From contig NZ_JAFKLZ010000001.1 in NCBI RefSeq assembly GCF_017304615.1, forward strand, positions 868,001-932,000: DNA of 64,000 nucleotides, written 5' to 3'. Under the pieces are notes generated by a model, which made no database searches, was not told where the DNA came from, and saw only the letters and a list, made by a program, of their open reading frames with translations. Source of the stretch: Sphingomonas sp. Lineage in GTDB: Bacteria > Pseudomonadota > Alphaproteobacteria > Sphingomonadales > Sphingomonadaceae. A program made the position numbers and the translations under genes. Below, piece by piece: positions 1 through 64,000 of the stretch (the stretch's first letter is position 1; each line of letters begins with the position of its first letter).

Positions 1-22
1 TACGCGTCAACCTACATTTGAA

Positions 23-946
23 TCATCTTATGTCTATTTCATCAATACGAATGAAATTATCTGTCTCGACCGTTCGTGTCCAGTCGGCTGGCGGCTGATT
101 GCGGAACCACGTGTATTGGCGCTTGGCATATTGGCGGGTGGCGACGCTGGCGCGCTCGATCGCGTCGCCGAGCGTGATCGTGCCCAGCGAGGCGGCGGCG
201 AGTTCGGGCAGGCCGATCGCGCGGCGGACAGGCGCGTCGAGCGGCACGTCCTCGCGCGCGATCAAGGCGGCGACTTCGGTCATGGCGCCGTCATCGACCA
301 TGGCGGCGAAGCGCCGGTCGATCCGATCGTTGAGCCACTCACGCGGCGGGAGGAGGATCAGCGCGCGCAGATCAATCCGCTCGCCGATCCCGCCGACGCG
401 CTCGGTGCGCCACACCGCGATCGAGCGGCCGGTCGAACGGATCACCTCGAGCGCGCGGGCGATGCGGGTGGTATCGGCCGGGTTGAGTCTAGCGGCCTGT
501 TCGGGGTCGTCGGCCTGGAGTGCGACAAAAGCGTCGCTCACTGACATCGCGCGGATCTCGGTGCGGATCGCCGGATTGATTTCGGGCACCGGCGCAATGC
601 CGTCGATCAGCGTACGCAGATACAGACCGGTGCCACCGACCAGGATCGGCAGGCTGCCCGCCGCCACCGCCGCGTCGATCGCCTCCCGAGCCTCCGACGC
701 CCAGCGCGCCGCGGAATAACCGGTGTCGGCGGCATCGACATGCCCGAACAACCGGTGCGGCGCGCGCGCCTCCTCGGCCGCCGACGGGCGCGCGGTGACG
801 ATCCGCAAGTCGCGATAGACCTGCGCGCTGTCGGCGTTGATGATCGTGCCGCCATGCTTTTCCGCGAGCATCAGCGCGAGCGCGGACTTGCCGCTTGCGG
901 TCGGCCCTGCGATGAGCGCCACTTTCGGGAGACTGGGCTTGTTCAT
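23..946 (-). CDS. miaA: tRNA dimethylallyltransferase MiaA
   Basis: Transfers a dimethylallyl group to the N6 of A37 in tRNAs that read codons starting with U. The 307-residue product has the P-loop GPTASGKS near residues 13-20, then [10 protein letters not shown] and the TARPS region, the GGTGLYLR motif, and a C-terminal [14 protein letters not shown] stretch, all typical of MiaA; the length is normal. An in-frame extension upstream exists, but the family usually begins a few residues before the P-loop, so ATG at 946 is chosen. The start codon overlaps the start of divergent serB by 8 bases, so its 5' untranslated region lies inside serB. The stop is 22 bases from the window edge. Confidence 0.95.
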
Positions 947-1814
947 CGCGACGCTGATAGCCGCCGCATTGCCGAAGGGCGAGGTGTCCGTGGCGCACGA
1001 CCGTCTGGACGCGGCGGGCTGCCTGCCGGTCGCCAATGTGTGGGTCGAGCCGGGCGAGGCGTGCGACGTCGAGTTTGCGCGCGATCCCGCGGCGGCACGA
1101 ATGGCGCTGGAGGGGCAGGGCTATGACGTCATCGTTCAGCCGGCGGAGCATCGCCGCAAGAAGCTGATCGTCGCCGACATGGATTCGACGATGATCACCG
1201 TCGAATGCATCGACGAACTGGCCGACTATGCGGGGATCAAGGCCGAGGTCGCGCTGGTCACCGAAGCGGCGATGCGGGGCGAGATGGATTTCGGGCAAGC
1301 GCTCGATGCACGCGTTGCCTTGCTACGCGGAATGGACGAGAGCGTCATCGATCGCTGCCTGGCTGAGCGAGTCAGGGTCATGCCGGGCGCGCGCGAACTG
1401 GTGCGGACGATGCGTGGCCACGGCGCGACCGCGATCCTGGTGTCGGGCGGCTTCACGCGTTTTGCGGAGCCGGTCGCGCGAGAGATCGGCTTCGACCGTG
1501 CGATCGCCAACGTGCTGGAGGTCGTGGACGGCAAGCTCAGCGGCGCGGTCAGGAAACCGATCGTCGATGCGTCCACCAAGCTTGCCACGCTGGCCGAAGC
1601 GATCCTCGACCTCGGCCTGTCGCCGGAGGAAACGCTCGCGGTCGGCGACGGCGCCAACGACCTCGCGATGATCACGCAGGCGGGGCTGGGCGTCGCCTAT
1701 CACGCCAAGCCCGTCGTTGCCGAGGCAGCGGATGCGCGGATCGATCATGGCGACCTCTCGGCGCTGCTGTTCGCGCAGGGCTATGCACGGAAGGATTGGG
1801 TGACGGCTCAATAG
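939..1814 (+). CDS. serB: phosphoserine phosphatase SerB
   Basis: Last step of serine synthesis: hydrolyses O-phosphoserine. This HAD-superfamily protein of 291 residues has the nucleophile motif VADMDSTM, the motif II region SGGFTRF, a conserved Lys in the PIVDASTK region and the motif III GDGANDL. The start is set at TTG 939, giving (M)FIATLIA, the N-terminus I expect for sphingomonad SerB. GGGAGA at 927-932 sits six bases before it. A longer in-frame ATG reading from 837 runs through miaA and is not favoured. The start overlaps the miaA start head to head. Confidence 0.93.
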
Positions 1815-1867
1815 AACCGTTAGTCCGGCCCTTACTAGCGTGGCGCTGGATTAGGGTTCCGGGTTGG

Positions 1868-2929
1868 TTACGGAGCCACCGGCACGCAAGGTTTGACCGT
1901 GCCGCACGCGCTCGCCGCTTCGGACTTCGACTTGTACGGTCCCACCAGCACCTTGGTCAGGGAACCTGCCTTCACGAAGCTTGCCTGGTGGCCGGGGAAG
2001 CGCGGAGCCACCTCTGCCCACAATTTACGCGCGTTGTTGGGATCGCCGAACGCGCCCAGCTGGACGCGCCAGCCGCCCGTCGTCGCGGCAGGAGCGGGCT
2101 TGGGCGCGGGTTGTGGCGGGGCCGGCGGTGCGGCGATCGGGCGCGGATCGGGCTTGGCCGGGGGGGACGAGGCGACCGCGACGACTGGTGGCTTGGCCTT
2201 TGGCGGATTGCCCTTGGGCGGACCGGCGGGTGGCGGATAGGATGCGCCGGGATTGCTCGGGGGTACGTCGATCGTGCCGATGCTCGGGCGAGTGTTGTCA
2301 CCACCACCAGCCACTTCGGGCGGATAGCCGGGGCGTCCGACCTGCTGTTCGTATTGCCGCGCGAGCGCGATGCCCTGCTGGCGCTGGGCGTCGGGGATGT
2401 ATTTGTCCATTTCGGCCAGCGTCTGCGATCCTTGCGGCAGGCCCGCCGCCGACGACCGCTGCAGCAAGGCATAGGCCCGCACCCAGTCGCGCTGCACCCC
2501 GTCGCCGTTGAACAGCATCGTGCCGAGTACGAGTTGCGCCCGCGGTTCGCCCCGCGCGACGGCTTTCTCCAGCCACGGCACCGCCTCGTCCCGCTTGCCC
2601 TCCTGAAACAGCGCTAGGCCGTAATTGTCCTCGGCCTGCGAGTGCCCCTGCAACGCCGCCTTGCGGTACCAGCTCTCCGCCATCGGCAAGTCGACCGGCA
2701 CGCCGCGCCCGAGCTTATAGGCCTGGCCCAGGTTGAACTGCGCGTCGGCGTCGCCCGCGATCGCCGCCTTGCGCCATTCGGCGACAGCGGTCGGGTAATC
2801 GCCGCGGTTCCATGCATCCACGCCGGCCTTGGTATCGGCCAGCGCCGGCATGCCCGCCACGATCGCAACGGAAAGCGCCGCAGCGCCGATCAGTGCTCGC
2901 ATCTTGCTCACCCCATCCAGAGATTTCAT
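1868..2929 (-). CDS. exported Sel1/TPR-repeat protein with C-terminal SPOR domain
   Basis: Probably an envelope protein that binds denuded peptidoglycan through its SPOR domain. The 353-residue product starts with a signal peptide ending near ALADT. It continues with Sel1-like repeats (AQFNLGQAYKLGRGVPVD, AEDNYGLALFQEG, AQLVLGTMLFNGDGVQRD), a long Pro/Ala/Lys-rich linker and a SPOR domain (WRVQLGAFGDPNNARKLW to VLVGPYKSKSEA). ATG 2929 is preceded by GGGAG at good spacing; an internal ATG at 2902 is the alternative. It diverges from the parA-like gene, whose cluster ends with a second SPOR protein. The exact role is unknown. Confidence 0.85.
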   Translation of the reverse strand: MKSLDGVSKMRALIGAAALSVAIVAGMPALADTKAGVDAWNRGDYPTAVAEWRKAAIAGDADAQFNLGQAYKLGRGVPVDLPMAESWYRKAALQGHSQAEDNYGLALFQEGKRDEAVPWLEKAVARGEPRAQLVLGTMLFNGDGVQRDWVRAYALLQRSSAAGLPQGSQTLAEMDKYIPDAQRQQGIALARQYEQQVGRPGYPPEVAGGGDNTRPSIGTIDVPPSNPGASYPPPAGPPKGNPPKAKPPVVAVASSPPAKPDPRPIAAPPAPPQPAPKPAPAATTGGWRVQLGAFGDPNNARKLWAEVAPRFPGHQASFVKAGSLTKVLVGPYKSKSEAASACGTVKPCVPVAP

Positions 2930-3004
2930 AATGCTCCCTACGGCCCGAATGGCAAAGATTTCGTTCAGGATGCGTCGGCACCCTGCGATTTCATAACGCC
3001 CGCG

Positions 3005-3019
3005 TTAACCGGTTCTTAG
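3005..3019. promoter_or_regulatory. candidate CtrA-like site (TTAA-N7-TTAG)
   Basis: TTAACC at 3005 is followed, seven bases after TTAA, by TTAG, a seven-of-eight match to the alphaproteobacterial CtrA consensus TTAA-N7-TTAA. It lies in the 138-base divergent region between the SPOR gene and the parA-like gene, 49-63 bases before the parA start. Read by eye and not scored against a matrix. Confidence 0.3.
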
Positions 3020-3067
3020 GCCCCGCCATGGCAACTCGTCGTTGAATAGCGGGGAGTTACAGGATCA

Positions 3068-3790
3068 ATGCGCGTTCTCGCGATGGCATCGCAGAAGGGC
3101 GGATCGGGCAAGACGACGCTGTCTGGTCACCTGGCCGTTCAGGCACAGCTCGCCGGGGCCGGCCCCGTCGTGCTGATCGACATCGACCCGCAGGGGTCGC
3201 TGTCCGATTGGTGGAACGAACGCACGGACGAATATCCGGCGTTCGCGCAGACGACCGTCGCGCGTCTCGCCGCAGATCTCGAAATCTTGCGCCAGCAAGG
3301 CTTCAAGATGGCGGTGATCGACACGCCGCCGGCGATCACGATGGCGATCCAGAGCGTCATTCAGGTCGCCGAACTCATCGTCATCCCGACGCGTCCGTCG
3401 CCACATGATTTGCGCGCCGTCGGCGCCACGGTCGATCTGTGCGAGCGCGCCGGCAAGCCGCTGATATTCGTCGTGAACGCCGCGACGCCCAAGGCCAAGA
3501 TCACCAGCGAAGCCGCTGTCGCATTGTCGCAGCACGGCACCGTCGCCCCGATCACGATCCACCATCGTACCGATTTCGCCGCCTCGATGATTGACGGCCG
3601 CACCGTGATGGAAGTCGATCCCAACGGCCGATCGGCGCAGGAAGTGCGCGAATTGTGGGCCTATATCGCCGATCGCTTGGAAAAGAATTTCCGCCGGACC
3701 GTCTTTGCCGCGCCGACCAGCGTGCCGTCGACGTTCGGCATGCAGCGTCCCGCAGCGGGTGGCGGCTTCGGTCGCCGCGTGCTGGGCTGA
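3068..3790 (+). CDS. ParA-family partition/positioning ATPase
   Basis: A 240-residue ParA/MinD-type ATPase. It has the deviant Walker A KGGSGKT at residues 10-16 with the signature Lys10, the Walker A' region LIDIDPQGS and Walker B VIDTPP. These proteins dimerise on ATP and bind DNA or membrane to move or position cargo. The chromosomal replication-origin ParA normally sits beside parB and gidA/gidB; here the next gene encodes a ribbon-helix-helix protein instead. This looks like an orphan or plasmid-like ParA with an RHH partner. The C-terminal tail (about 25 residues, Pro/Gly/Phe-rich) is likely disordered. Start ATG 3068. Confidence 0.85.
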   Translation: MRVLAMASQKGGSGKTTLSGHLAVQAQLAGAGPVVLIDIDPQGSLSDWWNERTDEYPAFAQTTVARLAADLEILRQQGFKMAVIDTPPAITMAIQSVIQVAELIVIPTRPSPHDLRAVGATVDLCERAGKPLIFVVNAATPKAKITSEAAVALSQHGTVAPITIHHRTDFAASMIDGRTVMEVDPNGRSAQEVRELWAYIADRLEKNFRRTVFAAPTSVPSTFGMQRPAAGGGFGRRVLG

Positions 3791-3801
3791 GGGGGGACGC
3801 G

Positions 3802-4425
3802 ATGACCATGAGCGAACCCAAGCCTTTCGCCTCCCTGTCCTCGGGCCTGCTGGCGCGCAAGGGACAGGCGAAGCCGGCCATGCGGCCCCAGGGCTTTACC
3901 GGCGGATACGCGTCGCTGGCGGGCGGGCTAGAAGATCTGGGCTGGAACGACATGGGCCATGTGCCCGAGCCGGCCGCCGAGGTTCACCCGACCCACGAGA
4001 ACGAGATCGTCGCGCCGCCCGAAGGCGTGCCGCCGGTCCTGGCGCAGCGTCGCCAGCTCAAGGAAGAATTCGAACCGCCGGTGATCGATGCGGTCGCCGA
4101 CGATCATCAGATCGCGATCGAGGCGCCGGCGCCGCCGGTGTTCGAACCTGAATTCGAACCTGGGGCAGCGGAAGTCGTGTCGATCGTTCGCCGTCCCGTA
4201 TCCGTCGCGACGGCCAACCGGCTGGCGCGCGAGACGCGACACAAGGCGAAGGCGGCGTTCACGCTCCGCCTAGACGAGGATCGCCACCTCCGCCTGCGCC
4301 TCGCGAGTGCGCTGAGCGGCCGGTCGGCGCAACAACTGGTGACCGAAGCGCTCGATGTGTTTTTGGCAAGCATTCCCGAAGTCGACGACCTGGCGCGCCA
4401 GGTGCCGGTTCGGGCCAAGGGTTGA
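3802..4425 (+). CDS. RHH-like protein with long disordered N-terminus, ParA partner candidate
   Basis: A 207-residue protein of unknown function. The first 150 residues are low-complexity and acidic/proline-rich, with a possible short motif RPQGFTGGYASLAGGLEDLG. The last 55 residues (KAAFTLRLDEDRHLRLRLAS, then SAQQLVTEALDVFLASIP) look like a ribbon-helix-helix DNA-binding fold. It begins 11 bases after the ParA stop and overlaps or abuts the next gene, so the three are probably one transcript. By analogy with RHH partners of plasmid ParA proteins such as ParG, it may be the adaptor or centromere-binding partner; that is inference. ATG 3802 is used; ATG 3808 is possible. Confidence 0.7.
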   Translation: MTMSEPKPFASLSSGLLARKGQAKPAMRPQGFTGGYASLAGGLEDLGWNDMGHVPEPAAEVHPTHENEIVAPPEGVPPVLAQRRQLKEEFEPPVIDAVADDHQIAIEAPAPPVFEPEFEPGAAEVVSIVRRPVSVATANRLARETRHKAKAAFTLRLDEDRHLRLRLASALSGRSAQQLVTEALDVFLASIPEVDDLARQVPVRAKG

Positions 4426-4439
4426 TGGGGGTCTTTGAG

Positions 4440-5753
4440 ATGAAGAGCATCCGGCTGAACGCGAGCCTTTCGGCGCTGGCGCTATGTCTCGCGTTCGGCG
4501 GCGTGATTCACGGCGTTGCGACCGCGGGTGAACGCACTCCTGCGCAACTCGCCGCCGCGGCGCGCGACGATGCCGCCAAGGCGTCGAAGGCGATCGCCAA
4601 GCGCAATGCCGACGATGCGGTCCGCTACGCCGAACTGGCGGTCGGCGAACAGCCGCAATCTGCCGAATATCGCGCGCTCCTCGGTCAGGCTTACCTGATG
4701 GCAGGGCGTTTCGAGTCTGCCGGCACCGCGCTCAAGGATTCGCTCAGCATCTCGCCGGGTGACGGCAAGGTAGCGCTCAATCTCGCGCTCGCGCAGATCG
4801 CCGAGGGCGACTGGCAGGGCGCGCGGAGCACGCTCGATAGCAATGCCCGGTCGATCCCGGTCAGCGATCGCGGTCTCGCGATGGCGCTGGCGGGCGATCC
4901 AGCCGCCGCAGTCAACCTGATGCTGCCGATTGCGCGCCAGCCGGGCGCGGACGCCAAGCTGCGCCAGAACCTGGCGCTCAGCCTCGCGCTGGGCGGTCGC
5001 TGGCAAGACGCCAAGGTTGTCGCGGGCATGGACCTGTCGCCGACCGAAACCGACAAGCGGATCGAGGAATGGGCGGCGTTCGCGCGCCCGACCGGCCGCG
5101 CCGATCAGGTCGCGTCGCTGCTGGGCGTGACGCCGGTGAGTGATCCGGGTCAGCCGGTCGCGCTGGCGCTCAACGCCGCCACTCCGATCGTCGCCGTTGC
5201 CGCCGTCGCACCGGTTCCTGTAGCACCGGCCCCGGTGGTCGAGTCTGCGCCGACGCCGCCGGCCGCCGTCGTCGCGGCGTTCGTCGCGCCGCAGCCCGCC
5301 AAACCTGCTGTCGTGTTTGGCCCGCGTGCCGAAGTCGTACAGCCGCTGCCGGTCAAGGCTGTCGTGACTCCGCCGCTCCAGCCGGGCGTCGCGGTGTCAC
5401 CGGTCAAGTCGAAGAATTTCGTCAAACCCCTGGTCGCAACCACTACCACCCCGGGTGCCGCCAAGGTCGTGAAGCCCGTCGTCGGGAAGGGCAACTATGT
5501 TGTCCAGCTCGGCGCCTATGACAGCGCGGGCGTCGCTCGCGATGGCTGGGCGCGGGCTTCACGCAATTTCTCGGGCTACGCGCCCCAGGGCATGCCGATC
5601 ACCGTCGGCGGCAAGACCTTCTACCGCCTGTCGGTCGGTGGCTTCGACGAAGCGGGCGCCAAGCGCCTGTGCTCGAGCTATCGTGCTAAGGGCGGGAAGT
5701 GTTTCATTCGCACGGCCGCTGGCGACACCGCCGCCGCCTGGACGAAGAAATAA
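4440..5753 (+). CDS. exported TPR protein with C-terminal SPOR domain
   Basis: A periplasmic or membrane-tethered protein of 437 residues. It has a signal peptide (MKSIRLNASLSALALCLAFG...), TPR-like helices through about residue 220 (RYAELAVGEQPQSAEYRALL and so on), an Ala/Val/Pro-rich linker, and a C-terminal SPOR domain (YVVQLGAYDSAGVARDGW to YRLSVGGFDEAGAKRLC). SPOR domains bind glycan strands lacking stem peptides and often localise to the septum. An ATG at 4425 overlaps the preceding stop as TGATG and would suit translational coupling; ATG 4440 gives a cleaner signal peptide. Third gene of the ParA-RHH-SPOR set. Confidence 0.82.
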   Translation: MKSIRLNASLSALALCLAFGGVIHGVATAGERTPAQLAAAARDDAAKASKAIAKRNADDAVRYAELAVGEQPQSAEYRALLGQAYLMAGRFESAGTALKDSLSISPGDGKVALNLALAQIAEGDWQGARSTLDSNARSIPVSDRGLAMALAGDPAAAVNLMLPIARQPGADAKLRQNLALSLALGGRWQDAKVVAGMDLSPTETDKRIEEWAAFARPTGRADQVASLLGVTPVSDPGQPVALALNAATPIVAVAAVAPVPVAPAPVVESAPTPPAAVVAAFVAPQPAKPAVVFGPRAEVVQPLPVKAVVTPPLQPGVAVSPVKSKNFVKPLVATTTTPGAAKVVKPVVGKGNYVVQLGAYDSAGVARDGWARASRNFSGYAPQGMPITVGGKTFYRLSVGGFDEAGAKRLCSSYRAKGGKCFIRTAAGDTAAAWTKK

Positions 5754-5754
5754 G

Positions 5755-6954
5755 CTAAGCCAGAATTTCGGCTCCGCCCTTCCACAGGCGGAGTACCTTT
5801 CCCTGAGCCGGCAGTCCGTCGAACGGCGTGTTGCCGGCTCTCGCCGTCATGGCGTCGCCCTTGATTTGCCAGGGCGCGGTTTCGTCGAGCAGAACCAAGT
5901 CGGCAGGCAGTCCCGGTCGGAGTATGCCAGTGTCGAGGCCGAGCACCCTTGCCGGATTGGCGGCGAGCAGCGCGAACAGGCGGTCGATCGGCAATTCCAG
6001 CGACAGGCTCAGCGCGAGCAATGTCTCTGCCCCCGACGCGCCTTCGGCGGCATCGGCAAAAGGCAGGCGCTTCTCCTCCGGGCCGCGAGGGTCGTGGCCC
6101 GAGCACAGAACGTCGACCGTACCGTCCCTGACCGCCGACAGTGCGGCCTGACGATCGCCTTCGTCGCGCAACGGTGGAGACAGATGCGCGAAGGTGCGGA
6201 AATCGCTCATCGCGTTGTCGGACAACAGGAGGTGGGCGGGGGTGATTCCGCACGTAATGCGTACGCCGCGGCGCTTGGCGGCGCGAACGAGATCGAACCC
6301 GGCGGCCGTCGTTACTTGGCGTATGTGCAGCCGCGCGCGCGTTTCCTCCGCTAGCGCAACGTCGCGCGCTATCGCCAGCGCCTCGGCGATCGCGGGAGCG
6401 GCGGGCAGGCCGAGCCGCGTCGCGGTTTCGCCTTCGGTCGCGACCTTGCCCTCGGTCAGCCCTCCATCCTCGGCATGCGCGATCACCGCCAAGTCGAGGT
6501 CGCGGGCGTAGGCCAGCACCTTCCGCATCACGCCCGAATCTGCGATCCAGCGGCGGCCGGTCGACACGGCCTTGGCGCCCGCGCTTTGCATAATGGCCAT
6601 TTCGGCGAGGTCGACGCCCTCCAAGCCCTTGGTCGCCGCCGCGATCGGGTGGATCCACAGAAGCGGCTTGCCGATCAGCGAGGCCCGTTGCACCAGACCC
6701 GGCCCATCGAGCACCGGCGACTGATCGGGCATCAACCCGACGCGAACGATCCCGCCAGCGCGGAACGCCTCGCGGTCGATCGCGAACACGCCGAGATCGA
6801 CGATGCCGGGCGCGAGCGTCTTGCCGCCGCAGTCGATCGTTAGGGCGCCGGGGGCGGGGGAGTCGACAATCACGCCGTCGCGGACGTGAAGCTCGCCCGG
6901 CTCTGCACCATCGGGCCGCACGATCCGCGCGTTGACGAAGCGGAGCGCGGTCAT
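5755..6954 (-). CDS. pyrX: dihydroorotase-like protein lacking catalytic residues (PyrC'/PyrX type)
   Basis: A 399-residue amidohydrolase-fold protein in the dihydroorotase family, probably a structural partner of aspartate transcarbamoylase. The metal-binding HxH is replaced by Gly55-Val56-Phe57 (after APGIVDL). The HxxH pair is His210-Ile-Arg-Gln213, and the catalytic Asp in the usual TDHAPH is Gly286 (CSGHDPRG). His160 in IAHAED is kept. Pseudomonas PyrC' proteins are inactive in the same way and are needed for assembly of PyrB dodecamers. The start overlaps the pyrB stop as ATGA, the same arrangement described for the Pseudomonas pyrBC' pair. An active dihydroorotase should be encoded elsewhere. 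Confidence 0.85.
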
Positions 6955-7937
6955 GCCCAGTCCTCCACGCCGCGCGCGCGCCGGGTCAGGACGTCGAGGC
7001 ATGCCATCCGCACTGCGACGCCCATTTCGACCTGTTCGGTGATCGCCGATTGCACGCCGTCGGCGACGACCGAATCGATCTCGACGCCGCGGTTCATCGG
7101 GCCGGGGTGCATCACCAAGGCGCCGGGCTTCGCACGTGCCAGCCGTTCGACCGTCAACCCATAGCGCATGTGGAACTCACGGGTGGACGGGATGAACGCC
7201 CCCGACATCCGCTCGTTCTGGAGGCGCAGCATCATCACCACGTCCGCGCCTTCGAGCGCCGCGTCGAAATCGGCATAGGCTGTGACCCCTGTCCGCTCGA
7301 TCGCGGCGGGCATCAGTGTCGCGGGCGCGACCACACGCACCTCGGCGGCGAGCGCAGTTAGCGCCAGGATGTTCGACCGCGCGACTCGACTATGCAGGAT
7401 GTCGCCGCAGATCACTACGCGCTGCCCCGCGATCGATCCGCGCCGACGCCGAATCGTCAGCGCATCGAGCAGGGCCTGAGTCGGATGTTCGTGACTGCCG
7501 TCGCCGGCGTTGAGAACCGGACAGTCGACCTTGTCGGCGATCAGCCGCACGGCGCCAGATGAGGCGTGGCGGATGACGATAACGTCCGCGCGCATCGCGT
7601 TAAGCGTCATCGCTGTGTCGATCAGCGTCTCGCCCTTCTTCACGCTCGATTGCGCGACGGCCATGTTGACCACATCGGCGCCCAGCCGTTTTCCGGCGAT
7701 CTCGAACGACAGCAGAGTCCGCGTCGAGTTCTCGAAGAAGGCGTTGATAAGGGTCAGGCCTGCCAGCCGCTTGTCGGGCTTGGCATGCCCGCGGTTCGCC
7801 GCGATCCATTGCTCGGCCTCGTCGAGCAGGAACGCGATCTCATGCGGCTGGAGTCCGTCGATGCCCGTCAGATGCCCGTGCGGGAAGACGGCGCCACCCT
7901 GGATAAGGGCTGCGGGGCGGTGATCCGATGCTTGCAT
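6951..7937 (-). CDS. pyrB: aspartate carbamoyltransferase catalytic subunit PyrB
   Basis: Second step of pyrimidine synthesis: condenses carbamoyl phosphate with aspartate. The 328-residue protein has the carbamoyl-phosphate loop [20 protein letters not shown], and the C-terminal [12 protein letters not shown], all intact. It carries a short N-terminal extension before the first conserved helix, as in ATCases that assemble with an inactive dihydroorotase. ATG at 7937. The next gene overlaps by four bases and encodes that partner. A perfect FNR-type palindrome lies 53 bases upstream. Confidence 0.95.
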
Positions 7938-7989
7938 TAAAGCCGTCGCCTAGACCGCGCGGCGCGTGCGCGCAAGGCGCGAAAGGATA

Positions 7990-8003
7990 TTGATCGCAAT
8001 CAA
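7990..8003. promoter_or_regulatory. FNR/FixK-type box TTGAT-N4-ATCAA
   Basis: TTGATCGCAATCAA is an exact match to the symmetric consensus bound by FNR/FixK/Dnr proteins of the CRP superfamily. It lies in the 123-base divergent region, 53 bases before pyrB and 58 bases before the AraC-type regulator, a position that could act on either. The match is seen; binding is inferred. Confidence 0.5.
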
Positions 8004-8060
8004 GGTTTTGTGGGGTTTCCTTCACGACGGTTTTTGGACAAAGCAGCGGTGGGGGAATCA

Positions 8061-8936
8061 ATGACAGAACAGGCTGCACCCGGACGTCTCGCGCCCGACG
8101 TCCGTTTTTACCTGCCGGCGGAGGCGTTGCGACCGCTTGTCACCTCATATTATGCTGTCGATGCGCCCGGGCCGCTGGCCGACTTTGCGCACCCGGAATG
8201 GGGCAACCTCCGCTTCCTGTTACGGGGCGATATACGGTTCGGAAGCCCGACGGGCGACGATATGGCGCCGCCCCCGGCACCCGCCATGATTTTCGGGCCT
8301 ACCGATCGCACTCGGAGGTTGGACAGCCAGGGCGGAACCATGATCGGGGTAGGACTGACACCACTGGGCTGGCTGGGGCTGATCGCCAAAGACGCGTCGA
8401 AGGCGGCGAACGCGATTTCCCCGCTCGACAATGAACTCGGCGTGGTCGGCGAGGAAATCCGCGAGCGCCTGATAGCTGCACGAAACGACGCCGCGATAGT
8501 CGAGATCCTCGATGCTCTCCTGACGGAGCGAAAACCCACTGCGATCCGGCACCATGATGCCGTCATCAGGGTACAGCAGGCGTTGATGGCGGGGAAGGTG
8601 GATCAAGTCGCCGACCTGGCCGAAGCGGTGGATATGGAGCAGCGCACGCTGCACCGTCTGTGCAGCACGGTATTCGGCTTCTCGCCGGTGCGGTTGCTCC
8701 GCCGCCAGCGGTTCCTGCGCACGCTGGCGAAGGTGCGCGATGTGCTCGACCAGCCGATCGGCAAGCTGATCGATTCGCAATATTACGACCAGGCGCACTT
8801 CAACCGCGACTTCAAGGCGTTCATGGGGATGACACCGATGGCCTATTTCAGTTCGCCGCGTGAACTCATTCGACGGGCGGCGGAAGGACGCAATGCTCTG
8901 CTCGGCGCGCCGGTGCAGGGCTTGCACAAACCGTAG
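8061..8936 (+). CDS. AraC-family transcriptional regulator
   Basis: A 291-residue regulator with a C-terminal AraC double helix-turn-helix. The DNA-binding region runs from about residue 175 (QVADLAEAVDMEQRTLHRLC, then FGFSPVRLLRRQRFLRTL) to the second HTH (DSQYYDQAHFNRDFKAFMGMTPMAY). The N-terminal part (FYLPAEALRPLVTSYYAVDA) resembles the beta-rich N-domain found in many orphan AraC regulators; its ligand is unknown. ATG 8061 is preceded by GGGGGAA. No obvious target adjoins it; the nearest genes are pyrB (divergent) and a tiny ORF. Confidence 0.85.
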   Translation: MTEQAAPGRLAPDVRFYLPAEALRPLVTSYYAVDAPGPLADFAHPEWGNLRFLLRGDIRFGSPTGDDMAPPPAPAMIFGPTDRTRRLDSQGGTMIGVGLTPLGWLGLIAKDASKAANAISPLDNELGVVGEEIRERLIAARNDAAIVEILDALLTERKPTAIRHHDAVIRVQQALMAGKVDQVADLAEAVDMEQRTLHRLCSTVFGFSPVRLLRRQRFLRTLAKVRDVLDQPIGKLIDSQYYDQAHFNRDFKAFMGMTPMAYFSSPRELIRRAAEGRNALLGAPVQGLHKP

Positions 8937-9045
8937 CCGTTTTGGCGTGATCCGCGCCAGCGTGCCGCCGCCTATCTTACGAAGTGGTCTCAACCGCGAT
9001 TTACGCGCGCGCGAACAGCGGCCAGCCGATGCCAAATCGCCGCTG

Positions 9046-9135
9046 ATGAGCACGTTCCTGTTATGCTGGCTGGCCGTTCATATCGCGGCATTCGCCTGGG
9101 TTGCGGTGGAAGTGCTGCGCGCCCATCGCAAATAA
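9046..9135 (+). CDS. possible 29-residue single-pass membrane protein
   Basis: A short reading frame starting at ATG 9046 encodes a product with one hydrophobic helix (FLLCWLAVHIAAFAWVAVEV) and a positively charged tail (RAHRK), the form of a small inner-membrane protein. It ends immediately before the 3' end of the convergent ruvX gene. There is no strong ribosome-binding site and no recognised family, so this may be chance coding. Confidence 0.3.
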   Translation: MSTFLLCWLAVHIAAFAWVAVEVLRAHRK

Positions 9136-9597
9136 TTAGGCGGTCGTCAGCGCGTCGATCGCTCCCTGAAGGATATAGCTCGCGGCGATTTTGTCGACGC
9201 GCTCGGCTCGTTTCGCGCGCGACAGATCCTCGGCGATCATCTGACGCTCGACCGCTTGGGTCGACCAGCGTTCGTCCCACAGCATGATCGGCAGGCCGAG
9301 GTCGATGAGGTTGCGCGCAAATGCGCGAGTAGATTGCGTGCGGGGACTGTCGCTGCCGTCGAGGTTGAGGGGGAGGCCGATCACCAGCCCTTTGACCGCC
9401 TGCGCGGCGATCAGCGTCACGAGGGCGGCCTTGTCCTTGGAGAATTTGGTGCGGCGGATCAGTTCGGCGGGACTGGCGAAGCTCCAGCCGGCGTCGCATA
9501 GCGCCGTGCCGATGGTCTTGGTACCGACATCCAGCCCGAGCAATCGCCCGCCATCGGGCAAGGCGGCGCGATAGGCCATGCGATCTTCGGTGATCAC
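9136..9597 (-). CDS. ruvX: YqgF/RuvX-family nuclease (putative pre-16S rRNA / Holliday junction nuclease)
   Basis: A 153-residue RNase H-fold protein of the YqgF family, implicated in 16S rRNA 5'-end maturation and annotated as a Holliday junction resolvase. Motifs seen are [17 protein letters not shown] (first catalytic Asp), [23 protein letters not shown] and the final [16 protein letters not shown] (last catalytic Asp region). Family length is typical. The start codon overlaps the stop of the upstream hydrolase gene by four bases, so the two are probably translated from one message. Confidence 0.92.
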
Positions 9598-10721
9598 GGT
9601 TTGGCCGGGGCTGGGGACGGGGAGGTAAACGCCGTGAACCGCCGCATCGCGTCCGCGCGCACATTCGCCCAGAACAAGGAATAGTCGAACACGTGATAAT
9701 TATTCCCCGGCAGTACGTAGCCGCCCAGGTCGATCGGCGAACCGATGCTGAGGATGCCGCGTCCGGTGCACGCCGCTGGTACGCCCGGCTTGGCGAGTTG
9801 CGCGTTGTCGAGCGCCTTGGTCGGGATCAGCGTGCCGAGATTGTCCTTCGCTTCCGCCGCACCGTTCGCGACGCCGGTAATCGGGTTGGTGCAGACCATC
9901 GCGCTGTCCTTGCGCGGCTGGCCGTCGAAACCGGTGGTCGCGTCGAATATCTCGAGCACCTGCGACGGATCGGCGGGCTCGGCATAGGCCTGCCATGACA
10001 GGATGCAGCCACTCTGGCTGGCAGCGGCGCATTCGGGCAGGCCGAGCGCGGGCAGATCGGCAGTTTTGGAGATCGGCCAGCCGACGACGTATGCCGCGAC
10101 AATGCGCTTCGCGAGCGGCTTGCGCGCGACGCGTTCGCGCAGGATCCGTTCGAGATGAAGCGCGCCCTGGCTATGCCCGGCGAGGATGATCGGGCGGTCC
10201 GGGCCGACTTCCTTCAGGAACTCGTCGAATGCGGCGAGCACATCCCGATAAGCGAAATCGAGCGCTTGCTCGGCGTCCTTCTGGCTGGTCAGGAACGCGC
10301 CAAACGTCGCCTGGCGATAGCGCGGCGCCCACACCTCGCCGACCTCGTTGAACGCCGATGCCTGGCCTTTCAGGAACACGCGCGCATATTCATCGGCGCG
10401 CTGATCGTCGAGCGGCGCGTTCCAGTGCGCGCGGTCGATGTACGACGTGGGGTGGATGAAGAACACCGCCGCCAAGGGTTTGTCGCCCGGCTTGAAATCG
10501 GCCGGGGTCCACAGCGCCGGATTGTTCGCGATTCCCGGCCGCGCGTACCACATGTCGGCCTTCGCATAGCGTTCGACCGGCGTGGTGGGGCCGCCCTGAA
10601 AGCTCTCGCCAGGCACGAGCGCCAGCTTCATCAGCTCCTTCTGGAAATAGAAGAGCAAGCCGCCGGCGACCATGAACAGCACTATCAGGATGATGACGGC
10701 GTAGAGGAATTTGCGGGCCAT
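9594..10721 (-). CDS. membrane-anchored alpha/beta hydrolase, DUF3089-like
   Basis: A 375-residue protein with an N-terminal transmembrane helix ([20 protein letters not shown]) and a large outer domain of the alpha/beta hydrolase fold. The lipase elbow GHSQGA marks the Ser nucleophile; [17 protein letters not shown] and the C-terminal [14 protein letters not shown] are typical of DUF3089 proteins. The substrate is unknown. ATG 10721 is used because a longer frame runs towards divergent gatC. It overlaps ruvX by ATGA. Confidence 0.85.
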
Positions 10722-10786
10722 ACCGCCGCCGTGCCCGAAGGCCGTGGCGGTTGCAATCTCGGCGCTTGGCCGGTAGCCGCGCAGCC

Positions 10787-11089
10787 ATGTCCGTAGACGC
10801 CGCAACCGTGAAGAAGATCGCGAGCCTCGCCCGCATCGCGATTACCGATGAGGAGGTCGCGAAGATCGCGCCCGAACTCGACAATATTCTGGGCTGGATC
10901 GAACGGCTTGGCGAGGTCGATACGTCGGGCGTCGCGCCGATGACGGCTGTGATCCCCAATCACCTGCGCCTGCGCGGCGATGTGGTCGATGCCGATCCGC
11001 TGACCGCCGGGGGCAAGCGTGATGCCGTGCTGGCGAACGCGCCGCAGGCCGAACATGGCTTCTTCACCGTGCCGAAGGTGATCGAATAG
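10787..11089 (+). CDS. gatC: Asp-tRNA(Asn)/Glu-tRNA(Gln) amidotransferase subunit C
   Basis: The small (100-residue) scaffold subunit of the GatCAB amidotransferase, which makes Gln-tRNA(Gln) and/or Asn-tRNA(Asn) from misacylated precursors. The N-terminus [20 protein letters not shown] and the central [18 protein letters not shown] are diagnostic, as is the C-terminal [10 protein letters not shown]. The stop codon overlaps the GTG start of gatA (TAGTG). gatB is not adjacent in the window. Confidence 0.95.
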
Positions 11090-12573
11090 TGGCTGACCTC
11101 ACCGATCTCGGCGTCGCCGCCATCCGTGACGGCGTGCGCGCCGGCACCTTCTCCGCAACCGACGTGGCGGAGGCGTTCAATGCGCAGGTCGCCAGGGCCA
11201 GGACGCTCAACGCCTTCCTGGTCGAAACCCCCGACCACGCGCTCGCCGCCGCCAAGGCCGCCGACGATGCGCGCGCCAAGGGCGAGGATCTCAAGCCGCT
11301 CGCGGGCGTGCCGATCGGCATGAAGGACCTGTTCTGCACCAAGGGCGTGGCCTCGACCGCGGCCAGCCACATCCTCGAAGGGTTCAAGCCCGAATACGAA
11401 TCGACCGTATCGCAAAACCTGTGGGATGCAGGCGCGGGCATGTTGGGCAAGCTCAACATGGACCAGTTCGCGATGGGCTCGTCGAACGAGACCAGCTATT
11501 TCGGCAACGTGATCAGCCCGTGGCGGCGCAGCGACGGCGGCAACGCGCCGCTCGCGCCGGGCGGGTCGTCGGGGGGCAGCTCGGCGGCGATCGCCGCTCG
11601 GCTGTGCCCTGCCGCGACCGGCACCGACACCGGCGGCTCGATCCGCCAGCCCGCCGCCTTCACCGGCATTTCGGGGATCAAGCCCACCTATGGCCGCTGC
11701 TCGCGCTGGGGCGTGGTGGCGTTCGCCTCCAGCCTCGACCAGGCCGGGCCAATGGCGCGCGACGTGCGCGACTGCGCGATCATGCTCGAGGCGATGGCCG
11801 GGTTCGACGCGAAGGATTCGACCAGCCTGCAGCTCGACGTGCCCAAGTGGGAAGCGGGACTCAACGCCAGTCTGAAGGGCAAGCGGATCGGTATTCCGAA
11901 GGAATATTGCGTCGATGGCATGCCCGCGGAGATCGAGGCGCTGTGGCAGCGGGGCATCGACTGGGTGAAGGACGCGGGCGCGGAGGTGGTCGAGGTGTCG
12001 CTGCCCCACACCAAATATGCGCTGCCGGCCTATTACATCATTGCGCCCGCGGAGGCGTCGTCGAACCTCGCGCGCTATGACGGCGTGCGATATGGTCTCC
12101 GCGACTTGCCCCATGGAGCGAACTTGCAGGAGATGTACGCCGCGACTCGCGCGGAAGGCTTCGGCGCTGAGGTCAAGCGCCGCATCCTGATCGGCACATA
12201 TGTTTTGTCGGCAGGGTTTTACGACGCGTATTTCACACAGGCTTCGAAGGTCCGCACGCTGATCGCCCGCGATTTCGACGAGGCGTGGAAGTCGTGCGAC
12301 CTGCTCCTGACCCCGACCGCGCCCTCCGCGGCGTTCGCGCTGGGCGAGAAGTCTGCCGATCCGATTGCGATGTACCTCAACGACGTCTTCACGGTGCCGT
12401 CGAGCCTGGCCGGGCTGCCCGCGATGTCGGTGCCGGGCGGACTGGACAAGCAGGGCCTGCCGTTAGGCTTGCAGGTGATCGGCAAGGCGCTCGACGAGCA
12501 GGGCGTGCTGAACGCAGGCCTCGCGATCGAGGAGCGGGCGGGATTTACCGCGCGGCCCGATCGGTGGTGGTGA
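11089..12573 (+). CDS. gatA: Asp-tRNA(Asn)/Glu-tRNA(Gln) amidotransferase subunit A
   Basis: The amidase subunit of GatCAB: releases ammonia from glutamine for transamidation. The 494-residue protein has the amidase signature: catalytic Lys in PIGMKDLF, the Gly/Ser-rich stretch [10 protein letters not shown] with the cis-Ser, and the nucleophile region [14 protein letters not shown]. Start is GTG 11089, overlapping the gatC stop by one base, which implies translational coupling. A hairpin repeat lies just downstream of the stop. Confidence 0.96.
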
Positions 12574-12583
12574 TCTAATTCTT

Positions 12584-12612
12584 CGTCATGCCGGATCAAG
12601 TCCGGCATGACG
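12584..12612. repeat. REP-like palindrome (12-bp arms, 5-base loop)
   Basis: CGTCATGCCGGA and TCCGGCATGACG are perfect inverted arms around TCAAG, directly after gatA. Elements of this sequence type are, to my knowledge, common between genes in sphingomonads. There is no T-run, so it is more likely a dispersed repeat or mRNA-stabilising stem than a standard terminator. Confidence 0.6.
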
Positions 12613-12685
12613 AGAAGGCTCGGAACGCGGGATTTCGTTTGAGAGCGTTTGCACGAATTGGCGATGTCCCGTGCCTATCGGGAAG

Positions 12686-12904
12686 TTAGGCCCCGCCGCT
12701 GCGCTCCACCGATTCCAGTATCCGCGCGCCGGCCATGAACACGGCGATCGGGCACACCGCGAACAGCATCCAGCCGCCCGCCCCGGGATATTGATGCAGA
12801 TAGTGCATCCCGCGCTCGACGGCGCCCGTGCCGAGGCCATAGATGATCAGGAACGCCTCGAACTTGGTCTTGATGACGAACAGCCGGGCGATCTTGGTCC
12901 ACAT
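12686..12904 (-). CDS. small two-helix membrane protein, unknown function
   Basis: A 72-residue protein. The charged N-terminus (MWTKIARLFVIKTKFEAFL) leads into a first hydrophobic segment (FLIIYGLGTGAV), then GMHYLHQYPGAGG and a second helix (WMLFAVCPIAVFMAGARILE). I do not recognise a named family, but the codon use matches the neighbours and the frame is clean. It sits alone between the end of gatA and the end of astB; the upstream region to 12970 is relatively AT-rich and may hold its promoter. Confidence 0.65.
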   Translation of the reverse strand: MWTKIARLFVIKTKFEAFLIIYGLGTGAVERGMHYLHQYPGAGGWMLFAVCPIAVFMAGARILESVERSGGA

Positions 12905-12956
12905 ATACGCGATTTAAGCATGGACCATGCCAGCCGCGGAAAAGCGTCGTTCCGCG

Positions 12957-12984
12957 TTAACAAATATGGTTACCTGTAAGTTAA
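12957..12984. promoter_or_regulatory. cluster of CtrA-like half-sites
   Basis: TTAA at 12957, TTAC at 12970 and TTAA at 12981; the last two form TTAC-N7-TTAA, one mismatch from the CtrA consensus. They overlap the end of astB and lie upstream of the small membrane protein gene. Read by eye, unscored. Confidence 0.2.
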
Positions 12985-14223
12985 TCCGACGATTTCCAGT
13001 TCCTTGAGCAAGGCTGAACGTGCGGCGCGGATCTGCTCGATCAGCGCGGGGTCGCCTATCCGGTCGATCGCGATTTCCTCGGGCCAGTGCGCTTCTATCA
13101 CGGCAGCGATGCGATCGAGCTTGGCGTCATCGATCAGGAAGCGAGGGTCGACTGTCGCGGAATCGGCGACGACGCGCAGGCGCAGGCACGCCGGGCCGCC
13201 GCCGTTGCGCATCGATTGGCGGACATCGACCACCTCGACCCGGCGGATCGGGCCGTTGCCGGAAAGCATCTCCCGCAGCCAAGACCAGACCGCCGCATTG
13301 TTGCGCGCCTCACCGGGGACGATCAGCGCCATCGTCGCGTCGGGCAGGGTGACCAGTTGCGCGTTGAATAAATAGGACGAGATCGCGTCGGCCAGGCTGA
13401 CGCGATCGGCGGGCACCTCGACGATTTCGGCCCAGGGCGCGACGCGGGCGATGTCGGCGTAGAGGCCACGCTTGTCCTCGAACGCCAGTTCATGCGCGAA
13501 CAGCACGCGCTCGTTGGCGACCGCGACGACGTCGTTGTGGAAAGCGCCTGCGGCGATCGCGGCGACCGATTGCTGGGCGAAGATCGTGCGCGCGGGGTCG
13601 AGCCGGTGGGCGCGGGCGACCGCTTCCGACGATTCGCGGCGCTGGCGGGCGGGGAAGCGACCGCCGCTTTCGCCATAGACGAAGATCTCGACACCCGGCG
13701 CGCCGTGATGCTCGCACAAACGCATATGGTTGGCGGCGCCCTCGTCGCCGAACGGGGCGGGGATCGGCTCATGCACCGCGAAGACCGGGTCGGCGAAGGC
13801 GAGGCGGAGCTGGGCCAGAGTCTCGGGCCATTCGTGGCTGCGATGCGCCATCGTGACGAGGTTGGCGACGGTCAGGTGGCATCGACCGTCGCTCGCGTCG
13901 GGTGCGGGCGAGACGGTCGCAGCGTTCGCCGCCCACATCGGCGATGCGGACAGCGCTTGCGCCTGCAAGTGATGCGGAGCGTCGGCATAGGTGGTTGCGA
14001 GGCTCGTCAGCCAGCGATCGTCGGGACGATCATGGGGGAGGAGGATGCCCTGCGTCAGCCCGAGCGCCAGGTTGGCGCGCATCTTCGCCACGCCCTCCAG
14101 CGCTGCCTCGCGCGGGCGTGACGTCATGCCGGCATTCGACGTCGCGGCCAGGTTTCCGGGGCTAAGGCCGGCATAATTGTGGCTCGGCCCGACGATTCCG
14201 TCGAAGTTGATTTCGACCAGCAT
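12970..14223 (-). CDS. astB: N-succinylarginine dihydrolase AstB
   Basis: Second step of the arginine succinyltransferase pathway: converts succinylarginine to succinylornithine, releasing two NH3 and CO2. The 417-residue protein begins VEINFDGIVGPSHNYAGLS, the family hallmark, and keeps the catalytic His region (AAGAFHNDVVAV) and the C-terminal Cys in NGGGPACLRLRV. Its ATG at 14223 shares a base with the astA stop (TGATG). astC, astD and a classical astE are not in this window. Confidence 0.95.
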   Translation of the reverse strand: MLVEINFDGIVGPSHNYAGLSPGNLAATSNAGMTSRPREAALEGVAKMRANLALGLTQGILLPHDRPDDRWLTSLATTYADAPHHLQAQALSASPMWAANAATVSPAPDASDGRCHLTVANLVTMAHRSHEWPETLAQLRLAFADPVFAVHEPIPAPFGDEGAANHMRLCEHHGAPGVEIFVYGESGGRFPARQRRESSEAVARAHRLDPARTIFAQQSVAAIAAGAFHNDVVAVANERVLFAHELAFEDKRGLYADIARVAPWAEIVEVPADRVSLADAISSYLFNAQLVTLPDATMALIVPGEARNNAAVWSWLREMLSGNGPIRRVEVVDVRQSMRNGGGPACLRLRVVADSATVDPRFLIDDAKLDRIAAVIEAHWPEEIAIDRIGDPALIEQIRAARSALLKELEIVGLTYR

Positions 14224-15239
14224 CACGCGCGACCGATATAGGTAATCCGGTCGCCCTCACCGATGCCGAGCGCCGCCGCCGCGGTGCGATCGATCACCAC
14301 GCCGCCCCCTGCCTCACGCAGTTTGGCGAAGGCGCATCGGAAGCCGGCGAGATGTCCAGTCGCCGCAAGCACTCGCTCGCCGCCGTCATCGTCCGCCGCC
14401 ACCACCGACGCGGTTTTCGCGTCCGCGATACTCTTCACGCGGTCGGTATGCGCGGTCATGGTCGGGCCGCCGTCGAAGATGTCGATATATTTCTCGAACG
14501 CGAATCCCTCGCTCTCCAGCATCCGCATGGCGGCACGGCCGGATGGGTGGGGGAGGCCGATCACCGACCGCGCGCTCTCGGTCAGCATCGCGACATAGAT
14601 CGGATGCTTGGGGAACAGGTCGGCGATGAACTGGTGACCGTGCGTCGCGTTGAAACGGTCGGCGTCCTGGAAGTTCATCCCGAAGAAACGCCCCGCAAGT
14701 CCATCCCAGAACGGCGACCCACCCGCCTCGTCGATGATTCCGCGCAATTCCGCCAGGATGCGGTCGGCGAAGCGCGGGCGGTGCATCGCGATGAACAGGT
14801 AGCGGCTGCGCGCAAGCAGCATCCCGAGCCCGCCCGCTCGCTCGCCGGGATGGAGGAACAGCCCGCCGACCTCGCTCGATCCTTCCAGATCGGTTGTCAG
14901 GCTCAGCATCTCGGCGCGGAAGGTGCGGCCGAGCTCCTCGCTCTGCTGCGACAACGTGCCCATGCGATAGGAATAGAAGGGGTGGCTGGTGCCGACCTGG
15001 CTGAACATCTGGCACGTGCCGCGCACCTCGCCGGTCTCGACATTCTCCAGCATCAGCACGAACACGTCGTCGCCTAGTTCATCGCTGTCGCGGTCAAACG
15101 CGGCGCTGCTGACGGCGAGGCGTTTCTTGAGCGCGCGGCGATCGGCGGGCAAGTTGGTGAAGCCGCCGCCAGTCAGCTTCGCCATTTCGTAGAGATGGTC
15201 GACATCGCCCTCATTCGCGGCGCGGATACGGAAACTCAC
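14223..15239 (-). CDS. astA: arginine N-succinyltransferase AstA
   Basis: First step of arginine catabolism by the AST route: succinyl-CoA plus arginine to succinylarginine. The 338-residue protein has the N-terminal FRIRAANEGDVDHLYEMAKL, TLSQQSEELGRTFRAEML, the FLHPGERAGGLGMLLARSRY acyl-CoA-binding segment, and FMADRF-like FFGMNFQDADRFNATHG. GTG 15239 starts the conserved region and overlaps the upstream M20 gene stop as GTGA; a longer frame to 15428 is an artefact of overlap. Confidence 0.94.
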   Translation of the reverse strand: MSFRIRAANEGDVDHLYEMAKLTGGGFTNLPADRRALKKRLAVSSAAFDRDSDELGDDVFVLMLENVETGEVRGTCQMFSQVGTSHPFYSYRMGTLSQQSEELGRTFRAEMLSLTTDLEGSSEVGGLFLHPGERAGGLGMLLARSRYLFIAMHRPRFADRILAELRGIIDEAGGSPFWDGLAGRFFGMNFQDADRFNATHGHQFIADLFPKHPIYVAMLTESARSVIGLPHPSGRAAMRMLESEGFAFEKYIDIFDGGPTMTAHTDRVKSIADAKTASVVAADDDGGERVLAATGHLAGFRCAFAKLREAGGGVVIDRTAAAALGIGEGDRITYIGRA

Positions 15240-16438
15240 AATCCCCCCTTTTCGGCGATTTTTAGAACGGTCAGCGCCGACAAGGCGGCGCGTTCGGGCA
15301 AGCTGTCGATCAGCAGGAACTCGTCGGTCGAGTGGATCGCGCCGCCGCGGGCACCCATCGTGTCGACCACCGGGACACCGGCGGCGGCGATATTGTTGCC
15401 GTCGCAAACCCCGCCGGTAGCCTTCCATCCGATTTCCAGGCCGAGGTCGGCGCCGCTTTCCTTCACTAACGCGAACAGTTTGGCCGCACCGTCATCTATC
15501 GGCTTGGGTGGACGGTTGAAGCCGCCGTGCAGTTCGATGCGGACGTCCCGATCAGCAGCAACTTCGGCGATGGCTGAGTCGATCGCGGCCTGCGCGGTGT
15601 CGATCGCTTCGGGCGACGCAGGGCGAAAGTTAACGCGCAGGATAGCGAGGTCAGGCACGACATTGTTCGGGCCGCCGCCCTCGATCCGCGCCGGGTTGAC
15701 CGCCAGCTCATCCTGCTTCGCCGAAAACAATCGGACCGCGAGGTCGGACGCCGCGACGATTGCGTTGCGGCCGTCGTCGGGATTGCGCCCGGCGTGCGCG
15801 CTCTTGCCGTGGACGACTATCGAGAAATTGCCGGTGCCCCCGCGAGCTCCCGCCAGCGTGCCGTCGGCCAGTGCCGGTTCGTAGGTCAGCGCCGCGACCT
15901 TGCCGCGCGCGAGATCGGCGATGAGCGCGGCGGAGGAGAAGGAGCCTGTCTCCTCGTCCGAATTGATCATCACGTCATAGCCGATCCGGCCCGCGAGCGG
16001 CGACGCCTCGACCACCTTCAACGCCGCGAGCAGCAGCGCGAGGCCGCCCTTCATGTCCGCCACGCCGGGGCCGTTGAGCGTGTTGTCGTCGAGGAAATGC
16101 TGGTCCTGAAAGGCATGATCAGCTGGAAAGACCGTGTCCATGTGCCCGGTGAACAGCATCCGCACCCCGGCGTCAGGCCGGACGCTCAGGACGAGGTGGC
16201 GGCCGTGCTCGATTGCGCTAACGCTGCCGTCGGAGGCGACGCTTTCGGCGGGGGAGGGGTTGATCAGCGAGATGTCGCCGGGCAGCGCCGAAAAGGCGTC
16301 CGCCAGCGTGCCGGCCATCGTTTTCAATCCCGCGAGATTTCGCGTCCCGCTGTTGATCGCGGCCCAGGCACGCGTGTTGCCGAGCATCGGCGCGGCGCCG
16401 AGCCGGTCGAGCAAATCAGAAACGGCGGGGATTTCCAT
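15236..16438 (-). CDS. M20-family zinc hydrolase of the ast cluster
   Basis: A 400-residue di-zinc aminoacylase/carboxypeptidase of the M20 (CPG2/DapE/ArgE) family. Metal and catalytic residues are present: His-Asp in LFTGHMDTVFP, bridging Asp in GPGVADMKGG, Glu-Glu in NSDEETGS, the acidic residue in LTYEPA, and the C-terminal His in GGAIHSTDEF. It is the first gene of an overlapping set with astA and astB. An M20 hydrolase here could remove the succinyl group from N-succinylglutamate in place of AstE; that is inference from position, and glutamate carboxypeptidase activity is equally possible from sequence. Confidence 0.85.
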   Translation of the reverse strand: MEIPAVSDLLDRLGAAPMLGNTRAWAAINSGTRNLAGLKTMAGTLADAFSALPGDISLINPSPAESVASDGSVSAIEHGRHLVLSVRPDAGVRMLFTGHMDTVFPADHAFQDQHFLDDNTLNGPGVADMKGGLALLLAALKVVEASPLAGRIGYDVMINSDEETGSFSSAALIADLARGKVAALTYEPALADGTLAGARGGTGNFSIVVHGKSAHAGRNPDDGRNAIVAASDLAVRLFSAKQDELAVNPARIEGGGPNNVVPDLAILRVNFRPASPEAIDTAQAAIDSAIAEVAADRDVRIELHGGFNRPPKPIDDGAAKLFALVKESGADLGLEIGWKATGGVCDGNNIAAAGVPVVDTMGARGGAIHSTDEFLLIDSLPERAALSALTVLKIAEKGGL

Positions 16439-16462
16439 CCCCGCCGTCTAGTCCCGTCTGGC

Positions 16463-16481
16463 CCCAGGGTGAACCCCTGGG
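16463..16481. other. short hairpin between M20 gene and adhesin-like gene
   Basis: CCCAGGG and CCCTGGG are 7-bp inverted arms around TGAAC, in the 51-base gap. No T-run follows on either strand, so it is at best a weak attenuator or terminator. Confidence 0.3.
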
Positions 16482-16489
16482 ATCGAGCA

Positions 16490-16993
16490 TCAGTGTTTGT
16501 TGGTGCCGCCCGAATAGGCGTTCGAGCCACTCGAAGACGATGACCCGTCACTCAGCGCGGCTCGGCCCGCCTTGAACGGATTGCCCGCGCCATAGTTCTT
16601 GGCGCTGGTGGGACGGATCCCGCCGGAACACGCGAACTGGCGCGCGGAATCGTCGAGCGATCCGCTCGATACCGTACGCCAAGTGCCCGATCCCACATCG
16701 TCCGCGACCACGGTAAGGCTTGCAGTGTAGCTGGTCAGGTGAAGGAAGCGGTAGCGCGGGTTCGCACAATCGAATTCGAGGACGAGTTCGCGCGATGCGG
16801 TGCCGTCGCTGTCGTCGGTCGAATGCACGCTCCATGCGGTGACGCGGCGCAGCGACGTGCTCGTCGTAACGATGCTGTCGCGGTCGATGAAATAGGCTGT
16901 CGTCCGCGATTCCGACGTTGCCACGAGATACCAGTTCTTGGCGGAGGCCGGCATCGCCCACAAAGTTGCCGCCAGCGCTAACCACTTAAGCAT
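16490..16993 (-). CDS. exported surface-adhesin-E-like protein
   Basis: A 167-residue secreted protein with a signal peptide cut near MPASA-KN. The mature part (WYLVATSESRTTAYFIDRDS, then ELVLEFDCANPRYRFLHLTS with a Cys, and FACSGG with a second Cys) resembles the small beta-rich adhesin-E-like domain seen in many proteobacterial periplasmic proteins. The tail is Ser/Gly-rich. Function is not established. It is separate from the ast genes and oriented with them. Confidence 0.7.
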   Translation of the reverse strand: MLKWLALAATLWAMPASAKNWYLVATSESRTTAYFIDRDSIVTTSTSLRRVTAWSVHSTDDSDGTASRELVLEFDCANPRYRFLHLTSYTASLTVVADDVGSGTWRTVSSGSLDDSARQFACSGGIRPTSAKNYGAGNPFKAGRAALSDGSSSSSGSNAYSGGTNKH

Positions 16994-17051
16994 AGAAACT
17001 CCCCTTGCTTCCTCGGCCCATCGTGCAGAGCCGCGACGGGGTTTGCAAGGG

Positions 17052-17537
17052 TCAGGCGCGCTCGAGATGTCCCGAAAACGCCGCGATCACATCCTCGTAG
17101 AGTTTTTTCTTGAATGGCACGATCAGCGTCGGGAGCTGGTACGGATCGACCCAGCGCCACGACATGAATTCGGGGTGGGGAGTCGCAAGGTTGATGTCGG
17201 TGTCCTTGCCCAGGAAACGGTAGAGGAACCATTTCTGGCGTTGCCCGCGCCACTTTCCCTTCCACACCTTGCCAATCAGATCGTCGGGCAAGTCGTAGAA
17301 GAATTCGCCGGGGGCTTCGGCGATCAATTCGACATGGCCGGGTGCGACGCTAATTTCCTCGCCAAGTTCGCGTAACGCGGCCTGTTGCGCGTCCTCGCCC
17401 GGATCGATCCCACCCTGCGGCATCTGCCACGCCTCGGCCGTGGTATCGATGCGCTGACCGGCGAACGCGAGGCCATCCGCGTTCAGCAGCATGACCCCGG
17501 CGCAGGGGCGATAGGGCAGGTCTTTATTCTTGCTCAC
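17052..17537 (-). CDS. rppH: RNA pyrophosphohydrolase RppH (Nudix)
   Basis: Removes pyrophosphate from mRNA 5' ends and so triggers decay; also hydrolyses dinucleoside polyphosphates. The 161-residue protein begins KNKDLPYRPCAGVMLLN, has the Nudix box GGIDPGEDAQQAALREL-GEEI and the FFYDLPDDLIGKVWKGKWRG and QKWFLYRF segments typical of RppH. GTG 17537 is the start; the open frame extends far upstream through the esterase gene but that part is out of frame with it. It follows the esterase stop by eight bases. Confidence 0.93.
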   Translation of the reverse strand: MSKNKDLPYRPCAGVMLLNADGLAFAGQRIDTTAEAWQMPQGGIDPGEDAQQAALRELGEEISVAPGHVELIAEAPGEFFYDLPDDLIGKVWKGKWRGQRQKWFLYRFLGKDTDINLATPHPEFMSWRWVDPYQLPTLIVPFKKKLYEDVIAAFSGHLERA

Positions 17538-17545
17538 GCCGTCGA

Positions 17546-18520
17546 CTACTCGGCGGCCTGAGCCATCACGCGGTCGCCCTCGGCCTCGACGATGATGTCC
17601 TTGAGCGCGGCGAGCGCCCCCATCACGTCGCCGATGCTGGAGGGGATTGCCTTCCGAAGCGTGATGAAGCCGTGGATATTGCCCCTCGCCTCGCGGAACA
17701 CGACTGGCACGCCAGCTTGGGCGAGGGCGGCGGCATAGGCGCGGCCCTGGTCGCGGATCGGGTCGAGGCTGGCAGTGACCACCACGGCGGGCGGCATGCC
17801 CGCGAGGTCGCCGAGCAGCGGTGAGCTGCGAATATGGTCGACCTCGCCCTGATAGGCGGCCATGAACCACTCCATGCTGTCCCTCGTCAGCAGATAGCCG
17901 TCGGCGAATTCGGTGTAGGAGGGGTATTCCTTGCTGGCGTCTGTCGCCGGATAAAAGGGCAACTGCGCGATGACCGGCACGGCGGCGGGATCGTCCCGGA
18001 GCGCCGCTGCGGTGACGATCGCTAGGTTGCCGCCAGCCGAATCGCCCGCGAGGATCAAAGACGTGACCGACCGGCCGATCTCGCCCGGACTGCCCGCGAC
18101 CCAGCGCGCTGCCGCTTCGCAATCGTCGGGCGCGGCGGGCCAGGGAAATTCGGGCGCGAGCCGATAATCGACCGCGATCACCGGAAGATCGAGCACGCGC
18201 GCCATCTCGGCGGTAAAGCTCGCATGGCTATCGAGGTCACCAATCACGAATCCGCCACCATGGAAGAACACCACTGCTGGCCCGGGCTCGCGGCTCGCAC
18301 GCGGATCGAACAGGCGAGCGGGAATGTCGCCCGCCGGTCCGGCAATGGCCAGGTCGAGCATTGCGCCCAGCTCGCCGATCGGCGGATCGGCGACATCCTT
18401 CATCATCGTATAGAGCGCCCGCGCGGCCGGTGCTTCGATCTCGTGCATCTTCGGACCAGGCATCGCCGCCAGATAATCGAGGAATCCACGCGTATCGGGG
18501 CGGACGAAGGGCTCGGTCAT
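17546..18520 (-). CDS. alpha/beta hydrolase, hormone-sensitive-lipase (family IV) esterase
   Basis: A 324-residue carboxylic ester hydrolase. It has the oxyanion-hole motif FFHGGGFVIGD, the nucleophile elbow GDSAGGN, the acid in SLDPIRDQG and the catalytic His in GNIHGFITL, in the standard HSL order. Likely cytoplasmic and active on short-chain esters; the natural substrate is unknown. It is divergent from the deacetylase-like gene with 40 bases between starts, and runs into rppH. Confidence 0.9.
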   Translation of the reverse strand: MTEPFVRPDTRGFLDYLAAMPGPKMHEIEAPAARALYTMMKDVADPPIGELGAMLDLAIAGPAGDIPARLFDPRASREPGPAVVFFHGGGFVIGDLDSHASFTAEMARVLDLPVIAVDYRLAPEFPWPAAPDDCEAAARWVAGSPGEIGRSVTSLILAGDSAGGNLAIVTAAALRDDPAAVPVIAQLPFYPATDASKEYPSYTEFADGYLLTRDSMEWFMAAYQGEVDHIRSSPLLGDLAGMPPAVVVTASLDPIRDQGRAYAAALAQAGVPVVFREARGNIHGFITLRKAIPSSIGDVMGALAALKDIIVEAEGDRVMAQAAE

Positions 18521-18560
18521 GCAGCTATCCTCTCGTGATGTGAGTTCCTAAATAAAACCT

Positions 18561-19484
18561 ATGATCGCGGTCGTCCATCATCCTGACTATGTCGCGCCGG
18601 GCCAGCCACGATCGGGATATCAATGGAACAAAAACGGCGCGATCCGCGACCTGTTGCGCGAGGCGGGCGACGCGATCGAGTGGTTCGAGCCGGAGGCAAT
18701 GCCGCGCGCATGGATCGAGGCGGCGCACGATCCCGACTATGTCGCGGAGGTAATCGAGGCTCGCGTCCCGCGCGAGAAGGAGCGGCGGATCGGCTTTCCG
18801 GTCAACGAGTTGGTTGCGGGGCGGGCGCAGATCGTGCCGGGCGGAACGTATCTCGCGGCCAGGCTGGCGATCGAGCGAGGTTTTGCGGCGAACAGCGCGG
18901 GCGGTAGTCATCACGCGCTGGCGGATACCGGCGCGGGTTATTGCGTGTTCAACGACCTCGCAATCGCCGCGATCCGCTTGGGCGAGGAGGGCCATCGCAT
19001 CCTGATTGTCGATTGCGACGTGCATCAGGGCGATGGGACCGCTGCCCTAACCGCGGGGCGGCCCGGCATCGCGACCTATTCGCTCCACGCCGCGAAGAAT
19101 TTTCCGGTGCGCAAGGCGCGATCGACACTCGACGTGCCGCTGGCCGATGGCGTCGGCGATGCCGAATATCTCGCGACGCTGAGGTCGACGCTCTCGCCGA
19201 TGCTCGACACCGAACGGCCCGATCTGATTCTTTATCAGGCGGGCGTCGATCCGTTCGGTGGAGATCGGCTCGGGCGGCTGAATCTGACCGACGAGGGGTT
19301 GGCTCGCCGCGAGCAACTCGTCGCGCGCCTGGCGATCGATCGGGGCATTCCGGTCGCCAGCACGGTGGGCGGCGGTTACGGCGACGACGTGATGGCGATC
19401 GCCCGCCGCCATGTCGCCGCGATCCTCACGCTGGGACAGGCGTTCGCCGCCGGGTGGCAAAGAACGGTTTGCACGGACGCGTAA
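18561..19484 (+). CDS. histone-deacetylase-family amidohydrolase
   Basis: A 307-residue zinc hydrolase of the HDAC/acetylpolyamine amidohydrolase superfamily. It has the charge-relay pair GGSHHA, Zn ligands in DCDVHQGDG, the C-terminal ligand Asp in YQAGVDPFGGDRLG and a glycine-rich VGGGYGDD. Bacterial members act on acetylpolyamines, acetoin-related or other acetylated small molecules; the substrate cannot be read from sequence. ATG 18561. It is divergent from the esterase and lies 72 bases before korA. Confidence 0.88.
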   Translation: MIAVVHHPDYVAPGQPRSGYQWNKNGAIRDLLREAGDAIEWFEPEAMPRAWIEAAHDPDYVAEVIEARVPREKERRIGFPVNELVAGRAQIVPGGTYLAARLAIERGFAANSAGGSHHALADTGAGYCVFNDLAIAAIRLGEEGHRILIVDCDVHQGDGTAALTAGRPGIATYSLHAAKNFPVRKARSTLDVPLADGVGDAEYLATLRSTLSPMLDTERPDLILYQAGVDPFGGDRLGRLNLTDEGLARREQLVARLAIDRGIPVASTVGGGYGDDVMAIARRHVAAILTLGQAFAAGWQRTVCTDA

Positions 19485-19556
19485 CCGATCTACCTTGGCT
19501 GGCAGGGGCTCCCCACATAAAGAAGCCCGCGACACGACGCAGGAAACAGTTCTGAC

Positions 19557-21425
19557 ATGGCGACCGCCGCCCACGAAGTGACGCCCACGGAGGCGTCGTC
19601 CAATCCCCCCGCAGAATCGATTGTCGTCCGCTTTGCCGGGGATTCCGGTGACGGGATGCAGCTGACCGGCGGACAGTTCACGCTGTCGACCGCGCTGGCC
19701 GGCAACGACCTGGCGACGTTCCCCGATTTCCCGGCGGAGATCCGCGCGCCGCTCGGCACGCTGTTCGGCGTCTCCGCCTTCCAGATCAATTTCGGCTCGA
19801 CCGCGATCGAGACGGCGGGCGACGAGCTCGACGTGCTGGTCGCGATGAACCCTGCGGCGCTGAAGACCAATGTCGATGCCCTGAAGCTGGGCGGGCTGAT
19901 CATCGCCGACAGCGGCGAGTTCACCGAGCGCAACCTCGCCAAGGCCAAGTACGACGCCAACCCGATCGATGACGGCAGCCTGGCCAAGTGGCAGGTGCTG
20001 GCGTTCAACATCTCGCAGTTGACGCTCGACGCGGTGAAGCCGTTCGGGCTGGGCAACAAGGAAGCGTTGCGCTGCAAGAACATGTGGACGCTGGGGCTGG
20101 CGCTGTGGATGTTCGACCGCGACCGCCAGCCGCTGGTCGACTGGCTAAAGGCGAAGTTCGCGAAGAACCCGACGCTGGCCGAAGCGAACATCGCCGCGAT
20201 CAACGCCGGCCATGCCTATGGCGAGACAGCGGAGATTTCCGGGCCGCTCCAGCAGCATCACGTTGCCGCGGCACCCGCGGAACCGGGGCTTTACCGGACG
20301 GTGACCGGCGCCGAGGCGATCTCGATGGGGCTCGTCGCCGGCGCGCAACTTGCGAACGTCCCGATGTTCTTCGGCGGCTATCCGATCACGCCGGCCTCGG
20401 CGATCCTCCATCATCTCAGCCGGCTCAAGGAGTTCGGGATCACCACGTTCCAGGCTGAGGACGAGATCGCCGCGATCGCCAGCGCCATCGGCGCGTCTTA
20501 CGCCGGGCAGCTCGGCGTGACGTCGTCATCGGGGCCGGGCATTGCGTTGAAGGGAGAGGCCATAGGGCTGGCGATCATGACCGAACTGCCGCTGGTGGTG
20601 GTCAATTCGCAACGTGGTGGGCCGTCGACGGGACTTCCCACAAAGACTGAACAAAGCGATTTATATCAAGCAGTTTACGGGCGAAACGGCGACGCGCCGA
20701 TGCCGGTGATCGCCGCACGCTCGCCCGCGGACGCGTTCGAGGTGGCGATCGAGGCGTGCCGCATCGCCACCGAATATATGACCCCGGTGATGCTGTTGAC
20801 CGACGGCTACATCGCGAACGCGGCCGAACCGTGGAAGGTGCCAGAGGTCAGCGCCTACACGCCGTTCCCGGTCGAATTCCTGACCGAGGCGCCCGAGGGT
20901 GGCTTCAAGCCCTATGCCCGCGACGGCAAGCTCGCGCGGCCGTGGGTGAAGCCCGGCACGCCCGGCCTGCTCCACCGGATCGGCGGGATCGAGAAGGCGC
21001 AGGGGACGGGCAATATCGACTATTCGCCCGCCAATCACCAGGCGATGACCGACACCCGCCGCGACAAGGTGGCGGGCATCAAGGTGCCCGACCAAGCGGT
21101 CGAACTGGGCAATGAGGGCGGCAAGCTGGCGGTGGTGGGCTGGGGCTCGACCTTCGGCCCGATCCACCAGGCGGTGCGGCGTGCGCGGCGTAAAGGTGCG
21201 GACGTCAGCCACATCCACATCCGCCACATCTGGCCGCTGCCCGCGAACCTCGGCGCGCTGCTCAAGGGCTATGACAAGGTGTTGGTGCCGGAGATGAACA
21301 CGGGCCAGCTCAAGACCGTGCTGCGCGACCAGTATCTTGTCGACGCGAGACCGCTCAACAAGGTGTCGGGCCAGCCGTTCCGCATTGCGGAAATCGAGGC
21401 GGCGATCGAAGGAATGCTCGCATGA
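19557..21425 (+). CDS. korA: 2-oxoacid (2-oxoglutarate):ferredoxin oxidoreductase, fused gamma-alpha subunit
   Basis: With KorB, oxidatively decarboxylates 2-oxoglutarate to succinyl-CoA using an electron carrier. The 622-residue protein carries the gamma domain first (VVRFAGDSGDGMQLTGGQFT) then the alpha domain (GYPITPASAILHHLS, SSGPGIALKGEA, RGGPSTGLPTKTEQSDL). This is the two-subunit form also known in mycobacteria and other aerobes. AGGAAA lies before ATG 19557. The stop overlaps korB by ATGA. Confidence 0.93.
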   Translation: MATAAHEVTPTEASSNPPAESIVVRFAGDSGDGMQLTGGQFTLSTALAGNDLATFPDFPAEIRAPLGTLFGVSAFQINFGSTAIETAGDELDVLVAMNPAALKTNVDALKLGGLIIADSGEFTERNLAKAKYDANPIDDGSLAKWQVLAFNISQLTLDAVKPFGLGNKEALRCKNMWTLGLALWMFDRDRQPLVDWLKAKFAKNPTLAEANIAAINAGHAYGETAEISGPLQQHHVAAAPAEPGLYRTVTGAEAISMGLVAGAQLANVPMFFGGYPITPASAILHHLSRLKEFGITTFQAEDEIAAIASAIGASYAGQLGVTSSSGPGIALKGEAIGLAIMTELPLVVVNSQRGGPSTGLPTKTEQSDLYQAVYGRNGDAPMPVIAARSPADAFEVAIEACRIATEYMTPVMLLTDGYIANAAEPWKVPEVSAYTPFPVEFLTEAPEGGFKPYARDGKLARPWVKPGTPGLLHRIGGIEKAQGTGNIDYSPANHQAMTDTRRDKVAGIKVPDQAVELGNEGGKLAVVGWGSTFGPIHQAVRRARRKGADVSHIHIRHIWPLPANLGALLKGYDKVLVPEMNTGQLKTVLRDQYLVDARPLNKVSGQPFRIAEIEAAIEGMLA

Positions 21426-22456
21426 ACGACATGACCCCACCGCAAAAGTCGCTGCCCAAGGATTGGGAGACCGATCAGGAAGTACGCTGGTGCCCCGGCT
21501 GCGGCGATTACGCGATCCTGAAGGCGGTGCAGCGGACTATGCCCGAAATCGGCGCGCGACCGGAGAATACTGTGTTCGTCAGCGGCATCGGCTGCTCGTC
21601 GCGCTTTCCCTATTACATGGAGACCTACGGCTTCCACACGATCCACGGCCGAGCGCCGGCGGTGGCGACGGGGGTCAAGCTCGCCAATCCAGAGCTCGAC
21701 GTGTGGATCATCACCGGCGACGGCGACGCGCTCAGCATCGGCGGCAACCACACGATGCACTTGCTGCGGCGGAACCTGAACTGCCAGGTTCTGCTGTTCA
21801 ACAACGAGATTTACGGCCTGACCAAGGGGCAATATTCGCCCACCAGCCGTGAGGGTACGCGCTCGCCCTCGACGCCGTTCGGATCGGTCGATCACCCCGC
21901 CAAGCCCTGCGCGTTCGCGCTCGGCAGCGGCGCGCGATTCGTCGCGCGCGGGATCGACGTGCACAAGAACCTGCCGACGGTGCTCAAGGCGGCCTATGCG
22001 CATCAGGGCGCGGCGTTCGTCGAAATCTACCAGAACTGCATCGTCTACAATGACGACATCTTCGCCGCCTTCACCGACAAGGCGAACGCGCCGACCGGGC
22101 AATTGTGGGTCGAGCATGGTAAGCCGTTGCTATTTGCAGGCGGCGCCAAAGGCATTGCGCTCAATCGCGAGCAATTGAAGCTCGAAGTTGTCGATATAGT
22201 CGACGGCGATTGGGAGGCGGCAGGCGTGCTGGTGCACGACCAGACCAACCGCGCGATCGCGCACATGCTGGTCGAATTGCCGCTGGTCGGCTTCCCTGTA
22301 GCGCTCGGCGTGATCTACGACGATCCTGCGCCGACCTTCGAAAGCGCGGTCGTGGCGCAGAACAAGGCGGCCGCGGAGGGTAAGAAATCCGATTTGCAGA
22401 AGCTGCTGAGCCAGGGCCAGACGTGGCAGGTCGAGAAGCAGCCTCATGTGATTTGA
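21422..22456 (+). CDS. korB: 2-oxoacid (2-oxoglutarate):ferredoxin oxidoreductase, beta subunit
   Basis: The thiamine-pyrophosphate and [4Fe-4S] subunit, 344 residues. Cluster ligands are visible as CPGCGDY (Cys24, Cys27), GIGCSSR and a distal Cys in KPCAFALG. The TPP motif is GDGDALSIGGNHTMHLLRRN with the following NNEIYGLTKGQ. No ferredoxin domain is fused, so a separate ferredoxin must serve it. Overlaps korA by four bases. Confidence 0.93.
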   Translation: MNDMTPPQKSLPKDWETDQEVRWCPGCGDYAILKAVQRTMPEIGARPENTVFVSGIGCSSRFPYYMETYGFHTIHGRAPAVATGVKLANPELDVWIITGDGDALSIGGNHTMHLLRRNLNCQVLLFNNEIYGLTKGQYSPTSREGTRSPSTPFGSVDHPAKPCAFALGSGARFVARGIDVHKNLPTVLKAAYAHQGAAFVEIYQNCIVYNDDIFAAFTDKANAPTGQLWVEHGKPLLFAGGAKGIALNREQLKLEVVDIVDGDWEAAGVLVHDQTNRAIAHMLVELPLVGFPVALGVIYDDPAPTFESAVVAQNKAAAEGKKSDLQKLLSQGQTWQVEKQPHVI

Positions 22457-22896
22457 TTAGGAAGCAATGGCCCATTTTGCCGACATTTGTCGTGGCATGC
22501 GGAGCAGCAACTGTAGCCACTCCCGAGGCCCAATGGAGCTTGGTGACGGCGCGCGCCATTAAGCAGCACAGCGCGCGGTCGGTTGATTGTCCGCCCGATA
22601 ATATTTGCATCGATGCCCAGTTCGATGGCGATTTTGACAATGCACGCGCCATTTCGGGCGTTTCTGTGCCTGATCGGTTTACTGCGACCGTGGTTCAGCA
22701 CACTGAATTTCCACGAAAAATGAAAGTCTTAGTGCTTTTACAGACTTTTCCCAACGGTCGCCGAAACGTTTTCGTCCAAGCCTTGGCCGACGAGCGAGGC
22801 TTGGCCTGCATCGAAAAGAGGTGGTTTGACGGTAAGTTGAACATCCCGGTGAGTAAAATCGTTGAACGACCCAACGAGGTGTGCGTTCGCCTCTGA
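22453..22896 (+). CDS. hypothetical protein of atypical composition upstream of photolyase
   Basis: An open frame of about 147 residues with no family I recognise. The N-terminus has a hydrophobic stretch (ILPTFVVACGAATVA) that could be a signal or lipoprotein leader; the rest includes RSVDCPPDNICIDAQFDGDF and VPDRFTATVVQHTEFPRK. Base composition is clearly lower in GC than the flanking genes and codon use differs. The stop overlaps the photolyase ATG as TGATG, which supports translation of the frame. The start is uncertain: GTG 22423, TTG 22453 and TTG 22477 are in frame and none has a convincing Shine-Dalgarno. Confidence 0.45.
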   Translation: MIRKQWPILPTFVVACGAATVATPEAQWSLVTARAIKQHSARSVDCPPDNICIDAQFDGDFDNARAISGVSVPDRFTATVVQHTEFPRKMKVLVLLQTFPNGRRNVFVQALADERGLACIEKRWFDGKLNIPVSKIVERPNEVCVRL

Positions 22897-24260
22897 TGAG
22901 CGATCCCGTCATTCTCTGGCTACGGCAGGATTTGCGGCTGGCCGATCAACCTGCGCTGGCGGCAGCGATGCAAGACGGACCGGTGGTGCCGGTCCATGTC
23001 CTGGACGACGAAACGCCGAAGCATCGCGCGATGGGCGCGGCGTCGCAGTGGTGGCTGCATCACAGCCTGGCGAGCCTCGACAAGGACTTGCGCGAGAAGG
23101 GCTCGCGGCTAATCCTGCGGCGGGGGAAATGCGACGAGGAGCTTGCCAAGGTCGCCGACGAGGTTGGCGCGCGCGCGGTTCACGCCGTTCGCCATTACGA
23201 ACCCTGGTGGCGCAACGCCGAGCGGGCAGTAGCGAAGCGGCTCGACTTGCAGTGCGACGACGGCAATTATCTTGCGCCGCCCGGGTCGGTGACGACGGGG
23301 AGCGGCGCGCCTTACAAGATCTACACGCCGTTCTGGCGCGCATTGAACGAAGTAATGCCGCCGCCGAATCCGCTCAACCGGCCGCGTGAGATTGCGCCGC
23401 CCGGCAAATGGCCGAAGAGCGAGAAGCTGGCCGATTGGGATCTGCTGCCGACCAAGCCCGACTGGGCAACCGGATTCGCCGAGGAATGGACGCCGGGCGA
23501 GGCTGGGGCCCGCGAACGCGTCGAGCATTTCGTCGACCAGGTCGCGGATTATGGCGAGCGCCGCAACCTGCCCTCGGTCGAGGGTAGCTCACGCCTGTCG
23601 CCGCATCTCCATTTCGGCGAGGTATCGCCCGGCTATGTCTGGCATCGGCTGGCGGGCAAGGGTGAGTCGACGCGCACATTCCTCGGCGAGCTCGCATGGC
23701 GCGATTATGCGCAGAACGTGATCCTGCAATTGCCCGACTATGGATCGAGGAACGGCCGCGAGCAGTTCGATGCGCTACCCTGGCGGTCGGGCGCGGACGC
23801 GAAGGCCGACCTGCGCGCGTGGCAACGGGGCCGCACCGGCTACCCGATCGTCGATGCTGGAATGCGCCAGTTATGGGCGACCGGCTGGATGCACAATCGC
23901 GTTCGGATGATCGCCGCGAGCTTTCTGATCAAGCACTTGCTGATCGACTGGCGCGAGGGCGAGCGCTGGTTCTGGGACACGTTGGTCGATGCCGATTACG
24001 GCAATAACAGCGTCAATTGGCAATGGGTGGCGGGCACCGGAATCGACGCGAACATGTGGGGGCGGATCATGGCGCCGCTGCTCCAGTCGGAGAAGTTCGA
24101 TGCCGCCGGCTATATTCGCGAATGGGTGCCGGAACTGCGCGACTTGGCCGACGAGGCGATCCATGACCCGGCGGATCGACCCAACGGTTATCCCGGCAAG
24201 ATCATCGGCCATCGCGAAGCGCGCGAGCGTGCGCTGGCCGCGGGTCGCAAGGTGCGCTGA
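22896..24260 (+). CDS. phrB: deoxyribodipyrimidine photolyase (class I)
   Basis: Repairs UV-induced cyclobutane pyrimidine dimers using blue light and FADH-. The 454-residue protein has the N-terminal antenna domain (ILWLRQDLRLADQPAL), the FAD domain (SRLSPHLHFGEVSP, ELAWRDYAQNVILQLP, TGYPIVDAGMRQLWATGWMHNRVRMI), and the WQWVAGTGIDA motif with the final KIIGHREARERAL. Start ATG 22896 overlaps the preceding stop. A cryptochrome-like role cannot be excluded but the photolyase motifs are complete. cfa follows closely. Confidence 0.94.
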   Translation: MSDPVILWLRQDLRLADQPALAAAMQDGPVVPVHVLDDETPKHRAMGAASQWWLHHSLASLDKDLREKGSRLILRRGKCDEELAKVADEVGARAVHAVRHYEPWWRNAERAVAKRLDLQCDDGNYLAPPGSVTTGSGAPYKIYTPFWRALNEVMPPPNPLNRPREIAPPGKWPKSEKLADWDLLPTKPDWATGFAEEWTPGEAGARERVEHFVDQVADYGERRNLPSVEGSSRLSPHLHFGEVSPGYVWHRLAGKGESTRTFLGELAWRDYAQNVILQLPDYGSRNGREQFDALPWRSGADAKADLRAWQRGRTGYPIVDAGMRQLWATGWMHNRVRMIAASFLIKHLLIDWREGERWFWDTLVDADYGNNSVNWQWVAGTGIDANMWGRIMAPLLQSEKFDAAGYIREWVPELRDLADEAIHDPADRPNGYPGKIIGHREARERALAAGRKVR

Positions 24261-24299
24261 CCATCGCAGAATCGCTTGGCGGCGGTGCGTCGCTGGTTC

Positions 24300-25532
24300 A
24301 TGGATCGCGCGATGGATGCGCCGGTGCGGAATGGGAGGGGGCGTGGGCAGAGCGGGCCGCTAGCGTGGATCGGCGCCCGGGTACTCGCGCGGATCGATCG
24401 CGGGATCGCGGCGGGGGCGATCGCCCTATCCTTGCCGGGTGATGTGCCACGTCGGCTCGGCGGCCGTGCGGCGGGGCCGGAGGCGATCGTTATTATTCAC
24501 TCCTGGCGTGCTTTGTCGCGGCTGGCGACCGGAGGGTCGGCGGGCTGGTATGAGGCATGGGCGGCGGGCGAATGGGAAAGCCCCGATCCGGTCGCCTTGT
24601 TCGAGTTGTTCACGCTCAATCGCCATACGCTGGCGCGAGCGGCGCGGGCGCAGGGGCTGGGAAGATGGGTGCGGCGGCAATGGCATCGCGCGCGGCGGAA
24701 TGACCGGGCGGGCGCGCGGCGCAACATCGTCGAGCATTACGACCTCGGCAACGAATTCTACGAGCTGTGGCTCGACCCGAGCATGACCTATTCAAGCGCG
24801 CTGTTCGCGGCGCCCGACCAGTCGCTCGAGGACGCCCAGCGCAACAAGCTGCTGGCGATCCTGGAGCGTACCGGCTGCGGACCGGGCGACCGCATCCTCG
24901 AGATCGGTTGCGGCTGGGGATCGTTCGCCGAGACCGCGGCGCGCGCCGGGGCAAGCGTCCACGGCATCACGCTGTCGCACGAGCAGAAGGCCTATGCCGA
25001 GGACCGGCTGGCGCGGCAGGGGCTGGCGGGCGACATCGCGCTGACCGACTATCGCGACGTCGTCGGCACGTTCGACGGCATTGCCAGCATCGAGATGGTC
25101 GAGGCGGTCGGGGCGGAATATTGGGACGACTATCTGTCCGCGATCGGGCGCGCGCTGAAACCCGGCGGGCGCGCCGCGGTCCAGTATATTGCGATCGATG
25201 ATGCGATATACGAAGACTACGCGCGCAACGTCGATTTCATCCAGCGCTACGTGTTTCCGGGGGGGATGTTGCTGTCGGAAAGCCGGTTCCGCGCGATTGC
25301 CGAGCGGCACGGGCTGGCCTGGTGGGACCGGCACGCGTTCGGGCTCGATTATGCCGAGACGCTGCGGCGGTGGCGCGAAATGTTCGACGCGATGGTGGCT
25401 GCTGGACGATTGCCCGCGCGGTTCGACCGCCGCTTTGTCGGCCTGTGGCGCTATTATCTGATGTATTGTGAGGGCGGTTTCAGGGGCGGCGCGATCGATG
25501 TCGCGCAAGTGACCCTGGTCAAGGAGGGATGA
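24300..25532 (+). CDS. cfa: cyclopropane-fatty-acyl-phospholipid synthase family protein
   Basis: Adds a methylene from SAM across the double bond of membrane lipid acyl chains. The 410-residue protein has an N-terminal lipid-binding domain and a C-terminal SAM methyltransferase domain: NIVEHYDLGNEFYELWLD, the SAM loop EIGCGWGSFAETAAR, GITLSHEQKAYA, IASIEMVEAVG and VQYIAIDD. ATG 24300 is chosen; TTG 24276 is an alternative. Its stop overlaps the next start (TGATG). Close linkage to photolyase suggests a shared light or oxidative stress role, which is inference. Confidence 0.9.
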   Translation: MDRAMDAPVRNGRGRGQSGPLAWIGARVLARIDRGIAAGAIALSLPGDVPRRLGGRAAGPEAIVIIHSWRALSRLATGGSAGWYEAWAAGEWESPDPVALFELFTLNRHTLARAARAQGLGRWVRRQWHRARRNDRAGARRNIVEHYDLGNEFYELWLDPSMTYSSALFAAPDQSLEDAQRNKLLAILERTGCGPGDRILEIGCGWGSFAETAARAGASVHGITLSHEQKAYAEDRLARQGLAGDIALTDYRDVVGTFDGIASIEMVEAVGAEYWDDYLSAIGRALKPGGRAAVQYIAIDDAIYEDYARNVDFIQRYVFPGGMLLSESRFRAIAERHGLAWWDRHAFGLDYAETLRRWREMFDAMVAAGRLPARFDRRFVGLWRYYLMYCEGGFRGGAIDVAQVTLVKEG

Positions 25533-26695
25533 TGAAACGAGCAATTCTGGCGGTGGCGCTGATGCTGGCGGGCGCGGCGGCGGCGCAAACGGTGATGATC
25601 GCGCCCGACAATGCGGCGAAGCTGCGTCAAGTCGGGGCGGAGGTCCTGTTCTGGAACCAGCAGCAGCGCGATCAGAACTTTCCCGCGATGGAGAAGCTGT
25701 TCCCCGGCCATGTCGTGAAGGCGGGCGGCAAGGTGCGGCCGCTCCCCGCGGGCAAACCGCTCGCGATTCCGGCGGGCGAGATCGAGACCGCGATGACCGA
25801 ACTCAACATCTCGGGGATGATCGTCGTTCAGGACGGCAAGGTCCGGCTCGAACGCTATGCGCGCGGGTACGGAGCGGAGGGGCGCTACACCAGCTTTTCG
25901 GTCGCCAAGTCGTTCACTTCGACCCTGGTCGGCGCGGCGATCCGCGACGGTTACATCAAGTCGATCGATGATCCCGTGACCAAATACATCCCGGACCTCG
26001 CTGGGGGCGGCTATGACGGCGTGACCGTGCGCCAGCTACTGACGATGACCTCGGGCGTGAAATGGAACGAGGATTATACCGACCCCAAGTCGGACGTCGC
26101 GCGGATGTTCAGCGAGGAAGTGCCCGCGGGACAGGACCCGACCGTCTGGTTCATGAAGAAGCTGCCGCGCGAGACGGCGCCGGGCAGCAAATGGGTCTAC
26201 AAGACCGGCGAGACCAACCTGATCGGCGTGCTGGTCGAACGCGCGACGAAGAAGACGCTGGCCGATTACCTCAGCGAGAAAGTGTGGAAGCCGTGGGGGA
26301 TGGAACGCGACGCGTTCTGGATGGTCAATCCGGCGGGGCATGAAGTCAGCGGCTGCTGCCTGTCGGTGAGCTTGCGCGATTATGCCCGGATGGGAATGTT
26401 CGCGCTTGGCGGCGGCAAGGGCGTGGTGCCCGACGGCTGGTTCGCCGCCGCGACGACCAACCAGGTCCCGGTCTCGGCCGAGCTGGGGGACCGGTCAGGC
26501 TATGGCTATCAATGGTGGGTGCTGCCGGGCGGGCGTTATGCGGCGATCGGTATTTTCGGGCAGAGCATCATGATCGATCCGGCGAAGAAGCTGGTGATTG
26601 CGATATCGAGCGCCTGGCCTACCGCGACCGGCAAGGAATTGTCGTCCAAACGCAATGCGTTGTGGGTGAAGCTTGAGGGGGCGACCGCGCGTTGA
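25532..26695 (+). CDS. exported serine hydrolase, beta-lactamase / class C fold
   Basis: A 387-residue periplasmic protein with a cleavable signal (MKRAILAVALMLAGAAAAQ). The class C penicillin-binding fold has the SxxK motif in FSVAKSFTS, a YxN-like Tyr in WVYKTGETN, and a Gly-rich WWVLPGGRYAAIGIFGQ near the end. Members include esterases, D-aminopeptidases and 6-aminohexanoate-dimer hydrolases; the substrate is unknown. AAGGAGG at 25521-25527 favours ATG 25532 over ATG 25529. Confidence 0.85.
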   Translation: MKRAILAVALMLAGAAAAQTVMIAPDNAAKLRQVGAEVLFWNQQQRDQNFPAMEKLFPGHVVKAGGKVRPLPAGKPLAIPAGEIETAMTELNISGMIVVQDGKVRLERYARGYGAEGRYTSFSVAKSFTSTLVGAAIRDGYIKSIDDPVTKYIPDLAGGGYDGVTVRQLLTMTSGVKWNEDYTDPKSDVARMFSEEVPAGQDPTVWFMKKLPRETAPGSKWVYKTGETNLIGVLVERATKKTLADYLSEKVWKPWGMERDAFWMVNPAGHEVSGCCLSVSLRDYARMGMFALGGGKGVVPDGWFAAATTNQVPVSAELGDRSGYGYQWWVLPGGRYAAIGIFGQSIMIDPAKKLVIAISSAWPTATGKELSSKRNALWVKLEGATAR

Positions 26696-26705
26696 TCTAG
26701 CTGCG

Positions 26706-26731
26706 CGTGCTCCTGCTTGCGCGGGAGCACG
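26706..26731. terminator. hairpin between convergent genes, likely bidirectional terminator
   Basis: CGTGCTCC and GGAGCACG form an eight-pair stem extended by three inner pairs around a TTGC loop, in the 41-base gap between the convergent serine hydrolase and SDR genes. No strong T-run, so the terminator call rests on position and stem strength. Confidence 0.5.
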
Positions 26732-26736
26732 TTGGG

Positions 26737-27438
26737 TCAGCCGACTCGCTCGAAATGCCCGCTTTCGAAATCGCCGGCGATCAACTCGACGATCCGCGCG
26801 GCAACATCCTCGGGCGGCTTGACCTTCGTTGGGTCCTCGCCCGGATAGGCGCGTTCGCGCATCTTGGTGCGGGTCGCGCCGGGATCGATCACGGCGACGC
26901 GGATATTGCTGACGGCTTCGACTTCCTCGCCGTAGGCGAGAACGAGCGTTTCCATCGCCGCCTTCGACGCGCCGTATGCGCCCCAATAGGCGCGCGGCTC
27001 GCGACCGACGCTGGAGGTCAGCGCGATGACTCGGGCATGCTGCGACTTGCGCAAGGCGGGGTCGAACGCCGCGATCAGCGCGGCCTGCGCCGACACGTTG
27101 AGCGTCATCACCCGCGCGAACTCGCCGGGGTCGATCGCGGGGACCGCCGACAGCGAGCCGAGCGTCGCGGCGTTAAGCACGAGGATGTCGAGCGCGCCCC
27201 AGCGCTCGCTCACCGCGGTCGCCAGGCGCGCGATGCTGTCGCTTTCGGCCAGGTCGAGCGGCGCGATCGTCGCGGTGCCGCCGGCGGCGTGGATCGCCTC
27301 CTCGACCTCCTCCAATGCACCAGCGGTGCGCGCGGTCAGGATGACGTGTGCGCCCTCTGCGGCGAGCGCCTTGGCGGTGGCGGCGCCAATGCCGCGGCTC
27401 GCGCCGGTCATCAGCGCGAGTTGTCCTGCAAATTTCAT
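26737..27438 (-). CDS. short-chain dehydrogenase/reductase
   Basis: A 233-residue classical SDR. It has the NAD(P)-binding TGASRGIGAATAKAL, the LVLNAATLG motif, a Ser in IALTSSVGRE and the YGASKAAME catalytic Tyr-Lys pair. The Arg after the beta2 strand (LTARTAG) suggests NADP(H). It starts two bases after the purF stop and is surely cotranscribed with it. The substrate is unknown. Confidence 0.9.
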   Translation of the reverse strand: MKFAGQLALMTGASRGIGAATAKALAAEGAHVILTARTAGALEEVEEAIHAAGGTATIAPLDLAESDSIARLATAVSERWGALDILVLNAATLGSLSAVPAIDPGEFARVMTLNVSAQAALIAAFDPALRKSQHARVIALTSSVGREPRAYWGAYGASKAAMETLVLAYGEEVEAVSNIRVAVIDPGATRTKMRERAYPGEDPTKVKPPEDVAARIVELIAGDFESGHFERVG

Positions 27439-27440
27439 GA

Positions 27441-28886
27441 TTATTCCGCGGCTTCGTGGAGGGCCAGTTGGTCGATCGCGTCGTGATCGGTCAGGCGGGT
27501 GGGGTAGTCACCGGTGAAACAGGCGTCGCAGTAACGCGGACTCATGTCGTTGCGCCCGGCCTCGCCGAGCGCCTTGTAGAGGCCGTCGATGCTGACGAAG
27601 GCCAGGCTGTCGGCGTGGATGAAGTCGGTCATCCCCTCGACGCTGAAACGCGACGCGAGCAGCTTTTCGCGCTCGGGCGTATCGACGCCGTAGAAGCAGG
27701 AGTTCGTCGTCGGCGGGCTGGCGATGCGCATATGGACTTCGCGGGCGCCGGCCTCGCGCATCATCTCGACGATCTTCAGACTGGTGGTGCCGCGCACGAT
27801 CGAATCATCGACGAGGATGATCGACTTGCCCTCGATCAGCGCACGGTTGGCGTTGTGCTTGAGCTTGACTCCGAGCCGACGGATCTGATCGCCCGGCTGG
27901 ATGAAGGTGCGCCCCACATAGTGTGAGCGGATGATGCCGAGTTCGAACGGAATGCCCGATTGCTGGGCGTAACCGATCGCTGCAGGGACGCCTGAATCGG
28001 GGACGGGGATCACCAGGTCGGCCTCGACCGGCGATTCGATCGCAAGTTGAGCGCCGATCGCTTTGCGTACCGAATAGACCGATTGGTCGCCCGCAATCGA
28101 ATCGGGGCGGGAGAAATAGACCCATTCGAAGATGCAGGGTCGCGGCGCGTTATTGCCGAACGGGCGCAGCGACCGCAGCTTGCCGTCCTCGACGATCACC
28201 AATTCGCCGGGATCGATCGAGCGGACATACTCGGCCCCGACGACGTCGAGTGCGACCGTTTCGGACGCGAAGATATAGGCGCCGTCGAGCCGCCCCATCA
28301 CCAGCGGGCGAATGCCGAGCGGGTCGCGGCACGCGATCATAGCCTGCGGGGTCATGACGATCAGCGAATAGGCGCCCTCAACCCGGCGTAGCGCGTCGAT
28401 GAACTTGTCGAGCGGGTCGCGGTAGGAACTGGTCGCGACGAGATGGAGGATCACTTCGGTATCGCTGGTCGACTGGAAGATCGCGCCGCGCGCGACGAGA
28501 TCCTCGCGCAGGAACATCGCATTCGAGATATTGCCGTTATGAGCGACCGCGAAACCGCCGGTTGCGAGGTCGGCGTAGAGCGGCTGGACGTTGCGTAAAG
28601 CCGTCTCGCCGGTGGTCGAATAGCGCACATGCCCGCACGCCACGTCACCGCGGAGCGCGCCCATCACTTCCTCGCGGTCGAAATTGCCGGCGACGTGGCC
28701 CATCGCACGGTGGCTGTGGAAGTGTGAGCCGTCCCAGCTGGTGATGCCGGCGGCTTCCTGCCCGCGATGCTGAAGCGCGTGGAGGCCGAGGGCGACCAGC
28801 GCCGACGCGCCGTCCGCGCCGGACACGCCGAATATACCGCATTCCTCGCGGAGCTTGTCGTCCTCGAACGGATTGGTCGTCAGCAT
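27441..28886 (-). CDS. purF: amidophosphoribosyltransferase PurF
   Basis: First committed step of purine synthesis: glutamine plus PRPP to phosphoribosylamine. The 481-residue protein has a 15-residue propeptide before the nucleophile Cys16 (REECGIFGV). [13 protein letters not shown] and the glutaminase domain follow, then the PRPP loop [14 protein letters not shown]. Cysteines in [19 protein letters not shown] and YCDACF match the [4Fe-4S] ligands of the Bacillus-type enzyme. The open frame continues upstream to 29225 but that part is not PurF; ATG 28886 is the start. Confidence 0.95.
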
Positions 28887-29007
28887 GTCGGGTCCGGATG
28901 CGGTGGGCGCTCGGCCATATAGTGACGGCGATCTCATTTGTCGCGTGTTTGTCATCATTTCCGCGCGCATTTTGTCGGAGGCGCTTGGGCGGCTAGGGAT
29001 ACGAAGC

Positions 29008-29370
29008 ATGACCGACTCGCGCGATACCGGGCTGACGCTCGACCCCAAATGGGATGCCAACGGGCTAGTGACGGCCGTCGTCACCGATGGCGATTCGGGC
29101 GAAGTGCTGATGGTCGCACATATGAACGCCGAAGCATTGCGAGCGACGATCGACAGCGGCGAGGCGGTGTTCTGGTCGCGCAGCCGCGGCGAATTGTGGC
29201 GCAAGGGCGCGACGTCGGGCAACACGATGCGCGTGCGCGAAGTTCGGATGGATTGCGATCAGGATGCGGTATGGCTGATCGTCGATGCGGCGGGTCCGGC
29301 ATGCCATACGGGCGAGCGGTCGTGTTTCTATCGGCGGGTCGAGGGTGAAGGGCTGGAGCGGGTGGATTGA
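29008..29370 (+). CDS. hisI: phosphoribosyl-AMP cyclohydrolase HisI
   Basis: Third step of histidine synthesis. The 120-residue single-domain enzyme has [30 protein letters not shown], the Mg-binding DCDQDAVW and the Zn-binding [11 protein letters not shown]. It is the stand-alone form without a HisE domain. ATG 29008. The stop overlaps the TTG start of the downstream lipoprotein gene. It diverges from purF across 121 bases. Confidence 0.95.
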
Positions 29371-29894
29371 CCTTCCCATCCCGCTTCTTCCGCCTGGGGA
29401 GTGCGCTATTATTGGCGGGCCTTCTCACAGCTTGCTCTAGCCAATCAAATCCCGACGCCCGACCGCCGCAATCAAGCCTAGAAGCTGCCGCGATCGAGGC
29501 GGGGGTAATTTCCGACCCCGCCAATACCGACCCGACCGGGCTATATTCGCGCGATCGCGACAAGATTTGCGTCGTGCCCAGCGCGACGGCGTTCCGGATC
29601 GGCGTCTATGTCGATTACGGCAACGATTACTTCTGCAGCGGATCGGGCGAGGCGACGCGGAGTGGCGAGACGCTGCGCGTCGACCTGACAAGCGCGCCGG
29701 GATGTAGTTTTGAGGCGAAGTTCGATGGCGACCGCATCGCGGTCCCGGGCGCCTTGCCCGATGCGTGCCAGAAGGCATGCTCGCGTCGGGCTTCCCTGGC
29801 TGGGCTCAATGTTGAACGGTTGAGTGATTCGCCATCGGAGGCCGCGGCGCTGCGCGACGGGCGCGGCAGGATGCTCTGCGACGTCGGCAAGTGA
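29367..29894 (+). CDS. putative lipoprotein, unknown function
   Basis: A 175-residue exported protein with a lipobox ([12 protein letters not shown]), so probably anchored to a membrane by a lipidated Cys. The mature part has several Cys ([33 protein letters not shown]) and a Gly-poor beta-like pattern. TTG 29367 overlaps the hisI stop as TTGA. I do not recognise a named family. Confidence 0.7.
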
Positions 29895-29896
29895 GG

Positions 29897-29911
29897 TTGA
29901 CGTAAACGTAA
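29897..29911 (+). promoter_or_regulatory. promoter/operator of the MerR-type gene
   Basis: TTGACG at 29897 could be a -35 with TAACTG 17 bases downstream as -10. It overlaps an imperfect palindrome (TTGACGT and ACGTAAG arms) resembling sites of LiuR-type MerR regulators. The gene starts at 29932, so the transcript would have a very short leader. Suggests autoregulation; inferred. Confidence 0.35.
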
Positions 29912-29931
29912 GGCAAGCGTAACTGCTCGCT

Positions 29932-30354
29932 ATGCCCTGGGTGCCGTCCAACGCCGCCATCGAGCCGCTCGCCGACCGGGAGGATTTCTCGATCTCCGAT
30001 CTGTCGGCGGAATTCGGCGTCACCGCCCGGGCGTTGCGTTTCTACGAGGATGAAGGGCTGATCGCACCCGAGCGCCGCGGGACGCAGCGCATCTATTCGC
30101 ACCGCGATCGCGCCAGGCTCGCGTGGATACTTCGCGGCAAGCGAGTCGGTTTCTCGCTAACCGACATTCGCGAGCTGATCGACCTTTACGACATCGGGGA
30201 CGGTCGCCGCACGCAGCGCCAGCGTACGATCGACCGCTGCCATAGCAAGATCGACGCATTGATGGCGCAAAAGCACGACATTGACGCCGCCATCGCCGAA
30301 CTGACCGAATTTACCGCGCTGCTCGAAACCGCACGCGACAACGACAAGGACTGA
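29932..30354 (+). CDS. MerR-family transcriptional regulator (LiuR-like)
   Basis: A 140-residue regulator with the N-terminal MerR winged helix ([20 protein letters not shown], then [20 protein letters not shown]) and a C-terminal dimerisation helix, without metal-binding Cys residues. This form, lying just before an acyl-CoA dehydrogenase gene, resembles regulators of branched-chain amino acid and fatty acid breakdown. The dehydrogenase starts two bases after its stop. Confidence 0.88.
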
Positions 30355-30356
30355 GG

Positions 30357-32159
30357 ATGCCCCAATATACCCCCCCGGTGCGCGACACGCGCTTCGTGCT
30401 CGATCATGTGCTCGGCCTCGAGCGCTACGCCAACCTGCCCGGTTTCGCAAACGCCACGCCCGACACGGTCGATGCGGTGCTGGAGGAAGGCGGCAAGTTC
30501 GTTGCCGAAGTGCTGTTCCCGCTCAATCACTCGGGCGACCAGGAGGGTTGCACGCGCCACGACGATGGCAGCGTGACGACGCCCGCGGGGTTCAAGGAAG
30601 CCTATGCCAAGTTCGTCGAATCGGGCTGGGGCACGCTGAGCGCGCCCGCTGCGTTCGGCGGGCAGGAGATGCCGCACGTCATCTCGACCGCGTTCCAGGA
30701 ATATATGATCTCCTCGAACATGGCGTTCGCGATGTATCCGGGGCTGACGCACGGCGCGATCGCCTCGCTGCTGGTGAAGGGCTCCCCGGAGCAGCAGCAA
30801 ATGTATGTCCCCAAGATGGTGTCGGGCGAGTGGGGCGGCACCATGAACCTGACCGAGCCGCAGTGCGGCACTGATCTCGGCCTGATCCGCACCAAGGCCG
30901 AGCCGCAGGCGGACGGCTCCTACGCGATCACCGGCACCAAGATCTTCATTTCGGCGGGCGAGCACGACCTGACGAGCAACATCATCCACCTCGTACTGGC
31001 GAAGACGCCGGGCGCGCCCGACAGTTCAAAGGGAATTTCGCTGTTCGTGGTGCCGAAAATCCTGGTCAACGCGGACGGGTCGCTCGGCGAGCGCAACGCG
31101 GTCCAGTGCGGCTCGATCGAGCACAAGATGGGCATCCACGGCAACGCGACCTGTGTGATGAACTATGACGGCGCGAAGGGCTGGCTGGTCGGCGAGGAAA
31201 TGAAGGGCCTCGCCGCGATGTTCATCATGATGAACGCCGCGCGGCTCGGCGTCGGGCTGCAGGGTTTGGCGGTTGCGGAGACGGCGTTCCAGAACGCCGT
31301 GCAATATGCCCATGATAGACGCCAGGGCCGCGCGCTAACCGGGGCGCAGGACCCGCAGGAGAAGGCCGACACGCTGTTCGTCCACCCCGACGTGCGGCGG
31401 ATGCTGATGAACGCCAAGGCGCTGACCGAGGGGCTGCGCGCGCTCTGCCTGTGGGGCGCGCTGCAGGTCGATCTTGAACATGCCGCGGCGACCGAAGAAG
31501 AGCGCGAGCATGCCGCCGACCTAGTCGGGCTGCTGACCCCGGTGATCAAGGGCTACGGCACCGACAAGGGCTACGAGATCGCGACCGAGGCGCAGCAGGT
31601 CTATGGTGGGCACGGCTACATCGCCGAATGGGGCATGGAGCAGTACGTCCGCGATGCCCGGATCGCGATGATCTACGAAGGCACCAACGGCGTGCAGGCG
31701 ATGGACCTGGTCGGGCGCAAGCTGGCGCAAAATGGTGGCCGCGCTGTGCAATTGCTGTTCAAGGTGGTGGCGGAAGAAGTCGCCGCGGCGAAGCAGAACG
31801 AGGCGACTGCGGCGTTCGCTACGGCGCTCGAAAAGGCCAATGGCGAGCTTCAGGCGGCGACGATGTGGTTCATGGCGAACGGCATGACCAATCCGAACAA
31901 TGTCGGCGCGGGCGCGCATAGCTACATGCACCTGATGGGCATCGTCGCGGTCGGGCTGATGTGGCTGCGCATGGCCGAAGCGGCGGCGCGGTTGAAGGCG
32001 GCGGGCGAGGGCGATGCCGCGTTCCTCGACGCCAAGCTGACCACGGCGCGCTATTTCGCCGAGCGGATCATGCCCGATGCCGGCGCGCTTCGCCGTAAGA
32101 TCGAGGGCGGGGCGGAGACGGTGATGGCTCTCCTGCCGGAGATGTTCGCGGCGGCTTAG
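30357..32159 (+). CDS. acyl-CoA dehydrogenase, long (DmdC-like) type
   Basis: A 600-residue flavoprotein that oxidises acyl-CoA thioesters. It has the FAD-side motifs ([34 protein letters not shown]), the catalytic Glu in [15 protein letters not shown] and a C-terminal extension. That length and the N-terminal [20 protein letters not shown] fit the subfamily including 3-methylmercaptopropionyl-CoA dehydrogenases. The substrate could be a long-chain or thio-acyl-CoA. Its 3' end overlaps the convergent wall-hydrolase gene by four bases. Confidence 0.9.
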
Positions 32160-33496
32160 GGCTTGGCGGGCGTTGGCGTCGCAACGGGTCTAGGCGCCGG
32201 TTCCTTGCGCCGCACGCCTTCCAGTCCGTCGGCGGCGACCGGCTTGAGCGTGAAACTGGCCGAGGTCGACGCGGCGGCGGATGTAGTCTGGGCGTTCGTC
32301 GCCGGCTTCGCGGGGGACGGCCCCAGGCTCGCCGTTGCGGTGCCCAACACTTGCAGCTTCATGCATTCGCCCTTGGTCGCGCGCTTGAATTCGGCGCAAT
32401 TCCACAGCGCCTTTTCATAGCCGCGCGCCTTGTCGCGCAGATAGCTGAACGCCATCGTCGCGATCTGTCCCTGGCCGAGCGGCAGCGCCTTGGGCGTCTT
32501 GGCCTTGTCGGTCCACGCCATAAGCTTGCAATAATCGCGCGTGCCGCATGCCTTGGTGGCGACTTGCGGGAACGAATCCGCTCCCGCGCGCGGATCGAGC
32601 GTGACGAGGAAGCTGTTGGGATCGATCGAGGTCGCGCCGGGACCGCCAGCGCCGTCGTTCAGCGTCGCGGTATCGATCTCAGCCGGGTTGACCTCCGCCG
32701 TCGCCAGCGCAGCTCCACCATGCGCCGCCGAAAAGCCTTCGAGCGCGGCAATGCCCGGTTCGAAACCCGATACGATACGCAGGAACGCGGCAGGGGTGCC
32801 CCACCATCCGGTCCAGCGGAAGAACAGGTGTGTATTGACCGCCGTCACCTTGTCGAGGCTCGCGCTCCAGTACGGTACGACCCAGTCGGTGTGGTAGTGC
32901 GTCGACAGGCCGACCTTGGCGTAAACCGATCCGTTGAGCGCCGCCGCCGCCACGGCGCGTGCGCGCGTCCAGGCCGCGGGGCTGGGTCGCCAGCGGCTCA
33001 TCGCGCCGTCGCACGCGAACGAGAACTGGCACCCGGTCGAGCGTTCGGATCCCTGGAAGATCACGCCGCACACCGACTTCGGAAAGGCAGGGTGGCGGAC
33101 TCGGTTGAGCACGACCTGCGCCACCGCGCGTTCGCCCTCGGTATCATCGCCCGCTTCGTAGAGCACGCCGACCGCAAGGCAATCGATCGCCCGGGCCCGC
33201 GCATTGGCGTCGCCCGAAAAGACGAACGGCCGCGCGGGCGGGTTCGGTCCGGTGACAAAAGGCACGGCGTCGTTGAACGCCTTTGCGTCTTCCGGTGCGA
33301 CAGCTTGTAATTCGACCGGTTCGACCGGGGGCAACTCGGTCTTCGGCACGACCCGTTCCGCGAGCTTCACACGCGGCACGGGACGGACATGCGGCGCAAA
33401 ACGGACCACTAGCAACGGCCCCGCCACGACCACGAGCGCCAGCACCGCGAGAATCGCGCGCAGGACAAATGGAGTAGAGGTGGTAGAATCGGTCAA
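32156..33496 (-). CDS. membrane-anchored cell wall hydrolase, SleB-type
   Basis: A 446-residue protein with an N-terminal transmembrane helix and a SleB/hydrolase-2 domain. The domain reads [50 protein letters not shown], with the Glu in YEAG as the likely catalytic residue. Members cleave peptidoglycan glycan strands. A long C-terminal Ala/Pro-rich segment follows. The start is TTG 33496 with no strong upstream site. Confidence 0.85.
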
Positions 33497-33598
33497 GGAT
33501 CAGCCCGTCTGGGGATGCGCCGGAACGCGCGCACGGCTTTAGCGCAATCGTCGAGCGATCCCAAAACTCCCGAACGTCGCGATCGTTCCGCTAGCGAA

Positions 33599-34519
33599 TC
33601 AGCTTTCCGGCAGGAAGTCTGGCACCGACAGATAGCGTTCGCCGGTGTCGTAGTTGAACCCAAGCACGCGACTGCCGGCGGGCAGCTCGGGCAATTTCTG
33701 CGCGATCGCAGCCAGCGTCGCGCCCGAACTGATGCCGACCAGCATTCCTTCCTCGGTAGCCGAACGGCGCGCCATGTCCTTGGCGACTGCCGCGTCGACC
33801 TTGATCACGCCGTCCAGGGCCTGGGTGTGGAGGTTTGCCGGGATGAAACCCGCGCCGATGCCCTGGATTGGGTGGGGGCCGGGCTGACCTCCGGAAATGA
33901 CCGGCGACAGTTCGGGCTCCACCGCGAACACCTTCAGGTTCGGCCAGGCCTTCTTCAGCGTCTCAGCGACGCCCGTGATATGTCCGCCAGTCCCGACCCC
34001 GGTGATCAGCACGTCGATCGGCGAGTCGGCGAAGTCGGCGAGAATTTCCTGAGCTGTTATACGGTGATGCACCTCGATGTTCGCGGGATTTTCAAACTGT
34101 TGCGGCATCCACGAGCCCGGCGTCGCCTCGATCAGTTCGAGGGCGCGCTCGATAGCGCCCTTCATGCCCTTTTCGCGCGGGGTAAGGTCGAACGTCGCGC
34201 CGTAAGCTAGCATCAGCCGGCGACGCTCGATCGACATGCTTTCGGGCATGACGAGGATCAGCTTGTAACCCTTGACCGCGGCGACCATCGCCAGCCCGAC
34301 GCCGGTATTGCCGCTGGTCGGTTCGATGATCGTGCCGCCGGGTTTCAGCTTGCCGTCGCGCTCCGCCGCTTCGACCATTGCCAACGCGATGCGGTCCTTG
34401 ATCGATCCGCCGGGGTTCGATCGTTCGGACTTGATCCACACCTCAGCGTCGGGGAACAGCTTCGACACGCGAACGTGCGGGGTGTTGCCGATCGTTTCCA
34501 GGATAGTGTTGGCCTTCAT
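33599..34519 (-). CDS. cysK: cysteine synthase A CysK
   Basis: Makes cysteine from O-acetylserine and sulfide with PLP. The 306-residue protein has the PLP Lys41 in [12 protein letters not shown], the substrate loop [20 protein letters not shown], and a Ser in SSGATLAA near the C-terminus. ATG 34519 overlaps the stop of the upstream MFS gene by ATGA, so the two are coupled. Confidence 0.95.
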
Positions 34520-35796
34520 GGCTGCGTGACTCCCTTGTCCGGCGTGAGATCGACCATTTCGGGCGGGTCGAATGTCTTTGCAAGCCTGAGTTCCGGAAAC
34601 AGCCGAGACCAGACGAGCGTAATGACGATCGCCGCGATTCCCCCGAACGCTACCGCGCCGACCGGGCCCAACAGCGATGCCATCAGCCCGGTTTCCGCTT
34701 CGCCTAGTTCGTTGGAGGCGGAAATGGTCAGCTGGCTGACTGCGCCGACGCGGCCGCGCATCGAATCTGGCGTGTGCAACTGGATCAGCGAGGATCGGAC
34801 ATAGACCGACACCATGTCCGCAGCTCCGGCGACGACCAAGGCGGCCACGCTCAGCGGAAACCAGGTCGAAAAACCGAAGGTCAGGATCGCGATGGCGAAA
34901 ACGATAACGGCGACCAGCATCTTGACGCCGACGTTCGACTTCAGCGGGCGAATCGAAAACCAGATCGACCCCGCCGACGCGCCGATGCCCATCCCGGCGG
35001 CGAGCAGCCCGAGCCCGCTAGCCCCGACGTGCAGGATGTCACGCGCGTACACGGGAAGCAGAGCGACCGCACCGGCGAGCAGCACCACGAACAGGTCGAG
35101 CGTGATCGCCGCGAGCACCAGCCGATTGTCACGCACATACGCGAACCCATCCAGGATCCGTTGCAGCGGATGGCGGTCCTTCTCAGCGGGCGGCTGCGGC
35201 ACCTTGCCGATCAGGAAGATCGTGCCCAGCGCGACCATTAGCATCCCGGCGATCGCGCCATAGGCTAGATCGGGATGAAGCGCGTAGAGCACGCCGCCGA
35301 GGCTCGGGCCGGCGATCGTTCCGGTCTGCCACGCGATCGACGACACCGCGATCGCCGTCGGCAAGCTTTCGCGCGGGACCAGATTAGGGGCCAACGCGCC
35401 ATACGCCGGACCGGAGAACGCACGCACCACACCGACCACCGAGGCGGCGGCGAATAGCACCGGCAGGCTCAACGCACCCGCGCTGGTCAGCAGTCCGAGC
35501 AATGCCGCGTTTGCGACGAGTACGGTTGTCGTGATGCGCACGATCCAACGGCGGTCGAACGTGTCCGCCGCTAGGCCGACAACTGGAGTCAGCACGAACA
35601 GCGGCACGAACTGCACCAGCCCGATCATGCCGAGCATGAACGCAGCCTGCTTGATGTCCATGGTCTCGCGGGCAAGGCCATAGACTTGCCAGCCGATCAC
35701 CATACCTTGTGCGCTGACCGCGATCGTGCCGAGGAAACGCGACAGCCAATAGGCCCGGAAATTGGCGATCCTCAGGGGATGGTCGGCAGGAAGCAT
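34516..35796 (-). CDS. MFS transporter, EntS/macrolide-efflux-like
   Basis: A 426-residue membrane protein of about twelve helices. The first helix follows [25 protein letters not shown]; the loop 2-3 motif is [10 protein letters not shown] and the C-terminal half has [20 protein letters not shown], as in the EntS-like MFS group (enterobactin or drug export). Substrate unknown. ATG 35796 fits the family start; GTG/ATG 35838 is possible. It is cotranscribed with cysK, which may hint at a sulfur-compound role. Confidence 0.82.
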
Positions 35797-35951
35797 TGTC
35801 CGTGGCCTTAGGCGGCGGACGCCCCCTTGGGCAACCATGGCAAAGCTTCACGGGCGAATTGATCAGCTATGCCGCAGCGCACGATTGAAACCCGGCGCGC
35901 AACCAGCCTATAGCGCCGGCTTTCTCCTCCCCAAGGAAACGAGGTTTCGCC

Positions 35952-37001
35952 TTGGCCAAGCCAGCCGCCAAAAAGCCGTCCGCACCGCCCGCCACGCCCA
36001 ACCGGGAACGCCCGGACGAGCCACAGCCATACAAGGCGTCGAAGGCCGAACTGCTCGATTTCTACAAGCAGATGCTGCTGATCCGCCGGTTCGAGGAAAA
36101 GGCCGGGCAGCTCTACGGCTTGGGATTCATCGGCGGCTTTTGCCACCTGTATATCGGGCAAGAGGCGGTCGCTGTCGGATTGCAGTCTGCGCTCGACGGC
36201 GAGAAGGATTCGGTGATCACCGGCTATCGCGACCATGGCCACATGCTCGCCTATGGCATCGATCCCAAGGTCATTATGGCCGAATTGACCGGGCGCGCCG
36301 CTGGCATTTCGAAGGGCAAGGGCGGGTCGATGCACATGTTCTCGACCGAGAAGAAGTTCTATGGCGGCCACGGCATCGTCGGCGCGCAGGTGTCGCTCGG
36401 CACCGGTCTGGCATTCAATCACAAGTACAGCGAGGATGGCGGCGTCTGCCTCGCGTATTTCGGCGATGGTGCGGCGAACCAGGGCCAGGTGTACGAATCG
36501 TTCAATATGGCGGAGCTGTGGAAGCTGCCGATCGTCTATGTGATCGAGAATAACCAGTACGCGATGGGCACCAGCGTGAATCGCGCGTCGTCGGAGGATC
36601 AGCTCTACCGCCGCGGCGAATCCTTCCGCATTCCGGGCATCCAGGTCGATGGCATGGACGTGCTGGCGTGTCGTGGTGCCGCCGAGGAAGCGTTGGCTTG
36701 GGTCCGGGCGGGCAAGGGTCCGATCATCCTGGAGATGAAGACCTATCGCTATCGCGGCCATTCGATGTCCGACCCGGCCAAGTATCGCAGCCGTGACGAA
36801 GTCCAGGCGGTGCGCGAAAAGTCCGATCCGATCGACCATGCGAAGAAGCTGCTCGAGGAAATGGGCGTCAAGGAGGACGAGTTGAAAGCCGTCGAGGCCG
36901 AAATCCGGAAGCAGGTCAACGAAGCGGCGGACTTCGCCGAGCAGACGCCCGAGCCGGAACCCGGTGAGCTGTATACCGACGTGCTGGTGGAGTCGTACTG
37001 A
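35952..37001 (+). CDS. pdhA: pyruvate dehydrogenase E1 component subunit alpha
   Basis: Alpha chain of the heterotetrameric E1 of pyruvate dehydrogenase: decarboxylates pyruvate with thiamine pyrophosphate. The 349-residue protein has [25 protein letters not shown], the phospho-loop-like [13 protein letters not shown], and the TPP motif [20 protein letters not shown] with [13 protein letters not shown] 35952 starts the frame. The stop overlaps pdhB (TGATG). The first 30 residues are Pro/Ala/Lys-rich. Confidence 0.95.
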
Positions 37002-38407
37002 TGCCGATCGAGATCAAGATGCCGGCGCTGTCGCCCACGATGGAAGAAGGCACGCTCGCCAAGTGGCTCGTCAAGGAAGGCGATACCGTCAAGTCCGGCG
37101 ACATCATGGCCGAGATCGAGACCGACAAAGCGACGATGGAATTCGAAGCTGTCGACGAAGGCACGATCGCGCAGATCGTCGTGCCGGAAGGCACCGACAA
37201 CGTGAAGGTCGGCGCGGTTATCGCGTTGCTCGCGGCTGAGGGTGAGGATGCCGCTGCGTCGGCGCCTGCCAAGGTCGAGAAAGCCGAGGAGCCTGAGGTC
37301 AAGGAACAGGCGGCAGAGAGCGGCGCGCCCGAACCGCACAAGGTCGAGACCGGTGCGCGGCAGATGTTCGAAGCGGCCAAGCGCGACGCCGAGGTCGTCG
37401 ACCCCGCGATCCCGACGGGCACGGAGATGGTCAAGACGACCGTCCGCGAGGCTCTGCGCGATGCCATGGCCGAGGAGATGCGCAAGGACCCGCGCGTCTT
37501 CGTCATGGGCGAGGAAGTCGCGCAATATCAGGGCGCGTACAAGGTCACGCAGGGCCTGCTCGACGAATTCGGCGACAAGCGCGTAATCGACACGCCGATC
37601 ACCGAATATGGTTTCGCCGGGGTCGGCACCGGCGCGGCGATGGGCGGTGCGCGACCGATCATCGAGTTCATGACGTTCAACTTCGCAATGCAGGCGATCG
37701 ATCACATCATCAATTCGGCGGCCAAGACCAATTACATGTCCGGTGGCCAGATGCGCTGCCCGATCGTGTTCCGTGGTCCCAACGGCGCCGCGAGCCGCGT
37801 CGGTGCGCAGCATTCGCAGAATTACGGGCCGTGGTATGCCAGTGTCCCCGGCCTGATCGTGATCGCGCCCTACGATGCGGCGGATGCCAAGGGCCTGTTG
37901 AAGGCCGCGATCCGCAGCCAGGACCCGGTCGTCTTCCTCGAAAACGAACTGCTCTACGGCCGCAGCTTCGACGTGCCGGCGCTCGACGATTACGTCCTGC
38001 CGATCGGCAAGGCGCGGATCATGCGCGAGGGCAAGGACGTGACGATCGTCAGCTATTCGATCGGCGTCGGCGTCAGCCTGGAAGCGGCGGACGAGCTGGC
38101 GAAGGAGGGGATCGAAGCCGAGGTCATCGACCTGCGCACGCTCCGCCCGCTCGACAAGACGACGGTGCTTAAGTCACTCGCCAAGACCAACCGCCTGGTT
38201 GTCGCGGAGGAAGGCTGGCCGACCTGCTCGATCGCGTCCGAAGTCGCGGCGTTCGTGATGGAGGAGGGGTTCGACGACCTCGACGCCCCGGTTCTGCGCG
38301 TCACCGATGAGGACGTGCCGCTGCCTTATGCGGCGAACCTGGAGAAACTTGCGCTGATTTCCGCCGACAAGGTGGTGAGTACAGTGAAGAAGGTGTGCTA
38401 CCGCTGA
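37001..38407 (+). CDS. pdhB: pyruvate dehydrogenase E1 beta with N-terminal lipoyl domain
   Basis: Beta chain of the E1 of pyruvate dehydrogenase, 468 residues. The N-terminal 80 residues are a lipoyl domain ([20 protein letters not shown], lipoyl Lys43 in ETDKATMEF), then an acidic/Ala linker and the E1-beta domain ([55 protein letters not shown]). This arrangement is standard in alphaproteobacteria. E2 and E3 genes do not follow; a divL-like gene begins 30 bases later. Confidence 0.95.
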
Positions 38408-38437
38408 TCCGACTTCGGTTCGGATAGGGAGGCGGCG

Positions 38438-40774
38438 CTGAGTTCTGGCGCATTAGGGCTAGTTGGAGCGGGTCTCGCGCTGGCGATCGTCGGCGCGTGC
38501 TGGATTCTCTATACCGGCCTGCGCGCGAAAGCGTCTGCGCGTGCGACGGCGGTCGGCAACGACAAGCTTGCGGCGTTACTGGAGTCGTCGCCCGCTCTGG
38601 CCATGATCGTGCGGCCTGATGGGCGGATCGACCTCTCCGATCGGCTGGTCGACTGGCTCGGTCTGTCATCGCCGCCGCGGTTCCTGGCGGACATGGCGGG
38701 TCCCGGCGCCGGATTGACGGGCGACGATGCCGGCGCGCTCGGCGATGCGGTCACGGCGGCGCAGAAGGCGGGCGAGCCGTTCGCCATGGCGATCCGGCCG
38801 CAGGGTTCGTCGCGCATGCTGACCGTACAGGGCCAGCGGGTGCCGCGCGAGGCCGGGGTCGATGGCGGGGTGGTCGTGTGGTTCTTCGACGCCACCGAAA
38901 CCCAGGCGCGGATCGGCGAATTGCTGGGCCAGACCGCGCAACTGACCGATGCGTTCGCGGCGCTGAAGGGGCTGATCGAGGCCGCGCCCCTGCCGATGTG
39001 GTATCGCGGGCCGGATCTGCGGCTGGCGATGGTCAATTCGGCCTATGTTCGTGCGGTTGAGGGGCAGGATGCGCGCGATGTCGTGACGCGGGGGGTCGAA
39101 CTGATCGAAGGGGCCGGCGCTGGCGGTCCCCTCGCCAATGCGGGTCGGGCACGCGATACCGACCGGCCGTCGATCGCCAATGCCCCCGCGACGATCGGCG
39201 GCGCGCGCAAGATGCTGCGCGTCCATGACGTGCCGCTGCCCACCCCGCCGGGCGGCGTCGCCGGTTTCGCGATCGACATCGACGAGCTCGAACAGGCGCG
39301 AAGCGGAATCAAGCGCTTCGCCGAGGCGCAAAGGGCGATGCTCGACCGCTTGTCCGCCGGAGTCGCGCAATTCGCCGCCGATCGCTCGCTCAGCTTCAGC
39401 AACGAACCCTTCATGCGCATGTTCGCGATGCGCGGCGAATGGCTGGCCGACCGGCCCGAATTCGATCGCGTGCTCGAGCGCATGCGCGAGGCCAAGCGCT
39501 TGCCGGAGGTGCGCGATTTTCCGGGCTGGAAAGCGGAGCGGCGCGACTGGTTCCTGGCCGCGACCGGCGCGATAGAGGAAAGCTGGACGCTGCCCGGTGG
39601 CGTGCACCTTCGTGTGGTCGGGCATCCGTTGCCCGATGGCGGGTTGCTGCTGATCTTCGAGGACCGCACCGAACAGGTCCAGCTAGCCAGCGCGCGCGAC
39701 ACCTTGCTTCGCGTGCGCACGGCGACGTTCGATAATCTGTTCGAGGCGATCGGCGTGTTCGCGGGCGACGGGCGGCTGCAGATCTGGAACGACAAGTTCC
39801 GCACGATCTGGGGGTTCGAAGAAGAGTTCCTGGCGACGCACCCGCGCATCGATTCGCTGGTCGCCGAAGGGTCAGGGCTGCTCGCGCAACCCAATCGGGC
39901 GGGCGTCATCGCCGAGCTGGTCCGGTCGGCGGCTGTAGGCCGGACGCAGCGGGCGGGTCGCGTCGCCTTTGCCGACGGGCGTCATTTCGAATTTGCCGGG
40001 GTGCCGCTGCCCGACGGCAACGCGCTGTTCACGATGCTCGATATTTCCGACAGCCGCCGCGCGGAACAGGCGCTGCGGGACCGCAACGAAGCGCTGGAGG
40101 CGGCAGATCGGATCAAGACCGCGTTCGTCGCCAGCATGAGCTACGAACTGCGCACCCCGCTGACCTCGATCCGCGGGTTCGCCGAGATGATGGGCGAGGG
40201 CTATGCCGGCAAATTGCCCAAACAGGCCGACGATTACGTCAACGCAATCCTCGAATCGGTCGCGCGTCTGTCGGCGTTGGTCGACGATGTCCTCGACCTG
40301 ACCGAAGGCGAACAGAAGATCGATCGCGCGGATGTCGATCTCGAAACGCTCGCCGCCGCCGCGGCCGAAGCCGTTGCGCCCGCCGCCAAGCGCAAGTCGA
40401 TCGACTTTGCCATCGAAGTCGCACCCTCGACGGGAACGGTGAACGGCGACGCGAAGAAGCTGCGCGAGATGATCGAACACTTGCTCCGTCACGCCGTCGC
40501 CGGGGTTGGCGAGCGGGGACGCGTGTTGCTGCACACCGACGGCGACGCGAAGGGCGCGCGGATCGTCGTGTCGGACGATGGCGCGGGGATGGACCAGGCC
40601 GCGGTCGATCGCGCGTTCGACCGTTTCGCCGAACCGGCTTTCCGCGATGAGTCGCGCGCACTGGGGCTTGGCCTGCCGATCGCCAGGCAAGTCGCGGAGG
40701 CGCACGGCGGCACGATCAAGCTGCTCTCCGAACCAGGATCAGGCACGCTGATCACGGTCGAGTTACCGCGATAG
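38438..40774 (+). CDS. divL: DivL-like atypical histidine kinase (Tyr in place of His)
   Basis: A 778-residue membrane sensor-like protein. A transmembrane helix (LGLVGAGLALAIVGACWILYTG) is followed by several PAS-like domains (about 45-110, 160-260, 290-390, 420-530). The HisKA helix reads SMSYELRTPLTSIRGF: the usual His is Tyr569. The HATPase domain has DDGAGM and GLGLPIARQVAEAHGG. Caulobacter DivL is similar in size and layout and also has Tyr at this site; there it controls CckA and so CtrA. The ATG at 38603 would delete the membrane helix; CTG 38438, six bases after AGGGAGG, is proposed instead. It overlaps tsaE. Confidence 0.85.
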   Translation: MSSGALGLVGAGLALAIVGACWILYTGLRAKASARATAVGNDKLAALLESSPALAMIVRPDGRIDLSDRLVDWLGLSSPPRFLADMAGPGAGLTGDDAGALGDAVTAAQKAGEPFAMAIRPQGSSRMLTVQGQRVPREAGVDGGVVVWFFDATETQARIGELLGQTAQLTDAFAALKGLIEAAPLPMWYRGPDLRLAMVNSAYVRAVEGQDARDVVTRGVELIEGAGAGGPLANAGRARDTDRPSIANAPATIGGARKMLRVHDVPLPTPPGGVAGFAIDIDELEQARSGIKRFAEAQRAMLDRLSAGVAQFAADRSLSFSNEPFMRMFAMRGEWLADRPEFDRVLERMREAKRLPEVRDFPGWKAERRDWFLAATGAIEESWTLPGGVHLRVVGHPLPDGGLLLIFEDRTEQVQLASARDTLLRVRTATFDNLFEAIGVFAGDGRLQIWNDKFRTIWGFEEEFLATHPRIDSLVAEGSGLLAQPNRAGVIAELVRSAAVGRTQRAGRVAFADGRHFEFAGVPLPDGNALFTMLDISDSRRAEQALRDRNEALEAADRIKTAFVASMSYELRTPLTSIRGFAEMMGEGYAGKLPKQADDYVNAILESVARLSALVDDVLDLTEGEQKIDRADVDLETLAAAAAEAVAPAAKRKSIDFAIEVAPSTGTVNGDAKKLREMIEHLLRHAVAGVGERGRVLLHTDGDAKGARIVVSDDGAGMDQAAVDRAFDRFAEPAFRDESRALGLGLPIARQVAEAHGGTIKLLSEPGSGTLITVELPR

Positions 40775-41214
40775 TGCGTCTCGCGACGCCGCAGGACAGC
40801 GAAAATTTGGGCGCGCAACTCGCCACCGTCGTTCGTGCCGGCGATGTCGTCACCTTGTCCGGACCGCTGGGTGCCGGGAAGACGAGCATTGCGCGCGGCC
40901 TGCTCGCGGCGCTGGGGCTGGCCGAGGAAGCGCCGTCGCCGACCTTCGCGATCGTCCAGCCCTATGCCCCGCCCGAGACGCGATTGCCGGTCATGCATGT
41001 CGACCTCTACCGGATCGAGGATGTGCAGGAGATCGACGAGCTAGGGCTGGACGAGGCGCGAGCGGACTCGGTCCTGCTGATCGAATGGCCGGAGCGCGCG
41101 CCGGGGCGCTGGCCCGACGCGCTGGCGCTGAGCCTGGACTTCGCACCGGATGGCGGTCGCGCCTTGACAGTTGAGGTGCCCGCGGCATGGGAAGGGCGAT
41201 GGCCCCTGACATGA
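40774..41214 (+). CDS. tsaE: tRNA threonylcarbamoyladenosine biosynthesis ATPase TsaE
   Basis: ATPase of the complex that makes t6A at position 37 of tRNAs reading ANN codons, with TsaB and TsaD. The 146-residue protein has the P-loop GPLGAGKTS, SPTFAIVQPY, and the DLYRIEDVQEIDELGLDE Walker-B-like region with LLIEWPERA. Start GTG 40774 shares a base with the divL stop (TAGTG), and the stop overlaps the next gene (ATGA). Confidence 0.95.
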   Translation: MRLATPQDSENLGAQLATVVRAGDVVTLSGPLGAGKTSIARGLLAALGLAEEAPSPTFAIVQPYAPPETRLPVMHVDLYRIEDVQEIDELGLDEARADSVLLIEWPERAPGRWPDALALSLDFAPDGGRALTVEVPAAWEGRWPLT

Positions 41215-42194
41215 ATCCGCCCGCTGGCGCCGCTGCTTTCCTCGCTGGTTTGGGGTGGGGCGACGCCGACGTTCTGCCGCTGGCGGGCGACGCGTCGTTC
41301 CGGCGCTATTTCCGCGTCGCCGACCATGGCCGCAGCGCGATCCTGATGGATGCGCCGCCGCCGCACGAGGATCCCAGGCCGTTCCTCGACGTGGCGGAGT
41401 GGCTTACGGCGCGCGGCTTTCCGGCACCCGCGATTATCGGCACCGATCTGGCGCAGGGGCTGGTGCTGCTCGAGGATTTCGGCGACGCCCGGATGCGCGA
41501 GACGGTCGATGCCGCGCCGGAATCGCTGTTGCGGCTCTACGAAGCGGCGGTCGATATTCTGATCCGCCTGCGCGGCGAACCGGCCGGGCCGTGGAAACCC
41601 TATGACCGCAGCGAGCTGCACCGCGAAGCCGACCTGCTGGTCGAATGGTATTGCCCGGCGGTCGGGCTCGACGTCAGTCTCGACGAATATCACGCGGCGT
41701 GGGACGCGGTGTTCGAAACGGCGCTGGCGTCCGAACCAGTGACGGTGCTGCGCGACTATCACGCCGAAAACCTGATGCTGATCGGCGGGACCGAGGCGCT
41801 CGGCTTGCTCGATTTTCAAGACGCGGCGGCGGGGCATCCGGCGTACGATCTCGTCTCGCTGCTGCAGGATGCGCGGCGCGACGTCGAACCCGCGATCGAG
41901 GCGGCGATGCTCGACCGCTATCGCCGGATCACCGGGGTCGGCGAGGATTTCGACGCGGCCTATCACGTACTCGGTGCGCAGCGGAACGCGAAGATCGTCG
42001 GCATCTTCACGCGGCTGTGGCAGCGTGACGGCAAGCCGCGCTACCCGGCGCTCTGCCCGCGCGTATGGCGCTATCTCAACGCCGACCTGCGCCATCCGGC
42101 GCTCGCCCCGGTCCAGGCTTGGTTCGACACCAACATCCCGCCCGACAAACGCGGCGACCCGATGGAGATCGGCGCGGAGAAAGCCGGAGCATGA
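41211..42194 (+). CDS. amgK: AmgK-like anomeric sugar kinase (aminoglycoside phosphotransferase fold)
   Basis: Probably phosphorylates N-acetylmuramate or N-acetylglucosamine at C1 in peptidoglycan recycling. The 327-residue protein has an APH fold: DASFRRYFRV, VLLEDFGDARM, the catalytic loop RDYHAENLML and the metal motif LLDFQDAAAGHPAYDLVSLL. The next gene is a MurU-like nucleotidyltransferase, the pair described for the MurU recycling route in Pseudomonas. ATG 41211 overlaps the tsaE stop; ATG 41199 and 41187 are alternatives. Confidence 0.85.
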   Translation: MNPPAGAAAFLAGLGWGDADVLPLAGDASFRRYFRVADHGRSAILMDAPPPHEDPRPFLDVAEWLTARGFPAPAIIGTDLAQGLVLLEDFGDARMRETVDAAPESLLRLYEAAVDILIRLRGEPAGPWKPYDRSELHREADLLVEWYCPAVGLDVSLDEYHAAWDAVFETALASEPVTVLRDYHAENLMLIGGTEALGLLDFQDAAAGHPAYDLVSLLQDARRDVEPAIEAAMLDRYRRITGVGEDFDAAYHVLGAQRNAKIVGIFTRLWQRDGKPRYPALCPRVWRYLNADLRHPALAPVQAWFDTNIPPDKRGDPMEIGAEKAGA

Positions 42195-42952
42195 CCGCGA
42201 AGAGGACGCTCGCGATCCGGCCCGACCCCGGCGGCACGGTGCCTGACACCGCGATGGTGATGGCGGCGGGCCTCGGCAAGCGGATGCGTCCGCTGACTGC
42301 GACGCGGCCCAAGCCGCTGATCCCGGTCGCGGGCAAGGCCTTGCTCGACCATGTGTTCGACCGGCTGCGCGCGGCGGGAATCAAGCGCGCCGTCGTCAAC
42401 GTCCATTACCTCGCCGACGCGCTCGAAGCGCATTTGAAGTCGCATGTGAAGGACGTCGAGATCATCGTGTCCGACGAGCGCGACCGGTTGATGGAGACTG
42501 GCGGCGGGCTGGTGAAGGCGCGTGAGATGATCGGCGACCAGCCGTTCCTGTGTGTCAACGCCGACAATCTGTGGATCGACGGGCCGGCCGACACGATCAA
42601 GCTGCTCGCGTCGCGCTGGGACGATGCGACGATGGACGCGCTGCTGCTGGTCGTGCCGTATGCCCGTGCGCACAACCATCCGGGACGCGGCGACTTTCAT
42701 CTCGATGCGCAGGGGAAGATCACCGGCCGCCGCAAGCCCGGCCGTGTCGCGCCGTTCGTTTATACCGGGGTCCAGATCCTATCACCGCGCGTGATCCGCG
42801 ACTGGCCGGAAGGGCCGTTCTCGACCAACCTGTTCTGGGACCGCGCGATCGAGGCGGGGCGCGCCTACGGCTTCGTTCATCAGGGGCTGTGGTTCGACGT
42901 CGGATCGCCACCCGCCATTGCGAAGACCGAGGCTCTCCTGATCGATGCCTGA
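42191..42952 (+). CDS. murU: MurU-like N-acetylmuramate 1-phosphate uridylyltransferase
   Basis: Nucleotidyltransferase that would make UDP-MurNAc from MurNAc-1-P and UTP, bypassing the fosfomycin-sensitive MurA step. The 253-residue protein has the signature MVMAAGLGKRMRPLTATRPK, then PLIPVAGKALLDHV and NADNLWIDG. A sugar-1-phosphate thymidylyl- or mannose-1-P transferase is possible from sequence alone; the pairing with the AmgK-like gene decides the call. ATG 42191 overlaps the previous stop by ATGA and its stop overlaps addB by eight bases. Confidence 0.85.
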   Translation: MTAKRTLAIRPDPGGTVPDTAMVMAAGLGKRMRPLTATRPKPLIPVAGKALLDHVFDRLRAAGIKRAVVNVHYLADALEAHLKSHVKDVEIIVSDERDRLMETGGGLVKAREMIGDQPFLCVNADNLWIDGPADTIKLLASRWDDATMDALLLVVPYARAHNHPGRGDFHLDAQGKITGRRKPGRVAPFVYTGVQILSPRVIRDWPEGPFSTNLFWDRAIEAGRAYGFVHQGLWFDVGSPPAIAKTEALLIDA

Positions 42953-45899
42953 GCGCGGCCTCGCGCTCTATACGATCCCCGCGCAGCGCGCGTTCGCGGA
43001 CTCGCTGGTTGCGGGACTGATGAAGCGGTACGGCGACGACCCGTTGCGGCTGGCGCGCGGGACCGTGTTGTTGCCCAATAATCGCGGCCGGCGTGCCGTG
43101 CAGGACGCGTTCGTGCGCGCGAGCGGCGGCGGATTGCTGTTGCCGCGCCTGGTGACGATCGGCGATCCGTCGCTCGACGAGGCGGCGGGGGCGCTGCTCG
43201 ATCCCGCCGATGACGATGCGCCGCTACCGCCGGCGGTCGATCCGCTCGCGCGGCGAATGATCCTGGCGCGACTGGTCGGGGAGGCGCGTGCGAAGGCGGG
43301 CGATCCGGTGACGACGGACGAAGCGGTGCGGTTGGCTGGTGCGCTCGCCCGGACGCTCGATCAGTTGCTGGTCGAGGAGGTCGATCCGCGCGCGCTTCGC
43401 GGCATCGACCTGGCCGAGGCACTGTCGGAGCATTGGGACCGCGCGCGCGAATTGTTCGAACTGGTGATCGAGCGCTGGCCCGTCGAACTCGCACGGATCG
43501 GCGCGATCGACGCGGCGGACCGGCGCGCGAAGATGCTGCGACGGCTGGCCGGCCGGTGGAAGAATTCGCCGCCGTCCGGGTTCGTGTGCGCGGCGGGAAT
43601 CAGCGATCCGGCGCCGGCCGTCGCGTTGCTGCTGCGCCGTGTCGCCGAATTGCCCGAGGGTAGTGTGATTTTCCAGGACCTCGCGCTCGAGATACCCGAC
43701 GAGGAATGGGACGCACTAGGCCCGCACGATCCCGATCCCGAAACCGGCTTGCGCAGGCGATCGATCGAGACGCACCCGCAATTCCAGCCGAAGCTGTTGC
43801 TCGACCGGATCGGCGCGGGGCGCGGCGAGGTGCGGCAGTGGCCAGCGGGATCGGGCCACGACGCGTCGCTGGCGCGTGGGCGGGCGATCGCCAATGCGCT
43901 GGCGCCCGCCGATTTCACCGGCAAGTGGACCACGCTGGACGCCGACCGGCGGCGGTTGGCGGGGATCCGCGCGGTGGAACTGGCGACCGCCGCCGACGAG
44001 GCGCAAGCCATCGCGCTGGCGCTGCGCGAGGTGCTGGAGACGCCGGGGAGGACGGCGGCGCTCGTTACGCCCGACCGCGCGCTGGCGGAACGCGTCGCCG
44101 CGCGTTGCGCCCGCTGGAAGATCGAGATCGACGATAGCGCGGGTCGGCCGCTGGCGACGCGCGCGCCGGGTACGTTGCTGACCGTGCTGGCGGAAGCGGC
44201 GGCGCAGGATTTCGCGCCCCAGGCGTTGCTCGCCTTGCTCAAGCATCCGCTCGTCCAGAGCGGTCCGCCGCGCACGCTGTGGCTGGACGGCGTGCGGGAC
44301 CTGGATCGCGCGCTCCGGGGACCGCGCCCCGCGCCGGGCCTCGACGGGATCGATACGCACCTGCGCGACGGCGAAGAGCGTGAGGCGGAGATCCGTGCGG
44401 CGGCGCGCGAAGCGTGGCCCGACATGCGCGTCCTGCTCGAACCCATCGCCAGATGTTTCGGCGATGGCGAACAGCCGCTGGCGGCGATGATCGCGACGCT
44501 GCGCGAGACGGCGCAGGCATTGTGCGGCGACATGCTCTGGGCGGGGCCCGCCGGTCGCGCCGCGGCGGAACTGCTGGCCGATCTCGAGGTCGAGGCGGCG
44601 AACGGCCCGCCGACCGCCGACCCGGCCAGCGTCGCGCCGCTGCTTCGCACGCTGATGGAGGAAGTCGCGGTGCGGCCGCCGCAGGGTGGGCATCCGCGGC
44701 TCGCGATCTACGGCCTGATCGAGGCGCGGTCGCAGACCGCCGACCTGATGATCCTAGGCGGCCTCAACGAAGGCACCTGGCCCGCCATCGCCCAGCCCGA
44801 CCCCTGGCTCGCACCCCGCATCCGCGCCGAACTCGGCTTGCCGGGGCTGGAGCGCAATATCGGCGTCGCGGCGCACGATTTCGCCAACGCACTCGGCGCG
44901 CCAAAGGTGCTGATCACGCGGGCGCGGCGCGATGGGCGTTCACCGACGTTGGCCTCGCGCTTCTGGCTGCGGCTGGAGGCGATGGCGGGCGACCGGTTCG
45001 AATACGCGCCCGAACTGGCCGACTGGGCGGCGGCGATCGACGATCCGGGCGAGCATAGTCCTCAACGCCGACCTGATCCGTCGCCTAGAGTGAAAGACCG
45101 GCCGCGGCAAATCTCCGTGACCGAAGTCGATCGCCTCAAGGCCGATCCCTATTCCTTCTACGCCCGCCGCATCCTGAAACTGTCGCCGATCGACCCCGTC
45201 GATGCAGAGCCGAGCGCGGCGTGGCGCGGGAGCCAGGTACATACCGTCCTGGAAAAATGGTTCGTCGAGGATGACGCCGCGCCGGGCACGCTGCAAATGC
45301 GGGCGGCGTCGTTGATCGGCGATGCGCGGACGCATCCCATGATCCGCGCGCTTTGGGGGCCGCGGCTTATGGAAGCGATCGATTGGATCGACGGCGAGGT
45401 GGCTGCGAAATCGGGCGAGCGGCGCATCCTGCGGGTCGAAGGGTCGGGCAAGATGCAGCTCGCCGGGATCGACCTGTCGGGCCGGTTCGACCGCATCGAC
45501 CGCAATGCCGATGGCACGTTGACGGTGGTCGATTACAAGACCGGCCAGCCTCCCTCGACCGCCGCGGTGCGCGAAGGGTTCAGCCTGCAACTCGGGTTGC
45601 TCGGCCTGATGGCGCAGCAGGGGGCGTTCGACGGCGTCGGCGGGAGGGCGACCGGGTTCGAATATTGGTCGCTTGCGAAGAAGAACGGGCGGTTCGGCTT
45701 TGTCGCGTCGCCGTGCAAGGGGAAGGACCCGGTTCCGCCCGACGAGTTTGTGGATCTCGCACGGCGCAATTTCGTCGGCGCGGCGAAGCGATGGCTGACC
45801 GGCGGCGACGCGTTCGTCGCCAAGCTCAATCCTGACTACGCCAACTACGCCGATTACGACCAGTTGATGCGCCGAGACGAATGGTATGGCCGTGAGTAA
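42945..45899 (+). CDS. addB: double-strand break repair protein AddB
   Basis: Subunit of the AddAB helicase-nuclease that processes DNA ends for recombination, 984 residues. AddB lacks classical helicase motif I here, as in alphaproteobacterial AddB. The C-terminal nuclease has AWRGSQVHTVLEKWF and the catalytic VVDYKTGQPPS. Other family segments seen are VLLPNNRGRRAVQDAF, AIYGLIEARSQTADLMILGG and NEGTWPA. I see no cluster of four Cys around the nuclease domain that would form an iron-sulfur staple. It overlaps addA by 14 bases. Confidence 0.93.
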   Translation: MPERGLALYTIPAQRAFADSLVAGLMKRYGDDPLRLARGTVLLPNNRGRRAVQDAFVRASGGGLLLPRLVTIGDPSLDEAAGALLDPADDDAPLPPAVDPLARRMILARLVGEARAKAGDPVTTDEAVRLAGALARTLDQLLVEEVDPRALRGIDLAEALSEHWDRARELFELVIERWPVELARIGAIDAADRRAKMLRRLAGRWKNSPPSGFVCAAGISDPAPAVALLLRRVAELPEGSVIFQDLALEIPDEEWDALGPHDPDPETGLRRRSIETHPQFQPKLLLDRIGAGRGEVRQWPAGSGHDASLARGRAIANALAPADFTGKWTTLDADRRRLAGIRAVELATAADEAQAIALALREVLETPGRTAALVTPDRALAERVAARCARWKIEIDDSAGRPLATRAPGTLLTVLAEAAAQDFAPQALLALLKHPLVQSGPPRTLWLDGVRDLDRALRGPRPAPGLDGIDTHLRDGEEREAEIRAAAREAWPDMRVLLEPIARCFGDGEQPLAAMIATLRETAQALCGDMLWAGPAGRAAAELLADLEVEAANGPPTADPASVAPLLRTLMEEVAVRPPQGGHPRLAIYGLIEARSQTADLMILGGLNEGTWPAIAQPDPWLAPRIRAELGLPGLERNIGVAAHDFANALGAPKVLITRARRDGRSPTLASRFWLRLEAMAGDRFEYAPELADWAAAIDDPGEHSPQRRPDPSPRVKDRPRQISVTEVDRLKADPYSFYARRILKLSPIDPVDAEPSAAWRGSQVHTVLEKWFVEDDAAPGTLQMRAASLIGDARTHPMIRALWGPRLMEAIDWIDGEVAAKSGERRILRVEGSGKMQLAGIDLSGRFDRIDRNADGTLTVVDYKTGQPPSTAAVREGFSLQLGLLGLMAQQGAFDGVGGRATGFEYWSLAKKNGRFGFVASPCKGKDPVPPDEFVDLARRNFVGAAKRWLTGGDAFVAKLNPDYANYADYDQLMRRDEWYGRE

Positions 45900-48800
45900 G
45901 CCCGCCGGGAACTTGCCGCCTTTGGTCGCGGAGCAGAAGCGCGCGAGCGATCCGCGTGCGCACGTCTGGCTCGCAGCTTCGGCGGGGACGGGCAAGACGC
46001 AGGTACTGGCGGCGCGGGTCTATCGCCTGCTGCTCGGCGGGACCGATCCTGGCGCGATCCTGTGCCTGACCTTCACCAAGGCGGGCGCGGCGGAAATGGC
46101 GGGGCGGATCAACGCGCGGCTGGCGGCGTGGGTGCGGATGAAGGACGAGGCCTTGTTCGCCGACCTTCGCGCGCTCGGCGAGGAAGGCGGGCCGAAACAG
46201 CAAGCGCTAGCGCGGACCCTGTTCGCCAAGGTGCTCGACGCGCCGGGCGGCGGCATCCGCATCCAGACGATCCACGGTTTCTGCCAGTCGCTGCTTGCGG
46301 CGTTTCCCGTCGAGGCGGGGCTGGTGCCGGGATTCCGTCCGCTGGAGGGGCGCGAGGAAGCGCAACTGGCGCACGAAGCGCTGGCCGGCATGCTGGTTGA
46401 TGCCGAGCGCGACGGCCGCGCCGGACCGACCACCGCGATCGGCGCGCTGAGCAAGGCGCTGGGCGAGGGCGGGGCGGAAGCGTTTCTCCACGCCTGCGCG
46501 AAGGCCCCGGATGCGCTGGCGGCGTTGCCGAGGGGGGAGGGGGTCCAGCCGTATATTCGCCGCGCGCTCGATCTGCCGCCCTGCGACGTTGAGGAGGTGA
46601 TCGCCGAGGGCTGTGCGGCAATCGACGAGGAAGGATTGCGCGTCCTGCATGACTTCAACCTTGCCTGGGGCACGAAGGGTGGTCTTGAGCGCGCCGGGTT
46701 GATCCGTGACTGGCTCGAACTTCCGTCGGCCGAGCGTGTCGCCGGGCTGGAAACCCTTCATCGCGTCTGGGCCAAGGCCGACGGCGACATCCGCTCGTTC
46801 GCCAAGGGCCAGGCGCCGCAGGATCCCGATTATCCGCTGACCGCCACCGCCTTCTACGACGAATGCGCTGCCTTGCTCGCGCTCCGTACGCGGGCCGCCT
46901 ATGCCGACCTGCTCGCACAAGGACTGAGCGTCGGGCGCGACTATGCCGAGGCGTATCGGACGGCCAAGCGGCGCGCGGGCGCGGTCGATTTTGACGATCT
47001 GATTCGCGCCACGGCCGACCTGCTCGGCCAACCCGGCATGGGCGACTGGGTGCGTTACAAGCTCGACCAGGCGACCGACCATGTCCTGATCGACGAGGCC
47101 CAGGATACCAACGCCAACCAATGGGCGATCGTCCGTTCGATCGTGGACGACTTCTTCGCCGGATCGGGCGCCAAGGACCGCAAGGTGCGGACGTTGTTCA
47201 CGGTCGGCGATCACAAGCAGGCGATCTTCGGATTCCAGGGCACCGACCCGGCATTCTTCAACGCCGCCGAGCATCTGTTTCGCGGATTGGCCGACGTCGC
47301 GAGCGACCTGCCGGAATTCGAGCCGATTCCATTCGAGCGCCTGTCGCTTACCGCGTCGTTCCGCTCTACCCGGACCGTTCTGGAGTTCATCGACGCGGCG
47401 ATCGGGGCGCTTCCCGGAGACGGGATGGGGGCGATCGACCTGGAACTGCACGCCAGCGAAGTGCGCGGCCCGGGCCAGGTCAATCTCTGGTCGCCGACGC
47501 TCGCCGAGCTAGGCGATGACGATGGCGAGGAAGGCTGGGTCGCCGACGCGGTGCGTGCGCATGCGACGCGGATCGCGCGGCAGGTGAAGGCTTGGATCGA
47601 CGATGGCGTCATGCTGGAGAGCAAGGGGCGGCCGTTGCGGCCCGAGGATGTGATGATCCTGGTCAAGCGGCGCGGTGAACTCGCGTCGCTGATCGTCGCC
47701 CGGCTCTATGCCGAGGGCGTGCCGGTGGCGGGGGTGGACCGGCTGCGGCTGACCGCGCCGCTCGCGGTGCAGGACCTGCTCGCCGCGATCCGTTTCGTGC
47801 TGCAACCGCGCGACGACCTGTCGCTCGCCAGCCTGCTGGTGTCACCGCTGATCGGCTGGAGCCAGGACGAGCTGATGCACGCCGCGATGAAGCGGCGCGG
47901 CGGACTGTGGCAGCACCTTCAGGCGACGCAGCCGGCCGAACGGCTCGACTCGCTCAACGCGATGCTGCGCCGCGCCGATTTCACGACGCCCTATGTGTTT
48001 CTGGAGGAGTTGCTGACCGGCCCGCTCGACGGAAGACGCAAGTTGTTGCGGCGGCTTGGTCAGGAAGCGCGCGACCCGATCGACGAACTGCTCAACGCTG
48101 CGTTGGAGTTCGAACGCGTCGCGATTCCTTCGCTGCAACGCTTTCTCGACTGGTTCGATCGCGGCGATGTCGAGATCAAGCGCGAAATGGAGGAGGCGCG
48201 CGGCGCGGTGCGAGTAATGACGGCCCATGCGGCGAAGGGACTGCAAGCGCCCTTGGTCATCCTGGCCGACGCCACCGCTGATCCCGAATCGGGGCCGCGA
48301 TCGACGATGAGCTGGGACGTGGAGGGAGCGAAACTGCCGATCTTCCGCCCGAGGAAGGACCAGCAATCCGGGCCGTTGGCCGAGGCGATCGAGGCGGCGG
48401 ACCGGCGCGAACTCGCGGAGCATTGGCGGTTGTTTTACGTCGCCGCGACGAGGGCCGAGGAACGGCTGGAGATTGCCGGCGCGCTCGGTCCCAGGGCCAA
48501 GGGCGTGCCGTCCGAGAATAGCTGGTACACTGTCGCCGATACGGCGCTGGTGTCGCTCGGGGCGGGCGAGAGTGCGGCGGCGCGGCGGTCGTTCACAGGC
48601 ACCGAACCGCAGCCGCCCGTCGCGGCTTCTCCGAAGGTCGAGACCGTCGCCACACGAACCGATTTGCCAGCGTGGGCGCGCGAACCTGCGCCGATCGAAT
48701 CGCGCCCGCCGCGCCCGCTCGCCCCGTCCTCGATCGGCGAGGACGACGTGCCCGACCCGCCGCCCACGCCAGCGATGCGCGCCGCGGCCGAGCGCGGGCG

Positions 48801-49317
48801 GTTGATCCACGCGCTGTTCGAGCGCTTGCCCGCCGTCGCACCTGATGTTCGCGCAGCAGCCGCCGACAAATGGCTGGCGAATGTCGGCGCGGTGGGCGAT
48901 CCCGCGATCCGCAAGGACATCGCCGCGATCGTCTGCGACGTCATCGCCGATCCCGAACATGCGGCCTTGTTCGGCCCCGATTCGCTTGGCGAAGCGCCGA
49001 TCTCGGCAGTAGTTCCCGGCGGCCATGTCATCGCCGGGACGGTCGATCGCTTGCTGGTCGAACCCCACCGCGTCCGCATGGTCGATTTCAAAACCGGCCG
49101 CCGAGTGCCGCTCTCGCTCGACGAACTCCCCGATTTCCACTTGCGCCAGATGGCCGCTTATGCCGAGGCGCTGCGCGTGATTTTTCCCGGCCGCGCGATC
49201 GAGGCGGCGTTGCTCTACACCGCCGCGCCGCGTCTGTTCGACTTGCCCGCAGACCTGCTTGATCGCCACAAGCCCGGCTTGGCCGTGACGGAGCAAAGCT
49301 TGGCGCAAGGTCGTTGA
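45886..49317 (+). CDS. addA: double-strand break repair helicase-nuclease AddA
   Basis: UvrD-type helicase and RecB-type nuclease subunit, 1143 residues. Motifs in order: ASAGTGKTQVLAARVYRLLL (Walker A), LCLTFTKAGAAEMAGRI, TIHGFCQ, LIDEAQDTNANQWAIV (Walker B), HKQAIFGFQG, MTAHAAKGLQAPLVI, YVAATRAEERL, and the nuclease MVDFKTGRR near the C-terminus. ATG 45886; GTG 45892 is an alternative. trxA follows 48 bases later. Confidence 0.95.
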   Translation: MAVSKPAGNLPPLVAEQKRASDPRAHVWLAASAGTGKTQVLAARVYRLLLGGTDPGAILCLTFTKAGAAEMAGRINARLAAWVRMKDEALFADLRALGEEGGPKQQALARTLFAKVLDAPGGGIRIQTIHGFCQSLLAAFPVEAGLVPGFRPLEGREEAQLAHEALAGMLVDAERDGRAGPTTAIGALSKALGEGGAEAFLHACAKAPDALAALPRGEGVQPYIRRALDLPPCDVEEVIAEGCAAIDEEGLRVLHDFNLAWGTKGGLERAGLIRDWLELPSAERVAGLETLHRVWAKADGDIRSFAKGQAPQDPDYPLTATAFYDECAALLALRTRAAYADLLAQGLSVGRDYAEAYRTAKRRAGAVDFDDLIRATADLLGQPGMGDWVRYKLDQATDHVLIDEAQDTNANQWAIVRSIVDDFFAGSGAKDRKVRTLFTVGDHKQAIFGFQGTDPAFFNAAEHLFRGLADVASDLPEFEPIPFERLSLTASFRSTRTVLEFIDAAIGALPGDGMGAIDLELHASEVRGPGQVNLWSPTLAELGDDDGEEGWVADAVRAHATRIARQVKAWIDDGVMLESKGRPLRPEDVMILVKRRGELASLIVARLYAEGVPVAGVDRLRLTAPLAVQDLLAAIRFVLQPRDDLSLASLLVSPLIGWSQDELMHAAMKRRGGLWQHLQATQPAERLDSLNAMLRRADFTTPYVFLEELLTGPLDGRRKLLRRLGQEARDPIDELLNAALEFERVAIPSLQRFLDWFDRGDVEIKREMEEARGAVRVMTAHAAKGLQAPLVILADATADPESGPRSTMSWDVEGAKLPIFRPRKDQQSGPLAEAIEAADRRELAEHWRLFYVAATRAEERLEIAGALGPRAKGVPSENSWYTVADTALVSLGAGESAAARRSFTGTEPQPPVAASPKVETVATRTDLPAWAREPAPIESRPPRPLAPSSIGEDDVPDPPPTPAMRAAAERGRLIHALFERLPAVAPDVRAAAADKWLANVGAVGDPAIRKDIAAIVCDVIADPEHAALFGPDSLGEAPISAVVPGGHVIAGTVDRLLVEPHRVRMVDFKTGRRVPLSLDELPDFHLRQMAAYAEALRVIFPGRAIEAALLYTAAPRLFDLPADLLDRHKPGLAVTEQSLAQGR

Positions 49318-49365
49318 GCAAGCCGCGCACCGATACTACATTCGGTGGCGAAGGAGATTCCCCCT

Positions 49366-49689
49366 ATGGGTACCGTGGCGATTACCGACGACAGCTTTCA
49401 GAACGATGTGCTCAATGCCGACAAGCCGGTGCTGGTCGATTTCTGGGCCGAATGGTGCGGCCCATGCAAGATGATCGGCCCGAGCCTGGAGGAAATCGCC
49501 GACGAAATGGGCGATCAGGTGACGATCGCCAAGCTCAACATCGACGATTATCCCGATGCGCCCGCCAAATACGGCGTGCGCGGCATCCCGACGATGATCC
49601 TGTTCAAGGACGGCGCGCCCGCCGCGACCAAGGTCGGCGCCGAGCCCAAAGGTCGGATCAAGGCATGGCTCGAGGGCGAGCTGGCCTGA
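49366..49689 (+). CDS. trxA: thioredoxin TrxA
   Basis: General protein disulfide reductant, 107 residues. Active site WCGPC at residues 30-34 inside [17 protein letters not shown], with cis-Pro loop [21 protein letters not shown] at 49351-49357 sits eight bases before ATG 49366, which selects this start over the upstream in-frame one at 49345. Confidence 0.96.
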
Positions 49690-49736
49690 ACTGATCGGGG
49701 GTTGCGGCGCACGGGGCAGTGGCTCATCGTGCGCCG

Positions 49737-50414
49737 ATGACCTCGAACTTGCCCAGATATTCGTTGCTGTTCGCCGCCGCATTGATCGCGGGGGCGAGTT
49801 TCTGGATCGGCGACAAGCAGATCGCGCATGGCGCGGCGGCCATTGCCTGGAAGGGTAGCGGGGTCGCGTTGCTCGCCTTGTGGGCCGCGCTGAACGCGCG
49901 CAGCCGCGACGGATGGCAGATCGCACTGGTGCTGGCGCTGGGCGCGATCGGCGACGTGCTGCTCGAACTCAGCAGGGACGCGGGGGCGGCGGCGTTTCTT
50001 GCGGGGCACATTGTAGCGGCCGCACTCTATTGGCGGCACCGGCGTACAGTGCAGTCGGCCAGCCAGACCACGCTGGCCGTTCTGCTACTCATGGGCACCC
50101 CTTTCATCGCTTTCCTATTGCCTGCCGACCGCGCCGCCGCGCCCTTGTTCGCGATCTATGCCCTTGGCCTCGGCGCGATGGCGGGGAGCGCCTGGGCGAG
50201 CAGTTTTCCGCGTTACCGGGTCGGGCTCGGCGCAGCGATGTTCGCCGCGTCCGACTTGCTGATCTTCGCGAAACTGGGTCCGCTCGCCACGTCGCCGCTA
50301 CCCGGCTGGCTGATCTGGCCGCTCTATTTCGCCGGTCAGGCGCTGATAGCCTGGGGTGCGGTCACGACAATATTACGCTGGAAAGCCGATGACGATCTTC
50401 ACCATCGGTTATGA
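49737..50414 (+). CDS. YhhN-family membrane protein (lysoplasmalogenase-like)
   Basis: A 225-residue integral membrane protein with about eight hydrophobic segments (LLFAAALIAGASFWIG, ALVLALGAIGDVLLEL, FLAGHIVAAALYW, AMFAASDLLIFAKLG, WPLYFAGQALIAWG). The G(D)xxLxL and (F)xxxH pattern with a late SDLLIF Asp fits the YhhN/TMEM86 family, which hydrolyse lysoplasmalogens in animals; the bacterial role is less clear. ATG 49737 is chosen; GTG 49719 is possible. The 3' end overlaps the next gene by 26 bases. Confidence 0.82.
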   Translation: MTSNLPRYSLLFAAALIAGASFWIGDKQIAHGAAAIAWKGSGVALLALWAALNARSRDGWQIALVLALGAIGDVLLELSRDAGAAAFLAGHIVAAALYWRHRRTVQSASQTTLAVLLLMGTPFIAFLLPADRAAAPLFAIYALGLGAMAGSAWASSFPRYRVGLGAAMFAASDLLIFAKLGPLATSPLPGWLIWPLYFAGQALIAWGAVTTILRWKADDDLHHRL

Positions 50415-50820
50415 AGGCGCGACGATGGAGGCGTTCCTTGCCGCGTTGCAGGCGGCGGGGGTCGAACAGGTGATCGACGTCCGCGCCGTGCCATTGTCGC
50501 GCAAGCCGGGCTTTTCGAAGAATGGCCTCGCTGCGACGCTGAAAGATGCCGGGATCGGCTATGTCCATCTGAAGGCGCTCGGCACGCCCAAGCCGGGGCG
50601 CGACGCGGCGAAGAAGGGCGACTGGCGGACGATGGAGCGTATCTACGCGAGCCAGCTCGAACTCCCCGAAGCACAAGCGGAGGCGGCGCAGATGCGCGCG
50701 CTCGCAGCCGAGAAACGGTCGGCGGTGCTTTGCTTCGAACGCGACCCCCATCAGTGCCACCGCACGATGCTGTTGCGCGAAGAAGGCGAGGGCGTGGAGG
50801 TCGTCGACCTTATCCCGTAA
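50389..50820 (+). CDS. DUF488 family protein
   Basis: A 143-residue protein of the DUF488 family. It has TIFTIGYEGATMEAFLAAL, VIDVRAVPLSRKPGFSKNGL, the conserved LKALGTPK and LCFERDPHQCHRTMLLRE with Cys/His. The function of the family is unknown. The frame overlaps the YhhN gene at its start (coupled) and the convergent DUF952 gene by 11 bases at its end. Confidence 0.9.
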   Translation: MTIFTIGYEGATMEAFLAALQAAGVEQVIDVRAVPLSRKPGFSKNGLAATLKDAGIGYVHLKALGTPKPGRDAAKKGDWRTMERIYASQLELPEAQAEAAQMRALAAEKRSAVLCFERDPHQCHRTMLLREEGEGVEVVDLIP

Positions 50821-51156
50821 CAGGCAGCTTCACCGCACCGTCGTCGCTGCGTTCGAGCGGCCCATAGGCAAGCACCGTGTCGAGCGGCATCGCGCCGTAG
50901 ATGTGCGGGAACAGCGCACCGCCGCGCGATACTTCCCATTTCAGGGTTTCGCCGAACGCGGTCAGGTCGATCGCCGCGACCCACAGGTCGGTTTGCCCGG
51001 CGAAATGCTTGTCGACCGTCTCGGTAAGTTGATCCGCGGTCGACAGGTGGATGTAACCGTCCGCCAGATCGACCGGCGCGCCTTCGAACACATCCGCCTC
51101 CAGCGCGCGCATCTGTTCGGCGGTCAGCACCTTGTAGGCGGTGGTGGGGCGGTCGC

Positions 51157-51160
<4 letters not shown>
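50810..51160 (-). CDS. DUF952 family protein
   Basis: A 116-residue protein: TAYKVLTAEQMRALEADVFE, GYIHLSTADQLTETVDKHF and FPHIYGAMPLDTVLAYGPLE are typical of DUF952, small cytoplasmic proteins of unknown function related to the TOPRIM-independent 2'-phosphotransferase-like fold group. ATG 51160 overlaps the gyrA stop by ATGA, so it is expressed from the gyrA message. Confidence 0.88.
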
Positions 51161-53871
<2,711 letters not shown>

Positions 53872-54107
53872 ATCTCTGTGCTTTCAGGTGACGTTGCAGT
53901 TCAATGACGATCTTAGCCGCTCGGGCGGCGGATGTCACGCGTACGCGCGCCCGCGCGCGGGGGACGACTGACGCACGTTCGCAATCACCCCATTCAATCC
54001 GCGTTCAGCCCCAGAACCCCAATTGCACGGCCGACGCGCCTTGAACGTGCCGCTTGCGCTTACTAGAGCGGTGCAGAAGGGCCGGGGCGCCCATGAGGAG
54101 AGTTTCG

Positions 54108-55388
54108 ATGAAGAGGATTTCGACCGCTGTGCTGACCACGATGCTGGTCACCGGCGCGGCCGGCGTGACGATGGCGACGCCAGTTTTCGCCAAAAAGAAG
54201 GAAGAACCGGCCAAGGGCCCGGCCTACACGCAGGCAGTTGCGATCGCTGCACAGAAGGCGAAGGCCGCGTTTGCCGCGAAGGATATGGCTGCGGCCGAAG
54301 CAGCGACCGTGGAGGCGGAAGGTGCCGCCAAGACCGACGACGACCGGTATCTGGCGACGTTCCTGCGCTATGCGCTCGTGTCTCAGAAGATTGCCGATGC
54401 CTCGACCGGCACCAATGGGGCGTTTGACCCGACCCCGATGATCGCTCCGCTCGATTCGCTGATCGCTAATCCAGCGACGCCGGCCGATCTGCGCCCCCAG
54501 TTCGAATATAGCCGCGCGACTATCGCCTATGACCAGAAGAACTGGGCGCTCGCGACGCAATTGTTCACAGCGGCGCAGACGCACGGATCGACGCAGCAGA
54601 ATCTGCCGCTCTACCTTGCGAAGGCTAAGATCCAGGGCGGCAATGCGGCGGGCGGCATGGCCGATCTCGATGCGCTCTATGCGAGCGGAAAGCCGCAGAC
54701 CGAAGATCTCTTTAAATACGCGATCAACACGTCGTATCAGGCAGGGCTACGCGCTGACACACTGAAATGGATACAGCGCTGGGTAACGGCCTATCCAACC
54801 GAAAAGACTTGGCGGGACGCGATCGGTTTCTACGCTTTGAGCGCAAAGCCGATGGCTAAGCTCGACAAGCGGCAGCGCGTCGATTTGTTCCGTCTGATGC
54901 GCCAGACCAAGTCGCTCGCCGACCAGGCCTATTACGAGGAATATGCCCAGAGCGCCGGTGATATCGGCCTGCCCGATGAAGCCAAGGCGGTGATCGACGA
55001 AGGCAAGGCGAACGGGCGGATTCCGGCCGTTCCGAGTTCGGCGATCAAGGGGCTGGCGACCGACGCGGCGGCGCAGATAGCGGCGGAAGGGTCGTTCGAT
55101 TCGCTCGAGAAGAAGGCTGCGGCGGCCCCGACCGGACCGCTGTCCGCTCAGACCGGCGATGCCTATTTCGGTCGCGGAAATTACGCCAAAGCGATCGCAC
55201 TGTATAAGCAGGCGCTGTCGAAGGGGGGGGTGAATACGGACGAGGTGAACACGCACCTTGGCATGGCGTTGGCGATTTCGGGCGACAAGGAAGGGGCGAA
55301 GGCTGCTTTCACCGCAGTAACGGGCGCGCCGCGCAACGAGATCGCCGCGTTCTGGATGATCTGGCTCGACCATCCGCCGACGAGCTGA
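54108..55388 (+). CDS. exported TPR-repeat protein
   Basis: A 426-residue protein with a signal peptide (MKRISTAVLTTMLVTGAAGVTMATPVFA) followed by helical TPR-like repeats, clearest at YFGRGNYAKAIALYKQALSK and NTHLGMALAISGDKEGAKAA. The middle (AYDQKNWALATQLFTAAQTH, DTLKWIQRWVTAYPTEKTW) fits degenerate repeats. GAGGAGA lies before ATG 54108. Likely a periplasmic scaffold; partner unknown. A strong terminator follows. Confidence 0.8.
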   Translation: MKRISTAVLTTMLVTGAAGVTMATPVFAKKKEEPAKGPAYTQAVAIAAQKAKAAFAAKDMAAAEAATVEAEGAAKTDDDRYLATFLRYALVSQKIADASTGTNGAFDPTPMIAPLDSLIANPATPADLRPQFEYSRATIAYDQKNWALATQLFTAAQTHGSTQQNLPLYLAKAKIQGGNAAGGMADLDALYASGKPQTEDLFKYAINTSYQAGLRADTLKWIQRWVTAYPTEKTWRDAIGFYALSAKPMAKLDKRQRVDLFRLMRQTKSLADQAYYEEYAQSAGDIGLPDEAKAVIDEGKANGRIPAVPSSAIKGLATDAAAQIAAEGSFDSLEKKAAAAPTGPLSAQTGDAYFGRGNYAKAIALYKQALSKGGVNTDEVNTHLGMALAISGDKEGAKAAFTAVTGAPRNEIAAFWMIWLDHPPTS

Positions 55389-55410
55389 TTCGTCCGGCTG
55401 GGTCCGAAAC

Positions 55411-55440
55411 GGGGCGGTCAGCGATGGCCGCCCCTTTTTT
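55411..55440. terminator. rho-independent terminator, overlapping the Lrp gene stop
   Basis: GGGGCGG and CCGCCCC arms extended by two inner pairs, loop of about six bases, then six T. It ends the TPR gene on the plus strand. The last T is the first base of the complement of the convergent Lrp gene stop codon. Confidence 0.85.
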
Positions 55441-55907
55441 CATTCGTCGCCGACCGGGATACCCGGCTGATGTTTCGACGTGCGAATCGTCAGCGACGTC
55501 TTGACGCTGGCGACGTTGGGAGCGGGGGTCAGGTGAGTCGTCAATATGTCCTGGAACGCCCGCAAGTCGCTGGCGACGATCTTCAGGATGAAGTCGATCT
55601 CACCGTTGAGCATGTGGCATTCGCGGATTTCGGGAATGGTCGCGACATGCGCCTCGAACGCGGCGAGGTCGCGTTCGGCCTGGCTCCTGAGGCTGACCAT
55701 CGCGAACACGGTGATGGGATAGCCGAGCGTCGCCGCGTCGAGTTCGGCGTGATAGCCCTTGATCGCGCCGGTTTCTTCCAGCGCCCGGACTCGGCGCAGG
55801 CAGGGCGGCGCGGTCAACCCGACGCGGTCGGCGAGGTCCACATTGGTCATGCGGCCATCGTCCTGGAGCAAGGCCAGAATCTGCCGGTCAATGCGGTCCA
55901 ATGCCAT
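55440..55907 (-). CDS. Lrp/AsnC-family transcriptional regulator
   Basis: A 155-residue regulator: N-terminal HTH (ALDRIDRQILALLQDDGRMT, NVDLADRVGLTAPPCLRRVR) and a C-terminal RAM domain (GYPITVFAMVSLRSQAERDL, VATIPEIRECHMLNGEIDFIL). It binds an amino acid or similar ligand. GGAGAG precedes ATG 55907; a longer frame upstream is unlikely. Convergent with the TPR gene across a shared terminator. Confidence 0.93.
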   Translation of the reverse strand: MALDRIDRQILALLQDDGRMTNVDLADRVGLTAPPCLRRVRALEETGAIKGYHAELDAATLGYPITVFAMVSLRSQAERDLAAFEAHVATIPEIRECHMLNGEIDFILKIVASDLRAFQDILTTHLTPAPNVASVKTSLTIRTSKHQPGIPVGDE

Positions 55908-55961
55908 TCGCTTTCTCTCCGGTATTTTTCGGCGCACAGAGCCTTGCTCAAGCATAATAAA

Positions 55962-55979
55962 ATTGCGGGCCGACGCAAT
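55962..55979. promoter_or_regulatory. inverted repeat ATTGCG-N6-CGCAAT
   Basis: A perfect six-base inverted repeat, 55-72 bases before the Lrp-type gene and in the divergent region shared with the sensor kinase. Placement fits an operator, possibly for Lrp autoregulation; no binding evidence. Confidence 0.3.
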
Positions 55980-56033
55980 CGTCCCACATTGCGACGCGCC
56001 AAAATGAACCGTTTAAACTGCGGCCCGACGAGG

Positions 56034-56048
56034 TTAAGCAATCGTTAC
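56034..56048. promoter_or_regulatory. candidate CtrA-like site (TTAA-N7-TTAC)
   Basis: TTAA at 56034 and TTAC at 56045 are spaced seven bases apart, a seven-of-eight match to the CtrA consensus. It ends 37 bases before the sensor-kinase start. Read by eye, unscored. Confidence 0.35.
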
Positions 56049-56085
56049 GGTGCCGCACGAATAGCGGGCCGGAAGGTGGGGGTCC

Positions 56086-57720
56086 TTGCGCTTCGACGAT
56101 AGCCTCGGCACGGTTCTGGGCGCGGACATTGCGACGCCGTTCGGCGCGCAATCGGCGTGGCGTCAGCTGACCGACCTGATCGGGCGCGGCCGAGCCGACG
56201 CGACGCCCGATGCATTGGCGCGACTGCGGGCGATCCGTGCTCAGGTACCCGCGACGGTGCGCGCCGCCAGCGCCCGCAACCTGGTCTTCGCCGAGCCGCC
56301 CGCCGCATTGGTGCGCCTGTTCGGCGAGGACGAGCCGTCGATCGCCGCGCCGGTGCTGTCGACGGCGCGACTCGATTCCGACGATTGGCTCGCGATCATT
56401 CCCGACCTGCCCCCCGCGTCGCGATCGTTGCTTCGCCACCGCCGCGACATGCCGGCGCAGGTGGTCCGCGCGCTCGCAAGCTACGGCGCGGCCGATTTCG
56501 CCTTGCCGCAGCCCGATGAACAGCGAGTCGCGATCGAAATCGACGAACCCGCGGCCGTCGTGCCCTTGCCGGCGAACGACGCCGCGCCGCTCGATCCGAC
56601 GGGGCCGTTCGCCATTGCCGAACTGGTTGCGCGACTCGACGCCTATCAGCGCGATCATGGCGATCTCAACCGGCCGCCGCGACCGATCGCCGAAAGTCCA
56701 TCGGCGGCGACCGATCGTTTCCGCTTCGAAACCGATGCCGCCGGTACGATTCGCTGGGTTGAAGGAGTACCCCGTGAGCCGTTGATCGGCGTGCGATTGG
56801 GTGCAGGGCCGATCCAGGTCGATGGCGTCGTCAGTGGCGCGTTCCGCCGCCGCGCGGCCTTCACCGACGCGCGTCTGGTGATTGCGGGGCAGTCGATCGT
56901 GTCGGGGGACTGGCAAATCTCGGCTACGCCGGCGTTCGATCGCGCCAATGGCCGGTTCGTCGGGTATCGTGGAGTCGCGCGCCGCCCGCGCGCTGACGAG
57001 CGGGCGGAGCCGATCCGGCGCGGACAAGCCACGGCCGAGGCGTTCCGTGCGCTGGTCCACGAGCTTCGCACGCCGACCAACGCCATTTCCGGCTTTGCCG
57101 AAATGATCGAGGCGCAAGTGCTCGGCCCCGCACCGGAGCCCTATCGCGAACGCGCGGCGGCGATCCGCAACAGCACGCGCGAACTGCTCGACGCGATCGA
57201 CGATGTCGACACCGCGGCGCGACTCGACCAGCAAGCGCTGGTGTTGCGGCCCGGCACGGTTGCGATCGCGCCGTTGCTGTCGCGCGCCGCCGCCGACCTT
57301 GAACCGTTGATGCGGCTGCGCGGCGCCGTGGTCGAGGTCGATCGCGGGCCGCCCGGTCTTGGCATTCTGGGTGATGAGATGGCGGTCTCCCGCATCGTCA
57401 GTCGCTTGTTGGGCCTTGCCGTGTCGGCCAGCGCCCCCGGTGAGCGGCTGGTCGTCGTGGCGGGGCAGGAAGGCGAGATGGCGGCGCTCGCGATCGATCG
57501 TCCGCGTGCTTTCTCAGCGCTTCCCGGTGAGGCGCTGTTCGCGCTCGACAGCGAGGATCAGGGCGAAGGAGCCGCTTTGCTCGGCGCCGGTTTTGCGCTC
57601 AGGCTGGCGCGGAGGCTCGCCGTCGAGCTGGGCGGCGGGCTGACGATCGGTGAGGATCGCTTGACTTTGCGCCTGCCCGCGGCGTTGGATCACGACGTGG
57701 GGCAGCTTTCCTCCAAGTAA
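56086..57720 (+). CDS. sensor histidine kinase with degenerate ATPase domain
   Basis: A 544-residue protein without an obvious membrane helix. Residues 1-200 have no recognised domain; a PAS-like segment (FRFETDAAGTIRWVEGVPRE) follows. The HisKA box is intact, ALVHELRTPTNAISGF with His325. The C-terminal HATPase is poor: the N-box Asn is missing (SRLLGLAVSAS), the DxGxG motif is replaced by AIDRPRAF, and only a G2-like GAGFALRLARRLAVELGG remains. It may not bind ATP normally and could act as a phosphotransfer or pseudokinase. TTG 56086 follows GGAAGGTGGGGG. The polysaccharide deacetylase gene starts one base after its stop. Confidence 0.8.
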   Translation: MRFDDSLGTVLGADIATPFGAQSAWRQLTDLIGRGRADATPDALARLRAIRAQVPATVRAASARNLVFAEPPAALVRLFGEDEPSIAAPVLSTARLDSDDWLAIIPDLPPASRSLLRHRRDMPAQVVRALASYGAADFALPQPDEQRVAIEIDEPAAVVPLPANDAAPLDPTGPFAIAELVARLDAYQRDHGDLNRPPRPIAESPSAATDRFRFETDAAGTIRWVEGVPREPLIGVRLGAGPIQVDGVVSGAFRRRAAFTDARLVIAGQSIVSGDWQISATPAFDRANGRFVGYRGVARRPRADERAEPIRRGQATAEAFRALVHELRTPTNAISGFAEMIEAQVLGPAPEPYRERAAAIRNSTRELLDAIDDVDTAARLDQQALVLRPGTVAIAPLLSRAAADLEPLMRLRGAVVEVDRGPPGLGILGDEMAVSRIVSRLLGLAVSASAPGERLVVVAGQEGEMAALAIDRPRAFSALPGEALFALDSEDQGEGAALLGAGFALRLARRLAVELGGGLTIGEDRLTLRLPAALDHDVGQLSSK

Positions 57721-57721
57721 C

Positions 57722-58741
57722 GTGACGGGCGAGTCCCCTTCGGCGCCGGGCTTTCGCCCGCATGCGCCCGCATCCGCGGATCTGATCGACTGGCCCGACG
57801 CGTTCGGCACGCGTTTCGTCGTGCTGGTCGATGTCGAGGAGGAGTTCGACTGGTCCCGGCCGTTGTCGCGCGACAACCGCTCCGTCGGCGCGACCGCCGC
57901 GCTGCCCGGTGCGCATGCCCGATTCGGCGCGGCTGGCGTTCAGCTGGCGATGATGGTGGATCATCCGGTCGCGACCGACCAGGCTGCGATCGACCGGATC
58001 GGCCCGTTGTTGACGGGCGGAAGTATGGTTGGAGCGCAGCTCCATCCCTGGGTCACGCCGCCGTTCGACGAAGCGCTGACGCCGCGCAACAGCTTTGCGG
58101 GCAATCTGCCGCTTGGCCTGGAAGCGGCCAAGATCGACCAGTTGACCGAGGCGATTGTCGCGGCGTTCGGGAGCCGCCCGGTCGCGTACCGCGCCGGTCG
58201 CTACGGAATCGGGCCGGCGACGTTCGATGTCCTTGCCGATCGCGGCTATCGCCTCGATTGCTCGATGCGTCCGGGGTTCGACTATAGCGCAGAAGGCGGT
58301 CCTGATTTCGGCGCGATCGGTAATCACGCGTTCCGGGCTGGGCAACTGATCGCGTTGCCGTCGACCACCGTCTTCACCGGAATGGTGCGACGGGGTGGCC
58401 TCGGACTCTACCGCTCGAGCGGCCACGTGCCCAAGGGTCGCGCCCTGCTGGCGCGCACAGGCTTGCTCGAGCGCATTCCGCTGACGCCCGAAGGCATCCC
58501 AGCCGCTGCGGCGCTGGAGGCTGTGCGCGTTGCGGTGGGCGAGGGGGTGAGGGTGCTCAGCTTCGCGTTCCACTCACCGTCACTGGCGCCGGGGCACACG
58601 CCCTATGTTCGTGACGAGGCCGACCTCGCCGCTTTCTGGCGCTGGTGGGATCGGGTGCTGGCCGAACTCGACCGGCTGGGCGTGCGGCCGTGCGGGCTGG
58701 CGGAGTTGATCGACGCGGCTGGTGGGCCCGGCAGGACTTGA
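57722..58741 (+). CDS. polysaccharide deacetylase-family protein
   Basis: A 339-residue CE4/NodB-fold protein: VVLVDVEEEFDW (metal-type Asp and acidic region), MVDHPVAT with a His, GAQLHPWVTPPF with the His-Pro metal motif, YRAGRYGIG, and FAFHSPSLAPGHTPYV near the end. It probably deacetylates an N-acetylated exopolysaccharide or peptidoglycan. GTG 57722 starts one base after the kinase stop. Its last 22 bases are the complement of the 3' end of a tRNA-Ile gene. Confidence 0.85.
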   Translation: MTGESPSAPGFRPHAPASADLIDWPDAFGTRFVVLVDVEEEFDWSRPLSRDNRSVGATAALPGAHARFGAAGVQLAMMVDHPVATDQAAIDRIGPLLTGGSMVGAQLHPWVTPPFDEALTPRNSFAGNLPLGLEAAKIDQLTEAIVAAFGSRPVAYRAGRYGIGPATFDVLADRGYRLDCSMRPGFDYSAEGGPDFGAIGNHAFRAGQLIALPSTTVFTGMVRRGGLGLYRSSGHVPKGRALLARTGLLERIPLTPEGIPAAAALEAVRVAVGEGVRVLSFAFHSPSLAPGHTPYVRDEADLAAFWRWWDRVLAELDRLGVRPCGLAELIDAAGGPGRT

Positions 58742-58796
58742 ACCCGCAACCTAGCCGTTATGAGCGGCCAGCTCTAACCAATTGAGCTACAGGCCC
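58720..58796 (-). tRNA. tRNA-Ile2 (anticodon CAT, lysidine-modified)
   Basis: A 77-base cloverleaf with encoded CCA. Acceptor GGGCCTG pairs with CGGGCCC, anticodon loop CTCATAA, T arm GCGGG/CCTGC. CAT could be elongator Met, but consecutive C4-G69 and C5-G68 acceptor pairs are the TilS identity elements described for tRNA-Ile2, so Ile (AUA decoding) is preferred. Confidence 0.9.
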
Positions 58797-58813
58797 CACC
58801 CGCCGCGCGCACG

Positions 58814-58833
58814 AGAATAGCGTGAGCTATTTT
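58814..58833 (+). terminator. weak hairpin with short T-run
   Basis: AATAGC and GCTATT arms around GTGA, extended by G-T and A-T pairs into a four-T run, downstream of the deacetylase and between the two divergent tRNA genes. A possible weak terminator on the plus strand. Confidence 0.3.
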
Positions 58834-58967
58834 CGAGACGCGCAAGGACGGCCAGCGCAGCGCCGCTGCGGCTGACGGCGCGGCTTTGCCGCGACGGATA
58901 TCGAAACGCAAGTTTTCGGCGAGCCGCTTGCTATTGCCGGCCGAGCGCGGCAAAGCCCGCCCCGCGT

Positions 58968-59045
<78 letters not shown>

Positions 59046-59112
59046 CCCGCCTTTCGTCGCACGGCGAGCGTCCCCACAAATGGAAACGCCCGGTGCAATT
59101 TCAGATGGACGC

Positions 59113-59367
59113 TTACTTCTTCTTCGCCGCTTCAGCCTCGGCGCGAATGCTGTCGACGCTGCTGTTGTAGGTTACGGTCGCGGTGTTGGTCGCGTTGACG
59201 GCTGCGGCGTTGGCCGCCACGTCCGCTTCGTTGTCGAGCGCGGCGGCCTGATTGGACAGGTCGGTTTCCACCGCATTGGCGGCATTGTCCGTTGTCGGCG
59301 CGGGCTTGCTGCAAGCAGCGAGAGTTATCAGGCCGGCGGCGGCGATGGCGAAAGCGAACTTCTTCAT
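59113..59367 (-). CDS. small Ala/Asn-rich lipoprotein
   Basis: An 84-residue lipoprotein: signal MKKFAFAIAAAGLITLAAC with lipobox LAAC, then a Pro/Thr spacer and an Ala/Asn/Asp-rich helical part (NQAAALDNEADVAANAAAVN) ending in AEAEAAKKK. GGGAG precedes ATG 59367. Such small lipoproteins are common in sphingomonads; function unknown. Confidence 0.8.
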   Translation of the reverse strand: MKKFAFAIAAAGLITLAACSKPAPTTDNAANAVETDLSNQAAALDNEADVAANAAAVNATNTATVTYNSSVDSIRAEAEAAKKK

Positions 59368-59447
59368 ACTATGCTCCCGTTGGAAACCAGGGTGCAGGGA
59401 TTAGCCGCCCCGCGGTCGGGGTCAACTCCGATCAAGCGCAACCGCGC

Positions 59448-60851
59448 TCAACCGCCCTTGGGCGTCACCTTCTCCCAATTCTCGGGCGCGTTGGCGACGA
59501 TCCACAGCATCGTCGTCCAGACTGCGACATTCTGGCGGAGCTGATCGCGGTCGATCTTGTCGAGCGTATCCTCCGGCGTGTGGTGCCAGTCGAAATAACG
59601 CGTGCCGTCCTGGCCGAGCGTGATCGATGGCCAGCCGAACTTCAGGATCGGTTCGACGTCCGTGCCGCCGCCTGCCGGGTCCTTGCCCCTGACGATTCCC
59701 AGCGGAGCGAGCGCCGCGCCGAGCCGGTCGCCGACCGCCTTCGCGCTGTCGGGCAGGTTGACGTTGAAGCGCCAGACATTGTCCGCGCCGAAATCGCTTT
59801 CGGAGGCCAGCGCGAATTTCTCGTTGGCGTGCGCCTTGGCATAGGCCTCTCCGCCATAGCCGCCGGGTTCCTCGGCCCCGAACCACACGACGCGGATCGT
59901 GCGGCGCGGGCGCGGGCCGTCGAGCAGTCGCTTGGCCGCCGCGGTGGTGATGGCGACACCCGCGCCGTCATCGATCGCGCCGGTGCCGATATCCCAGCTA
60001 TCGAGATGCCCGCCGATCACGATGACACCGGCGCTCGGATCGGTGCCTGGCACCTCGGCGACGACATTACCCGATTCGGCGTCGGGCATCGTCTTGGGCG
60101 TCAGGACCAGCTTCAACGTCACTTTGTCGGTGCGCTTGAAGATGCGTTCGAGCTGTTCGGCGTCGGCGACCGACAGCGCGGCGGCGGGGATCGGCGTCAC
60201 GCCGGGCGTCCAGTTGGTGCCGCCGGTGTGCGGCCAGCGTCCCTTGTCGCTGCCGATCGAGCGGATGACGATCGCCGCGGCGCCTTTCTTGGCGGCGACG
60301 TTCGGTCCGATGAAGCGCGCGGCACCGAAAGCGCCATAACCGCTGCCGTCCTGCGCCGCCTTCATTTGGTTGGAAACGAATGCGATCTTGCCGGTGAGAC
60401 TCCCGTCAGGAGCGGCGAGCAGGTCGTTGAAGGTCGGGAAATAGACCACCGGGGCCGTGATCCCCTCCGGCGGCGTCGCGCCCGAGCGGCCGAGCGCGGC
60501 GAGCGTCAGTTTCTGCGGGTACGGGCCGACGACCTCGGCCGTTTCCACGCCACGCACCCAGACCGGCATCGTGTAGGTCTCGATGTGGACATTCTTGAAG
60601 CCGAGTGCCTTCAGCTTGACCACCGCCCAGGCCCGCGCGCGCGCCTCCGCTTCGGTCGCCGCCAGCCGCGGTCCGACTTCGGTCGTCAGCCCTTCCAGCA
60701 CGTCCCACGCGACATCGTCCTTCAGCGCGGCGTCGCGTGCCTTTGCGACAGCAGGATCGACCGCGACCGATGTGGTGGGCATCGTGCGCTGGGCGATGGC
60801 GGGGACGGCGAGGGCCAGGGCGGCCACGGACAACATCAGGGCAGGGCGCAT
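59448..60851 (-). CDS. exported M28-family zinc peptidase
   Basis: A 467-residue secreted protein with a signal peptide (MRPALMLSVAALALAVPAIAQ), an N-terminal PA-like domain and an M28 metallopeptidase domain. Di-zinc ligands are seen in IVIGGHLDSWD, AIDDGAGV, WFGAEEPG, SESDFGAD and the last His in WHHTPEDTLD. Probably an aminopeptidase or carboxypeptidase in the periplasm. GGAGG lies just before ATG 60851 and abuts a hairpin repeat. Confidence 0.92.
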   Translation of the reverse strand: MRPALMLSVAALALAVPAIAQRTMPTTSVAVDPAVAKARDAALKDDVAWDVLEGLTTEVGPRLAATEAEARARAWAVVKLKALGFKNVHIETYTMPVWVRGVETAEVVGPYPQKLTLAALGRSGATPPEGITAPVVYFPTFNDLLAAPDGSLTGKIAFVSNQMKAAQDGSGYGAFGAARFIGPNVAAKKGAAAIVIRSIGSDKGRWPHTGGTNWTPGVTPIPAAALSVADAEQLERIFKRTDKVTLKLVLTPKTMPDAESGNVVAEVPGTDPSAGVIVIGGHLDSWDIGTGAIDDGAGVAITTAAAKRLLDGPRPRRTIRVVWFGAEEPGGYGGEAYAKAHANEKFALASESDFGADNVWRFNVNLPDSAKAVGDRLGAALAPLGIVRGKDPAGGGTDVEPILKFGWPSITLGQDGTRYFDWHHTPEDTLDKIDRDQLRQNVAVWTTMLWIVANAPENWEKVTPKGG

Positions 60852-60860
60852 CTACTACCT

Positions 60861-60888
60861 CCGTTCGCCCTGAGCTTGTCGAAGGGCG
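60861..60888 (-). repeat. REP-like hairpin, minus-strand copy
   Basis: A 28-base element. Arms CGCCCT and AGGGCG flank the core TCGACAAGCTC, read on the minus strand. It lies directly upstream of the M28 peptidase ribosome-binding site. A second copy in opposite orientation is 33 bases away. Confidence 0.7.
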
Positions 60889-60920
60889 TGTGACTATGCG
60901 GATGGCTTAGTAGCTGACCC

Positions 60921-60948
60921 CGTGCTTCGACAAGCTCAGCACGAACGG
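60921..60948 (+). repeat. REP-like hairpin, plus-strand copy
   Basis: The same core TCGACAAGCTC and the same GAACGG tail as the copy at 60861-60888, but arms CGTGCT and AGCACG. The stem bases differ from the other copy while still pairing, which is a covariation sign of a conserved structure. Confidence 0.7.
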
Positions 60949-61038
60949 TTTTGTTTTGCGCGGGCGTTTGCGAATCCCGTATCCAATCGCTATCTGGCGC
61001 GCGACTTTCCGACAGCCAGATTCCAACCGGAGACCCCC

Positions 61039-62718
<1,680 letters not shown>

Positions 62719-62785
62719 CCCCAAGGGGTCGCCAGAAAGAATTCGATATGTTACTCCAATAGCCTCGGCTGTTGGGGAACTGTCG

Positions 62786-63505
62786 ATGACGATCTATCAC
62801 TATATCGTAATTGGCGTGTTCGCAGTGTTTGCGCTCGCCGACTGGTTGGGGCGGCGGACCGAATTTCCTGACGTGCGTTACTGGCGCGTGATGGGGATCG
62901 TTTCCGCGATCCTGTATTTCACGATCGCCACGCTCGCGCCGTTCGTGTGGGACGAATTCTTCGGCGCGCATCAGTTGATCGACGGGTCGAAGCTGCCGTT
63001 CTGGGCGCAGGTGGTCAGCGGTTTCCTGGTCCTCGAATTCGGTATCTATTTCTGGCACCGCGCGATGCACAGTTGGGACCCGTTGTGGCGCGTCACCCAC
63101 CAGATGCATCACGCCGCCGAACGGATCGACGTGTGGGGAGCATACTATTTCCACCCGGTCGACATGGTGGGCTGGTCGCTGCTCGGGTCACTGTGTCTCG
63201 TCTGGATTTTCGGAATGGCGCCTGAGGCGGCGTTGGTCGTCGCGGTGCTGACGACGATCCCCGGCATTTTCCAGCACCTCAACATCCGCACGCCGCACTG
63301 GCTCGGCTATTTCATCCAGCGCCCCGAAAGCCACCTGATCCACCATCAGCGCGGGGTCCACGCGTTCAACTATGGCGATATTCCGCTGCCCGACATGATC
63401 TTCGGCACGTTCAAGAATCCGCGCGAATGGGAAGGGCAAAATGGCTTCCATCCGGGGTCCACGATGCAGATCCCGGAGATGCTAGCGTTCCGCAAGATTT
63501 CCTAA
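62786..63505 (+). CDS. sterol desaturase / fatty acid hydroxylase family membrane protein
   Basis: A 239-residue integral membrane di-iron enzyme. The histidine clusters are HRAMH, HQMHH and HLIHHQRGVH, within helices (YIVIGVFAVFALADWLG, IVSAILYFTIATLAPF). In sphingomonads such proteins hydroxylate lipids or sterol-like substrates, sometimes carotenoids; the substrate is not clear. GGGGA precedes ATG 62786. Confidence 0.88.
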   Translation: MTIYHYIVIGVFAVFALADWLGRRTEFPDVRYWRVMGIVSAILYFTIATLAPFVWDEFFGAHQLIDGSKLPFWAQVVSGFLVLEFGIYFWHRAMHSWDPLWRVTHQMHHAAERIDVWGAYYFHPVDMVGWSLLGSLCLVWIFGMAPEAALVVAVLTTIPGIFQHLNIRTPHWLGYFIQRPESHLIHHQRGVHAFNYGDIPLPDMIFGTFKNPREWEGQNGFHPGSTMQIPEMLAFRKIS

Positions 63506-63511
63506 CGGGAT

Positions 63512-63790
63512 TCAGGCGGTGAACCGTTTCGTAAACCCCTTCACCGGCTGGCCCGCCTCCACGAACGCCTCGACATGGTCGATCCGCGCGAGCGGGGGGC
63601 CTTCGCGGACGGCCTCGACCAGGGCGGCGACGGCGTCCTCCTCGCCGGAAGCCAGGATTTCAACCGTTCCGTCCTGGCGATTGCGCACCCAGCCGGTGAC
63701 GCCAAGCGCCTGCGCCTTGCGGATGGCATAGTCGCGAAAGCCGACCTGGTGAACCTTGCCCGACACCACGACCCGCTGCATCACGCCCAT
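63512..63790 (-). CDS. acyP: acylphosphatase
   Basis: Hydrolyses acyl phosphates. The 92-residue protein has VSGKVHQVGFRDYAIRKAQA with the catalytic Arg (GFR), GWVRNRQDGTVEILASG with the catalytic Asn, and normal length. ATG 63790 follows AAGGGA; GTG 63808 and ATG 63781 are alternatives. Convergent with the sterol-desaturase-like gene. Confidence 0.93.
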   Translation of the reverse strand: MGVMQRVVVSGKVHQVGFRDYAIRKAQALGVTGWVRNRQDGTVEILASGEEDAVAALVEAVREGPPLARIDHVEAFVEAGQPVKGFTKRFTA

Positions 63791-63819
63791 ATACTTTGAT
63801 CCCTTCACCCGACGACGGG

Positions 63820-63954
63820 ATGACCCCGCTCGTCGCCGAAGGTGCTATCATCGTTCGCGAAAAGCCGAAGCGGCCCCGCACGACCATTCGCCGCGCCGAT
63901 GGTGCGGTTCGGCGGGACCAGAGCAGGAAGCGCGCCGAACCGATCGGTTGCTAA
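63820..63954 (+). CDS. possible small basic protein, 44 residues
   Basis: A short frame from ATG 63820 with an Arg/Lys-rich product (REKPKRPRTTIRRADGAVRR). Codon use looks like that of the region, but no ribosome-binding site or family is evident, and the frame is short enough to be chance. Confidence 0.25.
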   Translation: MTPLVAEGAIIVREKPKRPRTTIRRADGAVRRDQSRKRAEPIGC

Positions 63955-64000
63955 TTAACATCGCGGCCTTTTCAGCGCGATGTGCGACTTATGCCGCCTT

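Follow-up and report, generated by a model that had tools for sequence, protein, structure and literature searches.

A conserved CTG codon as the probable translation start of divL behind pdhB in Sphingomonas

In one Sphingomonas lineage, the orthologue of the cell-cycle regulator DivL is very probably translated from a CTG codon that follows a strong Shine-Dalgarno sequence and lies 30-31 nt behind the stop codon of pdhB. This reading emerged from the analysis of a 64,000-nt stretch of a Sphingomonas sp. draft genome of eight contigs, hereafter the window, in which the proposed start occupies positions 38438-38440; all features given below by window position lie, like this codon, on the forward strand. 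Comparison across genomes supports the CTG start well and suggests that initiation does occur at this codon. What appears to be new, and open to experiment, is the conservation of this CTG together with its association with the junction between pdhB and divL; titles and abstract openings in the open-licence literature yielded no report of a CTG start of divL.

The open frame of divL spans positions 38408-40774 of the window sequence and ends with a TAG stop codon (40772-40774). With the CTG counted as residue 1, the coding sequence (38438-40774) specifies 778 residues matching the Pfam families PAS_7, HisKA, and HATPase_c. Pfam, hydropathy, and an AlphaFold2 model together delineated an N-terminal membrane helix, four PAS-like modules, a DHp dimerisation domain, and a catalytic/ATP-binding (CA) domain. 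The most hydrophobic 19-residue stretch (residues 6-24; 38453-38509) forms the membrane helix inside a predicted helix spanning residues 3-49. PAS-like modules 1 (residues 53-151; 38594-38890), 2 (187-280; 38996-39277), and 3 (308-409; 39359-39664) reflect our own reading of the AlphaFold2 secondary structure, and the model agrees with Pfam on PAS module 4 (437-535; 39746-40042; best PAS_7 stretch 432-544), DHp (537-622; 40046-40303; HisKA 560-625), and CA (631-777; 40328-40768; HATPase_c 670-777). The model was built from 32 sequences with a mean pLDDT of 76 and a pTM of 0.31, and its spatial domain arrangement is uncertain.

Caulobacter DivL (4q20) was the best PDB sequence match of the protein (E 7e-33; runner-up 5e-25) and, conversely, a search of the window's own genome with the 4q20 DivL core ranked divL first (4e-34; runner-up 1e-28), which makes the two reciprocal best hits. 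Together with the Pfam domains and the predicted helix, this result bore out the initial annotation of the gene as a transmembrane, multi-PAS DivL homologue; by sequence, it is the Sphingomonas orthologue of DivL. A structure search, in which multi-PAS and phytochrome chains outranked 4q20 (rank 14), was left out of this identity argument. Matches to divL were retrieved at E 1e-150 from 292 of 295 genomes of the genus and at E 1e-40 from 133 of 240 genomes at the class level. Within the named genome collection, the best matches came from Sphingomonas MAGs (82-85% protein identity) and from a MAG titled only Proteobacteria bacterium (86%); S. mali, whose divL starts with ATG, and S. asaccharolytica both reached 79%. 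One divL of the same genus (G026:C1:3573623-3575942) is broken into two frames with an overlap of ~10 bases, by either a frameshift or an assembly error.

In Caulobacter, DivL is a pseudokinase anchored in the membrane; it recognises the response regulator DivK in its phosphorylated form and adjusts the activity of CckA, the kinase heading the CtrA cascade. Its Sphingomonas orthologue may serve the same DivK/CckA function, and the genome encodes a DivK-like protein that shares 52% identity with its Caulobacter counterpart (E 4.6e-34; next 1.2e-14, in a one-way search). Brilli et al. (PMC2877005), however, describe the DivJ-PleC-DivK system of Sphingomonadales as lost or degenerate and mention a divK-like gene whose phylogeny is anomalous. 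As described for Caulobacter crescentus DivL (4q20; PMC4211667), the window protein has several PAS domains, a tyrosine instead of histidine at the H-box, and a predicted N-terminal membrane helix, placed within residues 1-53 in Caulobacter (PMC4211667). In the 4q20 alignment, the two residues that dock DivK are the same in the window protein (R553 aligns with R572, and T557 with T576), whereas Y562, H579, and A601 are replaced by F581, Y600, and T622, respectively.

The initial annotation had also pointed to Tyr569, in the motif SMSYELRTPL, as the replacement of the phospho-acceptor histidine known from Caulobacter DivL, and rightly so: this residue (codon TAC, 40142-40144) aligns with Caulobacter Tyr550. 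All 80 distinct genus orthologues from the fetched loci carry tyrosine at the H-box position, as do the 28 best-scoring further loci among the class matches (L125-L152, which include one locus of the same family). A histidine in close relatives would have pointed to a sequencing error, and none was found in any orthologue read. According to PMC4211667, this tyrosine is conserved throughout DivL homologues, with alanine in Magnetospirillum. Tyr569 is, on these alignments, an ordinary mark of the DivL family and no novelty.

Unlike this residue, the start of the gene is unusual. In the window, ATG, GTG, and TTG are absent in frame from the upstream stop to codon 56, ATG 38603 being the first. 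The initial annotation had proposed CTG 38438 as a non-AUG start restoring the membrane helix, six bases behind the motif AGGGAGG; the motif is there (38426-38432, core GGAGG 38428-38432), at a spacing of five bases. Its duplex energy, computed against a 16S tail supplied from general knowledge, is -10.8 kcal/mol, a value matched or beaten at 1.7% of the 2066 CTGs in the window. On both strands, GGAGG precedes CTG by exactly 5 nt at 3 of these 2066 sites, divL included, and by 4-7 nt at seven, all chance rates referring to the 64 kb window only. The arrangement GGAGG-[C/T]GGCG-CTG recurs at divL in four other, species-level genomes (the MAG contigs L038, L039, and L041, and L091 from the 3.40 Mb single-contig assembly G135), with energies of -10.8 to -14.7 across the five and divL DNA 79-84% identical among them. 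Save for one GTG within a Shine-Dalgarno sequence (L038), no ATG, GTG, or TTG precedes the helix in any of the five. Invariance of the CTG weighs little on its own, as 7 of the 43 CTG codons compared in the window are unchanged across the five genomes. In favour of the start, codons 2-40 of divL differ among them mostly at third positions (12 first, 7 second, and 25 third). RNA folding around the CTG was unremarkable (z -0.29).

We further compared N-termini across the fetched loci, a subset of the 292, which supplied 79 distinct orthologues with a usable 5' end (10 loci were skipped, namely nine duplicates and one that was too short). A hydrophobic helix precedes the equivalent of residue 56 in all 79 (best 19-residue mean hydropathy at least 2.06), and the window is unique among them in having no ATG, GTG, or TTG from 30 codons before to three codons after the helix start. 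The GGAGG-N5-CTG arrangement in five genomes supports the CTG as the start that restores the helix, as originally suggested.

A CUG with an upstream Shine-Dalgarno sequence does not necessarily serve as a start, as exemplified by Caulobacter dnaA, where such a codon bound the 30S subunit in vitro and was unused in vivo (PMC8443254). It is conceivable, if rather improbable, that translation of divL begins elsewhere in the helix, at a TTG at codon 6 or 8, at codon 15 (CTG or GTG), or at several weak sites, with CTG 38438 being a leucine codon or part of the 5'-UTR. Such TTGs at the helix start do occur in four of the five CTG genomes, with energies of only -1.5 to -2.5, and the window has TTA and CTA at codons 6 and 8. 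In the window, the CTG of codon 15 reaches -12.0 and so outscores CTG 38438; its counterparts in the relatives range from -5.6 to -6.8 (CTG, three genomes) or are GTG (-6.3, L041), and a start there would truncate the helix. The L038 GTG inside the Shine-Dalgarno sequence has an energy of -2.9. None of these internal codons is common to all five genomes with a good Shine-Dalgarno sequence.

Initiation at ATG 38603 (38603-38605, residue 56), which would yield a soluble DivL lacking its membrane helix, is considerably less probable still. This is the first canonical start codon in frame, and annotation programs restricted to ATG, GTG, and TTG are expected to pick it. However, it falls within the first strand (residues 53-58) of PAS-like module 1 in the AlphaFold2 model, so that the module would be cut, and it has hardly any Shine-Dalgarno sequence (-1.5). 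The helix upstream, which the initial annotation had correctly noted would be lost with this start, is kept in 79 of 79 orthologues, and none of them begins at the equivalent position without it. Very little also speaks for DivL arising from pdhB by readthrough, frameshifting, or fusion without a start of its own: the pdhB stop is only 30-31 nt away and no strong hairpin separates the two genes, but this stop is retained in all five genomes, and because three of them have the 30-nt and two the 31-nt spacing, the frame of pdhB relative to divL differs between them. An assembly or sequencing error, for which we found no support beyond the eight-contig draft status of the source, is practically excluded because the same CTG occurs in four further genomes whose divL DNA is 79-84% identical, the single-contig G135 among them.

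The upstream gene pdhB (37001-38407) encodes pyruvate dehydrogenase E1 beta with a lipoyl domain (Pfam Transket_pyr, Transketolase_C, and Biotin_lipoyl), and its stop lies 30 nt before the CTG. It is located upstream of divL in ten genomes of this lineage. Three of the CTG genomes have 30 nt between this stop and the CTG and the other two have 31 nt; the intervening stretch is therefore not one conserved frame. The fold and gap comparison of the ten genomes showed the intergenic stretch of the window (38408-38437, 30 nt) to be without a strong hairpin; folding energies of the five CTG gaps ranged from -4.7 to -8.9 kcal/mol (-0.16 to -0.29 per nt). Some CTG genomes show a short stem immediately behind the pdhB stop, which is unconvincing in others. 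The five relatives with an ATG start (L040, L042, L043, L094, and L097) have gaps of 136-138 nt, counted to the ATG, that contain a hairpin of -73 to -77 kcal/mol (-0.54 to -0.56 per nt). The inverted repeat spans 24 nt with 92% complementarity in L040 (L040:215-294), where we take it to be REP-like, and 34 nt with 74% in L042. The relatives' ATG aligns with GCG 38435 of the window, one codon ahead of the CTG, and in all of them but L040 it is followed by a GTG as an alternative possible start.

The protein tree nests L040, which has ATG, in the CTG group, where it pairs with L091 (CTG) as its sister with support of 100/99, and the nucleotide tree concurs. By parsimony, start codon and gap would have changed together twice. 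In the simplest history, the short-gap CTG form would have arisen once, followed by a return to ATG and a hairpin insertion in L040; a single CTG origin is favoured because repeated origins would need the same junction to form several times. The return to ATG rests on one short MAG contig of 4,972 bases.

On the other side of divL, tsaE (40774-41214; Pfam TsaE) overlaps divL by one base, the final position of the divL stop. The initial annotation had taken the genes downstream as typical of divL, which held for tsaE, located there in 33 of 33 Sphingomonas loci (L038-L070). The gene pdhB is not a general neighbour, as no match to it was detected within up to 6 kb upstream in any of the 27 other Sphingomonas loci (L044-L070). 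In the class loci tsaE was found downstream in 9 of 28, within the 1.5 kb examined, and is a common neighbour of divL and no strict mark of it. The names amgK, murU, addB, addA, and trxA for the following genes come from the initial annotation; the first three were confirmed as syntenic conserved ORFs, addA and trxA as conserved ORFs only. In L091, a CcdA/CcdB toxin-antitoxin pair assigned by Pfam lies between divL and tsaE (L091:3760-4470); similar ORFs, recognised by likeness without family assignment, occupy this position in L038, L040, L041, and L042, the L043 gap is sized like that of L091, and the window and L039 have no such insert.

We also called start codons across the genus with a crude Shine-Dalgarno-based caller, an unvalidated tool applied to related species. 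In L038-L070, divL calls were non-ATG in 14 of 32 loci, or 11 of 29 without the CTG-group members L038, L039, and L041; the controls gave 5/33 (tsaE), 0/33 (amgK), 3/32 (murU), and 1/31 (addB, plus three uncalled). A stricter rule left 7/32 for divL, with 4/33, 0/33, 3/32, and 4/31 for the same controls, and a caller with a lighter penalty, run without control genes, returned 54 non-ATG calls and one failure among 79 divL orthologues. As a lead, divL may start with GTG or TTG more often than these four genes under the crude caller. In a scan for other window genes without a canonical start, made against two relatives, overlapping and antisense ORFs blurred the outcome, and no base rate results; one flagged stretch that was inspected is covered by two ordinary ORFs.

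To our knowledge, few non-canonical starts on bacterial regulators are well documented, and the divL CTG would be a further conserved case. At its coding start the window has no canonical codon and the TTG or GTG alternatives of relatives are weak; CTG and strong Shine-Dalgarno sequence are conserved in five genomes, with one nested genome (L040) having ATG. A strong Shine-Dalgarno sequence combined with a poor start codon keeps regulators low in Streptomyces (sigR, GTC; PMC5472188) and Staphylococcus aureus (ccpN and cvfC1; PMC13009471). Like divL, sigR codes for a regulator, starts at a non-canonical codon, and belongs to a gene pair, which in its case is co-transcribed, and its start is repressed by IF3; unlike divL, it encodes a sigma factor, starts with GTC, and has been tested experimentally (PMC5472188). 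The S. aureus genes ccpN, cvfC1, and infC share with divL a conserved weak start behind a strong Shine-Dalgarno sequence, and differ in their AUA/AUU codons, their Firmicutes host, and their proof by profiling; reporters of ccpN and cvfC1 (with citZ) yielded ~10% of AUG output in poor medium, and ccpN up to 30% in rich medium (PMC13009471). Starts mutated to GUG or UUG tend to be compensated by stronger Shine-Dalgarno sequences (PMC5622118), and CUG initiation in bacteria has been revealed by profiling for 4 of 26 new Salmonella proteoforms (PMC11005335).

In the mechanism we propose, the strong Shine-Dalgarno sequence five bases upstream would position the ribosome on CTG 38438, presumably decoded with fMet by initiator tRNA. 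Because the 30-31 nt gap lacks a strong hairpin, divL is probably read from the pdhB transcript, and the weak CTG would probably keep the amount of DivL down, a limit on expression that the initial annotation had put forward as possible. A pattern search found one initiator-type tRNA-Met (L164:699-775, G000 contig C6) with the anticodon stem TCAGG/CCTGA, in which an A-U pair presumably replaces the first of the three G-C pairs, a change that might conceivably relax the choice of start codon; the pattern may miss copies. A broader evolutionary scenario is offered tentatively, as a minority possibility: divL would have lost an insulated 5' region and come to lie behind pdhB, with the CTG kept either to offset stronger operon transcription or to couple DivL to pyruvate dehydrogenase translation. 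Start strength and insulation would then co-evolve, the return of the hairpin coinciding with that of ATG in L040, and weak starts may recurrently keep DivL scarce in Sphingomonas.

Gene finders limited to ATG, GTG, and TTG miss the CTG, and DivL is probably annotated here without its membrane anchor. A CTG conserved on a cell-cycle pseudokinase, with a nested relative that has ATG, offers a natural comparison of start strength with regulator dosage. In these Sphingomonas bacteria, the conserved CTG may help set the quantity of the DivL regulator.
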